Source: Bacteroidaceae bacterium (GTDB lineage Bacteria > Bacteroidota > Bacteroidia > Bacteroidales > Bacteroidaceae). From it: DNA of 64,000 nt. The notes beneath the pieces are model-generated. The model was not told the DNA's origin and searched no databases. It was given only the letters and a program-made list of their open reading frames with translations. The stretch covers positions 1 through 64,000 of the forward strand of contig JAFRQD010000063.1 in assembly GCA_017428785.1 (NCBI GenBank), read 5' to 3'. Each line of letters opens with the position of its first letter. Within the stretch, counting starts at the first letter, position 1. Positions 1 to 64,000 of this stretch are shown piece by piece. The translations under genes and the position numbers were made by a program.

Positions 1-148
1 CTACGAGTTCGTTCACATGGGCAAGTTCATGGATGCCATCAAGAAAGGCGTTCCTGCCGACGAAGCCCTGAAGAGTGTCACTGGCACTTACGGTCGCACA
101 AAGGCCGAGGACGGTGCAGTGAAGAGTATTGACCCACGTAAAGAATAG
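1..148 (+). CDS. 3' end of an upstream gene, possibly a NifU-like Fe-S scaffold
   Basis: The frame open from base 2 gives 49 residues ending in a TAG at 146-148; the start lies outside the window. The visible tail is soluble and charged, with no diagnostic motif. In other Bacteroidales I recall the gene just before a GGGtGRT protein being an iron-sulfur cluster assembly scaffold, so this may be its C-terminus. That identification rests only on remembered neighbourhood, not on a motif. The stop codon overlaps the ribosome binding site of the next gene, which suggests one operon. Confidence 0.45.
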   Translation, partial: YEFVHMGKFMDAIKKGVPADEALKSVTGTYGRTKAEDGAVKSIDPRKE

Positions 149-152
149 GAGG
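147..152 (+). promoter_or_regulatory. Strong Shine-Dalgarno overlapping the upstream stop codon
   Basis: AGGAGG at 147-152 overlaps the TAG at 146-148 and lies 8 nt before the ATG at 161. Strong Shine-Dalgarno sequences are uncommon in Bacteroidetes, and most other starts in this window lack one. Confidence 0.6.
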
Positions 153-160
153 AATACATT

Positions 161-1180
161 ATGATTAGAGAAGTGAAATTCGAGTCACAAGACCGCCGTA
201 TCAAGCAGATTCTTGCTTGCTTGAACAAACATGGTATTGCTTCTATCGAGGAGGCCAACCAGATTTGCGAGGCTGCAGGCCTCGACCCCTACAAGACTTG
301 TGAAGAGACACAGATGATTTGCTTCGAGAACGCAAAGTGGGCTTACGTTGTAGGCACCGCAATCGCTCTGAAGGAAAAGGCAAAGGATGCCGTAGAGGCA
401 GCCAACTATATCGGCGAAGGCCTGCAGAGCTTCTGCATCCCTGGCTCTGTTGCTGACGACCGCAAAGTAGGCATCGGCCACGGCGAACTGGCTGCACGTC
501 TGCTCAGCCCTGAGACGAAGTGCTTTGCCTTCCTCGCAGGCCACGAGAGCTTTGCTGCTGCCGAAGGCGCCATCAAGATTGCTCAGATGGCCAACAAGTC
601 AAGACCAGCCGACAAGCCCCTCCGTTGCATCCTCAACGGCCTGGGCAAGGACGCAGCCATGATTATCAGCCGCATCAACGGCTTCACATACGTGCAGACA
701 CAGTTCGACTATTTCACTGGCGAACTGAAGGAAGTGAAGCGCATTCCTTACAGCAACGGTCCTCGTGCTGCCGTGAACTGCTATGGTGCAGACGACGTTC
801 GCGAAGGCGTGGCTATCCTTTGGAAGGAAGACGTTGACGTGAGCATCACCGGTAACTCCACGAACCCCACCCGCTTCCAGCATCCCGTTGCAGGCACCTA
901 CAAGAAGGAGCGCATCCGTGCTGGTAAGGCTTACTTCAGCGTAGCCAGCGGTGGCGGTACAGGCCGTACCCTTCACCCCGACAACATGGCAGCAGGTCCT
1001 GCTTCTTACGGCATGACCGACACACTGGGCCGCATGCACTCTGACGCTCAGTTTGCTGGTTCAAGCTCAGTGCCCGCTCATGTTGAGATGATGGGCTTCC
1101 TCGGCATCGGCAACAACCCGATGGTAGGTTGCTCTGTTGCTTGTGCTGTACAGGCTGACCTGTACCTCAATAAGAAGTAA
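161..1180 (+). CDS. GGGtGRT family protein
   Basis: A 339-residue cytosolic protein with no signal peptide or membrane segment. The name-giving motif SGGGTGRTLHPDN is visible near residues 264-276, followed by a Met/Gly-rich C-terminal part containing Cys residues (GCSVACAV). Family members are conserved in anaerobic Bacteroidetes and Firmicutes; their biochemical role is, to my knowledge, not established. I recall them beside iron-sulfur scaffold genes, so a link with metal-cluster assembly is plausible but inferred. The ATG at 161 follows a perfect AGGAGG, and a good rho-independent terminator lies 24 bp after the stop, so this is the last gene of its operon. Confidence 0.8.
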   Translation: MIREVKFESQDRRIKQILACLNKHGIASIEEANQICEAAGLDPYKTCEETQMICFENAKWAYVVGTAIALKEKAKDAVEAANYIGEGLQSFCIPGSVADDRKVGIGHGELAARLLSPETKCFAFLAGHESFAAAEGAIKIAQMANKSRPADKPLRCILNGLGKDAAMIISRINGFTYVQTQFDYFTGELKEVKRIPYSNGPRAAVNCYGADDVREGVAILWKEDVDVSITGNSTNPTRFQHPVAGTYKKERIRAGKAYFSVASGGGTGRTLHPDNMAAGPASYGMTDTLGRMHSDAQFAGSSSVPAHVEMMGFLGIGNNPMVGCSVACAVQADLYLNKK

Positions 1181-1203
1181 GACGATAGGTTCTTTATATC
1201 TCC

Positions 1204-1243
1204 AACTCCTGCCGCTCCACACGAAGCAGCAGGAGTTTTTTTG
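1204..1243 (+). terminator. Rho-independent terminator after the GGGtGRT gene
   Basis: A 9-bp perfect stem (AACTCCTGC at 1204-1212, GCAGGAGTT at 1229-1237) is followed by a run of T. It ends the plus-strand operon and precedes the convergent recX. Confidence 0.85.
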
Positions 1244-1247
1244 TGCC

Positions 1248-1709
1248 CTATCCTAACTGAAGGTATTCGTTGACGGCATCGACGGCGAGGTCTGTCTCGA
1301 AACCGCGCGAGAGGAGGTGGCGGACAAGCTTGGCCTTGCGAAGGTAGATGTCCTTCTCGCGGAGGGTACGATCCTTGGCACGAAGGACATCGTTCAATGC
1401 CTCGAGATAGTCGTCGTCGTTGATTGCCTGCATTCCTTCCTCGATTTCTTCATCGCTGAGGCGGAGGTGCCGGAGCATTTGCCTTATCTTGATGCGGCCC
1501 CAATGGTTGTAGCAGAACTTGTCGTGGCAATAGGCCCGGGCAAAGCGCTTGTTGTCGATGTACTTCTCCTTCACGAGATAGTCCATGATGTTGTACGCGT
1601 CCTGAACCGAGACGTTCCACAACGAGAGTTTCTCCATTATCTGAGCCTTGCAATGTTCGCTGCCGCTGCATAGAGCCGTTGCCTTTCCCAGAGCAACCTC
1701 CTTCGGCAT
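1248..1709 (-). CDS. recX: Regulatory protein RecX
   Basis: A 153-residue helical protein matching RecX, which binds RecA filaments and modulates recombination. Family features seen are the N-terminal ALCSGSEHC segment typical of Bacteroidetes RecX, the LVKEKYIDNKRFARAY block and the GxxxIKxxLRxxxxSDEEI-type second repeat. The chosen ATG (1709-1707) overlaps the prmC stop as TAATG, a usual translational coupling; an in-frame ATG at 1733 would add eight residues and overlap prmC by 25 bp. It is the second gene of a prmC-recX operon and converges on the terminator of the GGGtGRT gene. Confidence 0.85.
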   Translation of the reverse strand: MPKEVALGKATALCSGSEHCKAQIMEKLSLWNVSVQDAYNIMDYLVKEKYIDNKRFARAYCHDKFCYNHWGRIKIRQMLRHLRLSDEEIEEGMQAINDDDYLEALNDVLRAKDRTLREKDIYLRKAKLVRHLLSRGFETDLAVDAVNEYLQLG

Positions 1710-2530
1710 TAGTCCTGAATCTTTCTTGCCCATACAAACCGATTGTTTTCGTAATCGTCCTTTACCACCTTCGCATCTTCGTAGCCTTTTTGCAGAAGGA
1801 GTTCGGCCACTTGCTCGGCGTATGCCCTGTTGACCTCGAAGAAGAGCAGCCCCGAGTCGGCAAGATATTCCTGCCCGAACTCGCTGATGGCCTTGTAGAA
1901 GAGCAGCGGGTCGTCGTCCGGGACAAAGAGCGCCAGATGAGGCTCGTGGTCGAGCACATTCGCGTCCATCGCAGCAGCCTCGCTCTCGCAGATGTAGGGA
2001 GGGTTGCTGACGATGGCGGACCATTGAAAATTGAATATTGAACATTGAATTATATCCGCCTTCACAAACTCCACCTCCGCGCCGAGTCGCTCGGCATTCT
2101 GCTTTGCAACGGCAAGAGCCTCGTCCGAGACATCGAGGGCCGTCACCTTATAGCCGGCCAGAGCCAGCGTGATGGCGATGCAGCCGCTGCCTGTCCCGAT
2201 GTCGAGCACCGTGCTTCCTATAGGGACATTCTGACGGACGAGACGGACGAGTTGCTGCGTCTCGGGCCTGGGGATAAGCACGCCCGGACGGACAAGAAAC
2301 TCGCGTCCGCAGAACTCCTCACTGCCCAAAACATACTGCACCGGCTCGCCTTTCGCCACTCTATCCACAATTATTTGCAACTCTTCATTGTCCTTTGCCG
2401 ATAATGTCGTATCTTTGCCAAGGAGAATGTCTGTGCGAGAGAGGCCGAAACGCCGCTCCATGATGAGTTCGTAGAGCGCTCTGCCCTCGCCCGAACCGCA
2501 TCTCTGCTGTAACTTCTGCAGTGCATTCAT
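1709..2530 (-). CDS. prmC: Release factor glutamine N5-methyltransferase
   Basis: The 273-residue protein methylates the GGQ glutamine of peptide-chain release factors in the cytosol. An N-terminal helical PrmC domain (about 1-75) is followed by a Rossmann methyltransferase with the SAM motif DIGTGSG at 110-116 and the catalytic NPPY at 176-179. Length is near normal, but residues 161-170, just before NPPY, are encoded by a degenerate heptanucleotide array (2021-2051) instead of the usual short loop. The NPPY and SAM motifs are intact, so function is probably kept. It is coupled to recX downstream and divergent from ribD; the gap to ribD holds another heptamer array. Confidence 0.93.
   Translation of the reverse strand: MNALQKLQQRCGSGEGRALYELIMERRFGLSRTDILLGKDTTLSAKDNEELQIIVDRVAKGEPVQYVLGSEEFCGREFLVRPGVLIPRPETQQLVRLVRQNVPIGSTVLDIGTGSGCIAITLALAGYKVTALDVSDEALAVAKQNAERLGAEVEFVKADIIQCSIFNFQWSAIVSNPPYICESEAAAMDANVLDHEPHLALFVPDDDPLLFYKAISEFGQEYLADSGLLFFEVNRAYAEQVAELLLQKGYEDAKVVKDDYENNRFVWARKIQD
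2021..2051. repeat. Heptanucleotide array inside prmC
   Basis: Four degenerate 7-nt units of the form TTGAANN run in tandem. They are read in frame as residues 161-170 of PrmC, next to the catalytic motif. Confidence 0.8.
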
Positions 2531-2545
2531 GCTGCAAAGATATAA

Positions 2546-2582
2546 AAAAGATTAAAGATTAAAGAATAAAGAATAAAGTTTT
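2546..2582. repeat. Heptanucleotide array between prmC and ribD
   Basis: Units of GATTAAA then GAATAAA repeat with period 7 and end in a T run, in the divergent prmC/ribD gap. No clear TAnnTTTG box is left in this short gap. Confidence 0.7.
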
Positions 2583-2588
2583 TTTGTA

Positions 2589-3716
2589 ATGACCGAGATG
2601 CAACATAAGGCTCTCCCCCAAAGGGGGAGCGGGGAGGGGGCCGAATTCTATATGCAGCGATGCCTGCAATTGGCGCGATGCGGAGAGGCCGGAGCTGCGC
2701 CCAATCCGATGGTTGGAGCCGTTGTGGTCTGCGACGGACGCATCATCGGCGAGGGCTTCCATCGACGCTGCGGAGGTCCGCATGCCGAGGTGAACGCCAT
2801 CGGCAGCGTCAAGGAAAGGCATCTCCTCAGCCGCAGCACCATTTATGTCAGCCTTGAGCCTTGCGCACACTACGGCAAGACGCCGCCCTGCGCCGACCTC
2901 ATCATCCAGAGTGGTATCAGGCGAGTCATTATTGGCTGCACCGACCCGTTTGCGAAGGTCAACGGCTTGGGCATCAGGAAGCTGCAGGAGGCAGGCTGCG
3001 AAGTGACGGTCGGAGTGCTCGAGGAGGAGTGCCGCGAACTGAACCGCCGCTTCTTTACTTTCCACGAGAAGCACAGACCGTGGATTACGCTGAAATGGGC
3101 GCAGAGCGAGGACAAGTATATAAGCCCCCTCCCCGCTCCCCCTTGGGGGGAGTGCCCAAGCTGCAAACCGGTTCGCTTCCAAAGCACTCCCCCCAAGGGG
3201 GAGCGGGGAGGGGGCTGTAGAGGGAGCGAAGAGGGAGCTATATTTTTCTCCAACGCCTTGACGCAGACGCTTGTGCATCGCCTGCGGGCTCGAAACCAGG
3301 CCATCCTCGTTGGCACAAGGACTGCGCTTGCGGACAATCCGACGCTCACAACAAGGCTTTGGGACGGGCCGAATCCTTTGCGGCTGACCATCGACCGCCA
3401 CAACATTCTTCCCCCTACCCTTCACCTGAAAGACGGTAGTACGCCGACAGTCATCTACACGCACGAAACGCTGCAGGAGATACTCGAGGACCTGTATAAT
3501 CGGGGCATTCAGACGCTGCTCGTCGAAGGCGGTTCGCAGCTGCTGCAAAGCTTCATCGATGCGGGCCTTTGGGACGAGGCACGCATCGAGACGGCTCCTT
3601 TCTGTCTGGGCGACGGCGTGAAAGCTCCTGTTCTGGCAGCAGGAGAACTGGCGAGCAAGGTTTGTTACTTCGGAAACGAAGTGAAAACGATAAAAAATCT
3701 TTACAAAAAATTGTAA
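2589..3716 (+). CDS. ribD: Bifunctional riboflavin deaminase/reductase RibD
   Basis: The 375-residue protein catalyses the deamination and side-chain reduction steps of riboflavin synthesis. The deaminase half has HAE (65-67) and the zinc motif PC...PPC (91-101); the reductase half has GTRTALADNP and LLVEGGSQLL near the C-terminus. Residues about 8-18 are encoded by a solo GC palindrome and about 178-209 by a paired 33-bp inverted repeat, placed where the reductase normally has its conserved SxDG loop, which is missing here. An in-frame ATG at 2652 (YMQRCLQLAR) would exclude the N-terminal palindrome and may be the true start. The last codons overlap the end of a non-coding composite repeat. 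Confidence 0.9.
   Translation: MTEMQHKALPQRGSGEGAEFYMQRCLQLARCGEAGAAPNPMVGAVVVCDGRIIGEGFHRRCGGPHAEVNAIGSVKERHLLSRSTIYVSLEPCAHYGKTPPCADLIIQSGIRRVIIGCTDPFAKVNGLGIRKLQEAGCEVTVGVLEEECRELNRRFFTFHEKHRPWITLKWAQSEDKYISPLPAPPWGECPSCKPVRFQSTPPKGERGGGCRGSEEGAIFFSNALTQTLVHRLRARNQAILVGTRTALADNPTLTTRLWDGPNPLRLTIDRHNILPPTLHLKDGSTPTVIYTHETLQEILEDLYNRGIQTLLVEGGSQLLQSFIDAGLWDEARIETAPFCLGDGVKAPVLAAGELASKVCYFGNEVKTIKNLYKKL
2609..2642. repeat. Solo GC palindrome at the ribD 5' end
   Basis: A single arm of the palindrome family: a CTCCCCCAAAGGGGGAG core followed by CGGGGAGGGGG. It is read in frame if translation starts at 2589, and is untranslated if it starts at 2652. Confidence 0.75.
3123..3216. repeat. Paired palindromic element inside ribD
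   Basis: Arms at 3123-3155 and 3184-3216 are a perfect 33-bp inverted repeat around a 28-nt spacer. Each arm contains a smaller palindrome (CTCCCCC...GGGGGAG). The whole 94-bp unit is read in frame in the reductase half of RibD. Its relative lies in the ketosynthase gene at 41972-42080. Confidence 0.92.
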
Positions 3717-4047
3717 CATTTCAGGGTGCGTCAGGTGTTCCGGCACAGGGCGATGACAAACGCCGCACGCGATGTTTGCCAACGCCGCACGTTAAGTTTG
3801 CAATTACCCCACGCGGCGTTCACCAATTCCGCAGGCGGATTTTCCCCAAAAAGCATGCGCCATTTAGCGCCGCAGCACAAGAAACTTATACTCTCTTAAC
3901 CCAGCGTCTCAAAACGAGGTTTTGTAAACATCTGACTATCAGGTGCGACTTGATTTAAGCGCATTTCTCGCGTCCGGTGGCCTCAAGTGCCACAAGACAA
4001 AAAACAAGCTCTCAAAAGCGAACTGATTGAGAAAAATCTTTACATTT
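3696..4047 (-). repeat. Composite interspersed element, copy 1 (inverted)
   Basis: Fills most of the gap between ribD and the DUF6242 gene. Reading the minus strand: a conserved block (4047-3951) containing GATTTAAGC and a CAAGTGCC/GACAAAAA segment in plus-strand reading, a spacer of about 107 nt, an array of 22-bp units (3843-3756), and a T-rich end whose complement (near 3696-3712) resembles TTTTTTGTAAAGATTTTT. Copies 2 and 3 at 13.8 and 20.6 kb have the same order in the opposite orientation. No coding frame is convincing. Confidence 0.65.
3756..3843. repeat. 22-bp tandem array A (4 units)
   Basis: Direct units at 3756, 3778, 3800 and 3822, each 22 bp, share a core like GCCGCACG or CACGCGGCG and a TTTGCAA-type spacer. 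A degenerate fifth unit may follow to 3865. There are no unique spacers, so it is not a CRISPR array. Confidence 0.75.
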
Positions 4048-4206
4048 TCAGCACAAACAGGTTCTGCAGTCGGAACCCCTCAGGCACACACGTCTCGCAG
4101 CACAACCGCACACATTGTGGGGCGGTGCAGGATGTTAAGTTGTGCCCGTTTTCCCTAATTAAACTTAAAATAAGCACGATTTTGGGCATAAATCGTAAAT
4201 TGTAAA

Positions 4207-4236
4207 TTGCAAAATCGTAAATTATTCGTATCTTTG
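4207..4236 (+). promoter_or_regulatory. Bacteroidetes-type promoter for the DUF6242 gene
   Basis: TTG at 4207-4209, 19 nt, TATCTTTG at 4229-4236, then ATG at 4262. This fits the TTG/TAnnTTTG sigma-ABfr consensus. Confidence 0.8.
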
Positions 4237-4261
4237 CACCTTGAAACCACATACACACGCA

Positions 4262-5626
4262 ATGCGTATAAACGAAACAAGTAGAAAAAACTGGCTTTTG
4301 ATGCTTTTGGCGCTCGTCGTTATGGCGACCTCCTGCTCCAAAGACGACACCGTCGTAACAACCCGCGACGACTACTGCTACATAAAGTCCGTGGTGCTTG
4401 GAACCGTTAAGCGGAAGACCAAGACGCTCAACACCTCCTTCCAAGGTAGCACCTACGAGATGACCATCAATCTGCGCGACAACACCATCGAGAACCGCGA
4501 CTCCCTGCCCTACGGCAGCCTGCTCGACAGAGTCCTCGCCACCATCAGCTTCGACGGCTCCACGCTTGCCTACCGCACAAAAGGGTCCGACGAAGGATGG
4601 ACGGCCTACAACGCCACCGACAGTCTCGACCTCACGAAGCCCCTCGAGCTCTACCTGACGAGCAACGACAACCAGTCAAGCCGCACCTACACCTTAAAGG
4701 TCAATGTGCACAAGCAGGAAGGCGACTCTCTCTACTGGAAACAATGCGAGAAAGAAGTGGAAGCGCTCAATGGCATGACCGAAAAGAAGGCTTTCACCCT
4801 GAACGACAAGCTCTTTGTGCTCGGGCAGAAGGGCTCCGGCACAGTCCTTGCTGAGCGCTCCTCGATTGAGGCTCAGGGCAGTTGGGAAGAGACGGCAACA
4901 GACCTGCCCGCCACAGCCGACCTGCAGACGCTGCGCCAACAGGAAGACAAGTTCTATATCAGCACAACCGATGGCAAGATCCTTACCTCGACCGATGCAA
5001 AGGAATGGCAACAAGTGGGCACGACCATCCCAGCCGGCCTGACGCTCGTCGAGAAGACCGAGAGGCTCTACTACATCCTTTCCGAAGGCAAGTTGCTGCG
5101 CTCCGAAGATGCCACGAACTGGGAAGAAGAGCCGCTCGATGCAGAAGCCACTCTGCTGCCAGCCACCGGAATCAGGGCATTGAGCGTAGAGCAAGCCAAC
5201 GGCAACAGCCGCATCGTGATGGTCGGCCAAAGAGAAGGCAGCGACAATGCCGTCGTCTGGAACAAAATGTGGAACGGGAGCGAGCCTGAAACCGGCGCAT
5301 CGTGGATATACTTCCCCATCTCTCCCGACAACACCTCTCCCTGCCCACGGCTCAACCACCTCAACCTGCTCTCCTACGACGGCAAATGCATCGCCTTCGG
5401 CGGAGCTTCCGTCGACAAATCCCGCAAAGCCCTCGACGCAGCATATATCAGTCAGGACTACGGCATAACATGGCGACACGATGGCGAGCTACGCATGCCT
5501 GCCGAGTTGAAAGGCACGGAAGACTGCATCACAAGCACCGTCGACAAGAACAATTTCATCTGGATAATCACCAATGCACAAGTATGGCGAGGAAGACTGA
5601 ACAGACTTGGTTTCGCACAGCAATAG
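4262..5626 (+). CDS. DUF6242-like lipoprotein
   Basis: A 454-residue protein with a lipoprotein signal: LALVVMATSCSKDD, predicted lipidated Cys near residue 26. It is therefore exported and probably anchored in the outer membrane. The body begins with a domain rich in beta-strand pattern (about 30-155), followed by repeated short blades such as DGKILTSTDAKEWQQV and EGKLLRSEDATNWEEE, which look like a beta-propeller with sialidase/BNR-like repeats. I recognise it as the DUF6242 type that often precedes the PorG-like gene; function unknown. The ATG at 4262 follows a good promoter at 4207-4236. The stop overlaps the next gene by 43 bp, suggesting co-expression. Confidence 0.75.
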   Translation: MRINETSRKNWLLMLLALVVMATSCSKDDTVVTTRDDYCYIKSVVLGTVKRKTKTLNTSFQGSTYEMTINLRDNTIENRDSLPYGSLLDRVLATISFDGSTLAYRTKGSDEGWTAYNATDSLDLTKPLELYLTSNDNQSSRTYTLKVNVHKQEGDSLYWKQCEKEVEALNGMTEKKAFTLNDKLFVLGQKGSGTVLAERSSIEAQGSWEETATDLPATADLQTLRQQEDKFYISTTDGKILTSTDAKEWQQVGTTIPAGLTLVEKTERLYYILSEGKLLRSEDATNWEEEPLDAEATLLPATGIRALSVEQANGNSRIVMVGQREGSDNAVVWNKMWNGSEPETGASWIYFPISPDNTSPCPRLNHLNLLSYDGKCIAFGGASVDKSRKALDAAYISQDYGITWRHDGELRMPAELKGTEDCITSTVDKNNFIWIITNAQVWRGRLNRLGFAQQ

Positions 5627-6321
5627 CCATCTGCTGCCTGTTCCTCTGTTTCGCAGCAAAAGCGGAAGACGAGGTAGAGTACAAGATGGATATGGGCGTA
5701 GGGCTTGGAGGCTGCTTCTATTTGGGCGATGCCAACGGAGTACCCTTTGCCAACCTCAGCGGAATGGGAGCCATTACCGCCCGCCGCATCCTCAATGCAC
5801 GTATGGCAGTCAAGACCAACCTCGCTTTCGGTCACATCCATGGCACCACCGACGGCTTCATCCCCACGGACGCATATAGCGAAACCATCGAAGGCGGCCT
5901 CCCCACAAAAGTCAAGTTCTCGCGTAACGTCATGGACATCGGCGCACAATTCGAGATGAACTTCTGGGGCTTCGGGACAGGCGTCGGCTACAAAGGCAAC
6001 AGCCGCATCACGCCCTACATCCTGGCCGGACTTGGCGTCACCCTCGGCATGGGAGGCGGCGGAGGCTTTTGCGGCGCCATGAACATACCTGTGGGCATAG
6101 GCGTGAAGTACAAGTTCAGACCTCGCATCAATCTCGGCTTCGAATGGACAATGCGCTTCACCTCAACCGACAAACTCGATGCCACATCAAAAGAAATGAC
6201 ACAGCTGCACGACCCGTACGGCGTGAAAAGCGGCTTCTTCAAGAACAAGGACTGCTACAGCTTCGCCATGTTCTTCATCACATACGACATGTTCCCGAAA
6301 CTCCGCAAATGCAACAACTGA
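5584..6321 (+). CDS. Outer-membrane beta-barrel protein, DUF6089/PorG-like
   Basis: The 245-residue protein has a signal peptide (AIAICCLFLCFAAKAED) and then alternating amphipathic strands with Gly-rich turns ending in an aromatic C-terminus, as in an 8-strand outer-membrane barrel. In Porphyromonas gingivalis the gene just before uppS-bamA encodes PorG, an outer-membrane component of the type IX secretion system, and this gene holds the same position. The ATG at 5584 lies inside the end of the DUF6242 gene, an overlap typical of operons. The PorG assignment rests on fold pattern and synteny, not on a motif. Confidence 0.7.
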   Translation: MARKTEQTWFRTAIAICCLFLCFAAKAEDEVEYKMDMGVGLGGCFYLGDANGVPFANLSGMGAITARRILNARMAVKTNLAFGHIHGTTDGFIPTDAYSETIEGGLPTKVKFSRNVMDIGAQFEMNFWGFGTGVGYKGNSRITPYILAGLGVTLGMGGGGGFCGAMNIPVGIGVKYKFRPRINLGFEWTMRFTSTDKLDATSKEMTQLHDPYGVKSGFFKNKDCYSFAMFFITYDMFPKLRKCNN

Positions 6322-6322
6322 A

Positions 6323-6346
6323 GTAATTAAGAATTAAGAAAGATAC
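6323..6346. repeat. Heptanucleotide array before uppS
   Basis: Short AATTAAG repeats with period 7 fill most of the 30-bp gap between the PorG-like gene and uppS. Confidence 0.6.
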
Positions 6347-6351
6347 AAAAT

Positions 6352-7086
6352 ATGGAATTCGAACTCGACAGAAACAACATCCCCGAATCCATCGCCATCA
6401 TCATGGACGGCAACGGACGCTGGGCACAGGAAAAAGGACTACCCCGTTCAAGCGGACACCTGCAAGGAGTGGACAACGTGACACGCATCACATCCGAATG
6501 CGCAAGGCTAGGCGTCAAGTTCCTGACCATGTACACCTTCTCCACCGAGAACTGGAACCGTCCGGAAGAAGAGGTGAAGATGCTGATGGGCCTCGTGGTC
6601 GACAAGCTCGAAGACGAGATATTCATGAAGAATGATGTGCGTTTCCGCTACATAGGCGACCTCGAAAGGCTACCAGCTCCTGCACGCCAACGAATCCTGG
6701 ACTGCATGGAGAACACCAAGAACAACAAGCGCATGACGGCCGTCACAGCCCTCAACTACAGCAGCCGCTGGGAACTGACCAAAGCCATGCAGGACGCTGT
6801 CCGTGAAGCTCAGGCCGGACACATCAAACCGGAAGACATAAACGAAGAATATGTCTCGAAGCATTTGGAGACGAACTTCATGCCAGACCCCGATTTGCTC
6901 ATCCGCACAGGTGGAGAACTGCGCATCAGCAATTACCTGCTTTGGCAATGCGCCTATAGCGAGTTCTACTTCTGCGACACCTATTGGCCCGACTTCCACG
7001 AAGAAGAACTGCACAAGGCAATCGCAGCTTACCAGCAAAGGCAAAGACGCTTCGGCATGACCGGAGAGCAAGTCACCAAAGGCTGA
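6352..7086 (+). CDS. uppS: Isoprenyl transferase (undecaprenyl diphosphate synthase)
   Basis: A 244-residue cis-prenyltransferase that extends farnesyl diphosphate to the C55 carrier of peptidoglycan and surface glycans. The diagnostic MDGNGRWA motif is at about 17-24, with the usual [14 protein letters not shown] and the C-terminal [15 protein letters not shown] block. Length is normal. It lies between the PorG-like gene and bamA, the common Bacteroidales order, 30 bp after the former and 26 bp before the GTG start of bamA. The supply of lipid carrier and the assembly of outer-membrane proteins are thus transcribed together. Confidence 0.95.
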
Positions 7087-7112
7087 ACACAAGAAACCTA
7101 CGGCAAAGAAAA

Positions 7113-9737
7113 GTGAAAAGAACTTACCTCATCATATTTGCCCTCTTCGGGCTGCTTCTTCCCATACTCCCGCAAATAATACAGCGAGAAGTGGCTCCCG
7201 AAATCGATTATAGTCGAACGCCCAGACAATACTATATCGGCCAGATTACAATCGATGGCGTCAAGAACTATGACGACCGCCTTCTCATCGGGTTGAGCGG
7301 CCTGGCAGAGGGACAGAAGATAGAGATTCCCGGCGAAGAGATAACGAAAGCCGTGAAACGATACTGGCGGAACGGACTCTTCAGCAATGTGTCAATCAGC
7401 GTTGACAGCCTCGTCGGCGACTCATGCTACCTGCACATCCAACTCACCCAACGGCCTCGCATCTCAGAAATCAACTACAATGGCGTAAGAAAGAATGAGC
7501 GCGACGACCTGAAGGAGAAGATGGGACTGGTGAAGGACAATCAGCTGACGCCAAACATGATTGACCGCGCCATAATCCTCGGAAAAAGGTACTTCTCAGA
7601 GAAAGGCTACAAGAATGCCGAGATAAACATCGTGCAGCGGGACGATGCCGGTGCCCCAGAGAAGATCATCGTGGATGTCAATGTAGAAAGAAAGGACAAG
7701 GTAAAGATCAACCACATCTACATTACCGGCAACCAGAACCTCAGCACAAAGAAAATCAAGGGCAACATCATCAACAATGGTGTCCTGAAGAAGATACACG
7801 AAAAGCATTCAATGGCCGGCTGGTTCAGAAGCAAGAAGTTCGTGGAGGCAAAATACAAGGAAGCAAAGGACAACCTGCTTGTCAAGTACGGCGAACTCGG
7901 TTATCGCGATGCCATCATCGTGGCAGATAGTGTGGTACCTCACAACGAACAGGATGTAAACATCTATATCAATGTGGAAGAAGGGCAGAAGTACTACATC
8001 CGCAACATCGAATGGGTGGGCAACACGCTCTATCCGACAGAAGGGCTGAACGAAGTGCTGCGAATGAAGAAAGGAGACGTTTACAACCAAAAGCTCCTCA
8101 ACGAACGCTTGTTGACCGATGAGAACGCAGTAGGCAATCTCTACTACAACAACGGCTATGTCTTCTCTAAGATTGACCCTGTGGAAACAAACATCGTGGG
8201 CGATTCCGTTGACCTCGAGATGCGCATCTACGAGGGACCTCAAGCACATATCAGCCATGTACGCATCAGCGGTAACGACCGCGTTTACGAGAATGTCGTC
8301 CGCAGAGAACTCCGTAACAAGCCCGGCGACCTCTTCTCAAGAGAAGCCCTCATGCGTTCCTATCGAGAACTCGCTTCGCTTGGGCACTTCGACGAGAATA
8401 TCGACCCCAAGGTAGAGCCCGACAGAGTGAACGGAACGGTTGACATCAACTGGGGACTTACGAGCAAGAGCAACGACCAGATTGAGTTCTCGCTCGGCTA
8501 CGGCCAAACAGGTGTCATCGGCAGAATAGGCCTCAAGTTCAGCAACTTCTGTATGGCTAACCTCTTCAACAAAAACGCTATTCGTCGAGGAGTGATGCCG
8601 ATGGGAAACGGCGAGACATTCAGCATCAGCGGACAGACAAACGGACGATACTATCAGGCTTACAGCGTCAGCTACATGAACCCATGGTTTGGCGGGAAAC
8701 GCCCGAACATGTTCAACCTGAGCGCATTCTTCTCGAAGCAAACCGATGTGAGCGACAACTACTACAACTCCGCATACTACAACAACTACTATAACAGCTA
8801 CCTCTATGGCATGGGCAACAGTAGCTACAACTATTACGAGAACTACTACGACCCGAACAAATATGTGATGCTTTTCGGCATGTCGGTCGGTTGGGGTAAG
8901 CGTTTGCGTTGGCCTGACGACTGGTTCCAGCTGTCGGCAGAGCTGAGCTATACGCGCTACATGCTCAAGAACTGGCAGTACTTCCTCATGTCCAATGGTA
9001 ACTGCAATAACATCAATTTCGGCTTGACGCTGAGCCGCAACAGTACCGACAACCAGATTTATCCGAGAAAAGGTTCCGAGTTCATATTAAGCGCCACCCT
9101 GACTCCTCCTTACAGTGCCTTCATCAAGAAAGACTACGCTAACCTTGCCACAAATGCCAACAGCCCGACATACAACAAGGAGATGCAGGAGAAATATCGC
9201 TGGATAGAGTATCACAAGTGGAAGTTCAAGAGTCGTACCTTTACTGCGCTGGGCGGTCGGGATAAGTGTTTCGTGCTGATGACTCGAGTAGAGTTCGGCA
9301 TACTGGGACACTATAACAAGAACAAGCGCTCGCCCTTCGAGACATTCTATGTGGGCGGCGACGGAACAAGCGGGTACAGCACGACCTATGCCACCGAGAC
9401 GATTGGAATGCGCGGTTACGACAACGGCTCGCTTACGCCAAGAGGAGAGTCGGGTTATGCCTATGACCGTTTCTCGGTAGAGCTGCGCTATCCTTTTATC
9501 CTGAGTCCCAGCACAAATCTTTTCGGCTTAGTCTTTGCTGAAGGCGGTAACGCATGGAGCGACATCAAGAACTTCAACCCCTTGGACATGAAACGCTCCG
9601 TCGGTATTGGCGCCCGCATCTTCTTGCCGATGGTTGGTCTGCTTGGCATTGACTGGGCATACGGCTTCGACAAAGTCTTTGGCAGCAAGGCCTACTCCGG
9701 AAGCCACTTCCACTTCATCCTCGGACAGGAATTCTAA
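7113..9737 (+). CDS. bamA: Outer membrane protein assembly factor BamA
   Basis: The 874-residue protein inserts beta-barrel proteins into the outer membrane. After a signal segment (KRTYLIIFALFGLLLP) come about five POTRA domains (roughly 50-430), with typical lines such as KINHIYITGNQNLSTKKIKG. The C-terminal Omp85 barrel contains the conserved IGMRGYDNGSLTPRG segment (VRGY-like) and ends in phenylalanine, as barrels should. The start is a GTG at 7113; no ATG begins the signal peptide and upstream in-frame codons overlap uppS in unrelated sequence. A Tyr/Asn-rich low-complexity loop sits in the barrel near 8755-8870. Confidence 0.93.
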   Translation: MKRTYLIIFALFGLLLPILPQIIQREVAPEIDYSRTPRQYYIGQITIDGVKNYDDRLLIGLSGLAEGQKIEIPGEEITKAVKRYWRNGLFSNVSISVDSLVGDSCYLHIQLTQRPRISEINYNGVRKNERDDLKEKMGLVKDNQLTPNMIDRAIILGKRYFSEKGYKNAEINIVQRDDAGAPEKIIVDVNVERKDKVKINHIYITGNQNLSTKKIKGNIINNGVLKKIHEKHSMAGWFRSKKFVEAKYKEAKDNLLVKYGELGYRDAIIVADSVVPHNEQDVNIYINVEEGQKYYIRNIEWVGNTLYPTEGLNEVLRMKKGDVYNQKLLNERLLTDENAVGNLYYNNGYVFSKIDPVETNIVGDSVDLEMRIYEGPQAHISHVRISGNDRVYENVVRRELRNKPGDLFSREALMRSYRELASLGHFDENIDPKVEPDRVNGTVDINWGLTSKSNDQIEFSLGYGQTGVIGRIGLKFSNFCMANLFNKNAIRRGVMPMGNGETFSISGQTNGRYYQAYSVSYMNPWFGGKRPNMFNLSAFFSKQTDVSDNYYNSAYYNNYYNSYLYGMGNSSYNYYENYYDPNKYVMLFGMSVGWGKRLRWPDDWFQLSAELSYTRYMLKNWQYFLMSNGNCNNINFGLTLSRNSTDNQIYPRKGSEFILSATLTPPYSAFIKKDYANLATNANSPTYNKEMQEKYRWIEYHKWKFKSRTFTALGGRDKCFVLMTRVEFGILGHYNKNKRSPFETFYVGGDGTSGYSTTYATETIGMRGYDNGSLTPRGESGYAYDRFSVELRYPFILSPSTNLFGLVFAEGGNAWSDIKNFNPLDMKRSVGIGARIFLPMVGLLGIDWAYGFDKVFGSKAYSGSHFHFILGQEF

Positions 9738-9800
9738 ATGAAAAGGTGAAAAAGTAAAAAGGCAAGGTGAAAAAGTAAAATCGTTCCGGCAAGAAAGGTT
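9737..9800. repeat. Short tandem array between bamA and the first skp
   Basis: AAAAGGTG/AAAAAGTA units with period 7-8 follow the bamA stop codon. The rest of the 110-bp gap is AT-rich, with no clear terminator. Confidence 0.6.
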
Positions 9801-9848
9801 GAACATAAAGAGAAACATACATTATTATAATATAATAAAGAAAAGACT

Positions 9849-10358
9849 ATGAAAAAGATTTTGATTGCAATGCTGATGCTGCTGGGCAGTTCATCAGTTT
9901 GGGCGCAGAAGTTCGCCTTGGTCGATATGGACTACATCCTGAAGAACATTCCCGCTTACGAACGAGCCAACGAGCAACTCAACCAGGTAAGCAAGAAATG
10001 GCAGGCAGAAGTCGAAGTTTTGACCACCGAAGCACAGACGCTATACAAGAACTACCAGTCGGAAGCCGTCTTCCTGAGCGAGGAGCAAAAGACTAAGCGT
10101 GAAGATGCCATCGTTGCGAAGGAGAAGGAAGCTGCCGAACTGAAGAAGAAGTACTTCGGCCCCGAAGGCGAGCTCTATAAGAAGCGCGAGAGCCTGATGG
10201 CACCCATCCAAGAGGAGATTTACAATGCCGTAAAGGACATCTGCGACCAGAAGGGTTACAGCCTCGTACTGGACCGTGCAAGCGATGCCGGCATCATCTT
10301 CGCCAGCCCCAAGATTGACATCTCGAACGAAGTGCTCACAAAGCTGGGATACAACTAA
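9849..10358 (+). CDS. OmpH/Skp-family periplasmic chaperone 1
   Basis: A 169-residue protein with a signal peptide (KILIAMLMLLGSSSVWAQ), then a short beta core and a long charged helical hairpin (about 40-120) as in Skp, which shields unfolded outer-membrane proteins in the periplasm. The C-terminal strand block (YSLVLDRASDAGIIFA) returns to the trimer core. It is the first of three paralogues after bamA, the usual Bacteroidales arrangement with at least two copies, and presumably delivers substrates to BamA. Confidence 0.88.
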   Translation: MKKILIAMLMLLGSSSVWAQKFALVDMDYILKNIPAYERANEQLNQVSKKWQAEVEVLTTEAQTLYKNYQSEAVFLSEEQKTKREDAIVAKEKEAAELKKKYFGPEGELYKKRESLMAPIQEEIYNAVKDICDQKGYSLVLDRASDAGIIFASPKIDISNEVLTKLGYN

Positions 10359-10359
10359 C

Positions 10360-10398
10360 CTAAATAAGAAATTAAGATAATAAGATAATAGAAAACAT
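10360..10398. repeat. Short AT-rich tandem array between skp paralogues
   Basis: TAAGATAA-type units occupy the 41-bp gap between the first and second skp genes. Confidence 0.5.
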
Positions 10399-10399
10399 T

Positions 10400-10900
10400 A
10401 TGAAAAAGATTCTGATTGCCATCCTTATGATGGCTCCCCTGAGCCTTTGCGCTCAAAAGTTCGCACACTTCAACACTGCCGACATCATTCCCAACATGAA
10501 GGAATACACGACCGCCATGGAGGAGATGCAAACCATGCAAAAGCAGTATGAAGACGACATGAAGCTCATGCAGGACGAACTGCAGAAGAAGAGCGAAGAA
10601 TACCAAAAGGAACAGGCCAACCTGCTGGAGAATGTCCGTCAGCGCCGCGAACAGGAACTGAACGACCTCTACACCCGTCTTCAGCAGTCCTATCAGGACA
10701 ATCAGGCTGCCCTGCAAAAGGCACAGGCAGAGAAGATGAGTGCCATCAGCGAGAAGGTGATGGCCGTCGTCAAGAAGATTGGCGAAGCAGGCGGCTACGT
10801 CTATATCGTTGATACAAGCGCAGGCGTGATTCCCTATGTAAGCACAACGCTCAGCACAGACATCACCAACGAGGTGAAGAAAGAACTTGGCATACAATAA
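10400..10900 (+). CDS. OmpH/Skp-family periplasmic chaperone 2
   Basis: The 166-residue paralogue has a signal peptide ending near LSLCAQ and a strongly Gln/Glu/Lys-rich coiled-coil hairpin (about 38-120). Its first residues (MKKILIA) nearly match those of the gene before it, suggesting tandem duplication. The C-terminal half (YVYIVDTSAGVIPYVS) matches the Skp core. It probably acts with BamA in the periplasm. Confidence 0.88.
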   Translation: MKKILIAILMMAPLSLCAQKFAHFNTADIIPNMKEYTTAMEEMQTMQKQYEDDMKLMQDELQKKSEEYQKEQANLLENVRQRREQELNDLYTRLQQSYQDNQAALQKAQAEKMSAISEKVMAVVKKIGEAGGYVYIVDTSAGVIPYVSTTLSTDITNEVKKELGIQ

Positions 10901-10902
10901 AA

Positions 10903-10945
10903 GTTGAAAAGTTAAAAGGTTAATACATTAAAACGTTAAAAGGGG
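10903..10945. repeat. Short tandem array between skp 2 and skp 3
   Basis: GTTAAAAG-type units with period 7-8 fill the 53-bp gap. Confidence 0.55.
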
Positions 10946-10953
10946 AAAAGCCT

Positions 10954-11514
10954 ATGAAACGCTTGTCATTCATTCTCCCGATTCTGCTGCTCTGCATCAC
11001 GGCTTCGGCGCAGATTCAGTTCGGGTACATCAGTTACGAGCAAGTGCTTAAGGAGTTGCCCGAATATGTAAAGGCAACGCAGGACATTGCTGCCCTGAAA
11101 GCGAAGTACGAGGTTGAGGCACAGAAGAGCGAGGAGGAGTTCCAGCGCAAGTTCGTTGACTTTCTTCAAGGGCAGAAGGACTTCCCACAGGCCATCATGC
11201 AGAAGAGGCAGGCTGAGTTACAGAACCTCATGGACAATGGTATGGCTTTCCGCATGAAATCGCAGGAACTGCTCGCTCAGGCAGAGAAGGATATGATGCA
11301 GGAGGCTCACAAACGCCTGAACCGCGCCCTTCTCGAGGTTGGTGTAGAACTGGGGTATGGTTACATCCTCAATACCGACAACAACAACTGCCCGTACATC
11401 AATCCTGTTGTGGGAATCGACGTGACAAACCTCGTCCGGAGGAAGCTTGGCCTTGCTGTGCCAGAAGAGGAAGCGGCAACAGCTGCTCCCGCACCAGCGG
11501 CCGGAGAAGAATAA
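10954..11514 (+). CDS. OmpH/Skp-family periplasmic chaperone 3
   Basis: A 186-residue member with a signal peptide ending at TASAQ, a helical hairpin (about 45-125), a returning strand pair (YGYILNTDNNNCPYINP) and an Ala/Pro/Glu-rich tail of about 15 residues not seen in the other two. The more divergent sequence and the tail suggest a separate client or partner. It sits 14 bp before murI. Confidence 0.85.
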   Translation: MKRLSFILPILLLCITASAQIQFGYISYEQVLKELPEYVKATQDIAALKAKYEVEAQKSEEEFQRKFVDFLQGQKDFPQAIMQKRQAELQNLMDNGMAFRMKSQELLAQAEKDMMQEAHKRLNRALLEVGVELGYGYILNTDNNNCPYINPVVGIDVTNLVRRKLGLAVPEEEAATAAPAPAAGEE

Positions 11515-11528
11515 CAGTAAATCGTCAA

Positions 11529-12356
11529 ATGGCAAACGACATTGGTCCTATTGGAGTCTTCGACTCAGGGTATGGTGGGTTGACCATTCTGCGGCAAATC
11601 CGTTCGCTGATGCCGCAGTACGACTTTCTGTACCTCGGGGACAATGCCCGTGCGCCTTATGGCGAGCGTTCGTTCGAAGTGGTGTATGAGTTCACTCGCC
11701 AAGCCGTCCGCTACCTCTTCCAGCAGGGATGCCATCTGATTATCCTGGCTTGCAACACGGCTTCCGCCAAGGCACTGCGCACTATTCAGCAAGTGGACCT
11801 CAAGAAGATTGACCCCAAGCGGCGGGTGCTCGGAGTGATACGCCCCACGGTGGAAGTCGTGGGAAGTCTGTCGAAGACACGTCACGTAGGCATAATGGCT
11901 ACCGACGGCACTATTCGGAGCAAGACCTACGAGCTCGAGATTGCAAAGCAGAGCCCTGACATTAAGGTCACAGGTGAAGCCTGTCCGATGTGGGTGCCTC
12001 TTGTGGAGAACGACGAATACGACAGTCCTGGAGCCGATTACTTTGTCAGGGAACGCATCGAGAGCCTGCTAAGTCGCGACCCGCTCATCGACAATGTCAT
12101 TCTCGGCTGCACACACTATCCCCTGTTGCTTGGCAAGATTCAGAAGTTCATGCCTGAGGGTGTGAACATCATCGAGCAAGGCGGCTACGTGGCACAGAGC
12201 CTGAAAGACTATCTCTCTCGGCATCCGGAAATAGAAGAACGCGTCACGAAGGGCGGCTCTGTCCGCCTGCTGACCACCGAGCGGGCTGAACTGTTCCAGG
12301 AAAAAGCGACCATCTTTATGGGCGAAGCCCTCAATGCAGAACGCGTCCAACTTTAA
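11529..12356 (+). CDS. murI: Glutamate racemase
   Basis: The 275-residue cytosolic enzyme makes D-glutamate for peptidoglycan. Both catalytic cysteines are seen, in LACNTAS and GCTHYP, with the N-terminal FDSGYGGLTI and DNARAPYG motifs. Length is normal. The start codon lies within a degenerate heptamer tract (GTAAATC GTCAAATG), so the first residues (MANDIGP) partly derive from the repeat; no better upstream ATG exists. It ends the bamA-skp run and is followed 17 bp later by a glycosyltransferase. Confidence 0.93.
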   Translation: MANDIGPIGVFDSGYGGLTILRQIRSLMPQYDFLYLGDNARAPYGERSFEVVYEFTRQAVRYLFQQGCHLIILACNTASAKALRTIQQVDLKKIDPKRRVLGVIRPTVEVVGSLSKTRHVGIMATDGTIRSKTYELEIAKQSPDIKVTGEACPMWVPLVENDEYDSPGADYFVRERIESLLSRDPLIDNVILGCTHYPLLLGKIQKFMPEGVNIIEQGGYVAQSLKDYLSRHPEIEERVTKGGSVRLLTTERAELFQEKATIFMGEALNAERVQL

Positions 12357-12373
12357 ACGCTAAACTTTAAACC

Positions 12374-13111
12374 ATGAACTCTAAAAGCGACACTATTGTT
12401 ATTATTCCGACCTACAATGAGAAGGAAAACATCGAGGCCATCATTCGTGCCGTCACTTCATTGGAAAAGCCCTTCGACGTGCTCGTCATCGACGACGGAA
12501 GTCCCGACGGAACAGCCAACATCGTGAAGAGCCTGATGGAAGGTGAGCTGAACGGGCGTGTCCACCTTGTTGAGCGCTCTGGCAAGCTGGGACTCGGCAC
12601 CGCCTATATCTGCGGCTTCAAGTGGGCACTGGGGCACGGCTACGACTATGTAATCGAGATGGATGCCGATTTCAGCCACTCGCCCAACGACTTGCCGCGA
12701 CTCTATTCGGCGTGCCACGACGAGGGTTACGATGTCTCCGTCGGCAGCCGTTACATCACGGGCGTAAATGTCGTGAACTGGCCCATCGGTCGCGTCCTCA
12801 TGAGCTACTATGCCTCTGCCTATGTCCGCACAGTGCTCGGCATCAAGCTTCGCGACACCACCGCCGGCTTCGTCTGCTGGTCGCGCAAAGTGCTGGAAAC
12901 CATCTGCCTGGATGACATCCGCTTCAAGGGCTACGCCTTCCAGATTGAGATGAAATACACCGCCCTGCGCCTCGGCTTCAAGATAAAAGAGGTGCCTGTC
13001 GTCTTCGTCAACCGCGAGCTGGGAACGAGCAAGATGTCGGGCGGCATCTTCAGCGAAGCGTTCTTCGGAGTGCTGAAGCTGAGGTTCAAGAAGTATAAGA
13101 GAAACAAGTAG
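12374..13111 (+). CDS. Polyprenol-phosphate glycosyltransferase (DPM1-like GT2)
   Basis: A 245-residue family-2 glycosyltransferase. Seen are IPTYNEKENI at the N-terminus, DDGSPDGT, the metal-binding DADFSH, and the downstream SRYITG and TAGFVCW blocks typical of dolichol/polyprenol-phosphate mannose or glucose synthases. There is no C-terminal membrane domain, so it is the soluble DPM1-like form that works at the membrane surface. The GtrA-family protein encoded 147 bp later is a plausible flippase partner. The sugar is not predictable. A heptamer tract (TTTAAACGCTAAAC) spans the gap to murI. Confidence 0.85.
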   Translation: MNSKSDTIVIIPTYNEKENIEAIIRAVTSLEKPFDVLVIDDGSPDGTANIVKSLMEGELNGRVHLVERSGKLGLGTAYICGFKWALGHGYDYVIEMDADFSHSPNDLPRLYSACHDEGYDVSVGSRYITGVNVVNWPIGRVLMSYYASAYVRTVLGIKLRDTTAGFVCWSRKVLETICLDDIRFKGYAFQIEMKYTALRLGFKIKEVPVVFVNRELGTSKMSGGIFSEAFFGVLKLRFKKYKRNK

Positions 13112-13119
13112 AAATGTTT

Positions 13120-13250
13120 ATGAAGTTAATGAAGTCAAAGGAGTTAAAGGAGTTAAAGACGATACTTGGTGCAGCATCCAAAACTATTGTCCTTTGACTC
13201 CCCAGCGAGCGAAAGCGAGTAACTTCCTCTAACTCCTCTAACTCCTAAAA
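13120..13250. repeat. Two facing heptamer arrays between the GT2 and GtrA genes
   Basis: GTTAAAG/GAGTTAA units at about 13123-13157 face complementary CTAACTC units at about 13226-13246, so the transcript could fold into an imperfect hairpin. The 13200-13220 part (CCAGCGAGCGAAAGCGAG) is a small extra hairpin. Confidence 0.6.
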
Positions 13251-13258
13251 ATAATTCA

Positions 13259-13675
13259 ATGATCGAGAAGATAAAGGAACTGCTTGGGCACAAGGAAACG
13301 CGACAATTCATCCGTTTCTGCATTGTAGGCGGCACATGCGCGATGATCGACGCGGCCGTCTTCTACTTCGTGCGCCTCTTTGCTCCTTACCAGGTGGCTC
13401 TCGTTTCCGGTTACCTCATCTCGCTCTGTGTCAACTACTTCCTGACCGTCTATTGGACATTCCAGACGAAGCCCGCAGCCTTCAACTTTGTCGGCATCAT
13501 CGGCGCCCACATGTTCAACCTCTTTGTAGTGAGGATGGGCCTGATGCTGCTTTTTGTTGAGGTGCTCGGCCTGAAAGACTCGATTGCCTACATCCCGATG
13601 GCCGTCATCAGCGCCGTCACTAACTACCTCGTCATCCGCACCGTCGTAAAGTACACCAGAAAGAAGGAGAAGTAG
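13259..13675 (+). CDS. GtrA-family membrane protein
   Basis: A 138-residue protein with four predicted membrane helices. The pattern RFCIVGGTCAMIDAAVFYF followed by ALVSGYLISLCVNYFL matches the GtrA family, proposed to flip polyprenol-linked sugars or otherwise assist glycosyl transfer. It ends in a Lys-rich cytosolic tail (RKKEK). It follows the DPM1-like glycosyltransferase, its usual functional neighbour. Confidence 0.85.
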   Translation: MIEKIKELLGHKETRQFIRFCIVGGTCAMIDAAVFYFVRLFAPYQVALVSGYLISLCVNYFLTVYWTFQTKPAAFNFVGIIGAHMFNLFVVRMGLMLLFVEVLGLKDSIAYIPMAVISAVTNYLVIRTVVKYTRKKEK

Positions 13676-13685
13676 AATTACTTTG

Positions 13686-13805
13686 ACCAATATCCCCTCC
13701 CATCCCTTGAAGGGGAAAGGCGGAGCGCATTGTCCCAACTCCTCTCCCATTCCCTTGAAAGAGAGGGGCGGAGAACATCATCCCTACTCCCCTCTGCAGA
13801 GGAAA
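13686..13805. repeat. Degenerate GC palindrome cluster
   Basis: Two related units (CCCATCCCTTGAAGGGGAAAGG and CCCATTCCCTTGAAAGAGAGGGG, each shortened here to its core) and a third weaker CCCCTCTGCAGAGG unit lie downstream of the GtrA gene. They belong to the same palindrome family as those in ribD. Confidence 0.55.
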
Positions 13806-13822
13806 AGAAATGAATCGGGGAC

Positions 13823-14190
13823 TTTTTGTAAACATTTCTTCCAAGCAGAGGCTCACAGACGGCTTATTTTTGTCCCTGCGGCACTTTTGTACCCCAAACG
13901 CAAAATAAGGGCTTAAATCGCATTTTCGCTGAAAACCAGAAAGTTTCAAAGCCATATTTTCAGACACGAGGCAAAGAAAGTATAGATGTCTTGCAGAAAG
14001 GCATCAAATGCCGCACACTTTAAGGCCAAATGCCGCATGGAGTGTTGGCGAACTTAGCGTGGGGTAATTGCAAATGTCGCGTGCGGCGTTCACGATTTCC
14101 GCGTGCGGCGTTTGGTTTCTCCCCTTGCCGCGTCACAAAACGTCCCGTTTTCAGGTATATTTTTTGTCCTGTTTTTTCCCAAAGTTATTT
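13823..14190 (+). repeat. Composite interspersed element, copy 2
   Basis: A conserved block at 13823-13927 (TTTTTGTAAAC, GGCACTTTTGTACCC, GGGCTTAAATCGC) is followed by about 80 nt, including GAGGCAAAGAAAGTA near 13969-13983, then a 22-bp array and a T-rich end. Copies 1 and 3 share the block, the order and the array. The rest of the gap, to 14396, is AT-rich with only a weak 24-codon frame at 14326-14400. Confidence 0.7.
14008..14117. repeat. 22-bp tandem array B (5 units)
   Basis: Direct units start at 14008, 14030, 14052, 14074 and 14096, each exactly 22 bp. The last two carry the CGCGTGCGGCGTT core also seen at 34.4 kb. Confidence 0.78.
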
Positions 14191-14396
14191 GTTAGTATCC
14201 TGCAAATTCAGCCTGAATTTTCTGATAATAATTGTCCTAATGTTTGCAGGTCTCGGCTTTTTTCAAAACTTTGTCCCTTCACAGAAGGGCGTCTACATCC
14301 ATGGCGGCAGAAAGGAGGCCATACGATGACGACTTCAAACATGAAGCCCGAAACAACAACATTCCCGCTGCACAACAGGGATTGCTTTCCTGAGTT

Positions 14397-15935
14397 CTAA
14401 GGTCTTCGCTCGTAAACTTGCATCTTCTGGTTGACGGTGACGGGCTCCATGATGTGCCTGAGCAGAGGTCGCGGCCAGGTAAGGTTCCAGAGGTAGCTCA
14501 GCGGCTGCCAGATGAAGCGGTAGCGGAACAGCTCCTCGTTGTCGTAGATGAGCCGGTAGTTCGCAGGGATGGGGGCGTCGTAGTACTCGTGGCAGGTGTT
14601 GATGGCGCCAATCTCGCGAACCAGATACTTCACCTTTCCCGAGTTGACCCACTCGGCCTGTTCCCGCTTTATCTCAGGATCGAGAATGCTCGAGAGGAAG
14701 TAGTTCCGGTTGGGCGGCAAGTGGCGAGTATGCTGATAGATGCCCGTGTCGTAGGAGCTGAAAGTCAGCACCTCGCTGTCCTCCGTCTCGTTTGCATTGA
14801 TTATCTCGGCCATTTCAAGAACGCTGTGCGGGAAAGTGCCGTTCAGAAGCGTCACAATGTTCCAGTTGGTGGCTATCGCAAGAATGGCGATGAAAAGCAG
14901 CACAAGAAAGGCCTTAGAGGCTCTCAGGGCTTTAAGGGTCACAAGCAATGTGAAGAAGGGGAAGAGCGTGAGGAAGTAGTAGAACTGCACCGTCAAGGTA
15001 GCGAAGGAGAGGACGAGCATGCCGTAAGTGCCGAAGACGAGGAGCTTCACCTCCTTGCTCACCTTGAGGAAGAAGACCGGAATCATCAGCACTGCCCAGA
15101 TGCCGAGCTTCACGAGCTTGAACCACCAGAAAGGAGGCTCGCCGTTTGTCCCCACGCCATGATAGTGGAAGATGTTGACCTCGAAGTATGAATACCATAG
15201 GGCATCCAGCGTCCCGTGCCACGCAAAGTATATTACCACACAGGCACTCACCAAGGCAAAGCCGACAAAAGCCCAAAGCACCATCTTCCACAGAGCTACC
15301 ATTTGTCTGTGCTTCCAAGCTATGTAAAGCAACGCAAGGCCCGCTCCCACATAGAAGAACAGGAGGTTGAACTTCATCCAGAAAAGAAGCGCGACCCCAA
15401 TGCCCATCGCCACGGAATTCCAACGGCTCGGCACTTCCCGATCCCTGACAAACTTCAGCAAAAGGTACAGGCTATGGGCAAAGATGGGAAGGGCGAACTC
15501 CTCCACACTGTCACCATAGGAGAAGAAGTCGGAGGAATAGGTCAGGAGGCCAAGAAAAATTGAAAAGGTGACAAGGTGAAAGGGTGACAAGTACGACGTG
15601 AAGAGCTTCATCGTCTTCAAAGAATAGAGCAGATAGAAGTAGCAGCACACTATCTCCACGAGATAGATGCCCACAAAGCTGCTCCTCGAAAGCATGGCCG
15701 CCCACTCGTGGAGGAAGAAGAGCACAGGGCCCTTGTGGTCGAAGATATCCACATAAAGTTCCTTGCCGCCGAGCATCGCGTTGCCTATCGTCATGTAGAC
15801 ATTGGCATCGTCCCACGGATTGAGCGGATAGAGGAACGAGCAGGTGCTGAACACGCTGATGAGAACTAGCGCAAAAAGGAACAGAAAAAGCCTTCCTTTT
15901 AGTTTGTCGTTGACTATCGTCGAGCCTTGCTTCAT
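14397..15935 (-). CDS. Polytopic membrane glycosyltransferase, GT39/GT83-like
   Basis: A 512-residue protein with about ten membrane helices and a soluble C-terminal domain of roughly 130 residues. The WDDANVY acidic motif in the first external loop resembles the catalytic Asp region of lipid-sugar-dependent GT-C enzymes. It is probably a GT-C transferase acting at the periplasmic face; donor and acceptor are unknown. Residues about 115-126 (LSPFHLVTFSIF) are encoded by an 8-nt-period repeat at 15559-15590, in frame. The gene has its own promoter (15958-15965, minus strand) and no partner. Confidence 0.7.
   Translation of the reverse strand: MKQGSTIVNDKLKGRLFLFLFALVLISVFSTCSFLYPLNPWDDANVYMTIGNAMLGGKELYVDIFDHKGPVLFFLHEWAAMLSRSSFVGIYLVEIVCCYFYLLYSLKTMKLFTSYLSPFHLVTFSIFLGLLTYSSDFFSYGDSVEEFALPIFAHSLYLLLKFVRDREVPSRWNSVAMGIGVALLFWMKFNLLFFYVGAGLALLYIAWKHRQMVALWKMVLWAFVGFALVSACVVIYFAWHGTLDALWYSYFEVNIFHYHGVGTNGEPPFWWFKLVKLGIWAVLMIPVFFLKVSKEVKLLVFGTYGMLVLSFATLTVQFYYFLTLFPFFTLLVTLKALRASKAFLVLLFIAILAIATNWNIVTLLNGTFPHSVLEMAEIINANETEDSEVLTFSSYDTGIYQHTRHLPPNRNYFLSSILDPEIKREQAEWVNSGKVKYLVREIGAINTCHEYYDAPIPANYRLIYDNEELFRYRFIWQPLSYLWNLTWPRPLLRHIMEPVTVNQKMQVYERRP
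15559..15590. repeat. Octanucleotide-period array inside the membrane glycosyltransferase gene
   Basis: AAGGTGAC/AAGGTGAA/AGGGTGAC units, period 8, are read on the minus strand as part of a membrane helix. Confidence 0.75.
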
Positions 15936-15957
15936 AGTTTATAATGTATAGTTGCTG

Positions 15958-15965
15958 CAAAGATA
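15958..15965 (-). promoter_or_regulatory. -7 box for the membrane glycosyltransferase
   Basis: CAAAGATA on the plus strand reads TATCTTTG on the minus strand, 23 bp before the start codon. Confidence 0.7.
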
Positions 15966-15973
15966 CGAAATAA

Positions 15974-16004
15974 TTATGGACTATGAACTATGAACTATGA
16001 ACTT
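15974..16004. repeat. Heptanucleotide array in the divergent promoter region
   Basis: TATGAAC units with period 7 lie between the two divergent promoters at 15958 and 16012. Confidence 0.75.
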
Positions 16005-16011
16005 TTTTTTG

Positions 16012-16019
16012 TACCTTTG
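16012..16019 (+). promoter_or_regulatory. -7 box for the DUF1573 gene
   Basis: TACCTTTG at 16012-16019, 21 bp before the ATG at 16041. The -33 position falls in the heptamer array, with no clean TTG. Confidence 0.65.
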
Positions 16020-16040
16020 CACGGTAAAATGCGATAATAC

Positions 16041-17129
16041 ATGAAACGATATATAACTCTCCTCATTCTCTTCGCTGCCTATTCATTGTTCAATGTTCAA
16101 TGTTCAATGATTTTGGCTCAGCCTCGCTTTGTGCCTGACACGGACATCAAGAAGGTGGGCGAAGTGGAGTTCCAAGTGCCCCGACAGTTCAGCCTGGGCT
16201 TTACAAACAAAGGCGACAAGCCTCTGCACATCAAAGAGGTAAAGGCTTCGTGCGGCTGCCTCGATGTCTCCTTCCCTAAAACGCCGATTGCCGCAGGTGC
16301 TCGAGGCGAGATAAGTCTCACGTTCGATGCCAAGCTGCTTGGCTCTTTCTACAAGGAAGTCGAGGTGCTGACCGATGCCTCGGACAAGCCTTCCTACGTG
16401 GCCATTCAGGGAACTGTAGTGACAGAAGTGCACGACTATAGTGCCGAATTCCCCATCGACCTTGGCAATGTGAGGCTCATGACGAACACCATCGAGTTTG
16501 AAGATGTCAATCGTGGCGACCATCCCACTGCCGAACTTCGTCTTCTGAATGCCGACAGGACTGCTTTCCGCCCCGAGCTCATGCATCTGCCTCCTTATAT
16601 CTCTGCCGAGTACCTTCCCGAAGACATTCCCGCAGGCAAGACGGGCACCATTCGCCTCACCCTCGACAGCGAGAAGCTCAACACTCTTGGTCTCAACCAG
16701 ACAAGCATTTATCTGTCCCGTTATATGGGCGACAAGATTGGCGAGACTAACGAGATCCTCGTCTCGGCAATCCTTCTGCCAAGTTTTGCAGACATGAGCG
16801 ACGAGGCTCTTGCGGGAGCTCCTGAGCTCAGCATCAGCGAGTCGTCGGTCGACATGGGGGCATTCAATGGGAAGAAGGAACTCAGCCGCACCATCCTCCT
16901 CACCAATACCGGCAAGAGCGACCTCCACATCCACGCAGTACAGGTCTTCAACAAAGCCATAAGCGTCAGTATCGACAAGAGTACCATTCGCCCGGGCAAA
17001 AGCACAAAGCTGAAGATAAGCGTCGCTGCCCGCTACATGGGCAAGAGCAAAGGCCGCATGCGCGTCATGCTCATCACAGACGCACCAAAGCAAGCCAAGC
17101 AATACATCAATGTAGAGGTGAAAAGTTGA
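16041..17129 (+). CDS. DUF1573 domain exported protein
   Basis: The 362-residue protein has a signal peptide and two immunoglobulin-like DUF1573/ASPM-type domains: one containing VKASCGCLDVSFP (about 70-82), the second from about 265 (FNGKKELSRTILLTNTGKSDL). Such proteins sit in the periplasm or on the surface of Bacteroidetes; function unknown. The hydrophobic signal segment (SLFNVQCSMILAQ) is partly encoded by a TTCAATG heptamer array at 16083-16110, a repeat that has become a working signal peptide. It has its own promoter and precedes meaB by 87 bp. Confidence 0.8.
   Translation: MKRYITLLILFAAYSLFNVQCSMILAQPRFVPDTDIKKVGEVEFQVPRQFSLGFTNKGDKPLHIKEVKASCGCLDVSFPKTPIAAGARGEISLTFDAKLLGSFYKEVEVLTDASDKPSYVAIQGTVVTEVHDYSAEFPIDLGNVRLMTNTIEFEDVNRGDHPTAELRLLNADRTAFRPELMHLPPYISAEYLPEDIPAGKTGTIRLTLDSEKLNTLGLNQTSIYLSRYMGDKIGETNEILVSAILLPSFADMSDEALAGAPELSISESSVDMGAFNGKKELSRTILLTNTGKSDLHIHAVQVFNKAISVSIDKSTIRPGKSTKLKISVAARYMGKSKGRMRVMLITDAPKQAKQYINVEVKS
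16083..16110. repeat. Heptanucleotide array inside a signal peptide
   Basis: Tandem TTCAATG units with period 7 are read in frame as residues about 15-24 of the DUF1573 protein. Confidence 0.8.
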
Positions 17130-17215
17130 AAAATTAAAAAATAAACCCTTAACCTTTTCACCTTTTAATCTTTTCAATTTTACACCTTTTCACCTTTTCA
17201 ATTATTCACCTTTTA
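17117..17215. repeat. Facing short tandem arrays between DUF1573 and meaB
   Basis: Units of GTGAAAAG on the left and CACCTTTT on the right, period 7-8, fill the whole gap and could pair as a long imperfect hairpin. The left end overlaps the last codons of the DUF1573 gene. Confidence 0.7.
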
Positions 17216-17216
17216 T

Positions 17217-18314
17217 ATGGAGCATCCTGAAAACAATCCCGAATATGCAGGCTTGACTGTGAACAGTGGCGTAGGTCCTGTCTCTATCGTCAATCCTCAC
17301 CTCAACCGCAATCGTTTTGCACGTCGTCGCCTCACCGCTTCCGACTATGTGGAGGGCATCCTAAAAGGAAACATCACGATTCTGGGACAAGCCGTCACTC
17401 TCGTCGAAAGCACGATTCCCGAGCATCAAGTCATTGCTCAGGAAGTCATCGAGAAGTGCTTGCCGCACTCCGGCAACAGCGTGCGCATCGGCATAAGCGG
17501 CGTGCCTGGTGCAGGCAAGAGCACAAGTATCGACGAGTTCGGCATTCATGTCCTCAAGCAGTACGGCGGACGACTTGCAGTTCTCGCAATCGACCCCAGT
17601 AGTGAGCGCTCGAAAGGCAGCATCCTTGGCGACAAGACACGCATGGAGAAGCTTGCCGTTCATCCTGACTCTTTCATTCGTCCCAGCCCGTCGGCAGGCA
17701 GTCTGGGCGGTGTGGCCCGCAAGACTCGCGAGACCATCATCCTTTGTGAAGCGGCAGGTTTCGACAAGATTTTCGTAGAGACAGTTGGCGTGGGACAGAG
17801 CGAGACGGCTTGCCACTCGATGGTCGATTTCTTCCTCCTCATCCAGCTTGCAGGCACAGGCGACGAGCTGCAAGGCATCAAGCGAGGCATCATGGAGATG
17901 GCCGACGGCATCATCATCAACAAATGCGACGGAAACAACGTGGACAAGTGCCAGCTTGCAGCCACTCATTTCCGCAATGCACTCCAGCTCTTCCCGCTTC
18001 CTGAGAGCGGCTGGGCTCCGCAAGTGCTGACCTATAGCGGCTTCTACGGTTACGGCATCAAGGAGGTCTGGGATATGGTTTACAGCTATCTCGACTTCGT
18101 GAAGAAGAGCGGCTACTTCGATTATCGTCGTGCTGAACAGGCTAAGTACTGGATGTATGAAAGCATCAACGAGCAGCTGATGGGCAATTTCTACCACAAT
18201 CCCACTATTGCCGACATGCTCCAGGCTGCCGAACAAGGCGTGCTTAATGGGGAAAGAACCTCATTTGTGGCTGCCAAGCAGTTGCTCGACTCTTACTTTG
18301 CACTCCTCCATTAG
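17217..18314 (+). CDS. meaB: Methylmalonyl-CoA mutase-associated GTPase MeaB
   Basis: A 365-residue G3E-family GTPase that protects and reloads the B12-dependent methylmalonyl-CoA mutase used in the succinate-propionate route. The P-loop GVPGAGKST is at about 101-109; DPSSERSKGSILGDKTRM and the ETVGVGQSE switch region are typical, with the NKCD base-specificity motif further on. Length is normal. No mutase gene lies in this window. Its 3' end overlaps the convergent ispH by 54 bp. Confidence 0.93.
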   Translation: MEHPENNPEYAGLTVNSGVGPVSIVNPHLNRNRFARRRLTASDYVEGILKGNITILGQAVTLVESTIPEHQVIAQEVIEKCLPHSGNSVRIGISGVPGAGKSTSIDEFGIHVLKQYGGRLAVLAIDPSSERSKGSILGDKTRMEKLAVHPDSFIRPSPSAGSLGGVARKTRETIILCEAAGFDKIFVETVGVGQSETACHSMVDFFLLIQLAGTGDELQGIKRGIMEMADGIIINKCDGNNVDKCQLAATHFRNALQLFPLPESGWAPQVLTYSGFYGYGIKEVWDMVYSYLDFVKKSGYFDYRRAEQAKYWMYESINEQLMGNFYHNPTIADMLQAAEQGVLNGERTSFVAAKQLLDSYFALLH

Positions 18315-19154
18315 CCATTTGGGAGTGCTTGTGGCACCACAAATGCCTATCGATTCACATCCTTGCAGCCAGCGGACATCAATCTCGCTGGCTGTGTCTA
18401 TCATATAAGAACGGGAATTGGCCTCAAGGCATTTATTGAAAAGGACGCGGCCATTACTGCTCTTCTTGCCGCAAACGAAGAGGACGGCATCATGTCTTAG
18501 AGCAAAGTTGCGGATGTTCGGCATACGGTTTGCCACCTGTCGGCAAATGGTGTCGTAGTAGGTAAAGGTGGCATTCGGACTGATGTGTTGCTCAACGTAC
18601 TCCACAATCTTGCGGAACTCATCGAGCGGCATAGTCGTCTGGGAGTAGAGACAGATGTCGCGATTGAAGTCGAGCTTTCCGGCATCGTCGGCCGATTCGA
18701 TAATGATGGCGGTTTCCTCTGTCTGTCCCACCAGGCCTATCACCTCGGCATGACCTTTCTTGCCGAAGATGACTATCTGCTTCTCTTTAACCTTTTCACC
18801 ATTTGACCCTTTCACCTTTTCATCGTATTCCTTCTTGATGCGTTCCTGCAAGTGCAAGACCACAGGACACGTGGCGTCAATCAGGTTGATGGAATGCTCT
18901 CGGGCCAAAGCATAAGTGGAAGGCGGTTCGCCATGAGCTCGGAGCAGAACCTTTGCATCATGAATGTCGCGCATCTGTTCGTGGTTGATGGTCACAAGCC
19001 CCAACTGCTGAAGGCGGTCGCACTCTTTTCCATTATGGACAATATCGCCCAGGCAATAAAGCAGTTCCTCCTTTGCGAGTTCCTCCTCTGCCTTACCGAT
19101 GGCTCGTGTCACACCATGACAGAAACCGCTGCTGCTATCAATTTCGATGGTCAT
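18261..19154 (-). CDS. ispH: 4-hydroxy-3-methylbut-2-enyl diphosphate reductase
   Basis: A 297-residue Fe-S enzyme for the last step of the MEP isoprenoid pathway. The cluster-binding cysteines are seen at C12 (FCHGV), C96 (ATCPVV) and C204 (DTIC), with SSNG and the C-terminal GATSTPKWLMEE. Residues about 112-125 (EKVKGSNGEKVKEK) are encoded by a repeat array (18783-18823), placed just before the conserved QIVIFGKKGHAEV strand. The ATG at 19154 begins right before the conserved N-terminus (MTIEIDSSSGFC). In P. gingivalis, as I recall, ispH follows porQ-cmk directly; here an acyltransferase and a surface protein gene intervene. Confidence 0.93.
   Translation of the reverse strand: MTIEIDSSSGFCHGVTRAIGKAEEELAKEELLYCLGDIVHNGKECDRLQQLGLVTINHEQMRDIHDAKVLLRAHGEPPSTYALAREHSINLIDATCPVVLHLQERIKKEYDEKVKGSNGEKVKEKQIVIFGKKGHAEVIGLVGQTEETAIIIESADDAGKLDFNRDICLYSQTTMPLDEFRKIVEYVEQHISPNATFTYYDTICRQVANRMPNIRNFALRHDAVLFVCGKKSSNGRVLFNKCLEANSRSYMIDTASEIDVRWLQGCESIGICGATSTPKWLMEECKVRVEQLLGSHK
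18783..18823. repeat. Short tandem array inside ispH
   Basis: CCTTTTCACC-type units with period 7-8 are read in frame on the minus strand as a Lys/Glu-rich loop. Confidence 0.78.
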
Positions 19155-20202
19155 TGCTGATATAGTTCTTAAACGATGAATATCCTTTGTTATATATGTA
19201 TGAGATGACAAAAACACTCAGCATCGTGAGGCTAAAGACCATAGCAGGATTGAACTGGAAAGGCAAAGCCCATAAGACGGCAAGCTGAATGATGGGGAAG
19301 TGGAACAGGTACATTTCATAAGAGCAGTTGCCGATGCGCTGAATTGTCGATGCCAGCACAGGTTTGCTAATGCTTATGACCAGTGCAACACATACGGCAG
19401 CAATAGGTTGGACGAGATTGAACAGCATAGATTGCCAGTGGCTTGACGGCAGGTTGCCTTCCATGCATTTCGCGAGAGCCAGAGCCACGATGCAGAGGCA
19501 AGAGACCTGCAACCGGTGAGCGCTTACCCAAGTCAGATGCCGGAAGACCAATACCCCTGTATAGAAATACACCATCTGTCCGGCGAACTGATACGAGAGG
19601 ATGTGATACAGTTCGTCGCCCGTCGATTCATAGCACATCTGCATGAATTGCCTATAAAGCACCGAGAGCAGGAAGATGCCCGCAATGACATAGTCGAACG
19701 CCCCGCGAAAACAACGCACAACACAGCAAAAGATCGGAATACTGAGGTATAGCATCCATTCCACCTTCAATGTCCACAAAGAGCCATTCACCGCAGAAGT
19801 CACAGAATGCTCGAACACACCAGGCAGCTCCGGCTGCAGGAAATTGAGGAAAGCAAGATTCGAGACCAGATACCTCCAGAATGCGATGTCTGAGAAGTAT
19901 TGCCCGATGGACAGCGTGGATATGAAGGCAAAGCCGACCGCACAGCCTACTACGATAAAGATGTATGGCGGCAGGATGCGACGGGCACGATTGGCAATGT
20001 ACTGTTTCAGGTTGCTGGCACGCTCATAACTGGCATACACCAAGAACCCGCTTAACCCGAAGAAGATGCCAACGGCAGAGCCTGAACTTATCGGGAAGAC
20101 GAGATGCTGACCAGTCAGGAAACTGTAGTGTGCCACCACAACCGCAGTAGCGAGCACATACCTGACCCAGTCCATGTTCAGGTATCTGTTAGCTTGCGAC
20201 AT
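19138..20202 (-). CDS. Acyltransferase family 3 membrane protein
   Basis: A protein of about 354 residues with roughly ten membrane helices; the pattern MDWVRYVLATAVVVAHY near the start, FFGLSGFLVYAS and NRARRILPPY are typical of acyltransferase-3 (OafA/NodX-like) enzymes that O-acylate surface polysaccharides. The start at 20202 fits the family's N-terminus; an ATG at 20298 would add 32 Arg/Val-rich residues and cannot be excluded. Its 3' end overlaps ispH by 17 bp, so ispH may now be transcribed from this gene's promoter. Substrate unknown. Confidence 0.8.
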   Translation of the reverse strand: MSQANRYLNMDWVRYVLATAVVVAHYSFLTGQHLVFPISSGSAVGIFFGLSGFLVYASYERASNLKQYIANRARRILPPYIFIVVGCAVGFAFISTLSIGQYFSDIAFWRYLVSNLAFLNFLQPELPGVFEHSVTSAVNGSLWTLKVEWMLYLSIPIFCCVVRCFRGAFDYVIAGIFLLSVLYRQFMQMCYESTGDELYHILSYQFAGQMVYFYTGVLVFRHLTWVSAHRLQVSCLCIVALALAKCMEGNLPSSHWQSMLFNLVQPIAAVCVALVISISKPVLASTIQRIGNCSYEMYLFHFPIIQLAVLWALPFQFNPAMVFSLTMLSVFVISYIYNKGYSSFKNYISNDHRN

Positions 20203-20339
20203 TAAGTGCCATATTACGCCGTATGTTCCTTGAAGCACTACAGCAGTCCGACATTCGCATAAGGCTTCCACGACTGCGACGACTACGCGTCGCTTCATGA
20301 CAGAAACCCGAACCCAGCTCAATCTCTGTTTTCATGTGA

Positions 20340-20347
20340 CAAAGGTA
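20340..20347 (-). promoter_or_regulatory. -7 box upstream of the acyltransferase-ispH pair
   Basis: CAAAGGTA on the plus strand reads TACCTTTG on the minus strand. Confidence 0.6.
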
Positions 20348-20487
20348 AGAAGAAAAAACGAAAACGGAAAATGAAAAAAGAAAAATATATGAAAAGCAAC
20401 AAGAAATAGGGTGATTGCAAACCGGCCCCAGACAAATCTCCCATATCGCATGAGCATTTTGCAGATCTAATGCTGGGCTTCATTCCA

Positions 20488-20582
20488 ACCCCACCCCTAC
20501 ACCTCGCCTTTCAAGGAATGGGAGGGGAGTTGAACTATCTGTCCTTTTAAGAGAAAGACTGGCCGAAGGCCGAGGTGGGGTG
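20488..20582. repeat. Degenerate GC palindrome cluster
   Basis: AACCCCACCCC...GGGAGGGGAG and a CGAAGGCCGAGGTGGGGTG segment. The complement of the latter recurs in the cluster at 58.6 kb, so the two places share one element type. Confidence 0.55.
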
Positions 20583-20607
20583 CATTCGAGGCGATGTGCG
20601 CATTTTT

Positions 20608-20645
20608 AATTTTTCCCCTTTCATTTTTTATTTTTAATTTTTAAT
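20608..20645. repeat. AT-rich short tandem array
   Basis: TTTTTAAT-type units next to the start of composite element copy 3. Confidence 0.5.
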
Positions 20646-21030
20646 TTTGTAAACTTTCTTTCCGGGCGGACGCTTTCTGGCGCATTATTTTTTTCTCGGT
20701 GGCACTTTCCTACCCTAAAGGCAAAATATGGGCTTAAATCGCGTTTTCCTTTATGGATGGTGGTTTGCGAGGTGGCTTTTTGACGAGACAAGCAAAGAAA
20801 GTACAACTGTCACGCATTAAATTGCAAAACGGAGCATGTTTTCGGGCCGATTTCCTTGTAGAGCGTTTGGCAACTCCACAGGGGACGATTGCAAACTTCG
20901 CGTGTTAAGTTGGCAAACTTCACGTGTTAAGTTGACAAAGTTGACGTGTGGCGTTTGGAATCTTCTCATGTGGAGTTCCCGTTTGTCTCGTTTGGCGGTC
21001 GGTTTTTTGTAAAGGATTTTTCACTTCTTT
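20646..21030 (+). repeat. Composite interspersed element, copy 3
   Basis: The block at 20646-20747 (TTTTGTAAAC, GGCACTTTCCTACCC, GGGCTTAAATCGC) is followed by about 119 nt, including AAGCAAAGAAAGTA near 20790, then a 22-bp array and TTTTTTGTAAAGGATTTTT near 21003-21022. Together with the palindrome cluster before it, this fills the 958-bp gap between the acyltransferase and the leucine-rich-repeat gene. No convincing coding frame is seen. Confidence 0.7.
20867..20976. repeat. 22-bp tandem array C (5 units)
   Basis: Direct units at 20867, 20889, 20911, 20933 and 20955; the middle ones read CGCGTGTTAAGT / CACGTGTTAAGT with a GGCAAACTT spacer. Confidence 0.78.
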
Positions 21031-21110
21031 TTCTGTTGACAAACGATAACCTCAGGCAAAGAAAGTGTTTTTTTTTACTTATAGTCTTTCTTTTTTCATG
21101 GAAAAAATCG

Positions 21111-21118
21111 TAACTTTG
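21111..21118 (+). promoter_or_regulatory. -7 box for the leucine-rich-repeat gene
   Basis: TAACTTTG, 43 bp before the chosen ATG. It lies about 90 bp downstream of the end of composite element copy 3. Confidence 0.65.
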
Positions 21119-21160
21119 TGGCGGAAACATGTGCTAATGAACTCAAAAAACTCAAATATT

Positions 21161-24133
21161 ATGAAAAAACTATTACTCCTCAACTTGCTCCTTGCAATGA
21201 TCTTTGGAGCAACAAGTCTTAGGGCTGCTGAAGGCGATGTGGTCTTTAACTCCACCAACTTCCCTGATGATGCGTTCCGTCAGTATCTTTATCAAGAGTT
21301 TTACTTCTATGAGGGCGAAACCCTTACTCAAAAGGACCTTGACAAAGTTAGGTCACTTTATCTAACAGATAAGGGCATTTCTTCGCTCAAGGGTGTTGAA
21401 TATTTCAAACAACTACGATGGTTGTATTGCAGCTACAATAACCTTACGACTTTAGATCTTTCCCAGAATCATGCAATAGTAACTCTGAATTGTAGTTACA
21501 ACAAGCTAAAAAACTTGATTTTTTCAAGTACCCCACATGACATAGGAGAAGAAAAACATCTAAATTGCTCCCACAATAACCTTACTTCGCTTGAAGTTCC
21601 AATCTACGCAGATTATGGAACCATTTTGAATTGTAGCCATAACAACTTAACTTCACTAAAGATTTTTCAAACACGCGAGAATAATGCTGATTATTTAGCA
21701 GTAAATTGTTCCTACAATAATCTTTCGTCGTTGAATTTGGGAAACGCCCTAAATCCTTATGTGTGGAGTGTAGAATGTAGTCATAATAACATTACCCAGT
21801 TGGAAGATTTGTGGCGCTGGACTTTCCTTAGGAAGTTGGACTGCTCTTACAACAAACTGAATGGCAACCTTCCTTTGGCTGCAGGCCTTACCTCGCTCGA
21901 GGACTTGAATTGTGGCGGTAACGACTTCACATATATTAATCTGCAATACCTGACCGGCCTTAAGCGCTTTACGATGACCGACAGCAAGGTCACATCGCTC
22001 GACCTTTCCAATAACACCGAACTGCATTACCTGAAGCTGAACTACAGTAAATTCGACGAGTTAAGGCTCTTGAAAAATACAGAGCTTGATACGGTTATCG
22101 TCAACCATTGCGACCTAAACAAGTTGCTTTTCACGAGCGCGGCAACAAACTTGATGCATCTGGAATGCAAATACAACTCGCTGACGTCGCTTTGGCTATA
22201 CGACCAGCCCAACATGAAGTATCTCGATTGTTCACACAACAAACTGACGACATTGAATTATAACTCAATGCCCCAATTGGAAACTTTCGATTGCTCCTAC
22301 AATGAGTTTGACTTCCTCGACATCGCGAAACTCACAAACTTGAAACAGTTCTATGCTCATCACAACAAACTCATATCGATTGCAGGCGTTGAATATGTAG
22401 ATGGGCCGACTTGGATAAACTATGATGCCAATGCCTTCACTCCACAGGAACCGACGACCCGTCGCTTCGAGCGTATTGACTATAATGGTGGCAAAGCTTG
22501 GGCACTTTATCTTGGCACAAGTGATGCAAGCCGCATCTTGAACTACAAGACGGACGATGTTTCAGCAACTCCTGTTCTCTATAAAAAGTACTTAATCATT
22601 TCCGAAGACTTGAGCCAAATCCCCAGTAAAGTGGAATACGACTTCAAGCCTTTTGCCACAAAGAATGCCTTCAATGTGGTCGTGAACTATGATGTGAAGA
22701 ACTACAACATCTTGATTGACGGCAAGCAGATGACTTCGCTCAACTTCTTTGACATTCCCGGACTGGTGAGCGGCAAGGCATACTTTGAAGACAAGCCCGA
22801 AGGCCTCGGCTGGGCAGGTGAGCCGACACTTGTCCTTGATAATGCAGCCCTTGAGTGGGACGGGACTAATTATGGCATCTATAATAATAACAACTATTAT
22901 TTCACCATCAAAGTCATTGGTGACTGCTCTATAACAAATAAGGAACTTGCCGCGCTTGAACTTGACGCCGTTACCAGTACAACGATAGAAGGCGGAGGAA
23001 CACTAAACATTACCTCTGAAGAATATTGTGCTATTAGAACTTGGGCTGTTACTAAGCTAAATATACAAGACAATACAAAGGTAATAGCACGAAGCCTTAA
23101 CTATAATTATGGTTATTACGACGAAGATGGGGCCAATTTAGAAATCAAAGATGGAGCTATGTTCGCAGTTAAAAGTAAGTATGCACCGCTCTCTCTCGAC
23201 AGGAACTTACCCGTCTTTGGCGAAGGCATCGACATCCGTTATCCAGAAGGTGCTTATTTTGGCGATTACAATAATCTTTATTATGCTGACGGCACAAAAG
23301 TACAAAACGATTGGGCTATCATCGGACCTAGCAGTCTTAAAGAAAGCCTCGGCTTCAGTATCAACGGCAAGATAATGACCCGAATGGATGCGCATGATTT
23401 GCTGGATGATGTGCCGGGAGTGGTAAGCGGAGAAGCCTATATCGAAGTAGATAAATACCACATACCGACACTCGTACTTGATAATGCCACATTGGAGTTG
23501 GAAGCAATTTTGGGCATGAATTATTACGGCGCGACCCACTGGAATTATATCAAAGTCTTGGGCGACTGTACGATTAAGAATCCCAATGGCGTTGTTTTTG
23601 TGCTGAATCCTAACACACTAACCTCCATAGAAGGCGGAGGAACCCTCAACGTCTTTTCCGAAACACTTGCTCCCATCGGGTCGAATAATTCTCGTCTTAA
23701 GATAGAAGACAACACGACTATAATAGCAGAGAGCAAAAAAGCGGATGTTGCCCTTTGGTGTCAAGACGGTGCAAAATTAGAAATCACGAATGGAGGCGCG
23801 ATTGCCGCACACAGCAAGTCCAATCCAATTCTCGTGTTAGATAGCGAGTTCATCTTGGGCGAAGGTACCGCTTTGCGCTATCCTTTAGGGGCTTATATAG
23901 GAAGCGATAACATTATCTATAATGCTGACGACACAATAGTGGAAGACGATTGGATTGTCATCGGTCCGGATAATGAGAAGACAAAGGATTTGATAACAGG
24001 AGTCCACGAGATTGACAACAGTCAACAGACAACAGACAACGGATTTATCTATAATATAGCCGGTCAGCAAATGTCAAATGGCAAATTGCCTCGTGGCATC
24101 TACATCCAGAACGGCAAGAAAGTTTTAAGATAA
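21161..24133 (+). CDS. Leucine-rich-repeat surface protein with type IX-like tail
   Basis: A 990-residue protein with a signal peptide (LLLLNLLLAMIFGATSLRA). Residues about 60-440 hold roughly 16 leucine-rich repeats of the form LxxLxCSxNxLTxL. Two related beta-rich modules follow (about 520-720 and 730-930), each with a PTLVLDNA strand, an IEGGGTLN turn and a RYPLGAYIG-type end. The C-terminus (YNIAGQQM...RGIYIQNGKKVLR) matches the sorting tail of type IX-secreted or cell-surface proteins in Prevotella-like bacteria. A heptamer array (24013-24042) encodes the linker before that tail. It is by eye AT-richer than its neighbours and lies between genes that are adjacent elsewhere, so lateral gain is likely. 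The ATG at 21161 starts the signal peptide. Confidence 0.85.
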   Translation: MKKLLLLNLLLAMIFGATSLRAAEGDVVFNSTNFPDDAFRQYLYQEFYFYEGETLTQKDLDKVRSLYLTDKGISSLKGVEYFKQLRWLYCSYNNLTTLDLSQNHAIVTLNCSYNKLKNLIFSSTPHDIGEEKHLNCSHNNLTSLEVPIYADYGTILNCSHNNLTSLKIFQTRENNADYLAVNCSYNNLSSLNLGNALNPYVWSVECSHNNITQLEDLWRWTFLRKLDCSYNKLNGNLPLAAGLTSLEDLNCGGNDFTYINLQYLTGLKRFTMTDSKVTSLDLSNNTELHYLKLNYSKFDELRLLKNTELDTVIVNHCDLNKLLFTSAATNLMHLECKYNSLTSLWLYDQPNMKYLDCSHNKLTTLNYNSMPQLETFDCSYNEFDFLDIAKLTNLKQFYAHHNKLISIAGVEYVDGPTWINYDANAFTPQEPTTRRFERIDYNGGKAWALYLGTSDASRILNYKTDDVSATPVLYKKYLIISEDLSQIPSKVEYDFKPFATKNAFNVVVNYDVKNYNILIDGKQMTSLNFFDIPGLVSGKAYFEDKPEGLGWAGEPTLVLDNAALEWDGTNYGIYNNNNYYFTIKVIGDCSITNKELAALELDAVTSTTIEGGGTLNITSEEYCAIRTWAVTKLNIQDNTKVIARSLNYNYGYYDEDGANLEIKDGAMFAVKSKYAPLSLDRNLPVFGEGIDIRYPEGAYFGDYNNLYYADGTKVQNDWAIIGPSSLKESLGFSINGKIMTRMDAHDLLDDVPGVVSGEAYIEVDKYHIPTLVLDNATLELEAILGMNYYGATHWNYIKVLGDCTIKNPNGVVFVLNPNTLTSIEGGGTLNVFSETLAPIGSNNSRLKIEDNTTIIAESKKADVALWCQDGAKLEITNGGAIAAHSKSNPILVLDSEFILGEGTALRYPLGAYIGSDNIIYNADDTIVEDDWIVIGPDNEKTKDLITGVHEIDNSQQTTDNGFIYNIAGQQMSNGKLPRGIYIQNGKKVLR
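24013..24042. repeat. Heptanucleotide array before the C-terminal tail
   Basis: ACAACAG-type units with period 7 are read in frame as NSQQTTDNG, a flexible linker. Confidence 0.75.
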
Positions 24134-24153
24134 TAAGGAATGTGGAAAAAGCA

Positions 24154-24185
24154 AAGCCCCGCCGACCAATGAGTCAGCGGGGCTT
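24154..24185. terminator. Bidirectional terminator hairpin
   Basis: AAGCCCCGC at 24154-24162 pairs with GCGGGGCTT at 24177-24185. The minus strand has a following T-rich stretch, so it serves cmk at least; on the plus strand it follows the leucine-rich-repeat gene. Confidence 0.75.
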
Positions 24186-24239
24186 GCATTTGTTCCTGTA
24201 TATCATGCAGACGCCATGTCTGCGCTACCACTTGTTCTT

Positions 24240-24932
24240 TTAATCTTCTGCTGCAACCCTGTAATACTGCTCCAAGAGCCAAGCCTTTTGCTCTGGAATA
24301 GTCATGTTACTGTTATCTAACACAATGGCATCTTCTGCCTGACGAAGCGGACTGATGGCTCGAGTAGAGTCAATACGGTCGCGCTCTATCACATTGGCAC
24401 GAATCTCGTCGAAATCACACGCTTCTCCCTTTGCCTTCAGCTCATCATAACGACGCTGTGCACGAACATCAACACTTGCAGTCACAAAGACTTTCAACTC
24501 TGCATCAGGAAAGACAACAGTCCCGATATCGCGCCCGTCCATGATGACACCTTTCGCTTCTCCCATCAGACGCTGGAGGTCGACCATGGCTTCGCGTACA
24601 AAACCAAGCGTGGCGATGGGGCTGACATACTTCGACACTTCCAGCGTACGTATATCACGCTCCACACAAACGCCATTGAGATAGGTGTCAGGACGCCCCG
24701 TCTCCTCATTCAACTGGAATGTTATCATGATGTCCGACATGCGCTCGCGAAGCCCTTCTTCGTTAATACCTGACTCGGAAATCAGGCCGTTCTGCAGGGC
24801 AAAGAGCGTCACCGCACGATACATCGCGCCCGTATCTATATATATATAGCCGATTTCCTTGGCGAGATCCTTCGCCATTGTGCTCTTGCCACATGACGAG
24901 TGGCCGTCGATTGCTATCGTTATAAGTTTCAT
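24240..24932 (-). CDS. cmk: Cytidylate kinase
   Basis: The 230-residue cytosolic kinase phosphorylates CMP/dCMP. The P-loop GHSSCGKST is at about 10-18, with [11 protein letters not shown] and [14 protein letters not shown], all diagnostic. Length is normal. The ATG overlaps the porQ stop by 4 bp (ATGA), so the two are co-translated. The porQ-cmk pair is the order known in Porphyromonas. A hairpin terminator lies about 55 bp downstream. Confidence 0.95.
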
Positions 24933-25939
24933 TGTTCTTTCTGGAAATTATAAGCTAACGTAAAGGCGAGGGTCGGAGCGCTGACATGATACTTGGCGTA
25001 TGCAAGGCCGAACTTCAGCCGCTTCAGGTTGACGCCACCGCCGAAGGAAAGACCTGCGGCATGCGAAGAGCCTGCGGCAGTCATCTCGTAACCGCGACGG
25101 AAGTTGTAACCCATGCCAACATAGAACTTAGTATTGATGAGCCACTCTGCACCAAGCACGAAATGGTTGATGATTATGCTGCCTGTCTTGAGTTTGCTGC
25201 CGGTAGTGAAGTAGTCGTCCCTTGTCCATCGCGTCATATCAACCATCGTGACAGAGATGCGGATAGGAGCATGGCCGAGCGACTTTGTAAAGCCCATCTC
25301 GAGGTCGGCTGGCAAATGGTCATGTTGGTTGCCAAAGCTCTTGACCTGTCCACCGAGGTTACGGGCTGCAAGCGAGAACGAGAAGTCGGTCTCCTCGTTG
25401 TAGTAGTTCAGTCCGAGGTCGGCAGCCAAGGCGCAAGAAGTGAACGCGCCATAATGCGAATAGATGAACTTGGCCGTAACACCGCCCGCCCAGCGTTCGC
25501 TGAGAAGGTGGCTGTACTGACCGCCGATGCAAAGGTCAAGAGGCTTAAACGAACCGACCTCCTCGCCCGAAAGCAGTGTCTCTTTCGTGGAACCGTATCC
25601 CACGAACTGCGCATTCACGCCCCAGTTCCCTCGCGCTCCAACTTGTTGAGAATAAGCGGCGGCACCAGTATTACAACCTTGCATATAAGTCATAAACGAG
25701 AAACCAACCGTCTTGTCACTGACGCCTGTAAGCAAGGCCGGATTCTGTATGGCAAGAGATATGTCGTCCTCAATGAGGGAGATATTCTTTCCGCCAAGCG
25801 CCGTAGAATGCGACGAGACAGGTAAGTTCAGGAAATTGAATACGCTACCGCTCTCCTGTGCCGCCGTACGAAGCAAGAAGCAAGGGGCAAGGAGCATGAG
25901 CAGGAGAAAGATATACTGTATCTTAGTCATTTTATTCAT
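24929..25939 (-). CDS. porQ: Type IX secretion system protein PorQ
   Basis: A 336-residue protein with a signal peptide ending near RTAAQ, followed by a 14-strand-type outer-membrane barrel of the PorV/PorQ (FadL-like) family; [18 protein letters not shown] and AIQNPALL near the N-terminus are typical. PorQ is part of the attachment complex that docks type IX cargo on the surface. The position directly before cmk is as in P. gingivalis. The first ATG (25939) is very close to the expected transcription start from the box at 25950; the in-frame ATG at 25930 (MTKIQYIF) is the alternative. Confidence 0.85.
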
Positions 25940-25949
25940 AAATCGACTC

Positions 25950-25957
25950 CAAAGGTA
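25950..25957 (-). promoter_or_regulatory. -7 box for porQ-cmk
   Basis: CAAAGGTA on the plus strand reads TACCTTTG on the minus strand, just upstream of the porQ start. Confidence 0.65.
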
Positions 25958-26052
25958 AGGCTTTTTATATCAATAACGGACATCATAGGCACAAAATTAC
26001 ATTCAAACGCAAAAAAAAGACTCTTTTTGCACGCAGATTAAAAAAAATGGTG

Positions 26053-26060
26053 TAAATTTG
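26053..26060 (+). promoter_or_regulatory. -7 box for tonB
   Basis: TAAATTTG at 26053-26060, 45 bp before the ATG at 26106. It is divergent from the porQ promoter. Confidence 0.6.
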
Positions 26061-26105
26061 TGGCATGAATAATGTTTTTTGACAACAATAACAACGAAAT
26101 ACAAA

Positions 26106-26822
26106 ATGGAAGCTAACAAAACAGTAAACGAAGAGCTGAGAAATCAGAAGTCGACCAACATGCTGATTGGTTACATTCTGGCACTCGCTGCTATGTTCGT
26201 TGCCTTCGAGTACACTCAGCGTGAAGTGAAGGTTGTAGAAGAGGACAAGATTTATGATTTCAGAATGGAAGAGGACATGATTCCCATCACCCAGCAGCAG
26301 GAAGTGATGGCTCCTCCTCCAGCAGCTGCCCCCACTGTAATGGAGTTCATCAACGAGGTTGAGGACGACACCGAACTTCCCGAGGAAGAAGTGGAGACCA
26401 CCGAGGAAATGAACCAGGCTATCACAGCCGTTGTGGGCACAGGTGCTCCAAGTGCAGCCGTCGTGACAGGTCCCGTTGGTCCTGTTGTCGAAGCCGACGA
26501 CGATGACCGTATCTACGAAATGGTAGAGGAGAACGCACAGTTCCCCGGCGGTGACGCAGAGTGCTTCAAGTGGCTGAGCGAACACATCAAGTATCCAAGC
26601 ATCTGCCAGGAGCAAGGGGTTCAGGGCCGAGTCATCGTGAACTTCGTGGTCAACAAGGACGGTTCAATCGTCGATGTGAAGACCGTTCGTTCTCCAGACC
26701 CCAACCTTACCAAGGAGGCAGAGCGCGTCGTGAAGATGATGCCGAAGTGGAAGCCTGCCCGTCAGGGTAACAAGCCCGTGCGCTCACGCTTCACACTGCC
26801 CGTCATGTTCAAGCTGAACTAA
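26106..26822 (+). CDS. Energy transducer TonB
   Basis: A 238-residue inner-membrane protein: one N-terminal helix (NMLIGYILALAAMFVAFEY, about 20-38), an acidic and Ala/Pro-containing periplasmic spacer (about 40-145) and a C-terminal TonB domain (FPGGDAECFKWLSEHIKYP, then GRVIVNFVVNKDGSI). It links the proton motive force, through ExbB/ExbD, to outer-membrane receptors. The spacer carries Glu/Asp instead of the Pro-Lys/Pro-Glu runs of enterobacterial TonB. The ATG at 26106 is the first in frame after a TAAATTTG box. exbB and exbD follow about 2 kb downstream. Confidence 0.9.
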   Translation: MEANKTVNEELRNQKSTNMLIGYILALAAMFVAFEYTQREVKVVEEDKIYDFRMEEDMIPITQQQEVMAPPPAAAPTVMEFINEVEDDTELPEEEVETTEEMNQAITAVVGTGAPSAAVVTGPVGPVVEADDDDRIYEMVEENAQFPGGDAECFKWLSEHIKYPSICQEQGVQGRVIVNFVVNKDGSIVDVKTVRSPDPNLTKEAERVVKMMPKWKPARQGNKPVRSRFTLPVMFKLN

Positions 26823-26847
26823 TTTTACTTTAACACTAAAGACAACA

Positions 26848-26879
26848 ACCCCTCCTCCCCCTTAAGGGGGTCGAGGGGT
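26848..26879 (+). terminator. GC palindrome acting as a likely tonB terminator
   Basis: Outer arms ACCCCTC/GAGGGGT flank a CCCCCTTAAGGGGG core. It belongs to the interspersed palindrome family and sits 26 bp after the tonB stop; the following sequence is T-rich but not a clean T run. Confidence 0.5.
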
Positions 26880-26901
26880 CTCTTATATTATATATATAAT
26901 A

Positions 26902-27876
26902 ATGTATAGTAGCAAACAACTGCTGCAGATGGTGGAAGAAGCCATCACTGCCCTACCCCTTGAGCGCGAACCGCAAGGGCTCTACGCCCCCATTCGCTAT
27001 GTCCTTTCACTTGGCGGCAAACGCATCCGTCCCGTACTCATGCTCATGGCATACAACCTATACCATGATGATGTGAAGGCTTGCCTCATGCCGGCAATAG
27101 GACTTGAAGTCTTTCATAACTTCACGCTCCTTCACGACGACCTCATGGACAAGGCAGAAGTGCGCAGAGGCAAAACCTGTGTGCACCTGAAGTGGGACGA
27201 CAACACCGCCATCCTCAGCGGCGACAACATGCTCGTGCTCTCCTTCCATTATATGATGCAATGCGAGGAGGCAAAGATGCCTGCCGTGATGCGTCTCTTT
27301 ACCAAGACCGCCACAGAGATTGACGAAGGGCAGCAGTACGACATCAACTTCGAGACAAGAAATGATGTCACGGAGGCTGAATACATCGAGATGATTCGTC
27401 TCAAGACTTCCGTCCTGCTGGCTTGTGCCCTGCAGATTGGAGCCACTCTGGCCGGAGCTCCTGAAGAGGATGCTCAGGCTCTTTATCGTTATGGAGAATG
27501 CCTCGGCCTTGCCTTCCAGCTCCAGGACGACTACCTCGATGTCTATGGCGACCCTGCTGTCTTCGGCAAGAAGATAGGCGGCGATATTCTTTGCGACAAG
27601 AAGACCTTCATGCTCATCAATGCCTTCCTTCATGCCTCTGACGAAGACAGAGCAGTACTGCAGGAATGGATAGGGAACAAGGACTGCAACCCCGACGAGA
27701 AGATAAAAGCCGTCACGGCTCTCTACACGAAGATCGGAGTTGACCGCATGGCTAAGGAACGCATGAACGCTTATTATACAGAAGCTAAAGCGTGCCTGGA
27801 CAAAGTCAGCTTGCCGGAGGAGCGCAAGCAAGTGCTTCGTGAGATTGCCCTTGAACTCATGGGTCGCCAGAAATGA
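26902..27876 (+). CDS. Trans-polyprenyl diphosphate synthase
   Basis: A 324-residue synthase with both Asp-rich motifs: LHDDLMDKAEVRRG (first, about 77-90) and QDDYLDVYGD (second, about 211-220). GGKRIRP and the FQLQDDY region are typical. Product chain length is not predictable by eye; in Bacteroidales it is commonly farnesyl/geranylgeranyl or a longer chain for menaquinone. It overlaps tatD by 4 bp (ATGA). Confidence 0.88.
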   Translation: MYSSKQLLQMVEEAITALPLEREPQGLYAPIRYVLSLGGKRIRPVLMLMAYNLYHDDVKACLMPAIGLEVFHNFTLLHDDLMDKAEVRRGKTCVHLKWDDNTAILSGDNMLVLSFHYMMQCEEAKMPAVMRLFTKTATEIDEGQQYDINFETRNDVTEAEYIEMIRLKTSVLLACALQIGATLAGAPEEDAQALYRYGECLGLAFQLQDDYLDVYGDPAVFGKKIGGDILCDKKTFMLINAFLHASDEDRAVLQEWIGNKDCNPDEKIKAVTALYTKIGVDRMAKERMNAYYTEAKACLDKVSLPEERKQVLREIALELMGRQK

Positions 27877-28655
27877 TAGATACGCACAGCCACATCTACG
27901 AGCCCGTTTTTAGCGCCGACCGCGAAGAGGTCATCATGAGGGCAAAGCAGGCAGGCGTAGAGTACATCCTTCTGCCCAACATCAATGTTGAAAGCATCGG
28001 GCAGATGCTCGACCTCTGCCGTCGCTATCCAGGATATTGTTTCCCCATGCTCGGCTTGCACCCTGAAGACATCGAGGAGAACTACAGGCAAGTATTGGCC
28101 GAAATGAAGGCTATGTTGGATGAACCCGACCATCCTTACATCGCAATCGGCGAGGTAGGCCTTGACTACTATTGGGACAAGACCAAAGTAAAGGAACAGG
28201 ACGAGACATTCCGCACACAGATTGAATGGGCCATCGAATATCATTTGCCCCTTATGATTCACTCCCGCTCTGCTCATCGTCAGCTCGTTGCAGCCATAAG
28301 CGAATACAAAGGCGAGGCCCTTTCCGGCGTCTTTCATTGCTTCGGAGGCTCCGCAGAAGAAGCACATGAGTTGCTCCAGTTCCCAGACTTCATGCTTGGC
28401 ATCGGAGGCGTCGTGACCTACAAGAACAGTCATCTGGCCAAGACGTTAACCTCAGTACCTTTGGAGCGTATCGTGCTCGAGACCGACTCTCCCTACCTCA
28501 CCCCTGTCCCTTATCGTGGGAAGCGAAATGAGAGTGCCTATGTGGTAGAAGTCTTGCGGAAAGTGGCACAAATATATAATGTAAGCGAGAAAGAGGCAGA
28601 AAGCATTACAAACAACAATGCAAAGCACATATTTCCATGCTTGAACTCTCTATAA
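27873..28655 (+). CDS. TatD-family metal-dependent hydrolase
   Basis: A 260-residue TIM-barrel protein with the metal-binding DTHSHIYE at the start, GEVGLDYYWD (about 90-99), HSRSAH (about 131-136), FHCFGG and ETDSPYLTP near the C-terminus. TatD proteins are DNases or exonucleases with roles in repair or DNA turnover. Length is normal. It is translationally coupled to the polyprenyl synthase. tRNA-Ser follows 135 bp downstream. Confidence 0.9.
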   Translation: MIDTHSHIYEPVFSADREEVIMRAKQAGVEYILLPNINVESIGQMLDLCRRYPGYCFPMLGLHPEDIEENYRQVLAEMKAMLDEPDHPYIAIGEVGLDYYWDKTKVKEQDETFRTQIEWAIEYHLPLMIHSRSAHRQLVAAISEYKGEALSGVFHCFGGSAEEAHELLQFPDFMLGIGGVVTYKNSHLAKTLTSVPLERIVLETDSPYLTPVPYRGKRNESAYVVEVLRKVAQIYNVSEKEAESITNNNAKHIFPCLNSL

Positions 28656-28732
28656 GGCCTTCAAAACAACAAAAAACACACTTAAAATGAAACTTTTTAG
28701 CCAAAAGCTATGGTAATATAAGAAAAAATAGA

Positions 28733-28740
28733 TATTTTTG
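28733..28740 (+). promoter_or_regulatory. -7 box for tRNA-Ser
   Basis: TATTTTTG, 50 bp upstream of the tRNA 5' end. The -33 element is not clear. Confidence 0.45.
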
Positions 28741-28790
28741 TAACCGAAAAGCGCGAAGTAAGACACAGTTCTCACTGGCGCGCCGTAAAG

Positions 28791-28878
28791 GGAGAGATGC
28801 TCGAGTGGCTGAAGAGGCACGCCTGGAAAGCGTGTGACCGGCAAAACTGGTTCGCGAGTTCGAATCTCGCTCTCTCCG
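28791..28878 (+). tRNA. tRNA-Ser (GGA)
   Basis: The acceptor stem GGAGAGA/TCTCTCC, a long variable arm, TTCGAATC in the T loop and anticodon GGA at 28825-28827 identify a class-II serine tRNA. CCA is not encoded. It lies between tatD and exbB. Confidence 0.95.
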
Positions 28879-28929
28879 CAAACAGAAAAGAAACATAACA
28901 AAATCATAAACATTTAAACAAACAACACA

Positions 28930-29766
28930 ATGAAAAAGTTATTTGCAATTATTGCAATGGTTGCTGCTTGCTCATTTGCCGCAACATCATCTGTAATGGC
29001 TCAGGAAGACGAAGCTACTGCCGAAGTGGTAGAAGCCGTTGATTCTGTTGCTGAGGACACCACTGCAGTGGAGGCTGAGACTGTTGAAGCCGCTCCCATC
29101 GTAGAGGAAGAGAACGAAGGTGTATTCAAGAACCTCAAGACAAAGTTTATCGAAGGTGGCGCAGGCTTCATGTCACTCGTTGCCATCGCCCTCGTACTGG
29201 GTCTCGCATTCTGCATCGAGCGCATTGTTTACCTGACTCTCGCTCAGATCAACACCCGCAAGTTCTGTAAGGAGCTCGCTGACCTCGTTGCCAAGGGCAA
29301 GATTGCTGATGCCATTGAGAAGTGCAAAGCCACTCGTGGTCCAGTAGCGCAGGTAAGCCGCAAGGCAATGGAGTGCCTTGACAGCAATGACCGCAACGAC
29401 ATCGGTACCATCGAGCGCACCATCAACATGGAGGCAGAGGTTCAGGGCACATACCTCGAGGAGAACTGCTCTTGGATCACACTGTTCATCGCAATGGCTC
29501 CGTCACTCGGCTTCTTGGGAACTGTGATTGGTATGGTGATGGCCTTCGACGACATCCAGCGCGCTGGTGATATCAGCCCGACAGTCGTTGCAGGCGGTAT
29601 GAAGGTCGCCCTTATCACAACCATCTTCGGTATCATCGTTGCCCTGGTTCTTCAGGTATTCTACAACTACATCCTTTCCAAGATTGAGTCACTGACCAGT
29701 AACATGGAAGAGGCCGCTCAGGAACTGCTCGTAATGTGCGTTAAGAGCGAGAAGTGCAAGAAATAA
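28930..29766 (+). CDS. MotA/TolQ/ExbB proton channel protein
   Basis: The 278-residue protein has an N-terminal hydrophobic segment resembling a signal peptide, an acidic linker rich in Glu/Ala (about 25-65), then three membrane helices (about 78-98, 185-210, 225-250) with the ExbB/TolQ signature around GFLGTVIGMVMAFD. With two ExbD proteins it forms the proton-driven motor that powers TonB. The long acidic periplasmic linker is a Bacteroidetes feature. It starts an operon of four genes ending at 31483. Confidence 0.9.
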   Translation: MKKLFAIIAMVAACSFAATSSVMAQEDEATAEVVEAVDSVAEDTTAVEAETVEAAPIVEEENEGVFKNLKTKFIEGGAGFMSLVAIALVLGLAFCIERIVYLTLAQINTRKFCKELADLVAKGKIADAIEKCKATRGPVAQVSRKAMECLDSNDRNDIGTIERTINMEAEVQGTYLEENCSWITLFIAMAPSLGFLGTVIGMVMAFDDIQRAGDISPTVVAGGMKVALITTIFGIIVALVLQVFYNYILSKIESLTSNMEEAAQELLVMCVKSEKCKK

Positions 29767-29854
29767 TTTGTAGGATTAGAAATTAAGGAATAGAGATAGG
29801 GATTAGTCATGAAACAGAACTAACAAAGTTCTGCACGACATAAGTCAACTAAGA

Positions 29855-29895
29855 ACTCCTGATTCTTAACTCTTAACTCTTAATTCTTAATTAAT
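29855..29895. repeat. Heptanucleotide array after exbB
   Basis: CTTAACT/CTTAATT units with period 7 end 11 bp before the next start codon. Confidence 0.7.
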
Positions 29896-29906
29896 AGAGT
29901 AGTACT

Positions 29907-30392
29907 ATGAAGATTGAGAAAATATCAAGTCGTGTGCTCCTGGCTTGCGTCGCCTTGATTGTAGTATGCTTTGCAGCGTTCCTGCTCATTGGCTACGACA
30001 ATCCTGTTGGCGACAACAACGAGCCAAAGCTCACCAACATCATCATGTGGCTCATGTACGGCCTCATCTTGGTAACGGCAGGTCTCACCGTTTGGTCAGC
30101 AATTCGCGGCATGCAGAACAGCAAGGGCACCGACCCTGCTGCCATTACTGGTGTCCCTGGTGGCAAGATTACTCTGTTCACCACAGGTCTGACCATCGCA
30201 TCTCTCATCCTTGGATGGGTTGTAGGACTTGGCGAGAAGGAATTCACTGCCCAGGACGGCACTGTGACAAGCGCAGGTTGGGTAACCGTAGTCGATGTGT
30301 TCATGGTCAGCATGGGCATACTGCTTCTGGCCGCAGCCATCGCAGTAGCTGTCAGCATGACCGGCATTTTGACAAAGAGTGCAAGTAAGTAA
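29907..30392 (+). CDS. Membrane protein of the ExbB/ExbD locus
   Basis: A 161-residue protein with four predicted membrane helices (about 9-28, 45-65, 88-108, 126-150). No known motif is seen. A small membrane protein is often found between exbB and exbD in Bacteroidales, so it may be an accessory part of the proton motor; this is inferred from position only. It follows exbB by 140 bp and precedes exbD by 30 bp. Confidence 0.75.
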   Translation: MKIEKISSRVLLACVALIVVCFAAFLLIGYDNPVGDNNEPKLTNIIMWLMYGLILVTAGLTVWSAIRGMQNSKGTDPAAITGVPGGKITLFTTGLTIASLILGWVVGLGEKEFTAQDGTVTSAGWVTVVDVFMVSMGILLLAAAIAVAVSMTGILTKSASK

Positions 30393-30422
30393 TAAGTAAA
30401 CGACCTTAAAACAAGAAAGAAT

Positions 30423-31025
30423 ATGGCAAAGACAAAAAAGAAGATGCCGGGGTTGAACACCACTTCTACCGCCGATATCTCTTTCATGTTGCTCATCTTC
30501 TTCCTGGTCACCACATCAATGGATACCGACATGGGTCTGGCACGCCGCCTGCCCAAGCCGCCAGATCCAGATCAGGAAGATGCCACCATGGACATCAAGA
30601 AGCGTAACATCCTATATGTCCGCCTCAATTTCAACGGACAACTGTGGCTTGAGGACGAGACAACCAGAGGCTACGCTGAAATGAGTGAGCTTCGTCCGCG
30701 CGTCAAAGAGTTCGTAAAGAACGAGCAGAACCTGAGCGTATTGCCAGAAAAGCACGTCAAGAACATCGACCTGCTGGGTCAGTGTTTCGTGACAGACAAG
30801 CATGTCATCAGTGTTCAGACAGACCGCGCCACACCCTACGATGCCTATTTCCAGGTGCAGAACGAACTTGTGGCAGCCTACAACGAACTTAGAAACGAAC
30901 TGTCAAAGCAAAAGTTCGGTCGTGAGTTCCAGTACCTCAAGGACGAAGAGAAAATGGCGATAAAGCAATACTATCCCCAGAATATTTCTGAGGCTGAACC
31001 TAAAAAGTATGGAGGAGACCAATAA
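30423..31025 (+). CDS. ExbD/TolR-family biopolymer transport protein 1
   Basis: A 200-residue protein with the ExbD N-terminal signature LNTTSTADISFMLLIFFLV (about 10-28; the Asp is the proton-carrying residue) and a single membrane helix. The C-terminal periplasmic domain is longer than in classical ExbD, with extra helical sequence in the last 60 residues. It is coupled to the next gene by TAATG at 31023-31027. It acts with ExbB and TonB. Confidence 0.9.
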   Translation: MAKTKKKMPGLNTTSTADISFMLLIFFLVTTSMDTDMGLARRLPKPPDPDQEDATMDIKKRNILYVRLNFNGQLWLEDETTRGYAEMSELRPRVKEFVKNEQNLSVLPEKHVKNIDLLGQCFVTDKHVISVQTDRATPYDAYFQVQNELVAAYNELRNELSKQKFGREFQYLKDEEKMAIKQYYPQNISEAEPKKYGGDQ

Positions 31026-31483
31026 TGGCAGGATTCAAAAGAAAAGAGCGTCGTGGAATGCCTGAGATGAACACCTCATCTCTGCCCGACTTGATTTTTA
31101 CCATCCTTTTCTTCTTCATGATGGTTACCACGATGCGTGAAGTGACCCTCAAGGTCAAGTTCACCATCCCCGCAGGTACAGAACTCGAGAAACTGGAGAA
31201 GAAGTCGGTAGTATCATTCATCTACGTAGGTCCCCCTACTGATCAGCTGCGCGCCCAGATGGGTAGCGGTACGCGCATTCAGCTCAACGACCGCTATGCA
31301 GAGGCTCGTGAAGTCATGGACTTCATCGCTGCAGAGCGTCAGGGCATGACCAATCAGGCAGAGCAGATTATCAGCATCAAGGCCGACCAGCGCACGCAGA
31401 TGGGTTACATCATCGACATCAAGGAAGTATTACGTAAATCCTGGGCACTGCGTATCAACTACTCAGCGTCCCGCAGGAACTAA
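31025..31483 (+). CDS. ExbD/TolR-family biopolymer transport protein 2
   Basis: The second ExbD (152 residues) carries MNTSSLPDLIFTILFFFMMV (about 16-35) with the conserved Asp in its only membrane helix. Two different ExbD proteins per motor are normal in Bacteroidetes and may give a heteromeric periplasmic dimer. It overlaps the first exbD by one base and is followed by a good terminator. Confidence 0.9.
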   Translation: MAGFKRKERRGMPEMNTSSLPDLIFTILFFFMMVTTMREVTLKVKFTIPAGTELEKLEKKSVVSFIYVGPPTDQLRAQMGSGTRIQLNDRYAEAREVMDFIAAERQGMTNQAEQIISIKADQRTQMGYIIDIKEVLRKSWALRINYSASRRN

Positions 31484-31513
31484 TATCGGCTCGCCCGATC
31501 CAACGCTAAGAAG

Positions 31514-31545
31514 CGGCTCCCTCACACCAGAGGAAGCCGTTTTTT
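31514..31545 (+). terminator. Terminator of the exb operon
   Basis: CGGCTCCCTC pairs with GAGGAAGCCG (one mismatch) and is followed by six T. The remaining gap to 31749 holds a TCTGTCTGTAGTCTGTC heptamer remnant near 31567-31586 and nothing else recognised. Confidence 0.8.
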
Positions 31546-31749
31546 AATATTAACAGGGGTTTGCCCTCTGTCTGTAGTCTGTCATCACATAGAAACTTTG
31601 ACAAACCGCATGTGCTTCCACATCAGAAACTCCAACGAATAAGGACGTGGGAGGCATTAGGAGTAACTTGCTACTGAACAAAAATAGTTGATTATCTGTT
31701 TCCTTTAGCCCTATTGTGTGTCTTGCAGAGCATCTGGCAATTCTCGATA

Positions 31750-34005
31750 TTATATAATATTCCCAAACAGATCTAATTGAATATCTTTGCTCTTCAACGT
31801 CCAGTAGTTGTCGCCCGACTGTTGTCCGATGTCTTCCAATACGCTTAATATCGTTTGGTTCTCTGGTGTGGTTCCATTCTTCAGAAGCGGCATTATTTCC
31901 AGCACAATTTCGTCAAATGTAACGGATCTGTTTTCACGCTCCATGCGACGCAAGAAGCTTGTCAAATAATACTTGATACGAAGCCTCACGTCTATATGTG
32001 TTGTGAATTTTGTGTTTTCGCGAATACAGAAAGTCTCCGTCTTTTCATCATAATCAAAATTGTTCATCAGGATAGGAGTCAGGTCTGTGTATTCCCTTTT
32101 GAGCAAGTCTAAGAATCCCAGCTCAAGTCCTTTTACAATCAGCTCATCATTGATTTGTTCGAGTGTTGCTCCGTTATTCTTTGCAATGACACCTTCGATG
32201 GTCTGCATCACCACATCTGCCATTTCCATGCCAAGGTGTGCCTTCATTATTGTTTTGGGATTACGAACCTTTCTGAAGTTGATAATCAGTTGTCCGCTTA
32301 GTACGGTGAATGGATTCTGTCTTTTCTTGAAACTCGACTGTCCGTTCTTTTGCGGTACTGCTCCTACATATTCAAACCCACATCTTTCTGCCGTATCAAT
32401 TATAAGATGCCAGAACTCCGGGTCTTTATGCGCAAAGACAAACGACATCCAACGGTCAAACTTCAAGACGCGATACATCTCCTGAATGCTTTCTGCAATG
32501 AGGGTGTTGTATTCCTTCTTGGATTTAGAATGACCTCCACCTTCTATCGCCTCATTCCTGTAGTCTTCCTCAGTTACTTCTAAATCCAACCAGGCATTCC
32601 ACATAGCAGAGAGGTCGAGATATGGAATCTTTGCACCGTATGGTGGGTCGGTATAGATATAGTCTATGCTTTCTGAAGGAATAAAGTGAAGGTCGGTTGC
32701 TGAGCCTTTAATTATCTGAAGACGGCCTTTTGTCTGATCATTAATAAAAGGACTAAGTTCCTTCTTTGCATCTATGATTTTCCTCAGGCGTATTTCATAG
32801 TACTTCATCACGTCCAACTCTACAGGGTGTGGTGCAATGCGGTATCTGTAATATGCAAATGCGCTTGCATTACCTCTACCTTCAGATCTATTAGATGATT
32901 GGTGATAAGTCAGGTTGATTTTAGTGAGCAGCCCCGAAAACATTAGCATAAGCGTTTTCTTGATGTTTTCGTCTTTTTGCTTCTGAATGAGGTGTTTTAA
33001 CAATCCTAACTGAGCCTTTTGTTTGTCACTAAATAGTAAATCTGCTGTTGGAACGTCAGAACCTCTTGCAAGCATGATTGGTTTTGGCTGAGGATATTTC
33101 ATTATGGCCTCCATAATCTCCTCATTCGTTTGAGGTTCTTTCTTTAGATAGCTCGTTTTGATGTCATTGAAGGCTTTTATCAACTCGTACTGGTTTATTT
33201 TTACTGTTAACGCGTCGACCATAAAAATAGCCATTGGATTTATGTCCACATTGATGGCACGTCGATTTGTCATCATTGCTTCAATTGCGGTAACACCACT
33301 CCCTCCGAATGGGTCAAGAACCACATCGCCTGGAAGTGTGAAGTTCTTGATGTAAGTTTGTACGATATCCCATGCCTGTTTCGTAAAATACCCATGAACT
33401 CCAAAATGTCGTTTTGCTGTTTGTTTGTGCGCACGCACCTCTTCTGGCAGCTTTTGGTTTAGGTAATTAAATCCCGACTGCTTTGGCGATTCATATATAA
33501 CCAGTTTCCCCGTTTGGAAGCTATTAGCCGAAAGCAGGTTCTTAAGCTTATCGAAATAGAAATCTATCTCGTCAAGCTGAAAGTGCAGGATTGGTTCATT
33601 ATTGCCATCCGTCCGATACAAGGCAAAGTCAATTCCATTGCACAATGCAAAGAAGTTGCTCCTTATTTCCGGATGTGCAGCATAGCTATATGCTTGCGCT
33701 ATATAATTATCGTCCAAGAGATTTTCACGGGGTCCTTTAGCGTCAAGAACCCATGCATACCGATTCTCAATCTTTAGAACATAGTCGGGGACAAGATGAA
33801 TAGGAGTTTTCCTGTTTGAGCCAGTCTTCAAGAAAGGATGTTGCAGAGTAAGACTGCGTACAATGTTCTCCCGCTTATATCCAAGATGCCTAAGCAGCGG
33901 CAGGATAATTTCTTCCCGGACACTATCTTCCTTAAATTCGTAGTTATCCCTAAGGCCTTGAATGTCAATCTTCCCCCAGAGAATCTCTTTTATTGAATCT
34001 GCCAT
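31750..34005 (-). CDS. DNA methyltransferase with fused PD-(D/E)XK-like domain
   Basis: The 751-residue protein has an N-terminal region resembling the HsdR nuclease domain (PDYVLKIE at 73-80, then VLDAKGP at 86-92, a PD...DxK pattern), followed by an amino-methyltransferase: SAM motif DPFGGSG at 231-237 and catalytic DPPYG at 453-457 (N6-adenine or N4-cytosine). The last 170 residues are helical and could read the target. No separate restriction or specificity gene is beside it, so it may be a one-polypeptide restriction-modification enzyme or an orphan methylase. It is AT-richer by eye than its neighbours and probably acquired. The ATG at 34005 is preceded by an inverted repeat; the upstream TTG at 34041 is a less likely start. 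Confidence 0.8.
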   Translation of the reverse strand: MADSIKEILWGKIDIQGLRDNYEFKEDSVREEIILPLLRHLGYKRENIVRSLTLQHPFLKTGSNRKTPIHLVPDYVLKIENRYAWVLDAKGPRENLLDDNYIAQAYSYAAHPEIRSNFFALCNGIDFALYRTDGNNEPILHFQLDEIDFYFDKLKNLLSANSFQTGKLVIYESPKQSGFNYLNQKLPEEVRAHKQTAKRHFGVHGYFTKQAWDIVQTYIKNFTLPGDVVLDPFGGSGVTAIEAMMTNRRAINVDINPMAIFMVDALTVKINQYELIKAFNDIKTSYLKKEPQTNEEIMEAIMKYPQPKPIMLARGSDVPTADLLFSDKQKAQLGLLKHLIQKQKDENIKKTLMLMFSGLLTKINLTYHQSSNRSEGRGNASAFAYYRYRIAPHPVELDVMKYYEIRLRKIIDAKKELSPFINDQTKGRLQIIKGSATDLHFIPSESIDYIYTDPPYGAKIPYLDLSAMWNAWLDLEVTEEDYRNEAIEGGGHSKSKKEYNTLIAESIQEMYRVLKFDRWMSFVFAHKDPEFWHLIIDTAERCGFEYVGAVPQKNGQSSFKKRQNPFTVLSGQLIINFRKVRNPKTIMKAHLGMEMADVVMQTIEGVIAKNNGATLEQINDELIVKGLELGFLDLLKREYTDLTPILMNNFDYDEKTETFCIRENTKFTTHIDVRLRIKYYLTSFLRRMERENRSVTFDEIVLEIMPLLKNGTTPENQTILSVLEDIGQQSGDNYWTLKSKDIQLDLFGNII

Positions 34006-34008
34006 AAC

Positions 34009-34043
34009 GATTGATAGTTTAGTTCGTGCATTAACTATCAATC
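34009..34043 (-). promoter_or_regulatory. 11-bp inverted repeat abutting the methyltransferase start
   Basis: GATTGATAGTT at 34009-34019 and AACTATCAATC at 34033-34043 are perfect inverted copies around a 13-nt loop, ending 3 nt before the ATG (34005-34003). It could be an operator or an RNA hairpin over the ribosome binding site. Confidence 0.7.
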
Positions 34044-34062
34044 ACGCCAAGGCACAAAAGAA

Positions 34063-34137
34063 GCGTGATGCTCCATTGCGCATAGCAAGAGGCGGCGTCG
34101 GATGGAGCCTCTGTCTCGTTTGCAGGATGCATCACGC
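34063..34137 (-). promoter_or_regulatory. Nested inverted repeats in the methyltransferase leader
   Basis: Outer arms GCGTGATGC (34063-34071) and GCATCACGC (34129-34137) enclose AGAGGC/GCCTCT (34088-34093, 34107-34112). The leader from the box at 34307 would be about 290 nt and could fold. Confidence 0.4.
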
Positions 34138-34306
34138 TATGCGTGTGCATCGCTATTTACAACGAGAACAGAAGAGCCACTATAGCTCGCCTGTCACATA
34201 TTATTTCTGTGCTTGTTATACCAATTAGAGTTTCCGACGCTCTTGGCTATGCGCGAAATAATAGCAAATGCTTTCTGTTAGTTCGGATTTCTCCCCGAAC
34301 ATGCTG

Positions 34307-34314
34307 CAAAGTTA
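34307..34314 (-). promoter_or_regulatory. -7 box for the methyltransferase gene
   Basis: CAAAGTTA on the plus strand reads TAACTTTG on the minus strand, about 300 bp before the start codon. Confidence 0.55.
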
Positions 34315-34444
34315 GCGTTTATTTTTGAGACGGCAAAGAAGAAGCGAGAAAAATTATCACAGCCAGGAGCCATTTTTTTGTTACATGTTAATTTCCTGGT
34401 ATATACAAGGGAACCAAGAATAGCACGAGGGGAATGAAAAAACG

Positions 34445-34532
34445 CCGCGTGCGGCGATGGCAAATTCCGCGTGCGGCGATGGGCAATTCCGCGTGCGGCG
34501 ATGGGCAATTCCGCGTGCGGCGTTTGAAGGCC
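34445..34532. repeat. 22-bp tandem array D (4 units)
   Basis: Units at 34445, 34467, 34489 and 34511 are almost identical (CCGCGTGCGGCGATGG core, then GCAATT). It is the least degenerate 22-bp array in the window and lies about 190 bp upstream of the first ketosynthase promoter. Confidence 0.88.
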
Positions 34533-34720
34533 TCCCTAAGGAGTGAAATAATCCCCTCATTCCACGCACTTCACCAGCCCTACCTCGTGCATCGCTTCTC
34601 GCCCTCCACTTCACGAATAGGTGGGGAGGCATATCGTGTTCCTTGCCTCTTGTTAGCACATTTTTTTGCAAAAAATTTCATTAAAAAGTGGCTTTTTGTT
34701 TGAAATTCGGCTTAGGTTGC

Positions 34721-34750
34721 TTGTTATCTCAGCAAAAAATCGTAGCTTTG
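34721..34750 (+). promoter_or_regulatory. Promoter of the first ketosynthase
   Basis: TTG at 34721-34723, 19 nt, TAGCTTTG at 34743-34750. The preceding 40 bp (CTTTTTGTTTGAAAT) resemble those of the promoter at 36344. Confidence 0.82.
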
Positions 34751-34772
34751 CATAATAATATCAAATGATGAA

Positions 34773-35996
34773 ATGGCAAAGAGAGTCGTCATAACGGGCA
34801 TGGGCATCTGGTCGTGCCTGGGGACAAGTACGGGTGAGGTATGCGAATCGCTTCGCCAGGGCAAGTCTGGCATTGTGATGGAAAGCGAGAGGCTGAGCTA
34901 CGGCTATCAGTCTGGTCTGACGGGAATTGTGAAGACTCCCGTGCTGAAGGGATTGCTTGACCGTCATCTCCGGCGTGGCTTTTCCGAGGAAGCGGAGTAT
35001 GCCTACATGGCGAGCCTCGAGGCGTTCCGTATGGCTGGCATTGACGATGCTTACCTCACAGCGAATGAGGTGGGTTGCATCTTCGGCAACGACTCGTCGG
35101 CAAAACCTGTCATCGAGGCGGCGAAGATTATGGAGGAGAAACGCGACTCCGAGTTGCTCGGGCAGAACTACATCTTCCAGTCCATGAACTCCACCGTGAA
35201 CATGAACCTCAGCACCGCCTTCCATCTGAAGGGTGTCAACTTCACCATCAGTGCGGCCTGCGCTAGTGGCAGCCACTCCATCGGCATTGCCTACATGCTC
35301 GTCAAGCAGGGGCTGCAGGACATGGTGCTCTGCGGCGGCGCTCAAGAAACGAACTACTACAGCATGGCCTCGTTTGATGCCATCGGAGCCTTCTCCAAGC
35401 GCATGGACGAGCCTACGAAAGCCAGCCGTCCCTTCGACCGCGACCGCGACGGGCTTGTGCCAAGCGGAGGAGCTGCGGCACTGGTGCTTGAGGACTATGA
35501 GCACGCTCTGGCTCGAGGAGCGAACATTCTGGCAGAAGTGAAGGGCTACGGCTTCTCGTCCAACGGAACTGCCATCATCAGTCAGCCCAGCGACGAAGGC
35601 TGCGTCATTGCCATGATGCGGGCCATGAAAGATGCAGGAGTGGACGCCTCAGACATCGATTACATCAACGCTCATGCCACTTCTACCCTGCAGGGCGACA
35701 AGTACGAAGCCATTGCGCTCGACCGTCTCTTTCACGGAAAGCACGCCCTCATCAGCAGTACAAAAGGCATGACGGGGCACGAGTGTTGGATGGCAGGAGC
35801 CAGCGAGATGGTTTATTCCCTCATCATGATGCAAAACAACTTTGTGGCACCCAACATCAACTTCGAGAACCCCGACGAATTCTCTGAGAAGCTCAACATT
35901 GCCAAAGTCACCACAGAAGCGGAAATCCAGACAGTCCTGAGCAATTCCTTCGGCTTCGGCGGCACAAACAGCGCTTTGATAATCAGCAAATTGTAA
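34773..35996 (+). CDS. Beta-ketoacyl-ACP synthase 1 of the polyene-like cluster
   Basis: A 407-residue FabF-type ketosynthase that condenses malonyl-ACP with an acyl- or aryl-acyl-ACP. The catalytic Cys is C163 (SAACASG), with H301 (NAHATST) and H336 (MTGHECWMAG); the C-terminal NSFGFGGTNSALI is intact. Length is typical. It stands in its own transcription unit, 430 bp before the rest of the cluster, with a promoter like theirs. In aryl polyene clusters such an enzyme extends the chain; the role here is inferred from neighbours. Confidence 0.88.
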   Translation: MAKRVVITGMGIWSCLGTSTGEVCESLRQGKSGIVMESERLSYGYQSGLTGIVKTPVLKGLLDRHLRRGFSEEAEYAYMASLEAFRMAGIDDAYLTANEVGCIFGNDSSAKPVIEAAKIMEEKRDSELLGQNYIFQSMNSTVNMNLSTAFHLKGVNFTISAACASGSHSIGIAYMLVKQGLQDMVLCGGAQETNYYSMASFDAIGAFSKRMDEPTKASRPFDRDRDGLVPSGGAAALVLEDYEHALARGANILAEVKGYGFSSNGTAIISQPSDEGCVIAMMRAMKDAGVDASDIDYINAHATSTLQGDKYEAIALDRLFHGKHALISSTKGMTGHECWMAGASEMVYSLIMMQNNFVAPNINFENPDEFSEKLNIAKVTTEAEIQTVLSNSFGFGGTNSALIISKL

Positions 35997-36068
35997 AGCC
36001 GATTAACAGATTCTGGCATCCGTCAGCCTTGACCTTTTTCCTCCCAACTTGGGAACGACTCTCAACAT

Positions 36069-36178
36069 ACATGCGTCGATGTCAAATAATCCACGTGTGA
36101 ATTTCAAACTATCCACGCGAGGATTTTCAACTATCCACGTGTGGATTTCAAACTATCCACACGAGGATGGAGTTAAAG
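36069..36178. repeat. 22-bp tandem array E (about 5 units)
   Basis: Units at 36069 (degenerate), 36091, 36113, 36135 and 36157 carry a CCACGTGTGG-type palindromic core and a TTTCAAACTAT spacer. It lies in the 429-bp gap between the first ketosynthase and the next gene, about 165 bp upstream of that gene's promoter. The rest of the gap is otherwise unremarkable. Confidence 0.85.
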
Positions 36179-36343
36179 CCTCTCGAAAGTAAGGTATTTC
36201 CTCAGCTAAGAGGGTTGCCCACCTTTGGTTGCAAAGGTTGTCGGGAATGTTATGCTCAGCTCTAAGCAAAATAAAACAAATCATTTGCCATGTGAAAACT
36301 TAATAAAAATGTCACTTTTTGTTTGAAATATGTACTTCGCCGC

Positions 36344-36373
36344 TTGCTATATCGAAAATAATTTGTAGATTTG
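36344..36373 (+). promoter_or_regulatory. Promoter of the second cluster operon
   Basis: TTG at 36344-36346, 19 nt, TAGATTTG at 36366-36373. The upstream CTTTTTGTTTGAAAT stretch matches the promoter at 34721, suggesting shared control. Confidence 0.82.
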
Positions 36374-36425
36374 CATTTAAAACGCAAGACAAAGAACTAA
36401 TGTTAAAACCTTAATGCCAACTATT

Positions 36426-36959
36426 ATGAAAAAAGTATTTTTAGCCTTGATGGCAATGATGTTCAGTGTTGCAACCTTTGCCGGCAACCCCTTGAAGGTC
36501 GTAAGCAGTAGCGTGGCGTTAAAGAGTTTCATGAAGGAACAGGCCACTGCCAATCTGGTGATCGACTGGAAGAATGCCAAATTTGACAACAAGAAGTCGG
36601 CAGCCTCTGAGTTCAATAAAGACGACGACTATGCCTTCATCCAGAAAGACTGCGCCGAGAAGTTCATCGAAGGCTTCAACGCCAAGTCGAAAGGCATCAA
36701 ACTGGAGCAAGGAAAGAAAGATGCCGACTATAAGTTTGTTATTACTGTGACCAACCTGGACACTTTCATCAATGTGATGGGCTGGGGAGCTCCTACAGAA
36801 GCCAAGATGTGGGGCAACCTGAAAATCACTAACGCCAAGGGCGAAACCATTGCCGACATAAACATCGACGAGGCAGAGGACGGCACCGATCATGTTCGAC
36901 GCGAGGCCTTTGGAAAGACCTTCATGCTCTTGGGAATAAGGGCTGCCAAACTGAAATAA
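36426..36959 (+). CDS. Exported protein of unknown function
   Basis: A 177-residue protein with a signal peptide (KKVFLALMAMMFSVATFAG) and a mature part of mixed strands and helices without cysteines. I do not recognise the family. It is the first gene of the second cluster operon, 17 bp before the methyltransferase, so it may act in the periplasm on the cluster product or its transport. The ATG at 36426 begins the signal peptide; one at 36414 would add four residues. Confidence 0.75.
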   Translation: MKKVFLALMAMMFSVATFAGNPLKVVSSSVALKSFMKEQATANLVIDWKNAKFDNKKSAASEFNKDDDYAFIQKDCAEKFIEGFNAKSKGIKLEQGKKDADYKFVITVTNLDTFINVMGWGAPTEAKMWGNLKITNAKGETIADINIDEAEDGTDHVRREAFGKTFMLLGIRAAKLK

Positions 36960-36976
36960 CCTCGTTTTTTTCTGAC

Positions 36977-38080
36977 ATGAATCTGTCGCCTTCTTTAAAA
37001 AGATACACTTCCGAGCAACTCTCTGCCCGTGAGGCACAAAGGCAGGCCGAATTCATCGCTTGGGGGCCTATCGTGTTCCAAGCCACAAGGCTCATGCTGA
37101 AGTTCGGCATCCTCGAGATGCTGCGAGACAGTGAGAACGGACTGACGGAAGCGGAGGTGGTAGAGAAGACTGGGTTCTCGAGGTATGCCGTGAAGTGTCT
37201 GCTCGAAGCATCGCTCAGCATCGGCACCGTACTCATCGACACAGACTCCGACCGCTACTCCATCTCCAAGACGGGCTGGTTCCTGCTGAACGACCCTGCA
37301 ACAAAGGTGAACATTGACTTCAACCACGATGTGAACTATCAGGGATGGTTCCATCTGGAGGAAGCACTCAAGGAAGGAAAACCCGCAGGACTGAAGACTC
37401 TTGGCGACTGGCCTACACTCTACGAAGGTCTTTCCTCTTTCCCCGAACAGGCAAAAGAGAGTTGGCTCAACTTCGACCACTTCTACAGCGACTCCTCTTT
37501 CCCCGAGGCTCTTCAGATTGTCTTTGCCGAACACTTTGTCCGCTCGCTCTACGATGTGGGCGGCAACACAGGCAAGTGGGCCTTGCAATGCGTAAGGTAT
37601 GATGAGGAAGTGGAAGTGACCATCCTCGACCTTCCTCAGCAGATAAAGATGATGCAGGAGAACATCAAGGGCAAGCCAGGAGCGGAACGCATCAAAGGAT
37701 TCGGCATCGACCTGCTCGACAAAGAGACCGGCTTCCCCAAGAGAGAGGGAGGCCTCGATGCCATCTGGATGTCGCAGTTCCTGGATTGTTTCAGCGAAGA
37801 GGAAATAGTAAGCATCCTGACTCGTGCGAAGGAAGCAATGGACAAGGACACGCGCCTCTTCATCATGGAACTCTTCTGGGATCGTCAACGCTTTGAGCCC
37901 GCTGCATTCTGCCTCACGATGACCAGCCTTTACTTCACCGCAATGGCAAACGGAAACAGCAAGATGTACCACTCCGACGACATGAGAAGGCTCATCGCTC
38001 AGGCAGGACTGGAAATAGAAAGCATCCGCGACGGGCTGGGGCAAGGGCACAGCATTATGGTGTGCAAGATTAAAAATTGA
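36977..38080 (+). CDS. SAM-dependent O-methyltransferase (COMT-like)
   Basis: A 367-residue protein: an N-terminal helical/winged-helix dimerisation region (about 20-105) followed by a Rossmann domain with DVGGNTGKWA (about 194-203) as the SAM site and IWMSQFLDCFSEEE further on. The layout is that of plant-caffeate/hydroxyneurosporene-type O-methyltransferases. In this cluster it may methylate the phenol of an aryl head group; that is inferred. The last codons and the stop lie in an ATTGAAA heptamer array, so the C-terminus has been trimmed or extended by the repeat. Confidence 0.8.
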   Translation: MNLSPSLKRYTSEQLSAREAQRQAEFIAWGPIVFQATRLMLKFGILEMLRDSENGLTEAEVVEKTGFSRYAVKCLLEASLSIGTVLIDTDSDRYSISKTGWFLLNDPATKVNIDFNHDVNYQGWFHLEEALKEGKPAGLKTLGDWPTLYEGLSSFPEQAKESWLNFDHFYSDSSFPEALQIVFAEHFVRSLYDVGGNTGKWALQCVRYDEEVEVTILDLPQQIKMMQENIKGKPGAERIKGFGIDLLDKETGFPKREGGLDAIWMSQFLDCFSEEEIVSILTRAKEAMDKDTRLFIMELFWDRQRFEPAAFCLTMTSLYFTAMANGNSKMYHSDDMRRLIAQAGLEIESIRDGLGQGHSIMVCKIKN

Positions 38081-38108
38081 AAATTGAAAATTAAAAATTG
38101 AAAGATAT
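38067..38108. repeat. Heptanucleotide array at the end of the methyltransferase gene
   Basis: AAAATTG units with period 7; the first contains the stop codon of the preceding gene and the array runs to the next start. Confidence 0.8.
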
Positions 38109-38111
38109 TAG

Positions 38112-38354
38112 ATGAACAGAACTGAAATTGAAGAAAAGGTAAAGGACTTTCTGATTGAAGACCTGGAAATCGACGAAGAAAAGATTTACCCGGAAGCTCG
38201 GCTCAAAGAAGACATGGGCATTGACAGTCTTGACTTAGTCGATATTGTGGTTCTTGTGGACAAGAACTTCGGATTCAAACTTAAGGCAGAAGAGATGGCT
38301 GGTGTGGACACCTATGCCAAGTTCTGCGACTATATCGAAAGCAAAGTAGGCTAA
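38112..38354 (+). CDS. Acyl carrier protein 1
   Basis: An 80-residue acyl carrier protein. The phosphopantetheine attachment Ser is in GIDSLDLVDIV (Ser39 or nearby), within an acidic four-helix pattern. It carries growing chains for the cluster ketosynthases. It starts 32 bp after the methyltransferase and ends 1 bp before the acyltransferase start. Confidence 0.92.
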   Translation: MNRTEIEEKVKDFLIEDLEIDEEKIYPEARLKEDMGIDSLDLVDIVVLVDKNFGFKLKAEEMAGVDTYAKFCDYIESKVG

Positions 38355-38355
38355 G

Positions 38356-39243
38356 ATGGCAGAACAGGACTGGGCAGGGACCACCTACGGCAACGACTGG
38401 ATGCACAAGTGGCTTATCCGTATGCTTCGCATCATCGACATGCGGATATTGTACCTCTTTGTGGCCGTCTTTATCATCCCTGTCTGCTTAGTTCTGAACC
38501 CAAGCAGGGGCATTGCCTACCGCTATTTCCGACATCGCATCGGATATGGCAGACTGAAGTCCGCATGGAAGACATATGTCAATCACTGCCTCTTCGGCCA
38601 AGTTGTTGTGGATAAGTTCGCGATGTATGCCGGCAAGAAATTCAAGGTGGAGATAGAGAACTACCATGAGTTCCTCGACCGTGCAGACAGGAAGGAAGGC
38701 TTCGTGCAGCTGAGCGCTCACATCGGCAACTACGAGATTGCTGGCTACACACTCGTCTGCGAGAACAAGCGGCTCAATGCCCTTGTCTTTGCCGGCGAGA
38801 AGGCATCCGTTATGAGGAATCGCGGAAAGATGTTCGCAGACACGAATATCAGCATGATTGCCATCAGTCCCGACATGAGCCATCTCTTCGAGATAGACCA
38901 GGCACTGAAGGACGGCGAGATTGTCAGCATGCCTGCCGACCGCATCAACGGCTCGCCAAAGTTCATCGAGCATAATTTCCTTGGAGCAAAAGCGAAGTTC
39001 CCGCTGGGACCTTTCTCCGTTGCCACATTGCGAAGCCTCGATGTGCTTGCTGTAAATGTGATGAAGACCTCGCTCAGGAGCTACAAGATTTTCGTCACTC
39101 CCCTACCCTACAACAAAGAAGCCTCGCGCCAGGAACAGATAAGGCAACTCTCCAGCGCCTATGTGGCAGAGCTTGAGAAGCGAGTTCGGCAGTTCCCCAC
39201 ACAATGGTATAATTACTTCGAATTCTGGAACAAGAATGATTAG
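38356..39243 (+). CDS. LpxL/HtrB-like acyltransferase
   Basis: A 295-residue membrane-associated acyltransferase with an N-terminal helix (ILYLFVAVFIIPVCLVL, about 32-48) and the HX4E catalytic motif in SAHIGNYE (about 117-124), as in lipid A late acyltransferases. In aryl polyene clusters a similar enzyme helps attach the polyene chain to a lipid. The start lies 1 bp after the carrier-protein stop and the 3' end overlaps the next gene by 8 bp, so it is tightly coupled. Confidence 0.85.
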   Translation: MAEQDWAGTTYGNDWMHKWLIRMLRIIDMRILYLFVAVFIIPVCLVLNPSRGIAYRYFRHRIGYGRLKSAWKTYVNHCLFGQVVVDKFAMYAGKKFKVEIENYHEFLDRADRKEGFVQLSAHIGNYEIAGYTLVCENKRLNALVFAGEKASVMRNRGKMFADTNISMIAISPDMSHLFEIDQALKDGEIVSMPADRINGSPKFIEHNFLGAKAKFPLGPFSVATLRSLDVLAVNVMKTSLRSYKIFVTPLPYNKEASRQEQIRQLSSAYVAELEKRVRQFPTQWYNYFEFWNKND

Positions 39244-40927
39244 CGTAATTGCCACAAATATAACTTCGCCTCTTGGCTTCACCACAGAGGAGAACTATCA
39301 GGCAGTCTTGTCTGGCTGCTCTGCCCTGAAGCGCTATGAGGGTTTGTGGGGATTGCCAGAGCCATTCGCCGCGTCTCTCTTTACTGAGGAGCAGAAAGCC
39401 GCGCTTGCCATTGAAGGGTACACTTTCTTCGAAGCGCTTGCCATTCGCTCCATCCGCAAGGCCCTCACATACACCTCACTTGGCAATGATATATCGAGAA
39501 TCGTCCTCATATTGAGTACTACGAAAGGCAACATTGAGGCTCTGGGAGAGGCATGTTACTACCCTTCCGAGGCGGCACAGAGAATTGCCGAGGCCATCGG
39601 GCTGACCACAAAGCCCATCGTCGTTTGCAATGCCTGCGTCTCTGGCCTCTCTGCCCAACTTCTTGCAGACCGTTTGCTTTCGGAGGGCATTTATGACTAC
39701 GCCATCGTTGTGGGTGCTGAGGTGCAGAGCAAGTTCATCGTGTCGGGCTTCCAGTGCCTCAAGGCTGTCTCGGAAGAGCCTTGCCGTCCTTTCGACATAG
39801 AGCGGAACGGACTTAATCCAGGCGAAGCAGCTGCCACGATTGTCTTTGCGAGGGATGCCAACAAGGAACGCTGGAGTTACAGCCAAATGATTGGCAAGAA
39901 GGAGCATTGGTGCCTCATCTCCGGTGCCTCATGCAACGATGCCTACCACAACGTATCCCCTTCGCCGCAAGGTGACGGACTGACAAGCGCCATCAATGCC
40001 GTGATGAAAGGCCGAGACAAGTCGCAGCTCGCTACCATCTGCGCTCACGGCACTGCCACCCTCTACAACGACCAAATGGAGTCTGTCGCCATTCAAAGAG
40101 CAGGACTTTCAGACATCCCTCTCTCTGCCCTCAAAGGTTACTACGGACACACGATGGGAGCGGCTGGTGTGCTCGAAACCATCCTGACCATGATAGCCAC
40201 GGGCGACGGCATAATCCTCCCGTCGAAAGGTTTCACAGAGTCTGGAGTAAGCGGTAATGTCAACATCATCGACGAGCAAAAGAAGACCGACAAGCGTGCT
40301 TTCCTGAAGATTATGTCTGGCTTCGGAGGCTGCAATGTCGCGGCGATGTACGAGAGGACAACGGACAACGGACAAGCTTTAGCTCGACGAAGTCAACAGT
40401 CAACAGACAATGTGAAGCTCGTAAAAGCCCATACCATCAGACTTTCCTCGGAGGACGGGAAGACTTTGACAGATATCTACAAGCAGCAGATTGGGGATTA
40501 TCCAAAGTTCTACAAGATGGATCTGCTGACACGGCTGGCCTTCGTGGCAACCGAAAAGACCCTCTCTAACTCTCCCTTAAAGGGAGAGGACAAGATGCCT
40601 GCTCTCATCCTCTTCAACCACTCGTCGTCTATTGTTGCCGACCGCCAGTTCCTCGACACGATTAAAGATGCAGAGGACTTCTTCCCGAGCCCTTCCCTCT
40701 TCGTTTACACCTTGCCCAACATCACGACGGGCGAGATTGCAATCCGTCATCACCTACAAGGTGAGACATCATTCTATATCCTTCCTGACAAAGACGAGGC
40801 ATTGATGCAGCAGATTCTGGAAGCTTCTCTGGCCGGTACAGACACGACGACTGCCATCTGCGGATGGGTCGATGCAGAGAGCGAGACCTGCTACGAATGC
40901 GAACTATCAGTGTATAACATTATATGA
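39236..40927 (+). CDS. Beta-ketoacyl synthase 2 with extra C-terminal KS-like domain
   Basis: A 563-residue protein. Residues 1-372 form a ketosynthase with C134 (CNACVSG), H271 (CAHGTAT) and H305 (YYGHTMGAAG). Residues about 400-563 form a second domain resembling the stand-alone N-terminal ketoacyl-synthase-like family (pattern SPSLFVYTLPNITTGEIAI), without catalytic residues. The linker (about 373-395) is encoded by ACAACGG heptamers, and residues about 444-451 by a small palindrome. The ATG at 39236 overlaps the acyltransferase stop. The second domain may act as a chain-length or pairing factor; that is a guess. Confidence 0.82.
   Translation: MISVIATNITSPLGFTTEENYQAVLSGCSALKRYEGLWGLPEPFAASLFTEEQKAALAIEGYTFFEALAIRSIRKALTYTSLGNDISRIVLILSTTKGNIEALGEACYYPSEAAQRIAEAIGLTTKPIVVCNACVSGLSAQLLADRLLSEGIYDYAIVVGAEVQSKFIVSGFQCLKAVSEEPCRPFDIERNGLNPGEAAATIVFARDANKERWSYSQMIGKKEHWCLISGASCNDAYHNVSPSPQGDGLTSAINAVMKGRDKSQLATICAHGTATLYNDQMESVAIQRAGLSDIPLSALKGYYGHTMGAAGVLETILTMIATGDGIILPSKGFTESGVSGNVNIIDEQKKTDKRAFLKIMSGFGGCNVAAMYERTTDNGQALARRSQQSTDNVKLVKAHTIRLSSEDGKTLTDIYKQQIGDYPKFYKMDLLTRLAFVATEKTLSNSPLKGEDKMPALILFNHSSSIVADRQFLDTIKDAEDFFPSPSLFVYTLPNITTGEIAIRHHLQGETSFYILPDKDEALMQQILEASLAGTDTTTAICGWVDAESETCYECELSVYNII
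40354..40415. repeat. Heptanucleotide arrays in the ketosynthase 2 linker
   Basis: ACAACGG units, a short unrelated stretch, then TCAACAG units, all read in frame between the two domains. Confidence 0.75.
40570..40588. repeat. Solo palindrome inside ketosynthase 2
   Basis: CTCTCCCTTAAAGGGAGAG, read in frame as SNSPLKGED in the C-terminal domain. Confidence 0.75.
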
Positions 40928-40934
40928 CATAAGT

Positions 40935-41195
40935 ATGGAACAGTTAATCAACGACCTGAAACTACAGATCAAGGAAGCCCTCAACCTGGAGGAGCTCTCG
41001 ATGGAGGAGTTCGACGAGAACGCGCCGCTCTTCGGCGAGGATGGCATCGGGCTCGACTCTATTGATGTGCTCGAGATTATCGTACTGCTCGAGAAGAATT
41101 ACGGCATACGCCTGGCCAACCCGAAAGAAGGGCGAGCCATCTTCCAAAGCGTGAAGACGATTGCAGAGTACGTTCAGGCAAACAGGAAGAAGTAA
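40935..41195 (+). CDS. Acyl carrier protein 2
   Basis: An 86-residue carrier protein with the Ser in GLDSIDVLEIIVLLE and the usual acidic helix II. The ATG at 40935 lies 7 bp after the ketosynthase stop; upstream in-frame codons belong to that gene. Three different carrier proteins in one cluster suggest separate roles for starter, extender and chain, as described for E. coli aryl polyenes. Confidence 0.92.
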   Translation: MEQLINDLKLQIKEALNLEELSMEEFDENAPLFGEDGIGLDSIDVLEIIVLLEKNYGIRLANPKEGRAIFQSVKTIAEYVQANRKK

Positions 41196-41208
41196 GTGCC
41201 CCTCTCCA

Positions 41209-41225
41209 CCCCTCCAAAGGAGGGG
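41209..41225. repeat. Solo palindrome between carrier protein 2 and ketosynthase 3
   Basis: CCCCTCCAAAGGAGGGG; intergenic member of the GC palindrome family, immediately followed by a heptamer array (41231-41268). Confidence 0.8.
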
Positions 41226-41230
41226 AGAAC

Positions 41231-41268
41231 AAATGGTAAATAGTAAATCGTCAAATCGCAAATAATTT
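41231..41268. repeat. Heptanucleotide array before ketosynthase 3
   Basis: GGTAAAT/AGTAAAT/CGTCAAA units, period 7-8, ending at the start codon. Confidence 0.7.
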
Positions 41269-41269
41269 G

Positions 41270-43138
41270 ATGGATATCCAAATAGCAGGTTACGGCATAA
41301 TTTGTGCGATTGGTAATGATGCGCAAAGCGTTCTGCGTTCTCTTCAAGAAGGGAGGACGGGGATTGGACCGATGCGTTATCTACAGTCGAGCCACAAGGA
41401 GTTGCCCGTCGGCGAAGTGAAGCTCTCTAATGAAGAAATGCGGCGGATGCTCGGACAGGACGAGAAGGCAATCATCAGCCGCACCGTACTGATGGGAGCC
41501 ATCGCTATCCGTCAGGCATTGCAGCACGCCCAATGCTCAATGGTCAATGGACAATGGTCAATGAAAGGCAAGCGTGTGGTCGTCATCAACGGCACAACTG
41601 TGGGCGGAATGGACGTCACGGAGCAATACCTGCTACGGATGAAAGAGGAAGACGACCTGCTGCCGCTACTGGAAAAGCACGACTGCGGCAACTCCACACG
41701 CAAGATGGCCGACCTGGCAGGCCTGCAGGATGCTGAAGTCTGCACCATATCGACGGCTTGCTCCTCTGCTGTCAACGCCATCATCCTCGGCTCGGAGATG
41801 CTCAAGACGGGTGAGGCAGACATCGTCATTGCAGGCGGCACAGAGGCTCTGAGCCTGTTCCACCTCAACGGATTCAACGCCTTGATGATTCTCGACAAGG
41901 CACAATGCCGGCCTTTCGACAAGACAAGGGCAGGCTTGAACCTGGGCGAAGGAGCCGCGTTTGTGGTGCTGAAGGCCCCCTCCCCGCTCCCCCTTTGGGG
42001 GAGTGCCGCAGTCTCACTGAAGAGGGAAACCTTAGCGGCAATGAAGCACTCCCCCAAAGGGGGAGCAGGGAGGGGGCCTTTCATCCGCGGCTACGGCAAT
42101 CGCTGCGATGCCTTCCACCAGACGGCTTCGTCGGAGAACGGCGAAGGGGCGTATCTCGCCATGACCGACGCCTTGCAGATGGCCGGGCTGAAGCCGCAGG
42201 ACATCCACTACATCAATGCTCACGGCACCGGCACTCCCAACAACGATGCCAGCGAGAGTGCGGCCATACGCCGTGTCTTCGGAGAGAACATCCCGCCTGT
42301 CTCGAGCACGAAAGGCTTTACGGGCCACACCACTTCTGCCTCAGGTTCCATAGAGACCGTCATCTCCATCCTCGCACTTCTCAACGGCTTCGTGCCCGCA
42401 AACCTCGGTTGGAAGGAGCAAGACGAGAGTTGTATCGCTCCTATCGGAAATGAAGAATTAAAAATGAAGAATGAAGAATTTGCTACCGCACGCAATGTTC
42501 TTTGCAATTCCTTCGGCTTTGGAGGGAATGATTCGGCATTGATAATAGGAGTCTCCCCCAGCCCCTCCAAAGAAGGGGAAAAGCATCAGGAGGCTGAGGC
42601 CCGCGTTGTGGGAGAGGCCGTTATTACCGATATCGAGGAACTTGGTGAGCTTCGTGAGTTTGTTTCTGCAGGCGAGGCTCGAAGGATGGGCAAGCTCTTG
42701 AAGGCAGCCACCATCACATCTCTCAAAGCACTGAAAGAGGCAGGCATCGAGACCCCCGATGCCATCATCACAGCCACGGCGTTCGGCATGCTCGAGACGA
42801 GCGAGAAGTTCCTCGTCGACATGCTGGAGAACGGCGAGGAGACGCTGAGCCCTACCCTCTTCATGCAGAGCACGCACAACACCATCGGCTCGGCCATCGC
42901 CATCCGAACCAAGTGTCATGGCTACAACATGACTTACAGCCAAGGCTCCGACTCACTCGAATGGGCAATGCGCGACGCCCGCCGGCTGATCGAGACGGGC
43001 AAGGCAAGGACAGTCCTCGTGGGCTGCCACGACGAAGCAACCCCGCTGTTCCAGGAGTTCTGCCGCCGCATGGGGAAGCCCGTGCCGCAGGACATTTACT
43101 CCCGCAGCATCGTGCTAAGCCGTTCTTCGCACGCCTGA
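41270..43138 (+). CDS. Beta-ketoacyl synthase 3 with extra C-terminal KS-like domain
   Basis: A 622-residue protein. Residues 1-427 are a ketosynthase with C164 (TACSSA), H318 (NAHGTGT) and H353 (TGHTTSASGS); residues about 445-622 are a second KS-like domain (LSPTLFMQSTHNTIGSAIAI) lacking the triad, as in ketosynthase 2. Four stretches are repeat-encoded: 89-98 and 394-404 by heptamers, 236-269 by a paired palindrome, 428-438 by a solo palindrome. The paired palindrome replaces the helix between strands where FabF has a 16-residue segment. All catalytic residues remain. The ATG at 41270 is used; the codon before it is TTG. Confidence 0.85.
   Translation: MDIQIAGYGIICAIGNDAQSVLRSLQEGRTGIGPMRYLQSSHKELPVGEVKLSNEEMRRMLGQDEKAIISRTVLMGAIAIRQALQHAQCSMVNGQWSMKGKRVVVINGTTVGGMDVTEQYLLRMKEEDDLLPLLEKHDCGNSTRKMADLAGLQDAEVCTISTACSSAVNAIILGSEMLKTGEADIVIAGGTEALSLFHLNGFNALMILDKAQCRPFDKTRAGLNLGEGAAFVVLKAPSPLPLWGSAAVSLKRETLAAMKHSPKGGAGRGPFIRGYGNRCDAFHQTASSENGEGAYLAMTDALQMAGLKPQDIHYINAHGTGTPNNDASESAAIRRVFGENIPPVSSTKGFTGHTTSASGSIETVISILALLNGFVPANLGWKEQDESCIAPIGNEELKMKNEEFATARNVLCNSFGFGGNDSALIIGVSPSPSKEGEKHQEAEARVVGEAVITDIEELGELREFVSAGEARRMGKLLKAATITSLKALKEAGIETPDAIITATAFGMLETSEKFLVDMLENGEETLSPTLFMQSTHNTIGSAIAIRTKCHGYNMTYSQGSDSLEWAMRDARRLIETGKARTVLVGCHDEATPLFQEFCRRMGKPVPQDIYSRSIVLSRSSHA
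41528..41563. repeat. Heptanucleotide array 1 in ketosynthase 3
   Basis: TCAATGG units with period 7, read as CSMVNGQWSM. Confidence 0.8.
41972..42080. repeat. Paired palindromic element inside ketosynthase 3
   Basis: Arms at 41972-42006 and 42046-42080 are 35-bp inverted copies with one mismatch, around a 39-nt spacer. Each arm holds a CTCCCCCTTTGGGGGAG palindrome. Same element type as in ribD (3123-3216), with a different spacer. Confidence 0.92.
42454..42484. repeat. Heptanucleotide array 2 in ketosynthase 3
   Basis: GAAGAAT/TAAAAAT-type units with period 7, read as NEELKMKNEEF. Confidence 0.7.
42553..42578. repeat. Solo palindrome 2 in ketosynthase 3
   Basis: A CCCCTCCAAAGAAGGGG core, read in frame as SPSPSKEGE in the linker between the two domains. 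Confidence 0.7.
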
Positions 43139-43165
43139 TTTCCCTATTCCATACAGACAGCCCTT

Positions 43166-43249
43166 CATACGCAAGCTGCGTACGAAGAAACGCAAGCTGC
43201 AAATAAACATACGCAAACTGTGTCTCTCCAGACGCAACTTGCGTATCAA
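43166..43249. repeat. 21-bp tandem array F (4 units)
   Basis: Units at 43166, 43187, 43208 and 43229, core ACGCAAGCTGCGTA; the last ends in GCGTATCAAGAAT. It lies between ketosynthase 3 and the convergent FISUMP gene. Confidence 0.88.
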
Positions 43250-43313
43250 GAATCAAGTACGGGTGAAAACAGAATTTCCTATGCAGAAATCCCTTTCTCC
43301 TGCCCATGGAAGT

Positions 43314-44033
43314 TTACTTCTTCAGCACGGGGCGGACGCTTCGACCAACGTAACGGTCGGAGTAGTTCGTATTGAATCTTTCATCATAAAAGAAGTACAT
43401 GTTTAGCGCGACGTTGGAGTATGACGTGCCACGTGAGCGAGACCAGTAACATCCTTGGTAGGTTTCTTGGAGAATCGTGTCTGTGCGTAAGCCTGCAGCG
43501 GGCAGGAATATGGAGTTGCCGTTGCTCTTGCTCGTTATCTTTCTTCCGTAGACACCATTCATCTTTGTAAACTCGTTCGTAGTGTAGTCGCTGTTGCGCA
43601 GTTCGTCCATCTGATCGACGCTCGGCATCTGCCAATTGCGGCCCCAGTTTGCAGTTGCGGCATCGTGGTTAGACATAAGCTCGCTCAAAGGAGACATACT
43701 ATCATATGTCCTGAAAGTAATGCCGCCATCCATTGTGTCAAAGTATGTGCTCCAGCTGTAGTCATCCTTCGGCTCCGTCTCGCCCCAAGCGAAGTTGCTG
43801 CCGATACCGTCGGGGCTGCTGGCGCCGATGTTGCATGTTGCCCACAGTGTGCCGGAGGGCAAGCCCATGTCAACCCACTCATACGCATTTTCCAAGAACA
43901 CTAAGCTGTCCACCGCAGCGACAACATAAGTGACAGCTTTGCCGTTCTGCCAAATCTTCATAACTTGTGCATGTGCTGTCTGCAAGCCCGCCATAATCAG
44001 GAGCAAGGCTAAGATGTAATTCTTCCTTTTCAT
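43314..44033 (-). CDS. Exported FISUMP-domain protein
   Basis: A 239-residue protein with a signal peptide (LALLLIMAGLQTAHAQ) and a Fibrobacter-major-paralogous-type domain: WVDMGLPSGTLWATCNIGA (about 53-71), FAWGETEPKDDYSW and GCYWSRSRG. Such domains are common on the surface of gut Bacteroidetes; function unknown. It sits on the opposite strand in the middle of the biosynthetic cluster, with its own promoter box (44091-44098, minus) and 21-bp arrays on both sides, so it looks like an insertion. Confidence 0.8.
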   Translation of the reverse strand: MKRKNYILALLLIMAGLQTAHAQVMKIWQNGKAVTYVVAAVDSLVFLENAYEWVDMGLPSGTLWATCNIGASSPDGIGSNFAWGETEPKDDYSWSTYFDTMDGGITFRTYDSMSPLSELMSNHDAATANWGRNWQMPSVDQMDELRNSDYTTNEFTKMNGVYGRKITSKSNGNSIFLPAAGLRTDTILQETYQGCYWSRSRGTSYSNVALNMYFFYDERFNTNYSDRYVGRSVRPVLKK

Positions 44034-44090
44034 AATCGTAGGTCTTTATGTGTTGATATCGGATTATACACAATTTTACTGTTCTGCCCT

Positions 44091-44098
44091 CAAAGTTA
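44091..44098 (-). promoter_or_regulatory. -7 box for the FISUMP gene
   Basis: CAAAGTTA on the plus strand reads TAACTTTG on the minus strand, about 58 bp before the start. Confidence 0.6.
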
Positions 44099-44261
44099 CA
44101 AGAAATTCACTATTACCTGCAAAATCATCGCAGCTTTTTTCCCTTTATTATGCTCATTTCACATGATTATTGCATTTTCCTTATAGGAAAATCGTAAAAG
44201 TCACATGGTACATGTTTCTTTCCCTCCTTATATTTTTTTAACTTTTACACTTTCTCTATTT

Positions 44262-44345
44262 AATTTGCAAGCTGCGGACGGAGATACGCAAGTTGCGGAC
44301 GGAAATACGCAGTCTGTGATTCCACGTTCGCAACCTGCGTATGAA
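44262..44345. repeat. 21-bp tandem array G (4 units)
   Basis: Units at 44262, 44283, 44304 and 44325; the last ends GCGTATGAAGAAT. It is upstream of the third cluster operon. Purine-rich filler (44355-44430) and a CTTAACT heptamer tract (44455-44485) occupy the rest of the gap. Confidence 0.85.
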
Positions 44346-44516
44346 GAATCAGGCATAAAGGAGGGGAAAAGGCAGAGGGCGGAAAAGGAAAAGAGAAAGG
44401 GCGAAAAGGCATAAAGGTGCAGGGGGCAGGAATATTTTTCCTGTCTCATAACTCCAAATTCTTACTTCTTAACTCTTAATTTTCATTGCTCTTGCTTATT
44501 ATTCGAGAATTTTATC

Positions 44517-44524
44517 TATATTTG
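44517..44524 (+). promoter_or_regulatory. -7 box for the third cluster operon
   Basis: TATATTTG, 20 bp before the ATG at 44544. Confidence 0.6.
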
Positions 44525-44543
44525 CATCATAATTTAAAAATGT

Positions 44544-44894
44544 ATGCAACTGCTGCCTCTTGCCATCCTCCAATGCCTGTTGCTTGCAAGCGCACAGGTT
44601 TTCCTGAAATTCGCCCTTGCAAGGATGGAGCCATTCGGCTGGAACTGGGAGTTCTTCAAGTCGGTGCTCCTGAACTGGCAGTTTGCCCTCTGTGGCATTC
44701 TCTCCGGTTCAGCCACTCTGCTTTGGTTCTACATCATCAAGCACTTCCCCTTCAGCATGGCCTATCCGATGGTGTCGCTCAGCTATGTGTTCGGCATGAT
44801 AGCCGCGATGCTGGTGTTCCACGAAGAGGTGAGCCTGACAAGATGGCTGGGCGTGCTGCTCATCATGGCAGGATGCTACTTCATAGCAAAGTAA
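44544..44894 (+). CDS. Small multidrug-resistance/EamA-like membrane protein
   Basis: A 116-residue protein with four membrane helices filling nearly the whole length, ending in a conserved-looking LGVLLIMAGCYFIAK. It resembles half-size DMT-family proteins such as ArnE/ArnF, which move lipid-linked molecules, rather than a full EamA exporter. In this position it may help flip a lipid intermediate; there is no direct evidence. It begins the operon that continues with the LolA-like gene 48 bp later. Confidence 0.75.
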   Translation: MQLLPLAILQCLLLASAQVFLKFALARMEPFGWNWEFFKSVLLNWQFALCGILSGSATLLWFYIIKHFPFSMAYPMVSLSYVFGMIAAMLVFHEEVSLTRWLGVLLIMAGCYFIAK

Positions 44895-44928
44895 AGACCC
44901 TCTCCCCGCTCCCATAAGGGGTGAGCTA
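44893..44928. repeat. Degenerate palindrome between the SMR-like and LolA-like genes
   Basis: CTCTCCCCGCTCCCATAAGGGG core, partial relative of the GC palindrome family. Confidence 0.45.
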
Positions 44929-44942
44929 AAAAGAACAAAGAA

Positions 44943-45521
44943 ATGAAACGATTGATATTATCTGTTGTCTGCTGTCTGTTGTCCGTAGTCCTGACTGCAC
45001 AAGGCCTCAGCGAACAGAAGATGATACAGACGATGACGTCTGCCGCCGAACAGATAAAGACCATCCGCTGCAACTTCACGCAGACGAAGTACATGAAGAT
45101 GCTGAGCAAGGAACAGGTTTCGCAAGGCAAGATGTTCTGTCAGCAACCCGACAAGCTCCGATGGGAGTACACGAGCCCCAAGGCAAGCGCTCTTATCCTG
45201 GACGGCACGAGTGCCCGCCTGGACAGGGGCAAGGAGCAGGGAACGGGAAGCAAGAAGTTCGTGGGCGAAATGGCACGAATGATAATGAACAGCGTGGCCG
45301 GCAAATGTCTTACGGACAGCAAGGCCTTCCAGGTCTCGGCAAAGGAGATGCCTACTGAGTATGTTGCCACGCTTCTCCCACTAAAGAAGGAGATGAAGCG
45401 ACTCTACGCAAAGCTGGTCCTTCATTTCGACATCAGACAATCCACAGTAACCGAGGTGGAGCTGCACGAAAAGAACGGCGACCGAACCGTCATCGAACTG
45501 CATGACATCCAAATCAACTGA
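44943..45521 (+). CDS. LolA-like outer membrane lipoprotein carrier
   Basis: A 192-residue protein with a signal peptide and a LolA fold pattern: IKTIRCNFTQTKYMKML (about 40-56), PDKLRWEYTSP (about 73-83) and a series of amphipathic strands. LolA-like proteins are encoded in most aryl polyene clusters and are thought to carry the hydrophobic product across the periplasm. The core of the signal peptide (residues about 7-16) is encoded by a TGTCTGT heptamer array (44961-44990). Confidence 0.85.
   Translation: MKRLILSVVCCLLSVVLTAQGLSEQKMIQTMTSAAEQIKTIRCNFTQTKYMKMLSKEQVSQGKMFCQQPDKLRWEYTSPKASALILDGTSARLDRGKEQGTGSKKFVGEMARMIMNSVAGKCLTDSKAFQVSAKEMPTEYVATLLPLKKEMKRLYAKLVLHFDIRQSTVTEVELHEKNGDRTVIELHDIQIN
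44961..44990. repeat. Heptanucleotide array forming a signal peptide
   Basis: TGTCTGT/TGTCCGT units with period 7, read as SVVCCLLSVV. Confidence 0.8.
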
Positions 45522-45522
45522 C

Positions 45523-45551
45523 CCCCTTTAACGCCCCCTCCATGGGGGAGA
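45523..45551. repeat. Solo palindrome between the LolA-like gene and the glycosyltransferase
   Basis: CCCCTCCATGGGGGAG core, intergenic, followed at once by a heptamer array (45555-45590). Confidence 0.65.
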
Positions 45552-45554
45552 AGA

Positions 45555-45590
45555 AACGGTAAATGGCTAAATGGTAAACGGTAAATGGTC
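45555..45590. repeat. Heptanucleotide array containing a start codon
   Basis: GGTAAAT/GGTAAAC units with period 7; the ATG at 45571 and the first seven codons of the next gene lie inside it. Confidence 0.8.
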
Positions 45591-47070
45591 TTTGCTTCGC
45601 GACAGAGGCATCTGCGTGGTGATTCCCACATATAACAACCAGGGAACCATAGCCGATGTGGTTCGTCGCACGCTTGAACAATGCCAGGACGTCATTGCTG
45701 TGGCAGACGGCTGCACCGACGGGACACTCGATATCCTGCAAGGCATAGAAGGGATTACCGTCGTTTCGTATGAGAAGAATGCAGGCAAGGGAACCGCCCT
45801 GAAGCGAGGCTTCAAGAAGGCTCTCGAAATGGGCTTTGCCTACGCCATCACCCTGGATGCCGACGGCCAGCACTTTCCCGAGGACATCCCTGCGATGCTT
45901 CATGCCAACCAAAAGCATCCGGGAGCTCTCATCGTGGGGCAGCGCAAGGGACTGGAGGAGATGGAACGCAGCAAAGGCAGCAAGTTCGCCAACGCCTTCA
46001 GCAACTTCTGGTTCGCCATTCAGACAGGGCATCGCCTCAAGGACACGCAGACCGGCTTCCGGCTCTACCCCCTGAAGAAACTTTACGGGCTGTCGCTGCT
46101 CACATCCCGCTACGAGGCAGAGCTCGAGCTCCTTGTCTTCTCTTCCTGGCACGGCACAGAGATAGTCTCCACACCCGTCAATGTCTATTACCCTTCGCCA
46201 GAGGAAAGAGTGTCGCACTTCCGCCCTGTCGCCGACTTCTCGCGCATCTTCATCCTCAACACGCTGCTTTGCATCCTTGCCGTCATATACGGCTTGCCGC
46301 TGGCCATATGGCGAAAGCTGATGACATTCCTGCGTACGGCCTACGCCTTGCTCTTCTTCATCATCTCGGTCTTCCTTGTCGTCACACCAGCGGCCATGCT
46401 TTGGCTGACCTTCGTCAAAGACCAGGAGAAGAAACGAATGGGCATCCACAAAATGCTTTGGTACTTCTCGAAGTTCGTCACCCTGTGGCACGGCATTCCA
46501 GGCGTCAAGTTCTCTGTGGGCAATCCCCATGGAGAGGACTTCCGGAAGCCTGCCGTCATCATCTGCAACCACCAGTCGCACCTCGACCTGATGACTATGC
46601 TCATCCATACCCCCAAGCTCGTCTGCCTCACAAAAGACTGGGTATGGAACAATCCCTTCTATGGCTACATCATCCGCAACGCCGAGTTCTATCCCGTCTC
46701 CGAAGGCACAAACACCCTGATGCCCAAGCTCAAATCGCTCATCGAAAGAGGCTACAGCATCGCGGTTTACCCAGAAGGGACACGCTCGCCGGACTGCTCG
46801 ATAACACGCTTCCATCAAGGAGCCTTCTACTTGGCCGAGCAGCTGAATGTGGATATCCTGCCCCTTGTCCTTTACGGAGCAGGCAAGGCTTTGCCCAAGA
46901 AAGAGAAGCATCTCCACAAATGGCCCATAAGGATTGAGATTGACAGGCGCATCAGCCCCGAGGAGCTGCAGGCGTATGGCAGTCTTCCCAGGGAGCAAGC
47001 ATCAGGACTGCGGAAGTACTACAAAAGGCGATACGCAGTGATGGCAAACCGAATAGAGCAAGATGTCTAA
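45571..47070 (+). CDS. GT2 glycosyltransferase fused to a PlsC-type acyltransferase
   Basis: A 499-residue fusion. Residues about 13-230 are a GT2 domain (CVVIPTYNNQGTI, DGCTDGTLD, catalytic LDADGQHFPED). A hydrophobic segment (about 256-280) follows, then a 1-acylglycerol-phosphate-type acyltransferase with HX4D in NHQSHLD (about 331-337) and YPEGTRS (about 396-402). Aryl polyene clusters encode a similar fusion, thought to build the glycolipid or lipid anchor. The start codon and residues 1-7 (MVNGKWS) come from a heptamer array. It overlaps the next gene by 8 bp. Confidence 0.88.
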   Translation: MVNGKWSLLRDRGICVVIPTYNNQGTIADVVRRTLEQCQDVIAVADGCTDGTLDILQGIEGITVVSYEKNAGKGTALKRGFKKALEMGFAYAITLDADGQHFPEDIPAMLHANQKHPGALIVGQRKGLEEMERSKGSKFANAFSNFWFAIQTGHRLKDTQTGFRLYPLKKLYGLSLLTSRYEAELELLVFSSWHGTEIVSTPVNVYYPSPEERVSHFRPVADFSRIFILNTLLCILAVIYGLPLAIWRKLMTFLRTAYALLFFIISVFLVVTPAAMLWLTFVKDQEKKRMGIHKMLWYFSKFVTLWHGIPGVKFSVGNPHGEDFRKPAVIICNHQSHLDLMTMLIHTPKLVCLTKDWVWNNPFYGYIIRNAEFYPVSEGTNTLMPKLKSLIERGYSIAVYPEGTRSPDCSITRFHQGAFYLAEQLNVDILPLVLYGAGKALPKKEKHLHKWPIRIEIDRRISPEELQAYGSLPREQASGLRKYYKRRYAVMANRIEQDV

Positions 47071-48520
47071 GGTCATTATCATAGGTTCGGGATTCGGCGG
47101 CCTGTCCTGCGGCTTCATCCTGCAGAAGAATGGCTACGACGTGACCGTTCTCGAGCAAGGGACGCAAGTGGGAGGATGCCTGCAATGCTTCTCGCGACAA
47201 GGCGTCAAGTTCGAGACGGGCATGCACTTCATTGGGAGCGCCGCAAAGGGACAGACGATGCATCGGATGATGGACTACCTCGGTATGGGAGATGTGCAGC
47301 TCGATGCCCTCGCCCCTAACGGCTATGATACCGTCGCGCTTGGCGGCGAACACTTTCGCTTCCCTAATGGTAGAGAGGCATTCATCGAGCAGATGGCCGA
47401 CTACTTTCCCAAGGAGAAGGACAACCTGCGGCGATATATCGATCTTGTGGCTCGCATAGCATCTGCCTCGACACTCAATTCCCTGACTTCTGACGAGCGC
47501 GACCTGGCTGCCAGCACGGAGTATCAGACACGGAGCATCAACGAAGTGCTCGACGGCCTCTTCCGCGATGAAATGCTAAAGAGCGTCCTTGTCGGCAACT
47601 TGCCGCTCTATGCAGCAGAACGCGACAAGACGCCTTTCTCGCAACACGCTTTCATCATGGACTTCTACAACCAGAGCGCATATCGTGTCGTGGGCGGTAG
47701 TGATGCCCTTGCGCAGTCCCTTGCCCGTTCCATCCGTGAGATGGGAGGACAGGTCCTGACAGGCAAGAAGGTTCGCCGCATTGTCTGCAACGACACCCAA
47801 GCCACAGGCGTAGAGACCGCCGAAGAGTGTTTCTATCCTGCCGACACGATAATCAGCACCGTACATCCCGCCCGTCTCTTGGAGATGCTGGACACCAAAC
47901 TCATCCGCCCTGCCTTCCGCAATCGCCTGAGCAGCATCCCCAACACCACGGGCTGCTTCTCCCTTTATATCAAGTTCAAGGAGAATGCGATGCCCTACAT
48001 GAACACGAACTATTACGGCTACCGAGCCTCATCGCCCTGGGACTGCGGACAGGATGACTTCCTTTACATGCATCATTGCCACGAGCCGCAGCCTCGATAT
48101 GCCCGCAGCGGTGTGGTGCTCTCTTATATGAGCTTCGACGAAGTGGCAAGATGGCAGGGAACAACCGTAGGCCATCGTGGCAGCGACTACGAAGGCTTCA
48201 AGCGTTGTCGGGCAGAGCGGCTCATAGGGGCAGTCGAGAAGCTATGTCCCGGCTTTGCCTCTGCCATTGACAGCTACTACACCTCCACGCCTCTCACTTA
48301 CCTCAATTACACAGGGACGGCGGCGGGTTCGATGTACGGTGTGGCCAAAGACATACATCTCGGTGCAGCAGGACGCGTGCCCTATCGCACCAAAGTGCCC
48401 AACCTCCTGCTTGCCGGACAGAACGTCAACTCTCATGGCATAATGGGTGTCCTCGTGGGCACCATTGTGGCTTGCAGCGACCTTATTCCCAAAGACTCAT
48501 GGCTAAACGTGCACTCATAA
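47063..48520 (+). CDS. Phytoene-desaturase-like FAD oxidoreductase 1
   Basis: A 485-residue protein with the dinucleotide-binding motif GSGFGGLSCGF at the N-terminus (VIIIGSGFGG), the GGCLQCF block and a C-terminal FAD motif (NLLLAGQNVNSHGIMG). The family covers CrtI-type desaturases and carotenoid/retinol isomerases or saturases. In a polyene pathway it could desaturate or isomerise the chain, which may explain the lack of local ketoreductase and dehydratase genes. Start and end both overlap neighbours, so it is in the operon core. Confidence 0.82.
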   Translation: MSKVIIIGSGFGGLSCGFILQKNGYDVTVLEQGTQVGGCLQCFSRQGVKFETGMHFIGSAAKGQTMHRMMDYLGMGDVQLDALAPNGYDTVALGGEHFRFPNGREAFIEQMADYFPKEKDNLRRYIDLVARIASASTLNSLTSDERDLAASTEYQTRSINEVLDGLFRDEMLKSVLVGNLPLYAAERDKTPFSQHAFIMDFYNQSAYRVVGGSDALAQSLARSIREMGGQVLTGKKVRRIVCNDTQATGVETAEECFYPADTIISTVHPARLLEMLDTKLIRPAFRNRLSSIPNTTGCFSLYIKFKENAMPYMNTNYYGYRASSPWDCGQDDFLYMHHCHEPQPRYARSGVVLSYMSFDEVARWQGTTVGHRGSDYEGFKRCRAERLIGAVEKLCPGFASAIDSYYTSTPLTYLNYTGTAAGSMYGVAKDIHLGAAGRVPYRTKVPNLLLAGQNVNSHGIMGVLVGTIVACSDLIPKDSWLNVHS

Positions 48521-49971
48521 TAGGCGGCGGACTTGGCGGCCTCTTCTGCGGAGCCATCCTGGCAAAGGAAGGCCTGCAGGTCACCATTCTCGAGAAGAAT
48601 GCCACGATAGGCGGCGGTCTGCAGAGCTTCACGCGATTTGGTGAGGTGTATGATACAGGCATGCACGTCGTAGGCGGCCTGCAAGAGGGCGGCAACATCA
48701 GGCGGCTCTGCCAGTGGCTCGGTATATGGGACAAGGTGCATGTCCGCCCCATCCCTACGGAGTGCACCGACCGCCTCTACTTTGCCGAGGACAGACAATA
48801 CTACGATATCGCATCCGGCAAGGAGGGTTTTGCGGCCTCTCTTTCCAAGCACTTCCCCCGGCAGCACGACAACCTGAAAGCATATGTGGAGGCCATGTAT
48901 CGCATCTGCGACGAGATGGATCTCTTCCATCTTCGGCCGTCCACTCGCGACATCTTCTCGCATTCCGAGGAGTTTACCATGCCTGCAGGCAGCTTCATCC
49001 GCCAGTATATCAGCGACGAGCGCCTGCAACAGATAGTGGCCTACGTCAATCCCCTCTATGGCGGTCGCAAGGAAGTGACGCCTGCCTTCATCCACGCCAC
49101 CATTTCCGTGCTCCACATCAATGGCCTGAGCCGCTTTGCAGGAGGGAGCCAGCTGTTTGCCGAGACGCTCGGCAGCGTCGTGAAAGAACACGGCGGAGAG
49201 GTCATATCGGGCGACGGCGTACAGCGCATCCATACCGAAGGCAGGAGCATCACCGGCATTACGACCCGGAAGGGAAAGCACTACGCTGCCGACCTTTACA
49301 TCTCCGACATACATCCCTGCGCTCTCCTCCCCCTCTTCGACGAAGCGTCGGCCTTGCCAAAAGCCTACAGGACACGCATGCAGGAAATCCCCAACACCTA
49401 TTCCGCCTTCCTCCTCTATCTGAAACTCAAGCCCGAGGCGTTCCGCTACCTCGACTACACCGGCTACTATGTGCAAGGCTACGACAAAGTGTGGAATCCC
49501 ATGGGCTCCGCTTTCCTCTACATGACGCCGCCCGAGATAGAACAAGGCGAGTTCAGCCGGAAGATGATAATCGCGGCACCGACGGAATGGCAGGAAGTGA
49601 AGAGATGGGCAGGCACCGCCATCGGCCATCGCAGCGAAGACTACAAGGCATGGAAGCAGAGGAAAGCCGAGTTCCTGCTCTCGAGGATGGAGGAGATGTT
49701 CCCCCGTTTCAAGGACTGCATAGAGGACCTCGACACCGCATCGCCGCTGACGATCCGCGACTACTACGGAGCGAAGGAGGGCACAATGTTCGGCTACGCC
49801 AAAGACTGCACGAACATGGCACTCTCGCAGGTGCCCGTCGTCACCAAGATTCCCAACCTCCTGCTCACGGGACAATGCGTCAACCTGCACGGCTTCTGTG
49901 GCGTACCGCTCACCGCCATCAACACCTGCGAAGCCATTCTCGGCCCAAACCATGTGATTAACAAGCTATGA
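48499..49971 (+). CDS. Phytoene-desaturase-like FAD oxidoreductase 2
   Basis: A 490-residue paralogue of the gene before it: IIGGGLGGLFCGAIL, a GGGLQSF block and a C-terminal LLLTGQCVNLHGFCG. The two are clearly related but diverged, so they probably take different substrates or form a heteromer. The ATG at 48499 overlaps the preceding gene by 22 bp; a TTG at 48472 would add nine residues. The stop overlaps the next ATG (ATGA). Confidence 0.82.
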   Translation: MAKRALIIGGGLGGLFCGAILAKEGLQVTILEKNATIGGGLQSFTRFGEVYDTGMHVVGGLQEGGNIRRLCQWLGIWDKVHVRPIPTECTDRLYFAEDRQYYDIASGKEGFAASLSKHFPRQHDNLKAYVEAMYRICDEMDLFHLRPSTRDIFSHSEEFTMPAGSFIRQYISDERLQQIVAYVNPLYGGRKEVTPAFIHATISVLHINGLSRFAGGSQLFAETLGSVVKEHGGEVISGDGVQRIHTEGRSITGITTRKGKHYAADLYISDIHPCALLPLFDEASALPKAYRTRMQEIPNTYSAFLLYLKLKPEAFRYLDYTGYYVQGYDKVWNPMGSAFLYMTPPEIEQGEFSRKMIIAAPTEWQEVKRWAGTAIGHRSEDYKAWKQRKAEFLLSRMEEMFPRFKDCIEDLDTASPLTIRDYYGAKEGTMFGYAKDCTNMALSQVPVVTKIPNLLLTGQCVNLHGFCGVPLTAINTCEAILGPNHVINKL

Positions 49972-51035
49972 AAGAGATACTTCGCAAGGCGGAAAACCAT
50001 TTCGAGGCAAGGGAGAAACCATTCCCCGAAAGCCAGAAAGACGAGACGCAAGTTGCGTACCGACCTACGCAGCCTGCATCTGCCTTTTCGCAGACAGCGC
50101 ACCTCCATACGCAGCCTGCGTTTCAAGAACCGAGCGCAGGCTCCGAAAGATCTCAAGATGCTAAAACAAAAAATATCGAACAAGGAATTGTGATTCGCTG
50201 GCTGGCAATCATACTGATATGCTGCAGCATGCAGTCCCGTGCCGAAGAGGACATACGGCTTTGGAACGGCACAGAGACCAAAGCGAAGTCTGTCACGCTG
50301 ACGCCGTTTCCGGCAACAGGCGATTCGCCCTCCTCGGCCGTCATCGTCTGCCCAGGGGGCGCGTATTGCTGGCTCGCAAAGAAGACGGAGGGAACCGAGG
50401 TGGCAAAATGGCTGCAAGCGAACGGCATCTCCGCTTTCGTGCTGAAGTACCGCGTGCAAGGCTTTGTGCCCTACATCACACATTCGCGGCTACTCTTCAG
50501 AGGCCATCAGTATCCCGATGCCCAGAACGACCTGCAAAGGGCTGTCCAGTATGTGCGCGAATATGCCGACGAGTATGGCATCAATCCGAATCGCATAGGT
50601 GTGATGGGCTTCTCGGCAGGAGGACATCTGGCCATGATGTCGGGAATTCAGAATTGCCCTCCCGACTTTGTGGCAGCCATCTACCCTGTGGTAAGCATGT
50701 CGCACCCCTGCAGCCACAAGCGCTCCAGGCGGGCCTTGCTGGGCGAATACACGAAGTATAGCCGCACGATGCGCGACTCGCTTTCCATCGAACGGCATGT
50801 GTCGAGCGACTGCCCGCCGGTCTTCCTCGTCAACTGCAAGGACGACCACGTCGTGAAATGCCACAACTCGGAGCTCCTCGACTCGGCCCTCACCGCTCAA
50901 GGCGTCCCCCATCGCTACATCCAATATCAGACAGGCGGACACGGCTTCGGGGCATCCGAGACTAAGGGAACTGCCGAGTGCCGCGCCTGGAAGGGAGAGT
51001 TCCTCAAATGGCTTCGACGGCTGGAAGGTTTTTGA
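49968..51035 (+). CDS. Exported alpha/beta hydrolase
   Basis: A 355-residue protein if started at the ATG at 49968, which overlaps the previous stop by 4 bp. The esterase/lipase domain has GFSAGGHLA (nucleophile elbow), NCKDDHVVK (acid) and GGHGFG (His). A hydrophobic signal-like segment (IRWLAIILICCSMQSRAEE) sits at about 75-93. Residues about 26-53 are encoded by a 21-bp array, giving a 7-residue repeat (TQPASAF, TQPAFQE). A GTG at 50190 would start right at the signal peptide and skip the repeat (281 residues); this alternative is attractive. It may deacylate or release the cluster product. Confidence 0.78.
   Translation: MKEILRKAENHFEAREKPFPESQKDETQVAYRPTQPASAFSQTAHLHTQPAFQEPSAGSERSQDAKTKNIEQGIVIRWLAIILICCSMQSRAEEDIRLWNGTETKAKSVTLTPFPATGDSPSSAVIVCPGGAYCWLAKKTEGTEVAKWLQANGISAFVLKYRVQGFVPYITHSRLLFRGHQYPDAQNDLQRAVQYVREYADEYGINPNRIGVMGFSAGGHLAMMSGIQNCPPDFVAAIYPVVSMSHPCSHKRSRRALLGEYTKYSRTMRDSLSIERHVSSDCPPVFLVNCKDDHVVKCHNSELLDSALTAQGVPHRYIQYQTGGHGFGASETKGTAECRAWKGEFLKWLRRLEGF
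50043..50126. repeat. 21-bp tandem array H (4 units), in a coding region
   Basis: Units at 50043, 50064, 50085 and 50106; the last ends GCGTTTCAAGAAC. Because 21 is a multiple of three, the frame is kept. Confidence 0.88.
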
Positions 51036-51100
51036 TTGAAAATTGAAAATTGAAAGGTTTTTGATTGAATATTGAAAATTGAAAATTGAAAGGTTGAAAG
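51030..51100. repeat. Heptanucleotide arrays before the acyltransferase
   Basis: Two AAAATTG/AAATTGA tracts, each ending in GAAAGGTT, fill the 65-bp gap; the first overlaps the end of the hydrolase gene. Confidence 0.78.
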
Positions 51101-52243
51101 ATGGTAAGCGGTAAGTTCGAAGACATACGTCCGTACAACGAGGCGGAGATACCTGCGGCGATGCATCGCATTGCCTGTAGCAAGGAGTTCGCTCTGCTTG
51201 CCTCGTTTGTCTTTCCCGACAGACCGACGGAAGAGGTGGCGAGAGAGGTGATGGGCTACAAGACGGTGCGCGAGTTCCAGCTCGGCGTGATGTATCATGC
51301 CAACAAGCAGATTCTCGGGAGAAGCACGACTGGCTTCACCTACTCGGGCATCGAACGGCTTACACCAGAGAAGAGCTACCTGTTTGTCTCCAACCATCGC
51401 GACATCATGCTCGATGCATCGCTCATGCAGAACATATTGACCGACAACGGCTTCGACACCTGCGAGATAACCTTCGGAGAAAACCTGATGCGAGGCGAGC
51501 TGGTCATAGATGTGGGCAAGAGCAACAAGATGTTCAAGGTGGCACGCCCCGGAAAGAATGCGCGTGAGTTCTACAAGAACTCGCTCCTGCTCTCAGAATA
51601 CATCCGCCAGACACTCGTCGAGAAACGCCAGTCTGTCTGGATTGCACAACGCAACGGCAGAACCAAAGACGGCAAGGACCGCACAGACCAGGGCATCATC
51701 AAGATGTTCGGGATGTCGGAAACGAAGGACAGAATCGCTTCTCTTGCCGAACTGAACATCGTGCCGGTCGCCATCTCGTACGAATGGGAGTCGTGCGACG
51801 TGCTGAAGGCTATCGAGCTTTACGAGCGCCGCAGAGGTCCATACACGAAAAAGCCAGGCGAGGACCTGAACAGCATCCTGACTGGCATCACTCAACAGAA
51901 AGGACGCGTGCACCTCGCTTTCTGCGAGCCCCTCACCGCTGCTCATCTCCGAAACCTGCCCAACACAACAGCCAACGAGTTTCACAAGCAAGTGGCAAGC
52001 CTGCTCGACAAGCGAATCTGTTCGGCATATCGGCTCACGCCCAACAACTTCATCGCCCACGACCTCCGCAGCGGGAAGGACACATATCGGGAGATGTATG
52101 GCAAGGAAGAGAAAGCGGCATTTGTCCGCCACATGTCAGGCCTCGCCCGTTTCGAGGGGGAATACGATACGAAGGAACTGAGGGACATTCTCCTCGGCAT
52201 CTATGCCAACCCCATTGACAGCAAAAGACTATTCGAGAAATGA
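51101..52243 (+). CDS. Glycerol-phosphate-type acyltransferase
   Basis: A 380-residue acyltransferase with the NHRDIMLDASL block (about 97-107), the family's catalytic His-Asp region (spacing one residue longer than HX4D), and FGENLMRGELV, then WIAQRNGRTKDG as the phosphate-binding part. No membrane segment is obvious, so it is probably peripheral. It is one of three acyltransferase activities in the cluster. The first codons (MVSGK) again follow the GGTAAGC heptamer style. It overlaps the exporter gene by 4 bp. Confidence 0.82.
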   Translation: MVSGKFEDIRPYNEAEIPAAMHRIACSKEFALLASFVFPDRPTEEVAREVMGYKTVREFQLGVMYHANKQILGRSTTGFTYSGIERLTPEKSYLFVSNHRDIMLDASLMQNILTDNGFDTCEITFGENLMRGELVIDVGKSNKMFKVARPGKNAREFYKNSLLLSEYIRQTLVEKRQSVWIAQRNGRTKDGKDRTDQGIIKMFGMSETKDRIASLAELNIVPVAISYEWESCDVLKAIELYERRRGPYTKKPGEDLNSILTGITQQKGRVHLAFCEPLTAAHLRNLPNTTANEFHKQVASLLDKRICSAYRLTPNNFIAHDLRSGKDTYREMYGKEEKAAFVRHMSGLARFEGEYDTKELRDILLGIYANPIDSKRLFEK

Positions 52244-54684
52244 TACTGAAGATATACGATTACCTCCGCCGACATGCCCTTGCCCGTTGGGCATCGCTTC
52301 TCGCCATAGCGCTCGCCATGATAGCGTCCGTCATGCGTCTCTCCTATAAAGAGGACATCCAGGACTTCCTTCCTCTCAGCGAAACAGACAGGCAGCGGAT
52401 GGCAGTCTATCAAGACATCTCGGGCATGAACCGCCTTTTTGTTGTCTTCGAGAGCGACGGAGATGCAGAGCAAACCACGCAGGCAATAGATGGTTTCGTA
52501 GAGGCCTTGGAGGAGAGCGATACGGCAGGCTGGTGCCAGAACCTGCAAGCGACATTCGACCTCGAGAGCATCTCCGAGACGATGGATTTCGTCTATCAGA
52601 ACATCCCCCTCTTCCTCAAAGAGAAAGACTACACACGGATGGACAGCCTGCTCGCTTTGCCTGATTTCATGGACGAAAAGCTCGAAGACGACTTAAACGC
52701 CCTGATGCTCCCTTCGGGCAGTATGCTGAGCGAAAACATAGCTCGTGACCCCCTCGGACTCTTTGCGCCGGTCTTGCAGGAACTGCAGCAATCACAGCGG
52801 CAAATGCACTTTGAGATGTACGACGGCTACATCTTTACGCCCGACATGTCCAAGGCTATTGTGATGCTCTCCTCGCCCTTCGGAAGCAGCGAAACAAAGA
52901 GGAACGCCCAACTCGTCGCCTTGCTCGACAAGGCTATTAACACCATGCAAGCAGACTTCCCAGAGATAAAGGCGCACGTCATTGGCGGGCCGCAAGTGGC
53001 TGTGGGCAACGCAAGGCAGATTATGCACGACAGCATCCTGGCCGTGTCCTTGGCTGCCATACTCATCTTAGCCTTGCTGCTTTATGCTTTCCGCAGGTTC
53101 AGGGACATCCTGCTCATCGCCTTGTCCGTCTTTGGAGGCTGGCTCTTTGCGCTTGGCGGCATGGCTCTTGTGCACGACAGCGTCTCGATGATAGTCGTTG
53201 GCATATCGAGCATCATCATCGGCATTGCGGTCAACTATCCGTTGCACCTCATCAGCCATGTGCAGCACCAGCCCGACATTCGGCAAGCACTTCGCGAAAT
53301 AACCACGCCGCTCCTTGTAGGCAACATCACGACTGTCGGAGCTTTCCTCGCTCTCGTGCCGCTGAAGTCCATCGCCTTGCGCGACCTCGGCTTGTTTGCT
53401 TCCTTCCTGCTTATCGGCACGATATTGTTTGTGCTCGTTTGGCTCCCGCACTTAGTGACCTCCTCCACGGAAAACGAAACAGTAAACGGTAAATGGTCAA
53501 ATGATAAATGTCCTGATATCCTAAGCCGTCTTGCCTCCGTGCAGATAGAGAGAAAGCGATGGCTGGTCGTCTTGGTGGCTGTGCTTACGCTTGTCTTTGC
53601 CTACTTCAGCCTTTCCACAGAATTTGATCCAGATGTATCGAACATCAACTACATGACCGAGGAGCAGAAAGCCGACATGAACAGTCCCCTCCTCACCTCC
53701 ATCAAGGGAGAGGGTGACCTTATCTCTCTCTACACATTCTCCACAGGAAAGGACTTCGACGAAGCTCTTATACTCTCAGAAGCCAAACAAACTGCTCTCG
53801 ACTCCTTGAAAGAAGCAGGGCTTATCGTGAGCAACCAAGGCGTAAGCCGCTTCCTGCCTTCGGAAGCAGAGCAGGCAAAGCGCATCAACCGATGGAACGA
53901 ATGGCTCGGCAGACATCCCAGGCTCCTTAGCGACCTCGATGCGGCATCGGGAAAGCATGGATTCTCCACCGAAGCATTCTCTGAATTCAGCAACATCATT
54001 GAGGCAGGACATACGGCACATGCCTTTGATTACTTCCTTCCCTTGACTTCCAAAGTCCTTGCAGGGAATGTCTCGGGCAAAGCGAACGCCACGATAGTAG
54101 ATGTCCTTACCGTTAGGAAAGAAGATACCGAACGCGTCAAGGAGGCTTTGCCCGAAGCTTTCGACATCGCTGCCCTCAACTCCTCGGTTGCCAACTCCCT
54201 TTCCAATGACTTCAATTATATAGGCTGGGCTTGTTCGTTGATTGTCTTCCTTTTCCTGTGGCTATCGTTCCGACGCATCGAGCTGGCCGTCATATCCTTC
54301 ATCCCGATGGCTGTCAGCTGGATATGGATTCTGGGCATCATGTCGTTGCTGGGCATCAAGTTCAACATCGTCAACATCATCCTCGCCACCTTCATCTTCG
54401 GCCAAGGCGACGACTACACCATCTTCATGACGGAGGGCTGCATCTCGGAATATATTCACAAACGCCCTATCCTTGCTCCCTACAAACGGAGCATCATCCT
54501 CTCTGCCCTGATAATGTTCATCGGCATCGGCACACTCATCTTTGCCAAGCATCCTGCCCTCCACTCGCTGGCAGAGGTCACCATCATTGGCATGTTCTCT
54601 GTCGTGCTGATGGCTTACCTCATACCGCCGCTTCTCTTCAAATGGATGATGAGGCGGTTCCCAAAACGATTTGAAACGCTATAG
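52240..54684 (+). CDS. MMPL/RND-family exporter
   Basis: An 814-residue inner-membrane protein with two repeated halves: a signal-anchor helix, a large periplasmic domain (about 35-255), five helices (about 260-400), then the same again (about 432-800). The pattern GISSIIIGIAVNYPLHL and the matching TFIFGQGDDYTIF in the second half carry the helix-4 acidic positions. Aryl polyene clusters encode such an exporter. Residues about 413-424 (NETVNGKWSNDK), in the cytosolic loop joining the halves, are encoded by a heptamer array (53476-53511). Confidence 0.88.
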   Translation: MILKIYDYLRRHALARWASLLAIALAMIASVMRLSYKEDIQDFLPLSETDRQRMAVYQDISGMNRLFVVFESDGDAEQTTQAIDGFVEALEESDTAGWCQNLQATFDLESISETMDFVYQNIPLFLKEKDYTRMDSLLALPDFMDEKLEDDLNALMLPSGSMLSENIARDPLGLFAPVLQELQQSQRQMHFEMYDGYIFTPDMSKAIVMLSSPFGSSETKRNAQLVALLDKAINTMQADFPEIKAHVIGGPQVAVGNARQIMHDSILAVSLAAILILALLLYAFRRFRDILLIALSVFGGWLFALGGMALVHDSVSMIVVGISSIIIGIAVNYPLHLISHVQHQPDIRQALREITTPLLVGNITTVGAFLALVPLKSIALRDLGLFASFLLIGTILFVLVWLPHLVTSSTENETVNGKWSNDKCPDILSRLASVQIERKRWLVVLVAVLTLVFAYFSLSTEFDPDVSNINYMTEEQKADMNSPLLTSIKGEGDLISLYTFSTGKDFDEALILSEAKQTALDSLKEAGLIVSNQGVSRFLPSEAEQAKRINRWNEWLGRHPRLLSDLDAASGKHGFSTEAFSEFSNIIEAGHTAHAFDYFLPLTSKVLAGNVSGKANATIVDVLTVRKEDTERVKEALPEAFDIAALNSSVANSLSNDFNYIGWACSLIVFLFLWLSFRRIELAVISFIPMAVSWIWILGIMSLLGIKFNIVNIILATFIFGQGDDYTIFMTEGCISEYIHKRPILAPYKRSIILSALIMFIGIGTLIFAKHPALHSLAEVTIIGMFSVVLMAYLIPPLLFKWMMRRFPKRFETL
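53476..53511. repeat. Heptanucleotide array inside the exporter gene
   Basis: AGTAAAC/GGTAAAT/GGTCAAA units with period 7, read in frame in the loop between the two halves. Confidence 0.75.
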
Positions 54685-54687
54685 ATT

Positions 54688-54912
54688 ATGAAAGAACACA
54701 TTATTGAATTGCTGTCGGGGGCGCTCCCCATGGTCAATCTCGAATCGGACTTCCTTTTCAGCGAGCTCGACTCTCTTGGCGTCACAACCATCCTGATGCT
54801 CCTCTCCGAAGAATACGGCATCCAGTTGGAGGCAAGGGACGCAACGCCGAAGAACCTCAAGACCATCGACTCTATCGTTAAGATGGTGGAAGAAAAACTT
54901 GCGAAGGAATGA
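54688..54912 (+). CDS. Acyl carrier protein 3
   Basis: A 74-residue carrier with the Ser in SELDSLGVTTILMLL (about 33-47). It starts 3 bp after the exporter stop and overlaps the adenylating ligase by 4 bp, so it is the likely acceptor of the acid activated by that ligase. Confidence 0.9.
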   Translation: MKEHIIELLSGALPMVNLESDFLFSELDSLGVTTILMLLSEEYGIQLEARDATPKNLKTIDSIVKMVEEKLAKE

Positions 54913-56222
54913 CGCTTGAGCAACAAATCGAACGCTTTGCCAAGACGACGCCGGACAAAGCGGCGGTCATAACCGGCAACGAGACGCTCTCCTACTCGTC
55001 TTTATGGGGACGCGTTCAGGAGGAGGCACTACGGTTGGGGCTCAAGGAGGGCCAGCCGCATGTGTTCGTCGCTACGCAAGACACCGACTTCATCGTGACC
55101 TATCTGGCCGTTCATGTCTGCGGAGCCGTTGCCGTTCCTCTCGAAGCCTCAACGCCCAAGGAACGTCAGCAGCAAATCCGCGACGAGGTCAATCTTCAAT
55201 CTTCAATCTTCAATGTCTCCGACATCCTCTACACCACAGGTACGACCGGCAAGGCAAAAGGCGTGATGATTTCGTCGAGAGCATGGACGGCCAATGCCGA
55301 GAACCTGATAGACAGGCTTGGCTTCACCTCCGACTTGCTCTTCATCATTTGCGGTCCGCTCAACCATCTTGGCAGCCTCTCCAAGATATATCCCACGCTC
55401 ATGACCGGCGCTACATTATATATATTGGAGAGTCTGAAGGACATGAACGCCTTCTTCTCCGTCTTCGAGCTGCCTTTCCAGAAGTTCGCCACATTCCTTG
55501 TCCCCTCGAGCATCAGGATGCTTCTGCAGGTTGCCTCAAAGGACTTGGCCGCTGTCGCCTCAAAGATTGACTTCATCGAGACGGGAGCCGCTGCCATCTC
55601 ACAAAGCGATATGGAAAGCCTCTGCCGCATACTGCCTTCTTCCCGCCTCTTCAATACATACGCTTCGACAGAGACGGGCATCGTTTGCAGCTACGAGTAC
55701 AGCAAGTACGGCTGCGAGCCTGGGCTCTTGGGAAAGCCGATGAAGCATTCTTCTGTTCGCATCGACGAGGATGGCAGGGTGATTTGTTCGGGCCTGACCA
55801 TCATGTCGGGCTATGTAGGCGCTCCCGAACTGACGGCTGATGTCCTTCGAGACGGAGAAGTCTTCACTTCTGACATCGGCATCCTGGACGGGCAAGGCAT
55901 GCTGCACCTGAAGGGACGGCAGGACGACGTCATCAATGTGGGCGGATACAAGGTGAACCCTGCGGAGGTGGAAGACGCAGTCAACGGCTTCGAGCCCATC
56001 GCCGACTGCATCTGCATTCCTGCCCGCCACATCCTGCTCGGCACGGTGCCCAAGCTGCTTTATGTGCCCAAGCAAGGGCATGAGGTCAGGCCAAAGGACA
56101 TTGCCGGCTTCCTCCGAGGACACCTCGAAAACTACAAAATACCCCTACTCTATGAGGCCGTCGATGCCATCAGGCACACCTACAACGGCAAACTCGACCG
56201 AAAATCTTACCAAAAGTATTAG
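54909..56222 (+). CDS. Aryl/acyl adenylate-forming ligase
   Basis: A 437-residue class I adenylating enzyme, shorter than the usual 500 or more. The P-loop YTTGTTGKAKG (about 106-116), the A5-type YASTETG (about 256-262), SDIG...LKGRQDDVINVGGYKV and the final catalytic Lys in NGKLDRKS are all present. In E. coli the related enzyme activates 4-hydroxybenzoate for aryl polyene synthesis; here the substrate is not known, but an aryl acid loaded on carrier protein 3 is likely. Residues about 95-103 (LQSSIFNVS) are encoded by TCTTCAA heptamers just before the P-loop. Confidence 0.87.
   Translation: MTLEQQIERFAKTTPDKAAVITGNETLSYSSLWGRVQEEALRLGLKEGQPHVFVATQDTDFIVTYLAVHVCGAVAVPLEASTPKERQQQIRDEVNLQSSIFNVSDILYTTGTTGKAKGVMISSRAWTANAENLIDRLGFTSDLLFIICGPLNHLGSLSKIYPTLMTGATLYILESLKDMNAFFSVFELPFQKFATFLVPSSIRMLLQVASKDLAAVASKIDFIETGAAAISQSDMESLCRILPSSRLFNTYASTETGIVCSYEYSKYGCEPGLLGKPMKHSSVRIDEDGRVICSGLTIMSGYVGAPELTADVLRDGEVFTSDIGILDGQGMLHLKGRQDDVINVGGYKVNPAEVEDAVNGFEPIADCICIPARHILLGTVPKLLYVPKQGHEVRPKDIAGFLRGHLENYKIPLLYEAVDAIRHTYNGKLDRKSYQKY
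55190..55217. repeat. Heptanucleotide array inside the ligase gene
   Basis: TCTTCAA units with period 7, in frame, nine codons before the P-loop motif. Confidence 0.78.
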
Positions 56223-56226
56223 TAAT

Positions 56227-58278
56227 ATGTCTAAACAAAACCTTTTTAATGCGAAATGGGTGCTTCTGCCCATGCTTCTTCTGCCTCTCTGCATGATGGC
56301 GAAGAAAGAGAGAATCCTGTCACCTGACGGTCTTACCTATCTCGATGTGAAACTCGAGGACGGCCGCCTCACCTACTCTGCCGGCTATCGCCAACTCGTG
56401 AAAGCCAAGAAGAAAGGTGCCGTGCCCGACACGCTCGATGTGCCGATGCTCCTCGACTCGCCCCTCGGCCTCTACACCAATGTGGGCGACCTGAGCAAAG
56501 ACCTTGAGTACATCCGGCAGGAAACGCCGGAAAACATATCTCACAAGACAGAATATCGTCTGCGACAAGGCAAGCAGAGCGAGATAAGTGCCGAGGAGAA
56601 CAGCCTCGTCCTCGTTTTCACCAATCCCGAAGCAAAGAAGCGCAAACTGATGATGATGGTCGCCTTCCGAGTCTTCAACAATAACATCGCCTACAGCTAC
56701 CGCCTCTTACAGGGCGGCGAGACCACGGCAATCGTTGTGACGGGCGAGGCCTCGGGCTTCCGTCTGCCCACCGATGCCACAGCCTTCATCTGTCCGCAGA
56801 GCGACCCGATGGTGGGATGGATGCAAACAAAGCCCAGCTACGAAGAGGGATACATCTGGGACGAACCCATCACGAAACGCAGTCAGTACGGACACGGCTG
56901 GACCTTCCCCTGCCTCTTCCACGAGGGTGACAAGGGTTGGCTCTTGATAAGCGAGACGGGCGTCAGCAGCAACTACTGCGGCAGTCATCTCAGCGATGCC
57001 ACATCCGACGGCCTCTTCACCATCGCCTTCCCCATGGAGGGAGAAAACAACGGCTTCGGCAGCACGGGCGCTCAACTGGGGCTGGCCGACTGCAACATCT
57101 CTCCCTACGACTGGATGACGCAATGGACGCCCTATCGCACCATTACCTTCGGCCCGACGCTGAAGCCCATCGTGGAGACCACCATCACCTGGGACGTCGT
57201 GGAGCAACTCTATGAGCCAAGCATCGACTATAAGGGCTCGCGCAACACTTGGTCGTGGATCATCTGGCAAGACGCGAGCATCAACTACGACGACCAGGTG
57301 AAGTACATCGACCTGGCTGCCAGCCTCGGATGGGAAGGCTGCCTCATCGACGGCGGCTGGTACGAGAACATCGGACGCACGGGCATGGAGAAGCTCTTTG
57401 CCTACTGCAAGGAGAAAGGCGTGCGCCCCTGGGTGTGGTACAACTCGAACGGCGGCTGGAACAACGCTCCGCAGAGTGCCCGCCAATGCATGCACAACTC
57501 CATCGTCCGCAAGAAGGAGATGAAGTGGCTGCGCGATGGTGGTGTGGCCGGCATCAAGGTGGACTTCTTCGGTGGCGACAAGCAGGAGACCATGCGACTC
57601 TACGAAGCCATCCTCTCCGACGCTAACGACTTCGGCATTCAGGTCATCTTCCACGGCTGCACGATGCCGCGAGGATGGGAGAAGATGTATCCCAACTATT
57701 GCAGCTCGGAAGCCGTCCTGGCCAGTGAGAACCTATACTTCAGCCAAGGTTTCTGCGAGATGGAAGCCCGCCACGCATGCCTTCATCCCTTTGTCCGCAA
57801 CACAACCGGCTCGATGGAATATGGCGGCACAGTCCTCCAGAAGCGCCTCCACAAAGACCCAGACAAGGGCAATACGCGCCGCACCTCCGATGCCTTTGAG
57901 CTCGCCACAGCCATCGTCTTCCAGTCGAGCGGCCAGAACTTCGCCCTCACGCCTCGCAACCTCACCGAACAGCCTCAGTTCGAGATTGACTTCATGAAGC
58001 AGGTGCCGACCACTTGGGACGAGACGTGCTTCATCGACGGCTACCCGGGGAAGTATGTTGTCTTGGCTCGCAGACACGCCGGCCAGTGGTACATCGCCGC
58101 TCTCAATGCTCAGAAAGAGCCGCTCACCTTGTCGCTCGACATCAAGGGCTACAACGTGAAGAGCCTCATCACGGATGAAGCCGACATCACAAACACCGTA
58201 TCTCTTCCTCTAAAAGCCGACAAGAAGGGCAACGTGAAGCTGACCGTCCTGCCCAACGGCGGAGCTGTCCTCTTCTGA
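56227..58278 (+). CDS. GH97 glycoside hydrolase (alpha-galactosidase-like)
   Basis: A 683-residue enzyme with a weak signal peptide (VLLPMLLLPLCMMAK). An N-terminal beta-sandwich (about 25-270) is followed by the TIM barrel: IDGGWYEN, GIKVDFFGGDKQE (Asp at about 446 in the position of the nucleophile of retaining GH97 enzymes) and a C-terminal beta domain ending GGAVLF. The Asp suggests a retaining alpha-galactosidase-type member rather than the inverting SusB type. It starts 4 bp after the ligase stop, so it could be co-transcribed with the cluster although no functional link is known. The chosen ATG is 56227. Confidence 0.87.
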   Translation: MSKQNLFNAKWVLLPMLLLPLCMMAKKERILSPDGLTYLDVKLEDGRLTYSAGYRQLVKAKKKGAVPDTLDVPMLLDSPLGLYTNVGDLSKDLEYIRQETPENISHKTEYRLRQGKQSEISAEENSLVLVFTNPEAKKRKLMMMVAFRVFNNNIAYSYRLLQGGETTAIVVTGEASGFRLPTDATAFICPQSDPMVGWMQTKPSYEEGYIWDEPITKRSQYGHGWTFPCLFHEGDKGWLLISETGVSSNYCGSHLSDATSDGLFTIAFPMEGENNGFGSTGAQLGLADCNISPYDWMTQWTPYRTITFGPTLKPIVETTITWDVVEQLYEPSIDYKGSRNTWSWIIWQDASINYDDQVKYIDLAASLGWEGCLIDGGWYENIGRTGMEKLFAYCKEKGVRPWVWYNSNGGWNNAPQSARQCMHNSIVRKKEMKWLRDGGVAGIKVDFFGGDKQETMRLYEAILSDANDFGIQVIFHGCTMPRGWEKMYPNYCSSEAVLASENLYFSQGFCEMEARHACLHPFVRNTTGSMEYGGTVLQKRLHKDPDKGNTRRTSDAFELATAIVFQSSGQNFALTPRNLTEQPQFEIDFMKQVPTTWDETCFIDGYPGKYVVLARRHAGQWYIAALNAQKEPLTLSLDIKGYNVKSLITDEADITNTVSLPLKADKKGNVKLTVLPNGGAVLF

Positions 58279-58358
58279 CCGGCGGAAAACCCTAGGCCAA
58301 GCAGCAGGAAAGACAATCGCCCCGCGCAGCGTTCTTCCGTCTGCCTCGCCTGAAACTT

Positions 58359-58442
58359 CATACACAGTCTGCGTATGCACATCTGCAAGTTGCGTTTGTC
58401 CATTCGCAGGCTGTGTTTGTAGATACGCAGCTTGCGTATCAA
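58359..58442. repeat. 21-bp tandem array I (4 units)
   Basis: Units at 58359, 58380, 58401 and 58422; the last ends GCGTATCAAGAAT. It lies downstream of the GH97 gene. Confidence 0.86.
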
Positions 58443-58568
58443 GAATTAAATGTGAGCATCGGGGAAATGTAATACGAAAAAAACAATAATCCGACACAAG
58501 CTGAGGACTTTATTCCGCAGACCAAATATCCCTTCGGACATCGTCCTCTGGTAGAGAACACTGCATCC

Positions 58569-58700
58569 TCACTCCCATCCCATTCCTTGAACGGGAGAGG
58601 AAGAGCAAAGCGATGAGCGGAGTAAGAATGGAGGCTTGGTCACCCCACCTCGGCCTTCGCCCACTCCTCTCCTATAAGGACCGAGAGCCCCTCCAAGCCC
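58569..58700. repeat. Degenerate GC palindrome cluster
   Basis: CCCATCCCATTCCTTGAACGGG and CACCCCACCTCGGCCTTCG segments; the latter matches the complement of 20.56 kb. With array I this accounts for most of the gap between GH97 and the tRNA genes. Confidence 0.5.
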
Positions 58701-58727
58701 GCAGGCCGTCTTTAGCGGAGAGCAATA

Positions 58728-58764
58728 AAACAAAATAAGGCTGGCAACCTGAGTTACCAGCCTT
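58728..58764 (-). terminator. Terminator after tRNA-Leu (CAG)
   Basis: AAGGCTGG (58737-58744) pairs with CCAGCCTT (58757-58764); on the minus strand TTTTGTTTT follows. Confidence 0.8.
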
Positions 58765-58772
58765 AACATTTG

Positions 58773-58853
58773 TGCCCAGAACAGGAATCGAACCTGCACG
58801 CCTCGCGGCACGCGCACCTGAAACGCGCGCGTCTACCATTCCGCCACCTGGGC
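58773..58853 (-). tRNA. tRNA-Leu (CAG)
   Basis: On the minus strand the acceptor GCCCAGG/CTGGGC, variable arm TGCCGCGAGGCGT and anticodon CAG (complement of 58818-58820) identify leucine. CCA is not encoded. Last of three tRNA genes read leftward. Confidence 0.93.
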
Positions 58854-58855
58854 AA

Positions 58856-58890
58856 TCTTTAGTTAAGAGTTAAGAGTTAAGAGTTTATAG
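58856..58890. repeat. Heptanucleotide array between tRNA genes
   Basis: GTTAAGA units with period 7. Confidence 0.7.
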
Positions 58891-58923
58891 TTTATCTCTT
58901 CACTCATCACTAATCTCTAATCA

Positions 58924-58963
58924 AAATAAAACGAGACTCAGCGCAAAGCACCTTAATCTCGTT
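58924..58963 (-). terminator. Terminator-like hairpin after tRNA-Gly
   Basis: AACGAGA (58930-58936) pairs with TCTCGTT (58957-58963); on the minus strand TTTTATTTTG follows. Confidence 0.6.
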
Positions 58964-58965
58964 CG

Positions 58966-59038
<73 letters not shown>

Positions 59039-59049
59039 CTGATACAATG

Positions 59050-59131
59050 TGAAGAGGAGGAGACTCGAACTCCCACGCCTCGCGGCACTACCACCTCAAA
59101 GTAGCGCGTCTACCAATTCCGCCACCTCTCC
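59050..59131 (-). tRNA. tRNA-Leu (GAG)
   Basis: On the minus strand GGAGAGGTGGCGGAATTGGT begins the molecule; a class-II variable arm and anticodon GAG (complement of 59095-59097) follow. Confidence 0.94.
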
Positions 59132-59297
59132 AACAATGTGTCTCTTCAGTAATTTCGGTGCCTCTTTCAAGGCTGCCTTGAGTGCGCTTCCTCCGAAACG
59201 CGAGTGCAAAGGTACATCTTTTTTTGAAACTGACAAAACTTTCCGACACTTTTTTACTTTTTTCCTCATTTTTTGTTCGTTCTCTTTGGAAAGAAAG

Positions 59298-59331
59298 CAA
59301 AAAAAGGGGCACCTCAGTAGCGAGATGCCCC
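59298..59331 (-). terminator. Terminator of the BspA-like gene
   Basis: GGGGC...GCCCC stem at 59306-59331 with a T run on the minus strand, 22 bp after the stop. Confidence 0.82.
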
Positions 59332-59353
59332 ACATGAATGGAGTAAGTTAAAC

Positions 59354-62300
59354 TCACTTTATTACAACCTTCTTGCCTTTCCTGATATAGATACCGGCCT
59401 TTGTGGGGCGTGCGCCGAACTTGCGGCCGCTCAGGTCGTACCAGGCATGGTCAATGGTCAATGGCGAATGGCCAATGGTTCCTATGCCGTCGGGATCGGG
59501 AGCGATGCCCGAGCCGAACCAATAGTTCCAGGGATAGATGTCATATAACTCCTCGCAGCCATAAGGCACATAGAGCGTTGCACCGCTCATCTCGGTACCT
59601 GCCGGCACACCGATGCTCTCGAAGGCGAAGTTGTTCTCATTCGTCAGGAAACCGTCTTGGTCGAGCAGAACGGGCGGATAGTCGCAGTCGATATAAACGT
59701 CAGCCACATTCTCGCAATAGCCAAAGGCGTTGGCGCCGATGGTGCGGATGCTCATGGGCAGCGTGATGCTCTGCAGGCTCGACAGACTGCTGAAGGCATC
59801 GGCAGCAATGCCCGTCACTACGTAGCCGTCGGCAATGAACGGCACCTTCACCACGCTTACGTCGCTTGCAACAGCCTGGCTTGTATCGCCGTTCGGGTCA
59901 GCCTTTACCTCGCAGGTCTTCTTCTGGAGGTCGAGCACACGATAGGTGATGTCGATGCCGTCCTCGTTCCTTGCCGTGAAGTAGATGTCGGTCTTTGCCG
60001 TCGATTCGGGGAAGATGATGGTGGCAGCCTTGAAGAGGCGGATGTTCTCGCCTGCAGTGTACGCCATCTCGTCGTAGTCCGACTGCTTGAAGGTGTAGAG
60101 GATGTTGTCGGCAGGGCTTACGCCGTCGAATATGTTGATGTTGCCGTCATCGTCGATATAGAAGAGCCTCTTGTGAGCCTTGTTGTAATAGACATCGCCA
60201 TAGATGTCGTCCCAGAATCCGCCGTAGGGCTCCCACACGCGGCCTACCACTTCGTTCTCGTATGTGAGTTGCCCCACTTGTATCAAGGCCTGGATGCACA
60301 TGTACTCTTCGTCGTTACTATAGTAGTCGTTGAAGTATGCACCGGGCTTCACCTTGTAGGTCAGCGTGTTCGGGTTGTCCTTGTCGATGATGGTGAACCA
60401 GAGGTTCCAGGGAGCCACGTTCCATGCATCCTTTGTACCGCCGGGCACGAGCAGGATGGGATGCGGGCTATAGCCAGGTTCCCAGTAGGTATTGATGGCA
60501 TTGGCGTCGGTGATGGGCGGTTCTTGTCCAAGCACTGTCAGGCGGTGCAAGTCTATCCACGCATCGAAGGCATTCTCTGCGATGAACTTCACGCTGGCAG
60601 GCAGGGTGAAGTCGCTGATGTGCATGCCGTTGGTGCTGGCGAAGGCTTTCACGCCGATGCTCTCGAGAGTCTCGGGCAGGATGAAGTTCTTGAAGTTCGT
60701 GCAAGCATAGAACGAGTTGTCGCCAATGCCCGTCACGGTGTAGGTCGAGCCATTGTACTGCACGGTCGATGGGATGGTTAGCTTGTCGTACTGCGTGTAG
60801 TAGTTCCTCTCCACGGCGCTGCCAACTGTCTCGTTGACATATGTCTCGCAAGTCTTAGCCGCTTCGTCGGTTACGCGGAACCATATCTCGAGTCCCTCGA
60901 CGCTTGTGACATGGAAGATGCCTGCGGGCAAGCGGCTCTCGAGGTCGGCCACGATGTTGGGGAACTTGCTCCATGTCTTGCTTGCCTGGAAGCGTGCCAG
61001 CACGCCGGGCGACGTCACGACGTGCAGCGTGGCATTGTTCCTTTCAATGGCTTCCCAGTCGAAGGACTTGCTGTAAGCCACGGGGCAGCTCTCGGCATAG
61101 CAATAGACGTCCTGCAGTCCGCTGTAGTTCAGCGAGCCTTCGGCCACAGAAGTGATGTGTGAGCCAAGCTCCACGCTCTTCACGCCAACACTGTGCTCGG
61201 GGTTGTGCTCGCCGACCATGTAGGCAGGCGTATGGTTTACGCGTTCGCTGATGACGACATGTTTGATGAACGGCAGCCAGGAAACCAGCACGTCGTGCCA
61301 CTTCATGTTAGAGCCGTCCACATTCACCGAATATGCTTTGCCATCGAAGTCGAGCGTGAGCGTGCCGTCAGAGTCGATGAACCATGTGCCGTCCTCGCCG
61401 ACAGCGCCGCCCGTGGGCAACAGGATATCTTCATACTCTGTATCGGTCTCGATGGTCATATCTTTCCAGACATTTGCCTTGCGGTACTGAACGGCCATGT
61501 CGGCAGGCACAAAGAGATGGATGTTCTTCAGGGTGCGGCCATAGAATGCCTGTGCAGGATATTCTGTTCCGCTTATCACACGCTTGCCCCACGGCAAGGC
61601 GGGAGGTGTCGGTGTGGCACAATAGATGGTGTCGATTTTTCCGCAGCCTCGGAAGGCATTGGCATCGATGGAGTCGAGGTTCTCGCCCAATTCGACATAT
61701 GTCAGGTCGAAGCAGTTGGAGAAGATGTCCTTGGGCAGATACCTGCCCGAGAACTTCACGCCCTTCAGCTTGTAGCAGCTGCTGAAGCAGTTCGTTGCCT
61801 CCTCGAGATTAGCCTCGGACAGGTTGATGGACTCGAGCTTGTCGCAATAGAAGAAGGCTTGGCTCTTTATCTCGCAAGGCTGACCGAGCGTCACTATCAG
61901 CAGGTTCTTGCAGTTGCTGAAGGCGCCGCGGCCTATGTGCTTCACATTGGGCATGTCGATGATGTTCAAGGCGGTACGAACGAAGGTGAACTCGCCGATG
62001 GTATCGACGTTCTCTAAGTTGATGCTCCTCAGATTGGGGCAGTCGCCGAACGAGCCGTCGAGTGTCTTGATGGACGGACAGAGGCTGACGCTCTCCAGGT
62101 TGGGGAAGTTGGAGAAGCCGCCCTCAAGACGCTTTATGTTGCCTGTGAACTCGACGCGTCTGGTGCGATTGACGATAGAGTTCGGGTCGCTCTTGCGTCC
62201 GAAGCCGAGCTTCACGGGGTTGCTTTCTTCCCAGCCTTTGCCGGGTCCCTTGTCGGCAGCCACAAGCATTACGCTGTCCTCGTAGAGAATCCATGTGCCG

Positions 62301-64000
62301 TCGCCAAAGCGTCCGGCAGCAACCCATGTGCCACGTCCGTCGGCAATTTTGATGTGGAACTTGCCCCAGTTCTTATCGACGATGTAGTTTGTGACATGTT
62401 CATCATCCACATTGAGCGTCACGGCAGATTGTCCGTTGCTGCCTGATGCCTTTCTCGGGCCACCGGGTCTGGGTGTATGATAAGCCTGAGAGTTTATATC
62501 GGCAAATGTGAAGTCGTTCACTTCGGCAGGGGTGTTGTCTTTGTTGTCGATGACCTTCAGGCTTGTGCAATACTTGAAGATGTAGTTGCCGGCCTTCTTC
62601 AGTCCCATGCCGAGGCTGATGTACTCCAGTCCTGTACAGTTCATGAAGACACAACTGCCCAGCTCTTCCACGCCTGTGATTTGTATGTCCTTCAGTTGCG
62701 GGCAGTCGCTGAAGGCAAAGCTGCCAATCTTCTTGCAGCTTTGGGGGATGCGGATGCTTATACAGTTTGGCAAGTCGGCAAACTCATAGTCGCTTATATT
62801 TGTGATGCCATAGTCTATGTCAACTGTTCTTATAAACTCGCGGTAGTCATGCCAAGGCTGTTTATTTGCGCTGGTAAAGTTGTCGAAAGTTTTGTAGATT
62901 CTCAGCACGCCTTGTTCCTTGTCTTGGCCGCTGATGAGTTCCCAACCCCGGTCCGGGCTGCCCACAGGCCAATCGAACTCTAAGCTTGCCTTCATCTGTC
63001 CAAACAAAGGATGATTCTCATAGCTGCCCCCATAAATTACCGGGCCTGCATGCAGGGTGACGTCGGAAAGCGTTATGCCATCGAACATATTGCCGGGGAT
63101 GACGGCATTGGGGAAGATGTAGTTATTTACATATACATCTGTCAACTGGTTGCAGAAGGCGAAGCAGTTACTGCCGAACTTGCCATGTAAGGTTGAGCCA
63201 GCGAATGTTATTTTTTTGAGGCTGCTTCCGAAAAAAGCATTGTCACCGACTGTCTCTGCATTGGCTATGTTGATTTCCTTCAAGCCTGAGTATTTGAAGG
63301 CGTTTGGGCCGATGGTTTTAACATAAAAGAGGTCGAGCTCGTCGAGAGACTCACAGTTTTCGAAGGCACATTCGGGAATATCGGTTGCTTCTAAACGCAT
63401 TGTGTTGCTTATCCAGAGTTTTTTGCAGCCATAGAAGGCAAAGGTACCCAGACGCTTTATATTTATGTAGCTTAAACCGACGAGGCTTTCGCATTCTTGG
63501 AAGGCGACATCGCCGGCTATGAGACTTAGTCTTTCATTGTCTTCCCCCTCATATTCCAAAACCTGCAGTTCTTTGCAGAAGCGGAAGCCACCTCTGCCGA
63601 CAACAAGTTCTCCCATATTCTTGAAGTATATCTCCTTTATGCCTCGGATGGATTCGCTTGCCCTTGTGCCGTGGGTGAAGCATTCGTTGGGAATGGTAAA
63701 CCTTACATTATCCTTACTACCGACGTATTCTATGTGCATCTCCTCCACGCTGCCGAGCACACTTTTCCATGGGGCGTTGTCACCGAAATCAGGCATTGTG
63801 TCGGTGGACAGAACTACATACAGTTTAGAGTCTTCTACGAACCAGCCACCAACAAACTTGCCGTCATCATAAATAGGTTCTCCTTCAACAAGTTTACCAC
63901 TGGGTTCTGTTGACCATGCACCAGTATGAGTAATATCAGTACGTTCATGATTCAACGGATCCCAATCAAAATAAGCACACATATAGCCTCTTTTTACCTC
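59354..64000 (-). CDS. BspA-like leucine-rich-repeat surface protein (5' end outside window)
   Basis: At least 1548 residues; the frame stays open to the window edge and no signal peptide is seen, so the N-terminus is missing. Many BspA/LRR_5 repeats of the type FAFxGCxxLxxIxLPxSVxxIGxxAF are visible, for example NVADVYIDCDYPP after a repeat and IRTIGANAFGYCE. The C-terminus (WYDLSGRKF...AGIYIRKGKKVVIK) is a type IX-like sorting tail. Such proteins mediate adhesion in oral and gut Bacteroidetes. A TCAATGG heptamer array (59446-59480) encodes the residues just before the tail (HSPLTIDHAW). A terminator follows. Confidence 0.85.
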   Translation of the reverse strand, partial: EVKRGYMCAYFDWDPLNHERTDITHTGAWSTEPSGKLVEGEPIYDDGKFVGGWFVEDSKLYVVLSTDTMPDFGDNAPWKSVLGSVEEMHIEYVGSKDNVRFTIPNECFTHGTRASESIRGIKEIYFKNMGELVVGRGGFRFCKELQVLEYEGEDNERLSLIAGDVAFQECESLVGLSYINIKRLGTFAFYGCKKLWISNTMRLEATDIPECAFENCESLDELDLFYVKTIGPNAFKYSGLKEINIANAETVGDNAFFGSSLKKITFAGSTLHGKFGSNCFAFCNQLTDVYVNNYIFPNAVIPGNMFDGITLSDVTLHAGPVIYGGSYENHPLFGQMKASLEFDWPVGSPDRGWELISGQDKEQGVLRIYKTFDNFTSANKQPWHDYREFIRTVDIDYGITNISDYEFADLPNCISIRIPQSCKKIGSFAFSDCPQLKDIQITGVEELGSCVFMNCTGLEYISLGMGLKKAGNYIFKYCTSLKVIDNKDNTPAEVNDFTFADINSQAYHTPRPGGPRKASGSNGQSAVTLNVDDEHVTNYIVDKNWGKFHIKIADGRGTWVAAGRFGDGTWILYEDSVMLVAADKGPGKGWEESNPVKLGFGRKSDPNSIVNRTRRVEFTGNIKRLEGGFSNFPNLESVSLCPSIKTLDGSFGDCPNLRSINLENVDTIGEFTFVRTALNIIDMPNVKHIGRGAFSNCKNLLIVTLGQPCEIKSQAFFYCDKLESINLSEANLEEATNCFSSCYKLKGVKFSGRYLPKDIFSNCFDLTYVELGENLDSIDANAFRGCGKIDTIYCATPTPPALPWGKRVISGTEYPAQAFYGRTLKNIHLFVPADMAVQYRKANVWKDMTIETDTEYEDILLPTGGAVGEDGTWFIDSDGTLTLDFDGKAYSVNVDGSNMKWHDVLVSWLPFIKHVVISERVNHTPAYMVGEHNPEHSVGVKSVELGSHITSVAEGSLNYSGLQDVYCYAESCPVAYSKSFDWEAIERNNATLHVVTSPGVLARFQASKTWSKFPNIVADLESRLPAGIFHVTSVEGLEIWFRVTDEAAKTCETYVNETVGSAVERNYYTQYDKLTIPSTVQYNGSTYTVTGIGDNSFYACTNFKNFILPETLESIGVKAFASTNGMHISDFTLPASVKFIAENAFDAWIDLHRLTVLGQEPPITDANAINTYWEPGYSPHPILLVPGGTKDAWNVAPWNLWFTIIDKDNPNTLTYKVKPGAYFNDYYSNDEEYMCIQALIQVGQLTYENEVVGRVWEPYGGFWDDIYGDVYYNKAHKRLFYIDDDGNINIFDGVSPADNILYTFKQSDYDEMAYTAGENIRLFKAATIIFPESTAKTDIYFTARNEDGIDITYRVLDLQKKTCEVKADPNGDTSQAVASDVSVVKVPFIADGYVVTGIAADAFSSLSSLQSITLPMSIRTIGANAFGYCENVADVYIDCDYPPVLLDQDGFLTNENNFAFESIGVPAGTEMSGATLYVPYGCEELYDIYPWNYWFGSGIAPDPDGIGTIGHSPLTIDHAWYDLSGRKFGARPTKAGIYIRKGKKVVIK
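59446..59480. repeat. Heptanucleotide array before the BspA-like tail
   Basis: GGTCAAT/GGCGAAT/GGCCAAT units with period 7, in frame, immediately before the sorting tail, as in the leucine-rich-repeat gene at 24.0 kb. Confidence 0.78.

Follow-up and report, generated by a model that had tools for sequence, protein, structure and literature searches.

BOX elements of the pneumococcus are modular composites (end, array, end) with many intergenic copies and a variable number of boxB units, and the palindromes of the REP/BIME sequences associated with RAYT carry a GTAG or CGTC tag. Satellite DNA of eukaryotes evolves in concert: its period is kept and the family is homogenized while the sequence turns over between species. 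Intrinsic terminators, located near stop codons, consist of a hairpin with A-run and T-run flanks; ordinary terminators are not known to share a genome-wide repeated unit or a 22-bp internal period. The Bacteroidales include Porphyromonas gingivalis, the host of the BrickBuilt MITE. In the parts of its published description available to us, BrickBuilt has 19 dispersed intergenic copies in strain ATCC 33277, each composed of a leader, a short tandem array and a tail without internal transposase; the 23-nt unit AGAYCATARTATCCTCTCRTRTG is present in 1–22.8 copies and the inverted ends are IS5-like (GAGACCTTTGCA), and direct repeats of 22 nt had been reported earlier in strain W83 (PMC4596501).

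We analyzed a stretch of 64,000 nucleotides (the window) from a Bacteroidaceae genome (G000, the source genome: 2.98 Mb in 71 contigs, 84% complete, 2.8% contaminated). The source genome is probably a member of an uncultured rumen Bacteroidaceae lineage, its closest MeaB loci (98% protein identity) being those of a yak-reticulum and a RUG MAG. A preliminary description had reported a composite element in three gaps of the window, in both orientations, and had given the same order of parts for each. Both points held: with profile scores that round to 308, 279 and 277 bits, the three copies are all members of one family, termed class A here. The reference copy is located at positions 13824..14178 of the forward strand (nhmmer 307.6 bits; model R1 254 bits), the second at 3692..4045 of the reverse strand (278.9 bits) and the third at 20645..21021 of the forward strand (276.6 bits; 22-bp period by TRF). 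The second copy, which has a match-site copy in congener G034, overlaps with its right end the stop region of the RibD ORF 2589-3716 (Pfam RibD). The third, 377 bp in length and hence about one 22-bp unit longer, lies upstream of the ORF 21065-24133, which encodes an LRR protein (Pfam LRR).

Each copy is read as left end, block GGCACTTT..TACCC..GGGCTTAAATCGC, GCAAAGAAAGTA, 22-bp array and T-rich end. The parts of the reference copy were located on the forward strand, partly by means of an alignment of 30 class A copies read with their flanks (alignment A1). The left end (TTTTTGTAAACATTTCTTC, the direct-repeat end motif) was read in the sequence at 13823..13841; the conserved block GGCACTTTTGTACCCC..GGGCTTAAATCGC, at 13880..13921, corresponds to near-invariant columns of alignment A1, which also shows the conserved motif GGCAAAGAAAGTATA at 13970..13984 and the array module at 14030..14124, whose units were read in the sequence. 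The right end (TTTTTTGTCCTGTTTTTTCC), likewise located by sequence reading, spans 14160..14179 in direct orientation relative to the left end. The earlier view that the whole is one unit was right as to the composite, but the array is a module that also exists alone, and the T-rich right end is a direct, not an inverted, repeat of the left end (TTTTGTAAAnATTTTT). Its non-coding character is supported by the aligned copies: whichever frame is considered, it is open in at most four of 30, and protein coding was therefore rejected. A CRISPR was discarded as well, as the array units are contiguous rather than split by unique spacers. Directly before the reference copy, window positions 13693-13794 contain a 48-bp repeat in two copies, and similar text is found at 20.5 kb. 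Other short dispersed repeats (CCGGACAGCAAT and GTCCGGTAAAAATATTTCATCATC-like) adjoin class A in the left flanks of L013, L018 and L024 and in the right flanks of L003 and L026.

A profile or covariance search of the complete genome had been suggested earlier. Used as a DNA query against the source genome, the 13.8-kb copy gave at least 44 matches, of which 40 reached E <= 3.2e-16 (best 40 of 242 candidates). The sequence-only covariance model R1 listed 50 near-full-length copies of 150-285 bits, far beyond chance, the next match being of 104 bits (best 150 of 1108 candidates). Measurements were performed on 49 of these 50 copies, L123 being excluded because its profile match was split. Mean pairwise identity among them is 63.9%; their length in the profile frame is 356-358 bp in 42 copies and 378-379 bp, one 22-bp step longer, in five, while two deviate. 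Full-length copies from congeners measure 356-358 bp in 24 of 29 cases, with one of 379 bp and four of 336-347 bp. The end motif TTTTGTAAANATTTTT, allowing at most one mismatch, has 55 matches in the source genome and none for the reversed control; by reading, 50 of the matches are class A ends, three are ends of another container (class D) and two lie beside other arrays. No longer or parent element with class A ends was seen among these 55 matches in the 84% complete source genome. Class A exists in many copies, ends in direct repeats, keeps almost constant distances between its parts and carries its array at one set position. Both class A and the arrays occur in every intergenic orientation, and the gene contexts of class A are mixed.

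The 49 full-length copies measured in the source genome compare with 7, 8 and 13 among the fetched loci of three congeners. As the element is multi-copy and more numerous in the source genome than in congeners, some copying of class A has occurred. The third window copy and L122 are 91.6% identical and have flank sequence in common on one side; they may therefore represent a segmental duplication. Like BOX, class A is a modular end-array-end composite in many intergenic copies; unlike BOX, with its variable boxB number, it shows unit replacement across species, which is not known for BOX. As far as the accessible parts of the BrickBuilt description go, class A shares with that element its occurrence in the Bacteroidales, the leader/array/tail layout and the dispersed intergenic copies, but the unit is of 22 bp rather than 23 nt, has another sequence and is usually present four times when the array is naked, and the ends are the direct repeat TTTTGTAAAnATTTTT rather than the IS5-like terminal inverted repeat GAGACCTTTGCA. 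Terminal inverted repeats as in a MITE are not found in class A.

The array also occurs alone (naked arrays, class C) and in at least two further containers. Within the window, a naked array with four CCGCGTGCGG cores at 22 bp spans 34429..34538 of the forward strand (TRF, alignment A2, lag scan), and a 22-bp array with a different core (TCCACGTGTGGA) spans 36070..36173 of the same strand (TRF, sequence, lag scan). A core-pattern search of the sequence stretches examined yielded 37 distinct naked arrays. Of these, 31 have four CCGCNNGCGG cores exactly in phase and align gap-free over 145 columns with all four cores invariant (alignment A2); of the remaining six, by reading, two have a single changed core, three contain five units and one shows a step of 21 bp. 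The listing for model R2 gave 150 strand-hits, which by our own count correspond to about 80 loci, a lower bound (best 150 of 1046 candidates), most arrays being listed twice because they are nearly palindromic. The class B container, of about 400 bp (L131-L138, L140, L141, L143 and L144 of G000), carries the same 22-bp array after a GAGAATCGCTTAAAA block, and the class D container (L156, L157 and L159, contigs C9 and C49 of G000) is bounded on one side by TTTTGTAAAGATTTTGG and, in two of the three loci, on the other side by the inverted form of this sequence; it also contains a CTCTGAGAAT..ATTCTCAGAG inverted repeat. The ends of class B are TTGACAnnnTG..AGC..TTTTGCTTACA-like units that look like paired half-sites with a short spacer. 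Contig C63 (98.9 kb) contains six class A copies and none of the 150 listed naked-array matches, and contig C62 (90.1 kb) eleven listed naked arrays and no class A.

Related genomes, which the preliminary description had also proposed to search, do carry the element: R1 has matches in 10 of the 36 congeners searched and in none of the 24 genomes from other families of this order (best 25 candidates per genome). We compared 41 congener loci, 40 of them fetched for R1 matches, plus L032. Fourteen match one of seven source-genome class A sites by both flanks and in the same orientation, loci matched by one flank alone (e.g., L126, L023) being excluded from this count; among the 14, L193 has a right flank that is closer by about 1 kb, and in L189 the match covers a part of the model only. 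At the reference site (13824-14178), L031/G035, L032 and G005 have a copy, and L033 and L034 have none; in these two the gap is too diverged for placing an exact boundary. In the 13 matching-site pairs measured, flank DNA is 69-92% identical and the elements 51-68%, overall slightly above random pairs from the same genomes (means 52-55%), with one pair below; for L124 and L183 the flanks reach 89 and 92% and the element 67.6%. No set distance separates the element from the alignable flank (7 vs 469, 1 vs 506 and 20 vs 153 bp). Seven class A sites and many array sites have a counterpart at a matching intergenic position in congeners, and the array sites appear to be inherited in place.

The positions of the arrays are largely shared between species, but their letters mostly are not. 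Pairs of CCGCNNGCGG at 22 bp number 394 in the source genome and 0-2 in any of the 24 congeners searched, and 16 genomes from other genera have none. We located the counterpart of an 11-kb segment, which holds three naked arrays, in seven congeners and read the gaps corresponding to its arrays; this gave 20 regions (site 2 of G035 coincides with a contig break and is outside these). Lag 22 was the best of lags 15-40 in 16 of the 20: in 11 regions the match was 0.75 or higher, and in five it was weak, at 0.52-0.65, where other lags reach 0.58. The other four comprise one region with lag 21 and three with no lag. In a random control, lag 22 came top with such a match in 5 of 2000 420-bp pieces of MeaB loci. 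The units read at these orthologous gaps include AACGTGTTACGTTTGCAAAGTT in G008, AAGAGCGTGCCTTTATTGCAAT in G020, GGCGTGCCGCATTGGCAAAGAT in G034, CCCCTATAGGGCGTTGGTCATT in G005 and CGTGAGTCAAAGGCCAACGGCT in G013. At site 3 of G013 (L247), a lag-21 array (TTTTCAAACTTTGAAAATATA-like) is found where other species show lag 22. The reverse test, performed on contig C17 and limited to congener arrays with anchors within 1.5 kb, showed that 21 of 24 two-side-anchored congener arrays fall at a source-genome array; without the two repeats from overlapping stretches, this was the case for 19 of 22 distinct arrays, roughly half of which belong to the same three sites.

The period was also examined more widely. 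In stretches from eleven genomes, some of them chosen for holding arrays and with low-complexity arrays excluded, 54 of the 61 arrays with lags 15-60 have lag 22 and none has lag 21 or 23; outside G000 the count is 31 of 35, one array being counted twice. In 80 MeaB loci unselected for arrays, scanned without low-complexity filter, lag 22 was found in seven (one of them really of period 11), lag 14 in seven and lag 21 in four. Xylanibacter brevis ATCC 19188 has its own 22-bp family, with 12 exact pairs at 22 bp that are absent from six other genomes, and no arrays were seen by lag scan in 80 kb of X. ruminicola and 40 kb of X. rarus. From species to species the unit sequence changes and the 22-bp period stays, and within a genome one or few unit types are used repeatedly. 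In keeping a period while the sequence turns over, the arrays resemble satellite DNA; they differ from it in being short and placed at many dispersed bacterial intergenic sites. They also recall REP/BIME with RAYT, as presented in the accessible parts of PMC3733652, in forming families of many intergenic copies of short palindromes, and depart from it in their exact 22-bp tandem phase and in positions that are kept between species while the units change.

Unit sequences of class A and of naked arrays tend to go together. By reading, the cores of class A arrays are CCGCGTGCGG in L032, CACGTG in G035, GCAATATATTGC in G034 and, in G005, CCCTATAGGG or CGACGTGTCG, among others. In three of the four genomes read for both (G000, G035 and G005), naked arrays carry the class A core too; in G034, it was not seen among the naked arrays read. 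A core part GTTAAG, like the unit of G008, is kept in five of the 49 source-genome class A copies, including the third window copy, and the site-2 array of G005 is a mix of two unit types, one of them like that of G034. By eye, most cores have a central CGTG/CACG, with CCCTATAGGG and GGTTAACC as clear exceptions, and many linkers a TTGNCAA-like piece. Mixed arrays and shared cores look like the outcome of gradual change and homogenization rather than of new insertions. We infer that unit sequences drift and spread among the sites of one genome by non-reciprocal copying, that is, by concerted evolution; no machinery for such between-site copying was found.

We next consider the genes beside the arrays, taken as codon-scored ORFs. 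For 37 of 48 genus arrays, a gene 3′ end is found at a distance of 60 bp or less, where uniform placement in the same gaps would give 23.5, and 10 of 60 genus arrays are without an identified gene 3′ end beside them. Among 64 genus arrays, AAAA is found on the left in 37 and TTTT in 6, and on the right TTTT in 33 and AAAA in 2. Genus arrays are nearer to gene 3′ ends than under random placement, and about half have a left A-run and a right T-run. RNA folding gave z below -3 in 55 of 74 arrays (mononucleotide shuffles), and z from -4.0 to -7.5 for five naked arrays of G000 (dinucleotide shuffles, DNA parameters); four of these five form one long interrupted hairpin of some 33-37 pairs and the fifth is branched. 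Because of this 3′-end proximity, the A-run/T-run flanks and the better-than-shuffle folding, the naked arrays of this genus are probably 3′-end hairpins or terminators. Many genus arrays, not all, resemble intrinsic terminators in the hairpin, the flanks and the proximity to stop codons; the arrays are unlike them in having a genome-wide repeated unit and a 22-bp internal period.

The combination of a stable hairpin and a T-run near a stop codon is present in many genus arrays, not in all, and not in X. brevis. There, none of nine arrays lies within 60 bp of a gene 3′ end (1.2 expected), and the A-run/T-run asymmetry was not seen. As the X. brevis arrays show no 3′-end proximity, our confidence in the main reading given below is slightly reduced and that in two of its rivals slightly raised. 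A universal palindromic unit is unsupported, the units being significantly self-complementary in 25 of 75 arrays (in G020, 0 of 4), and so is a terminator role of class A itself, whose gene contexts are mixed. Array ends pair about equally well with the ends of other arrays from the same genome, which, like the figure of 25 of 75, speaks against the hairpin reading.

The preliminary description had offered three readings of the element, namely a MITE-like passenger, a structured RNA and a chromosome-organization site, which found partial support and of which the last is the first rival of our own. According to it, the arrays would be nucleoid sites docking a fast-evolving DNA-binding protein, with the 22-bp phase presenting one helix face and the cores tracking the protein. 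This would suit the exact 22-bp phase across different units, the usual four units of naked arrays, the near-fixed spacing of class A in the absence of RNAalifold structure and the dispersed sites kept in place, in all intergenic orientations; class A and naked arrays also look unevenly spread over contigs, judging from counts of the listed matches. However, the 3′-end proximity and the A-run/T-run flanks in this genus fit transcript ends better, and no cognate protein was identified, so that we hold this explanation to be doubtful. It is very improbable that every class A copy gives rise to a structured non-coding RNA. The conserved blocks, the near-fixed length and local hairpins seen by eye speak for it, but RNAalifold predicts 13 pairs, located in the array, two of them with two-sided change and with a covariation term of -0.39 kcal/mol, and no Rfam match is found at the element; on these results, a whole-element structured RNA was rejected for class A.

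High site sharing (the 19 of 22 distinct arrays mentioned above) bears on a further alternative, in which each species would have acquired MITE- or REP-like mobile repeats independently at common hot spots, gene 3′ ends for instance. The multi-copy, clade-limited occurrence given by the R1 matches, the larger number of copies in the source genome than in congeners and the inverted ends in two of the three class D loci read speak for it. The sites common to congeners, the direct-repeat ends of class A, the end-motif matches, 50 of 55 of which are class A ends, no longer element bearing them having been seen, and the mixed arrays, which suggest change in place, all argue against mobility, and we consider it improbable. 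Mobilization by RAYT was rejected: unlike what the accessible REP/BIME literature describes, no linked RAYT was found, and the single Y1_Tnp match in the genome (L171) has palindromes beside it that are unrelated to the array family. This match (C56:71986-72324 of G000) adjoins CCCAGGGC..GCCCTGGG palindromes, a separate REP-like family.

The reading that we prefer, to which we give slightly less than an even chance, is that of sites inherited in place with units homogenized in each genome, naked arrays working as 3′-end hairpins and class A as a protein–DNA assembly. Class A, of about 355 bp, would be one container of a genus-wide intergenic array family with units locked at 22 bp. The array sites would stay in place by descent, in this genus often just after stop codons, and unit sequences would drift and then spread from site to site within a genome. 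Naked arrays would act as bidirectional 3′-end hairpins, as intrinsic terminators or mRNA ends, with two helical turns per unit. The class A array, together with the TTTTGTAAAGATTTTT ends and the AAAGAAAGTA motif, would form one protein–DNA assembly in which spacing matters more than sequence, a proposal based on its near-fixed spacing without RNA structure. Class A itself may have spread by rare copying, with help from another factor.

A broader reading, possible although not likely, is that at hundreds of fixed intergenic sites the 22-bp period is selected and the recognition sequence is rewritten genome-wide in concert in each species. This would be a bacterial counterpart of satellite concerted evolution, perhaps co-evolving with a fast-changing DNA- or RNA-binding factor, and class A would be the most elaborate docking form of this system, locked in its spacing. 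Repeats dispersed in bacterial genomes are commonly regarded as mobile or in decay; here, place and period persist for the most part and the letters do not, so that the kinship escapes sequence searches and a structural constraint comes into view. Only the BrickBuilt and REP papers came close in our literature search, in which nothing was found on position- and period-conserved arrays with replaced units, a weak negative with subscription papers poorly covered. The arrays raise the questions of how one bacterial genome homogenizes dispersed sites and of what requires exactly two helical turns per unit. The structural constraint can be tested in cultured relatives, among them X. brevis ATCC 19188 with its own 22-bp family. 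In X. brevis, two kinds of unit (CAATAGTGGCA.. and CAGGGGCTGGA-like) form 22-bp arrays that adjoin each other at L058:14433-14736.
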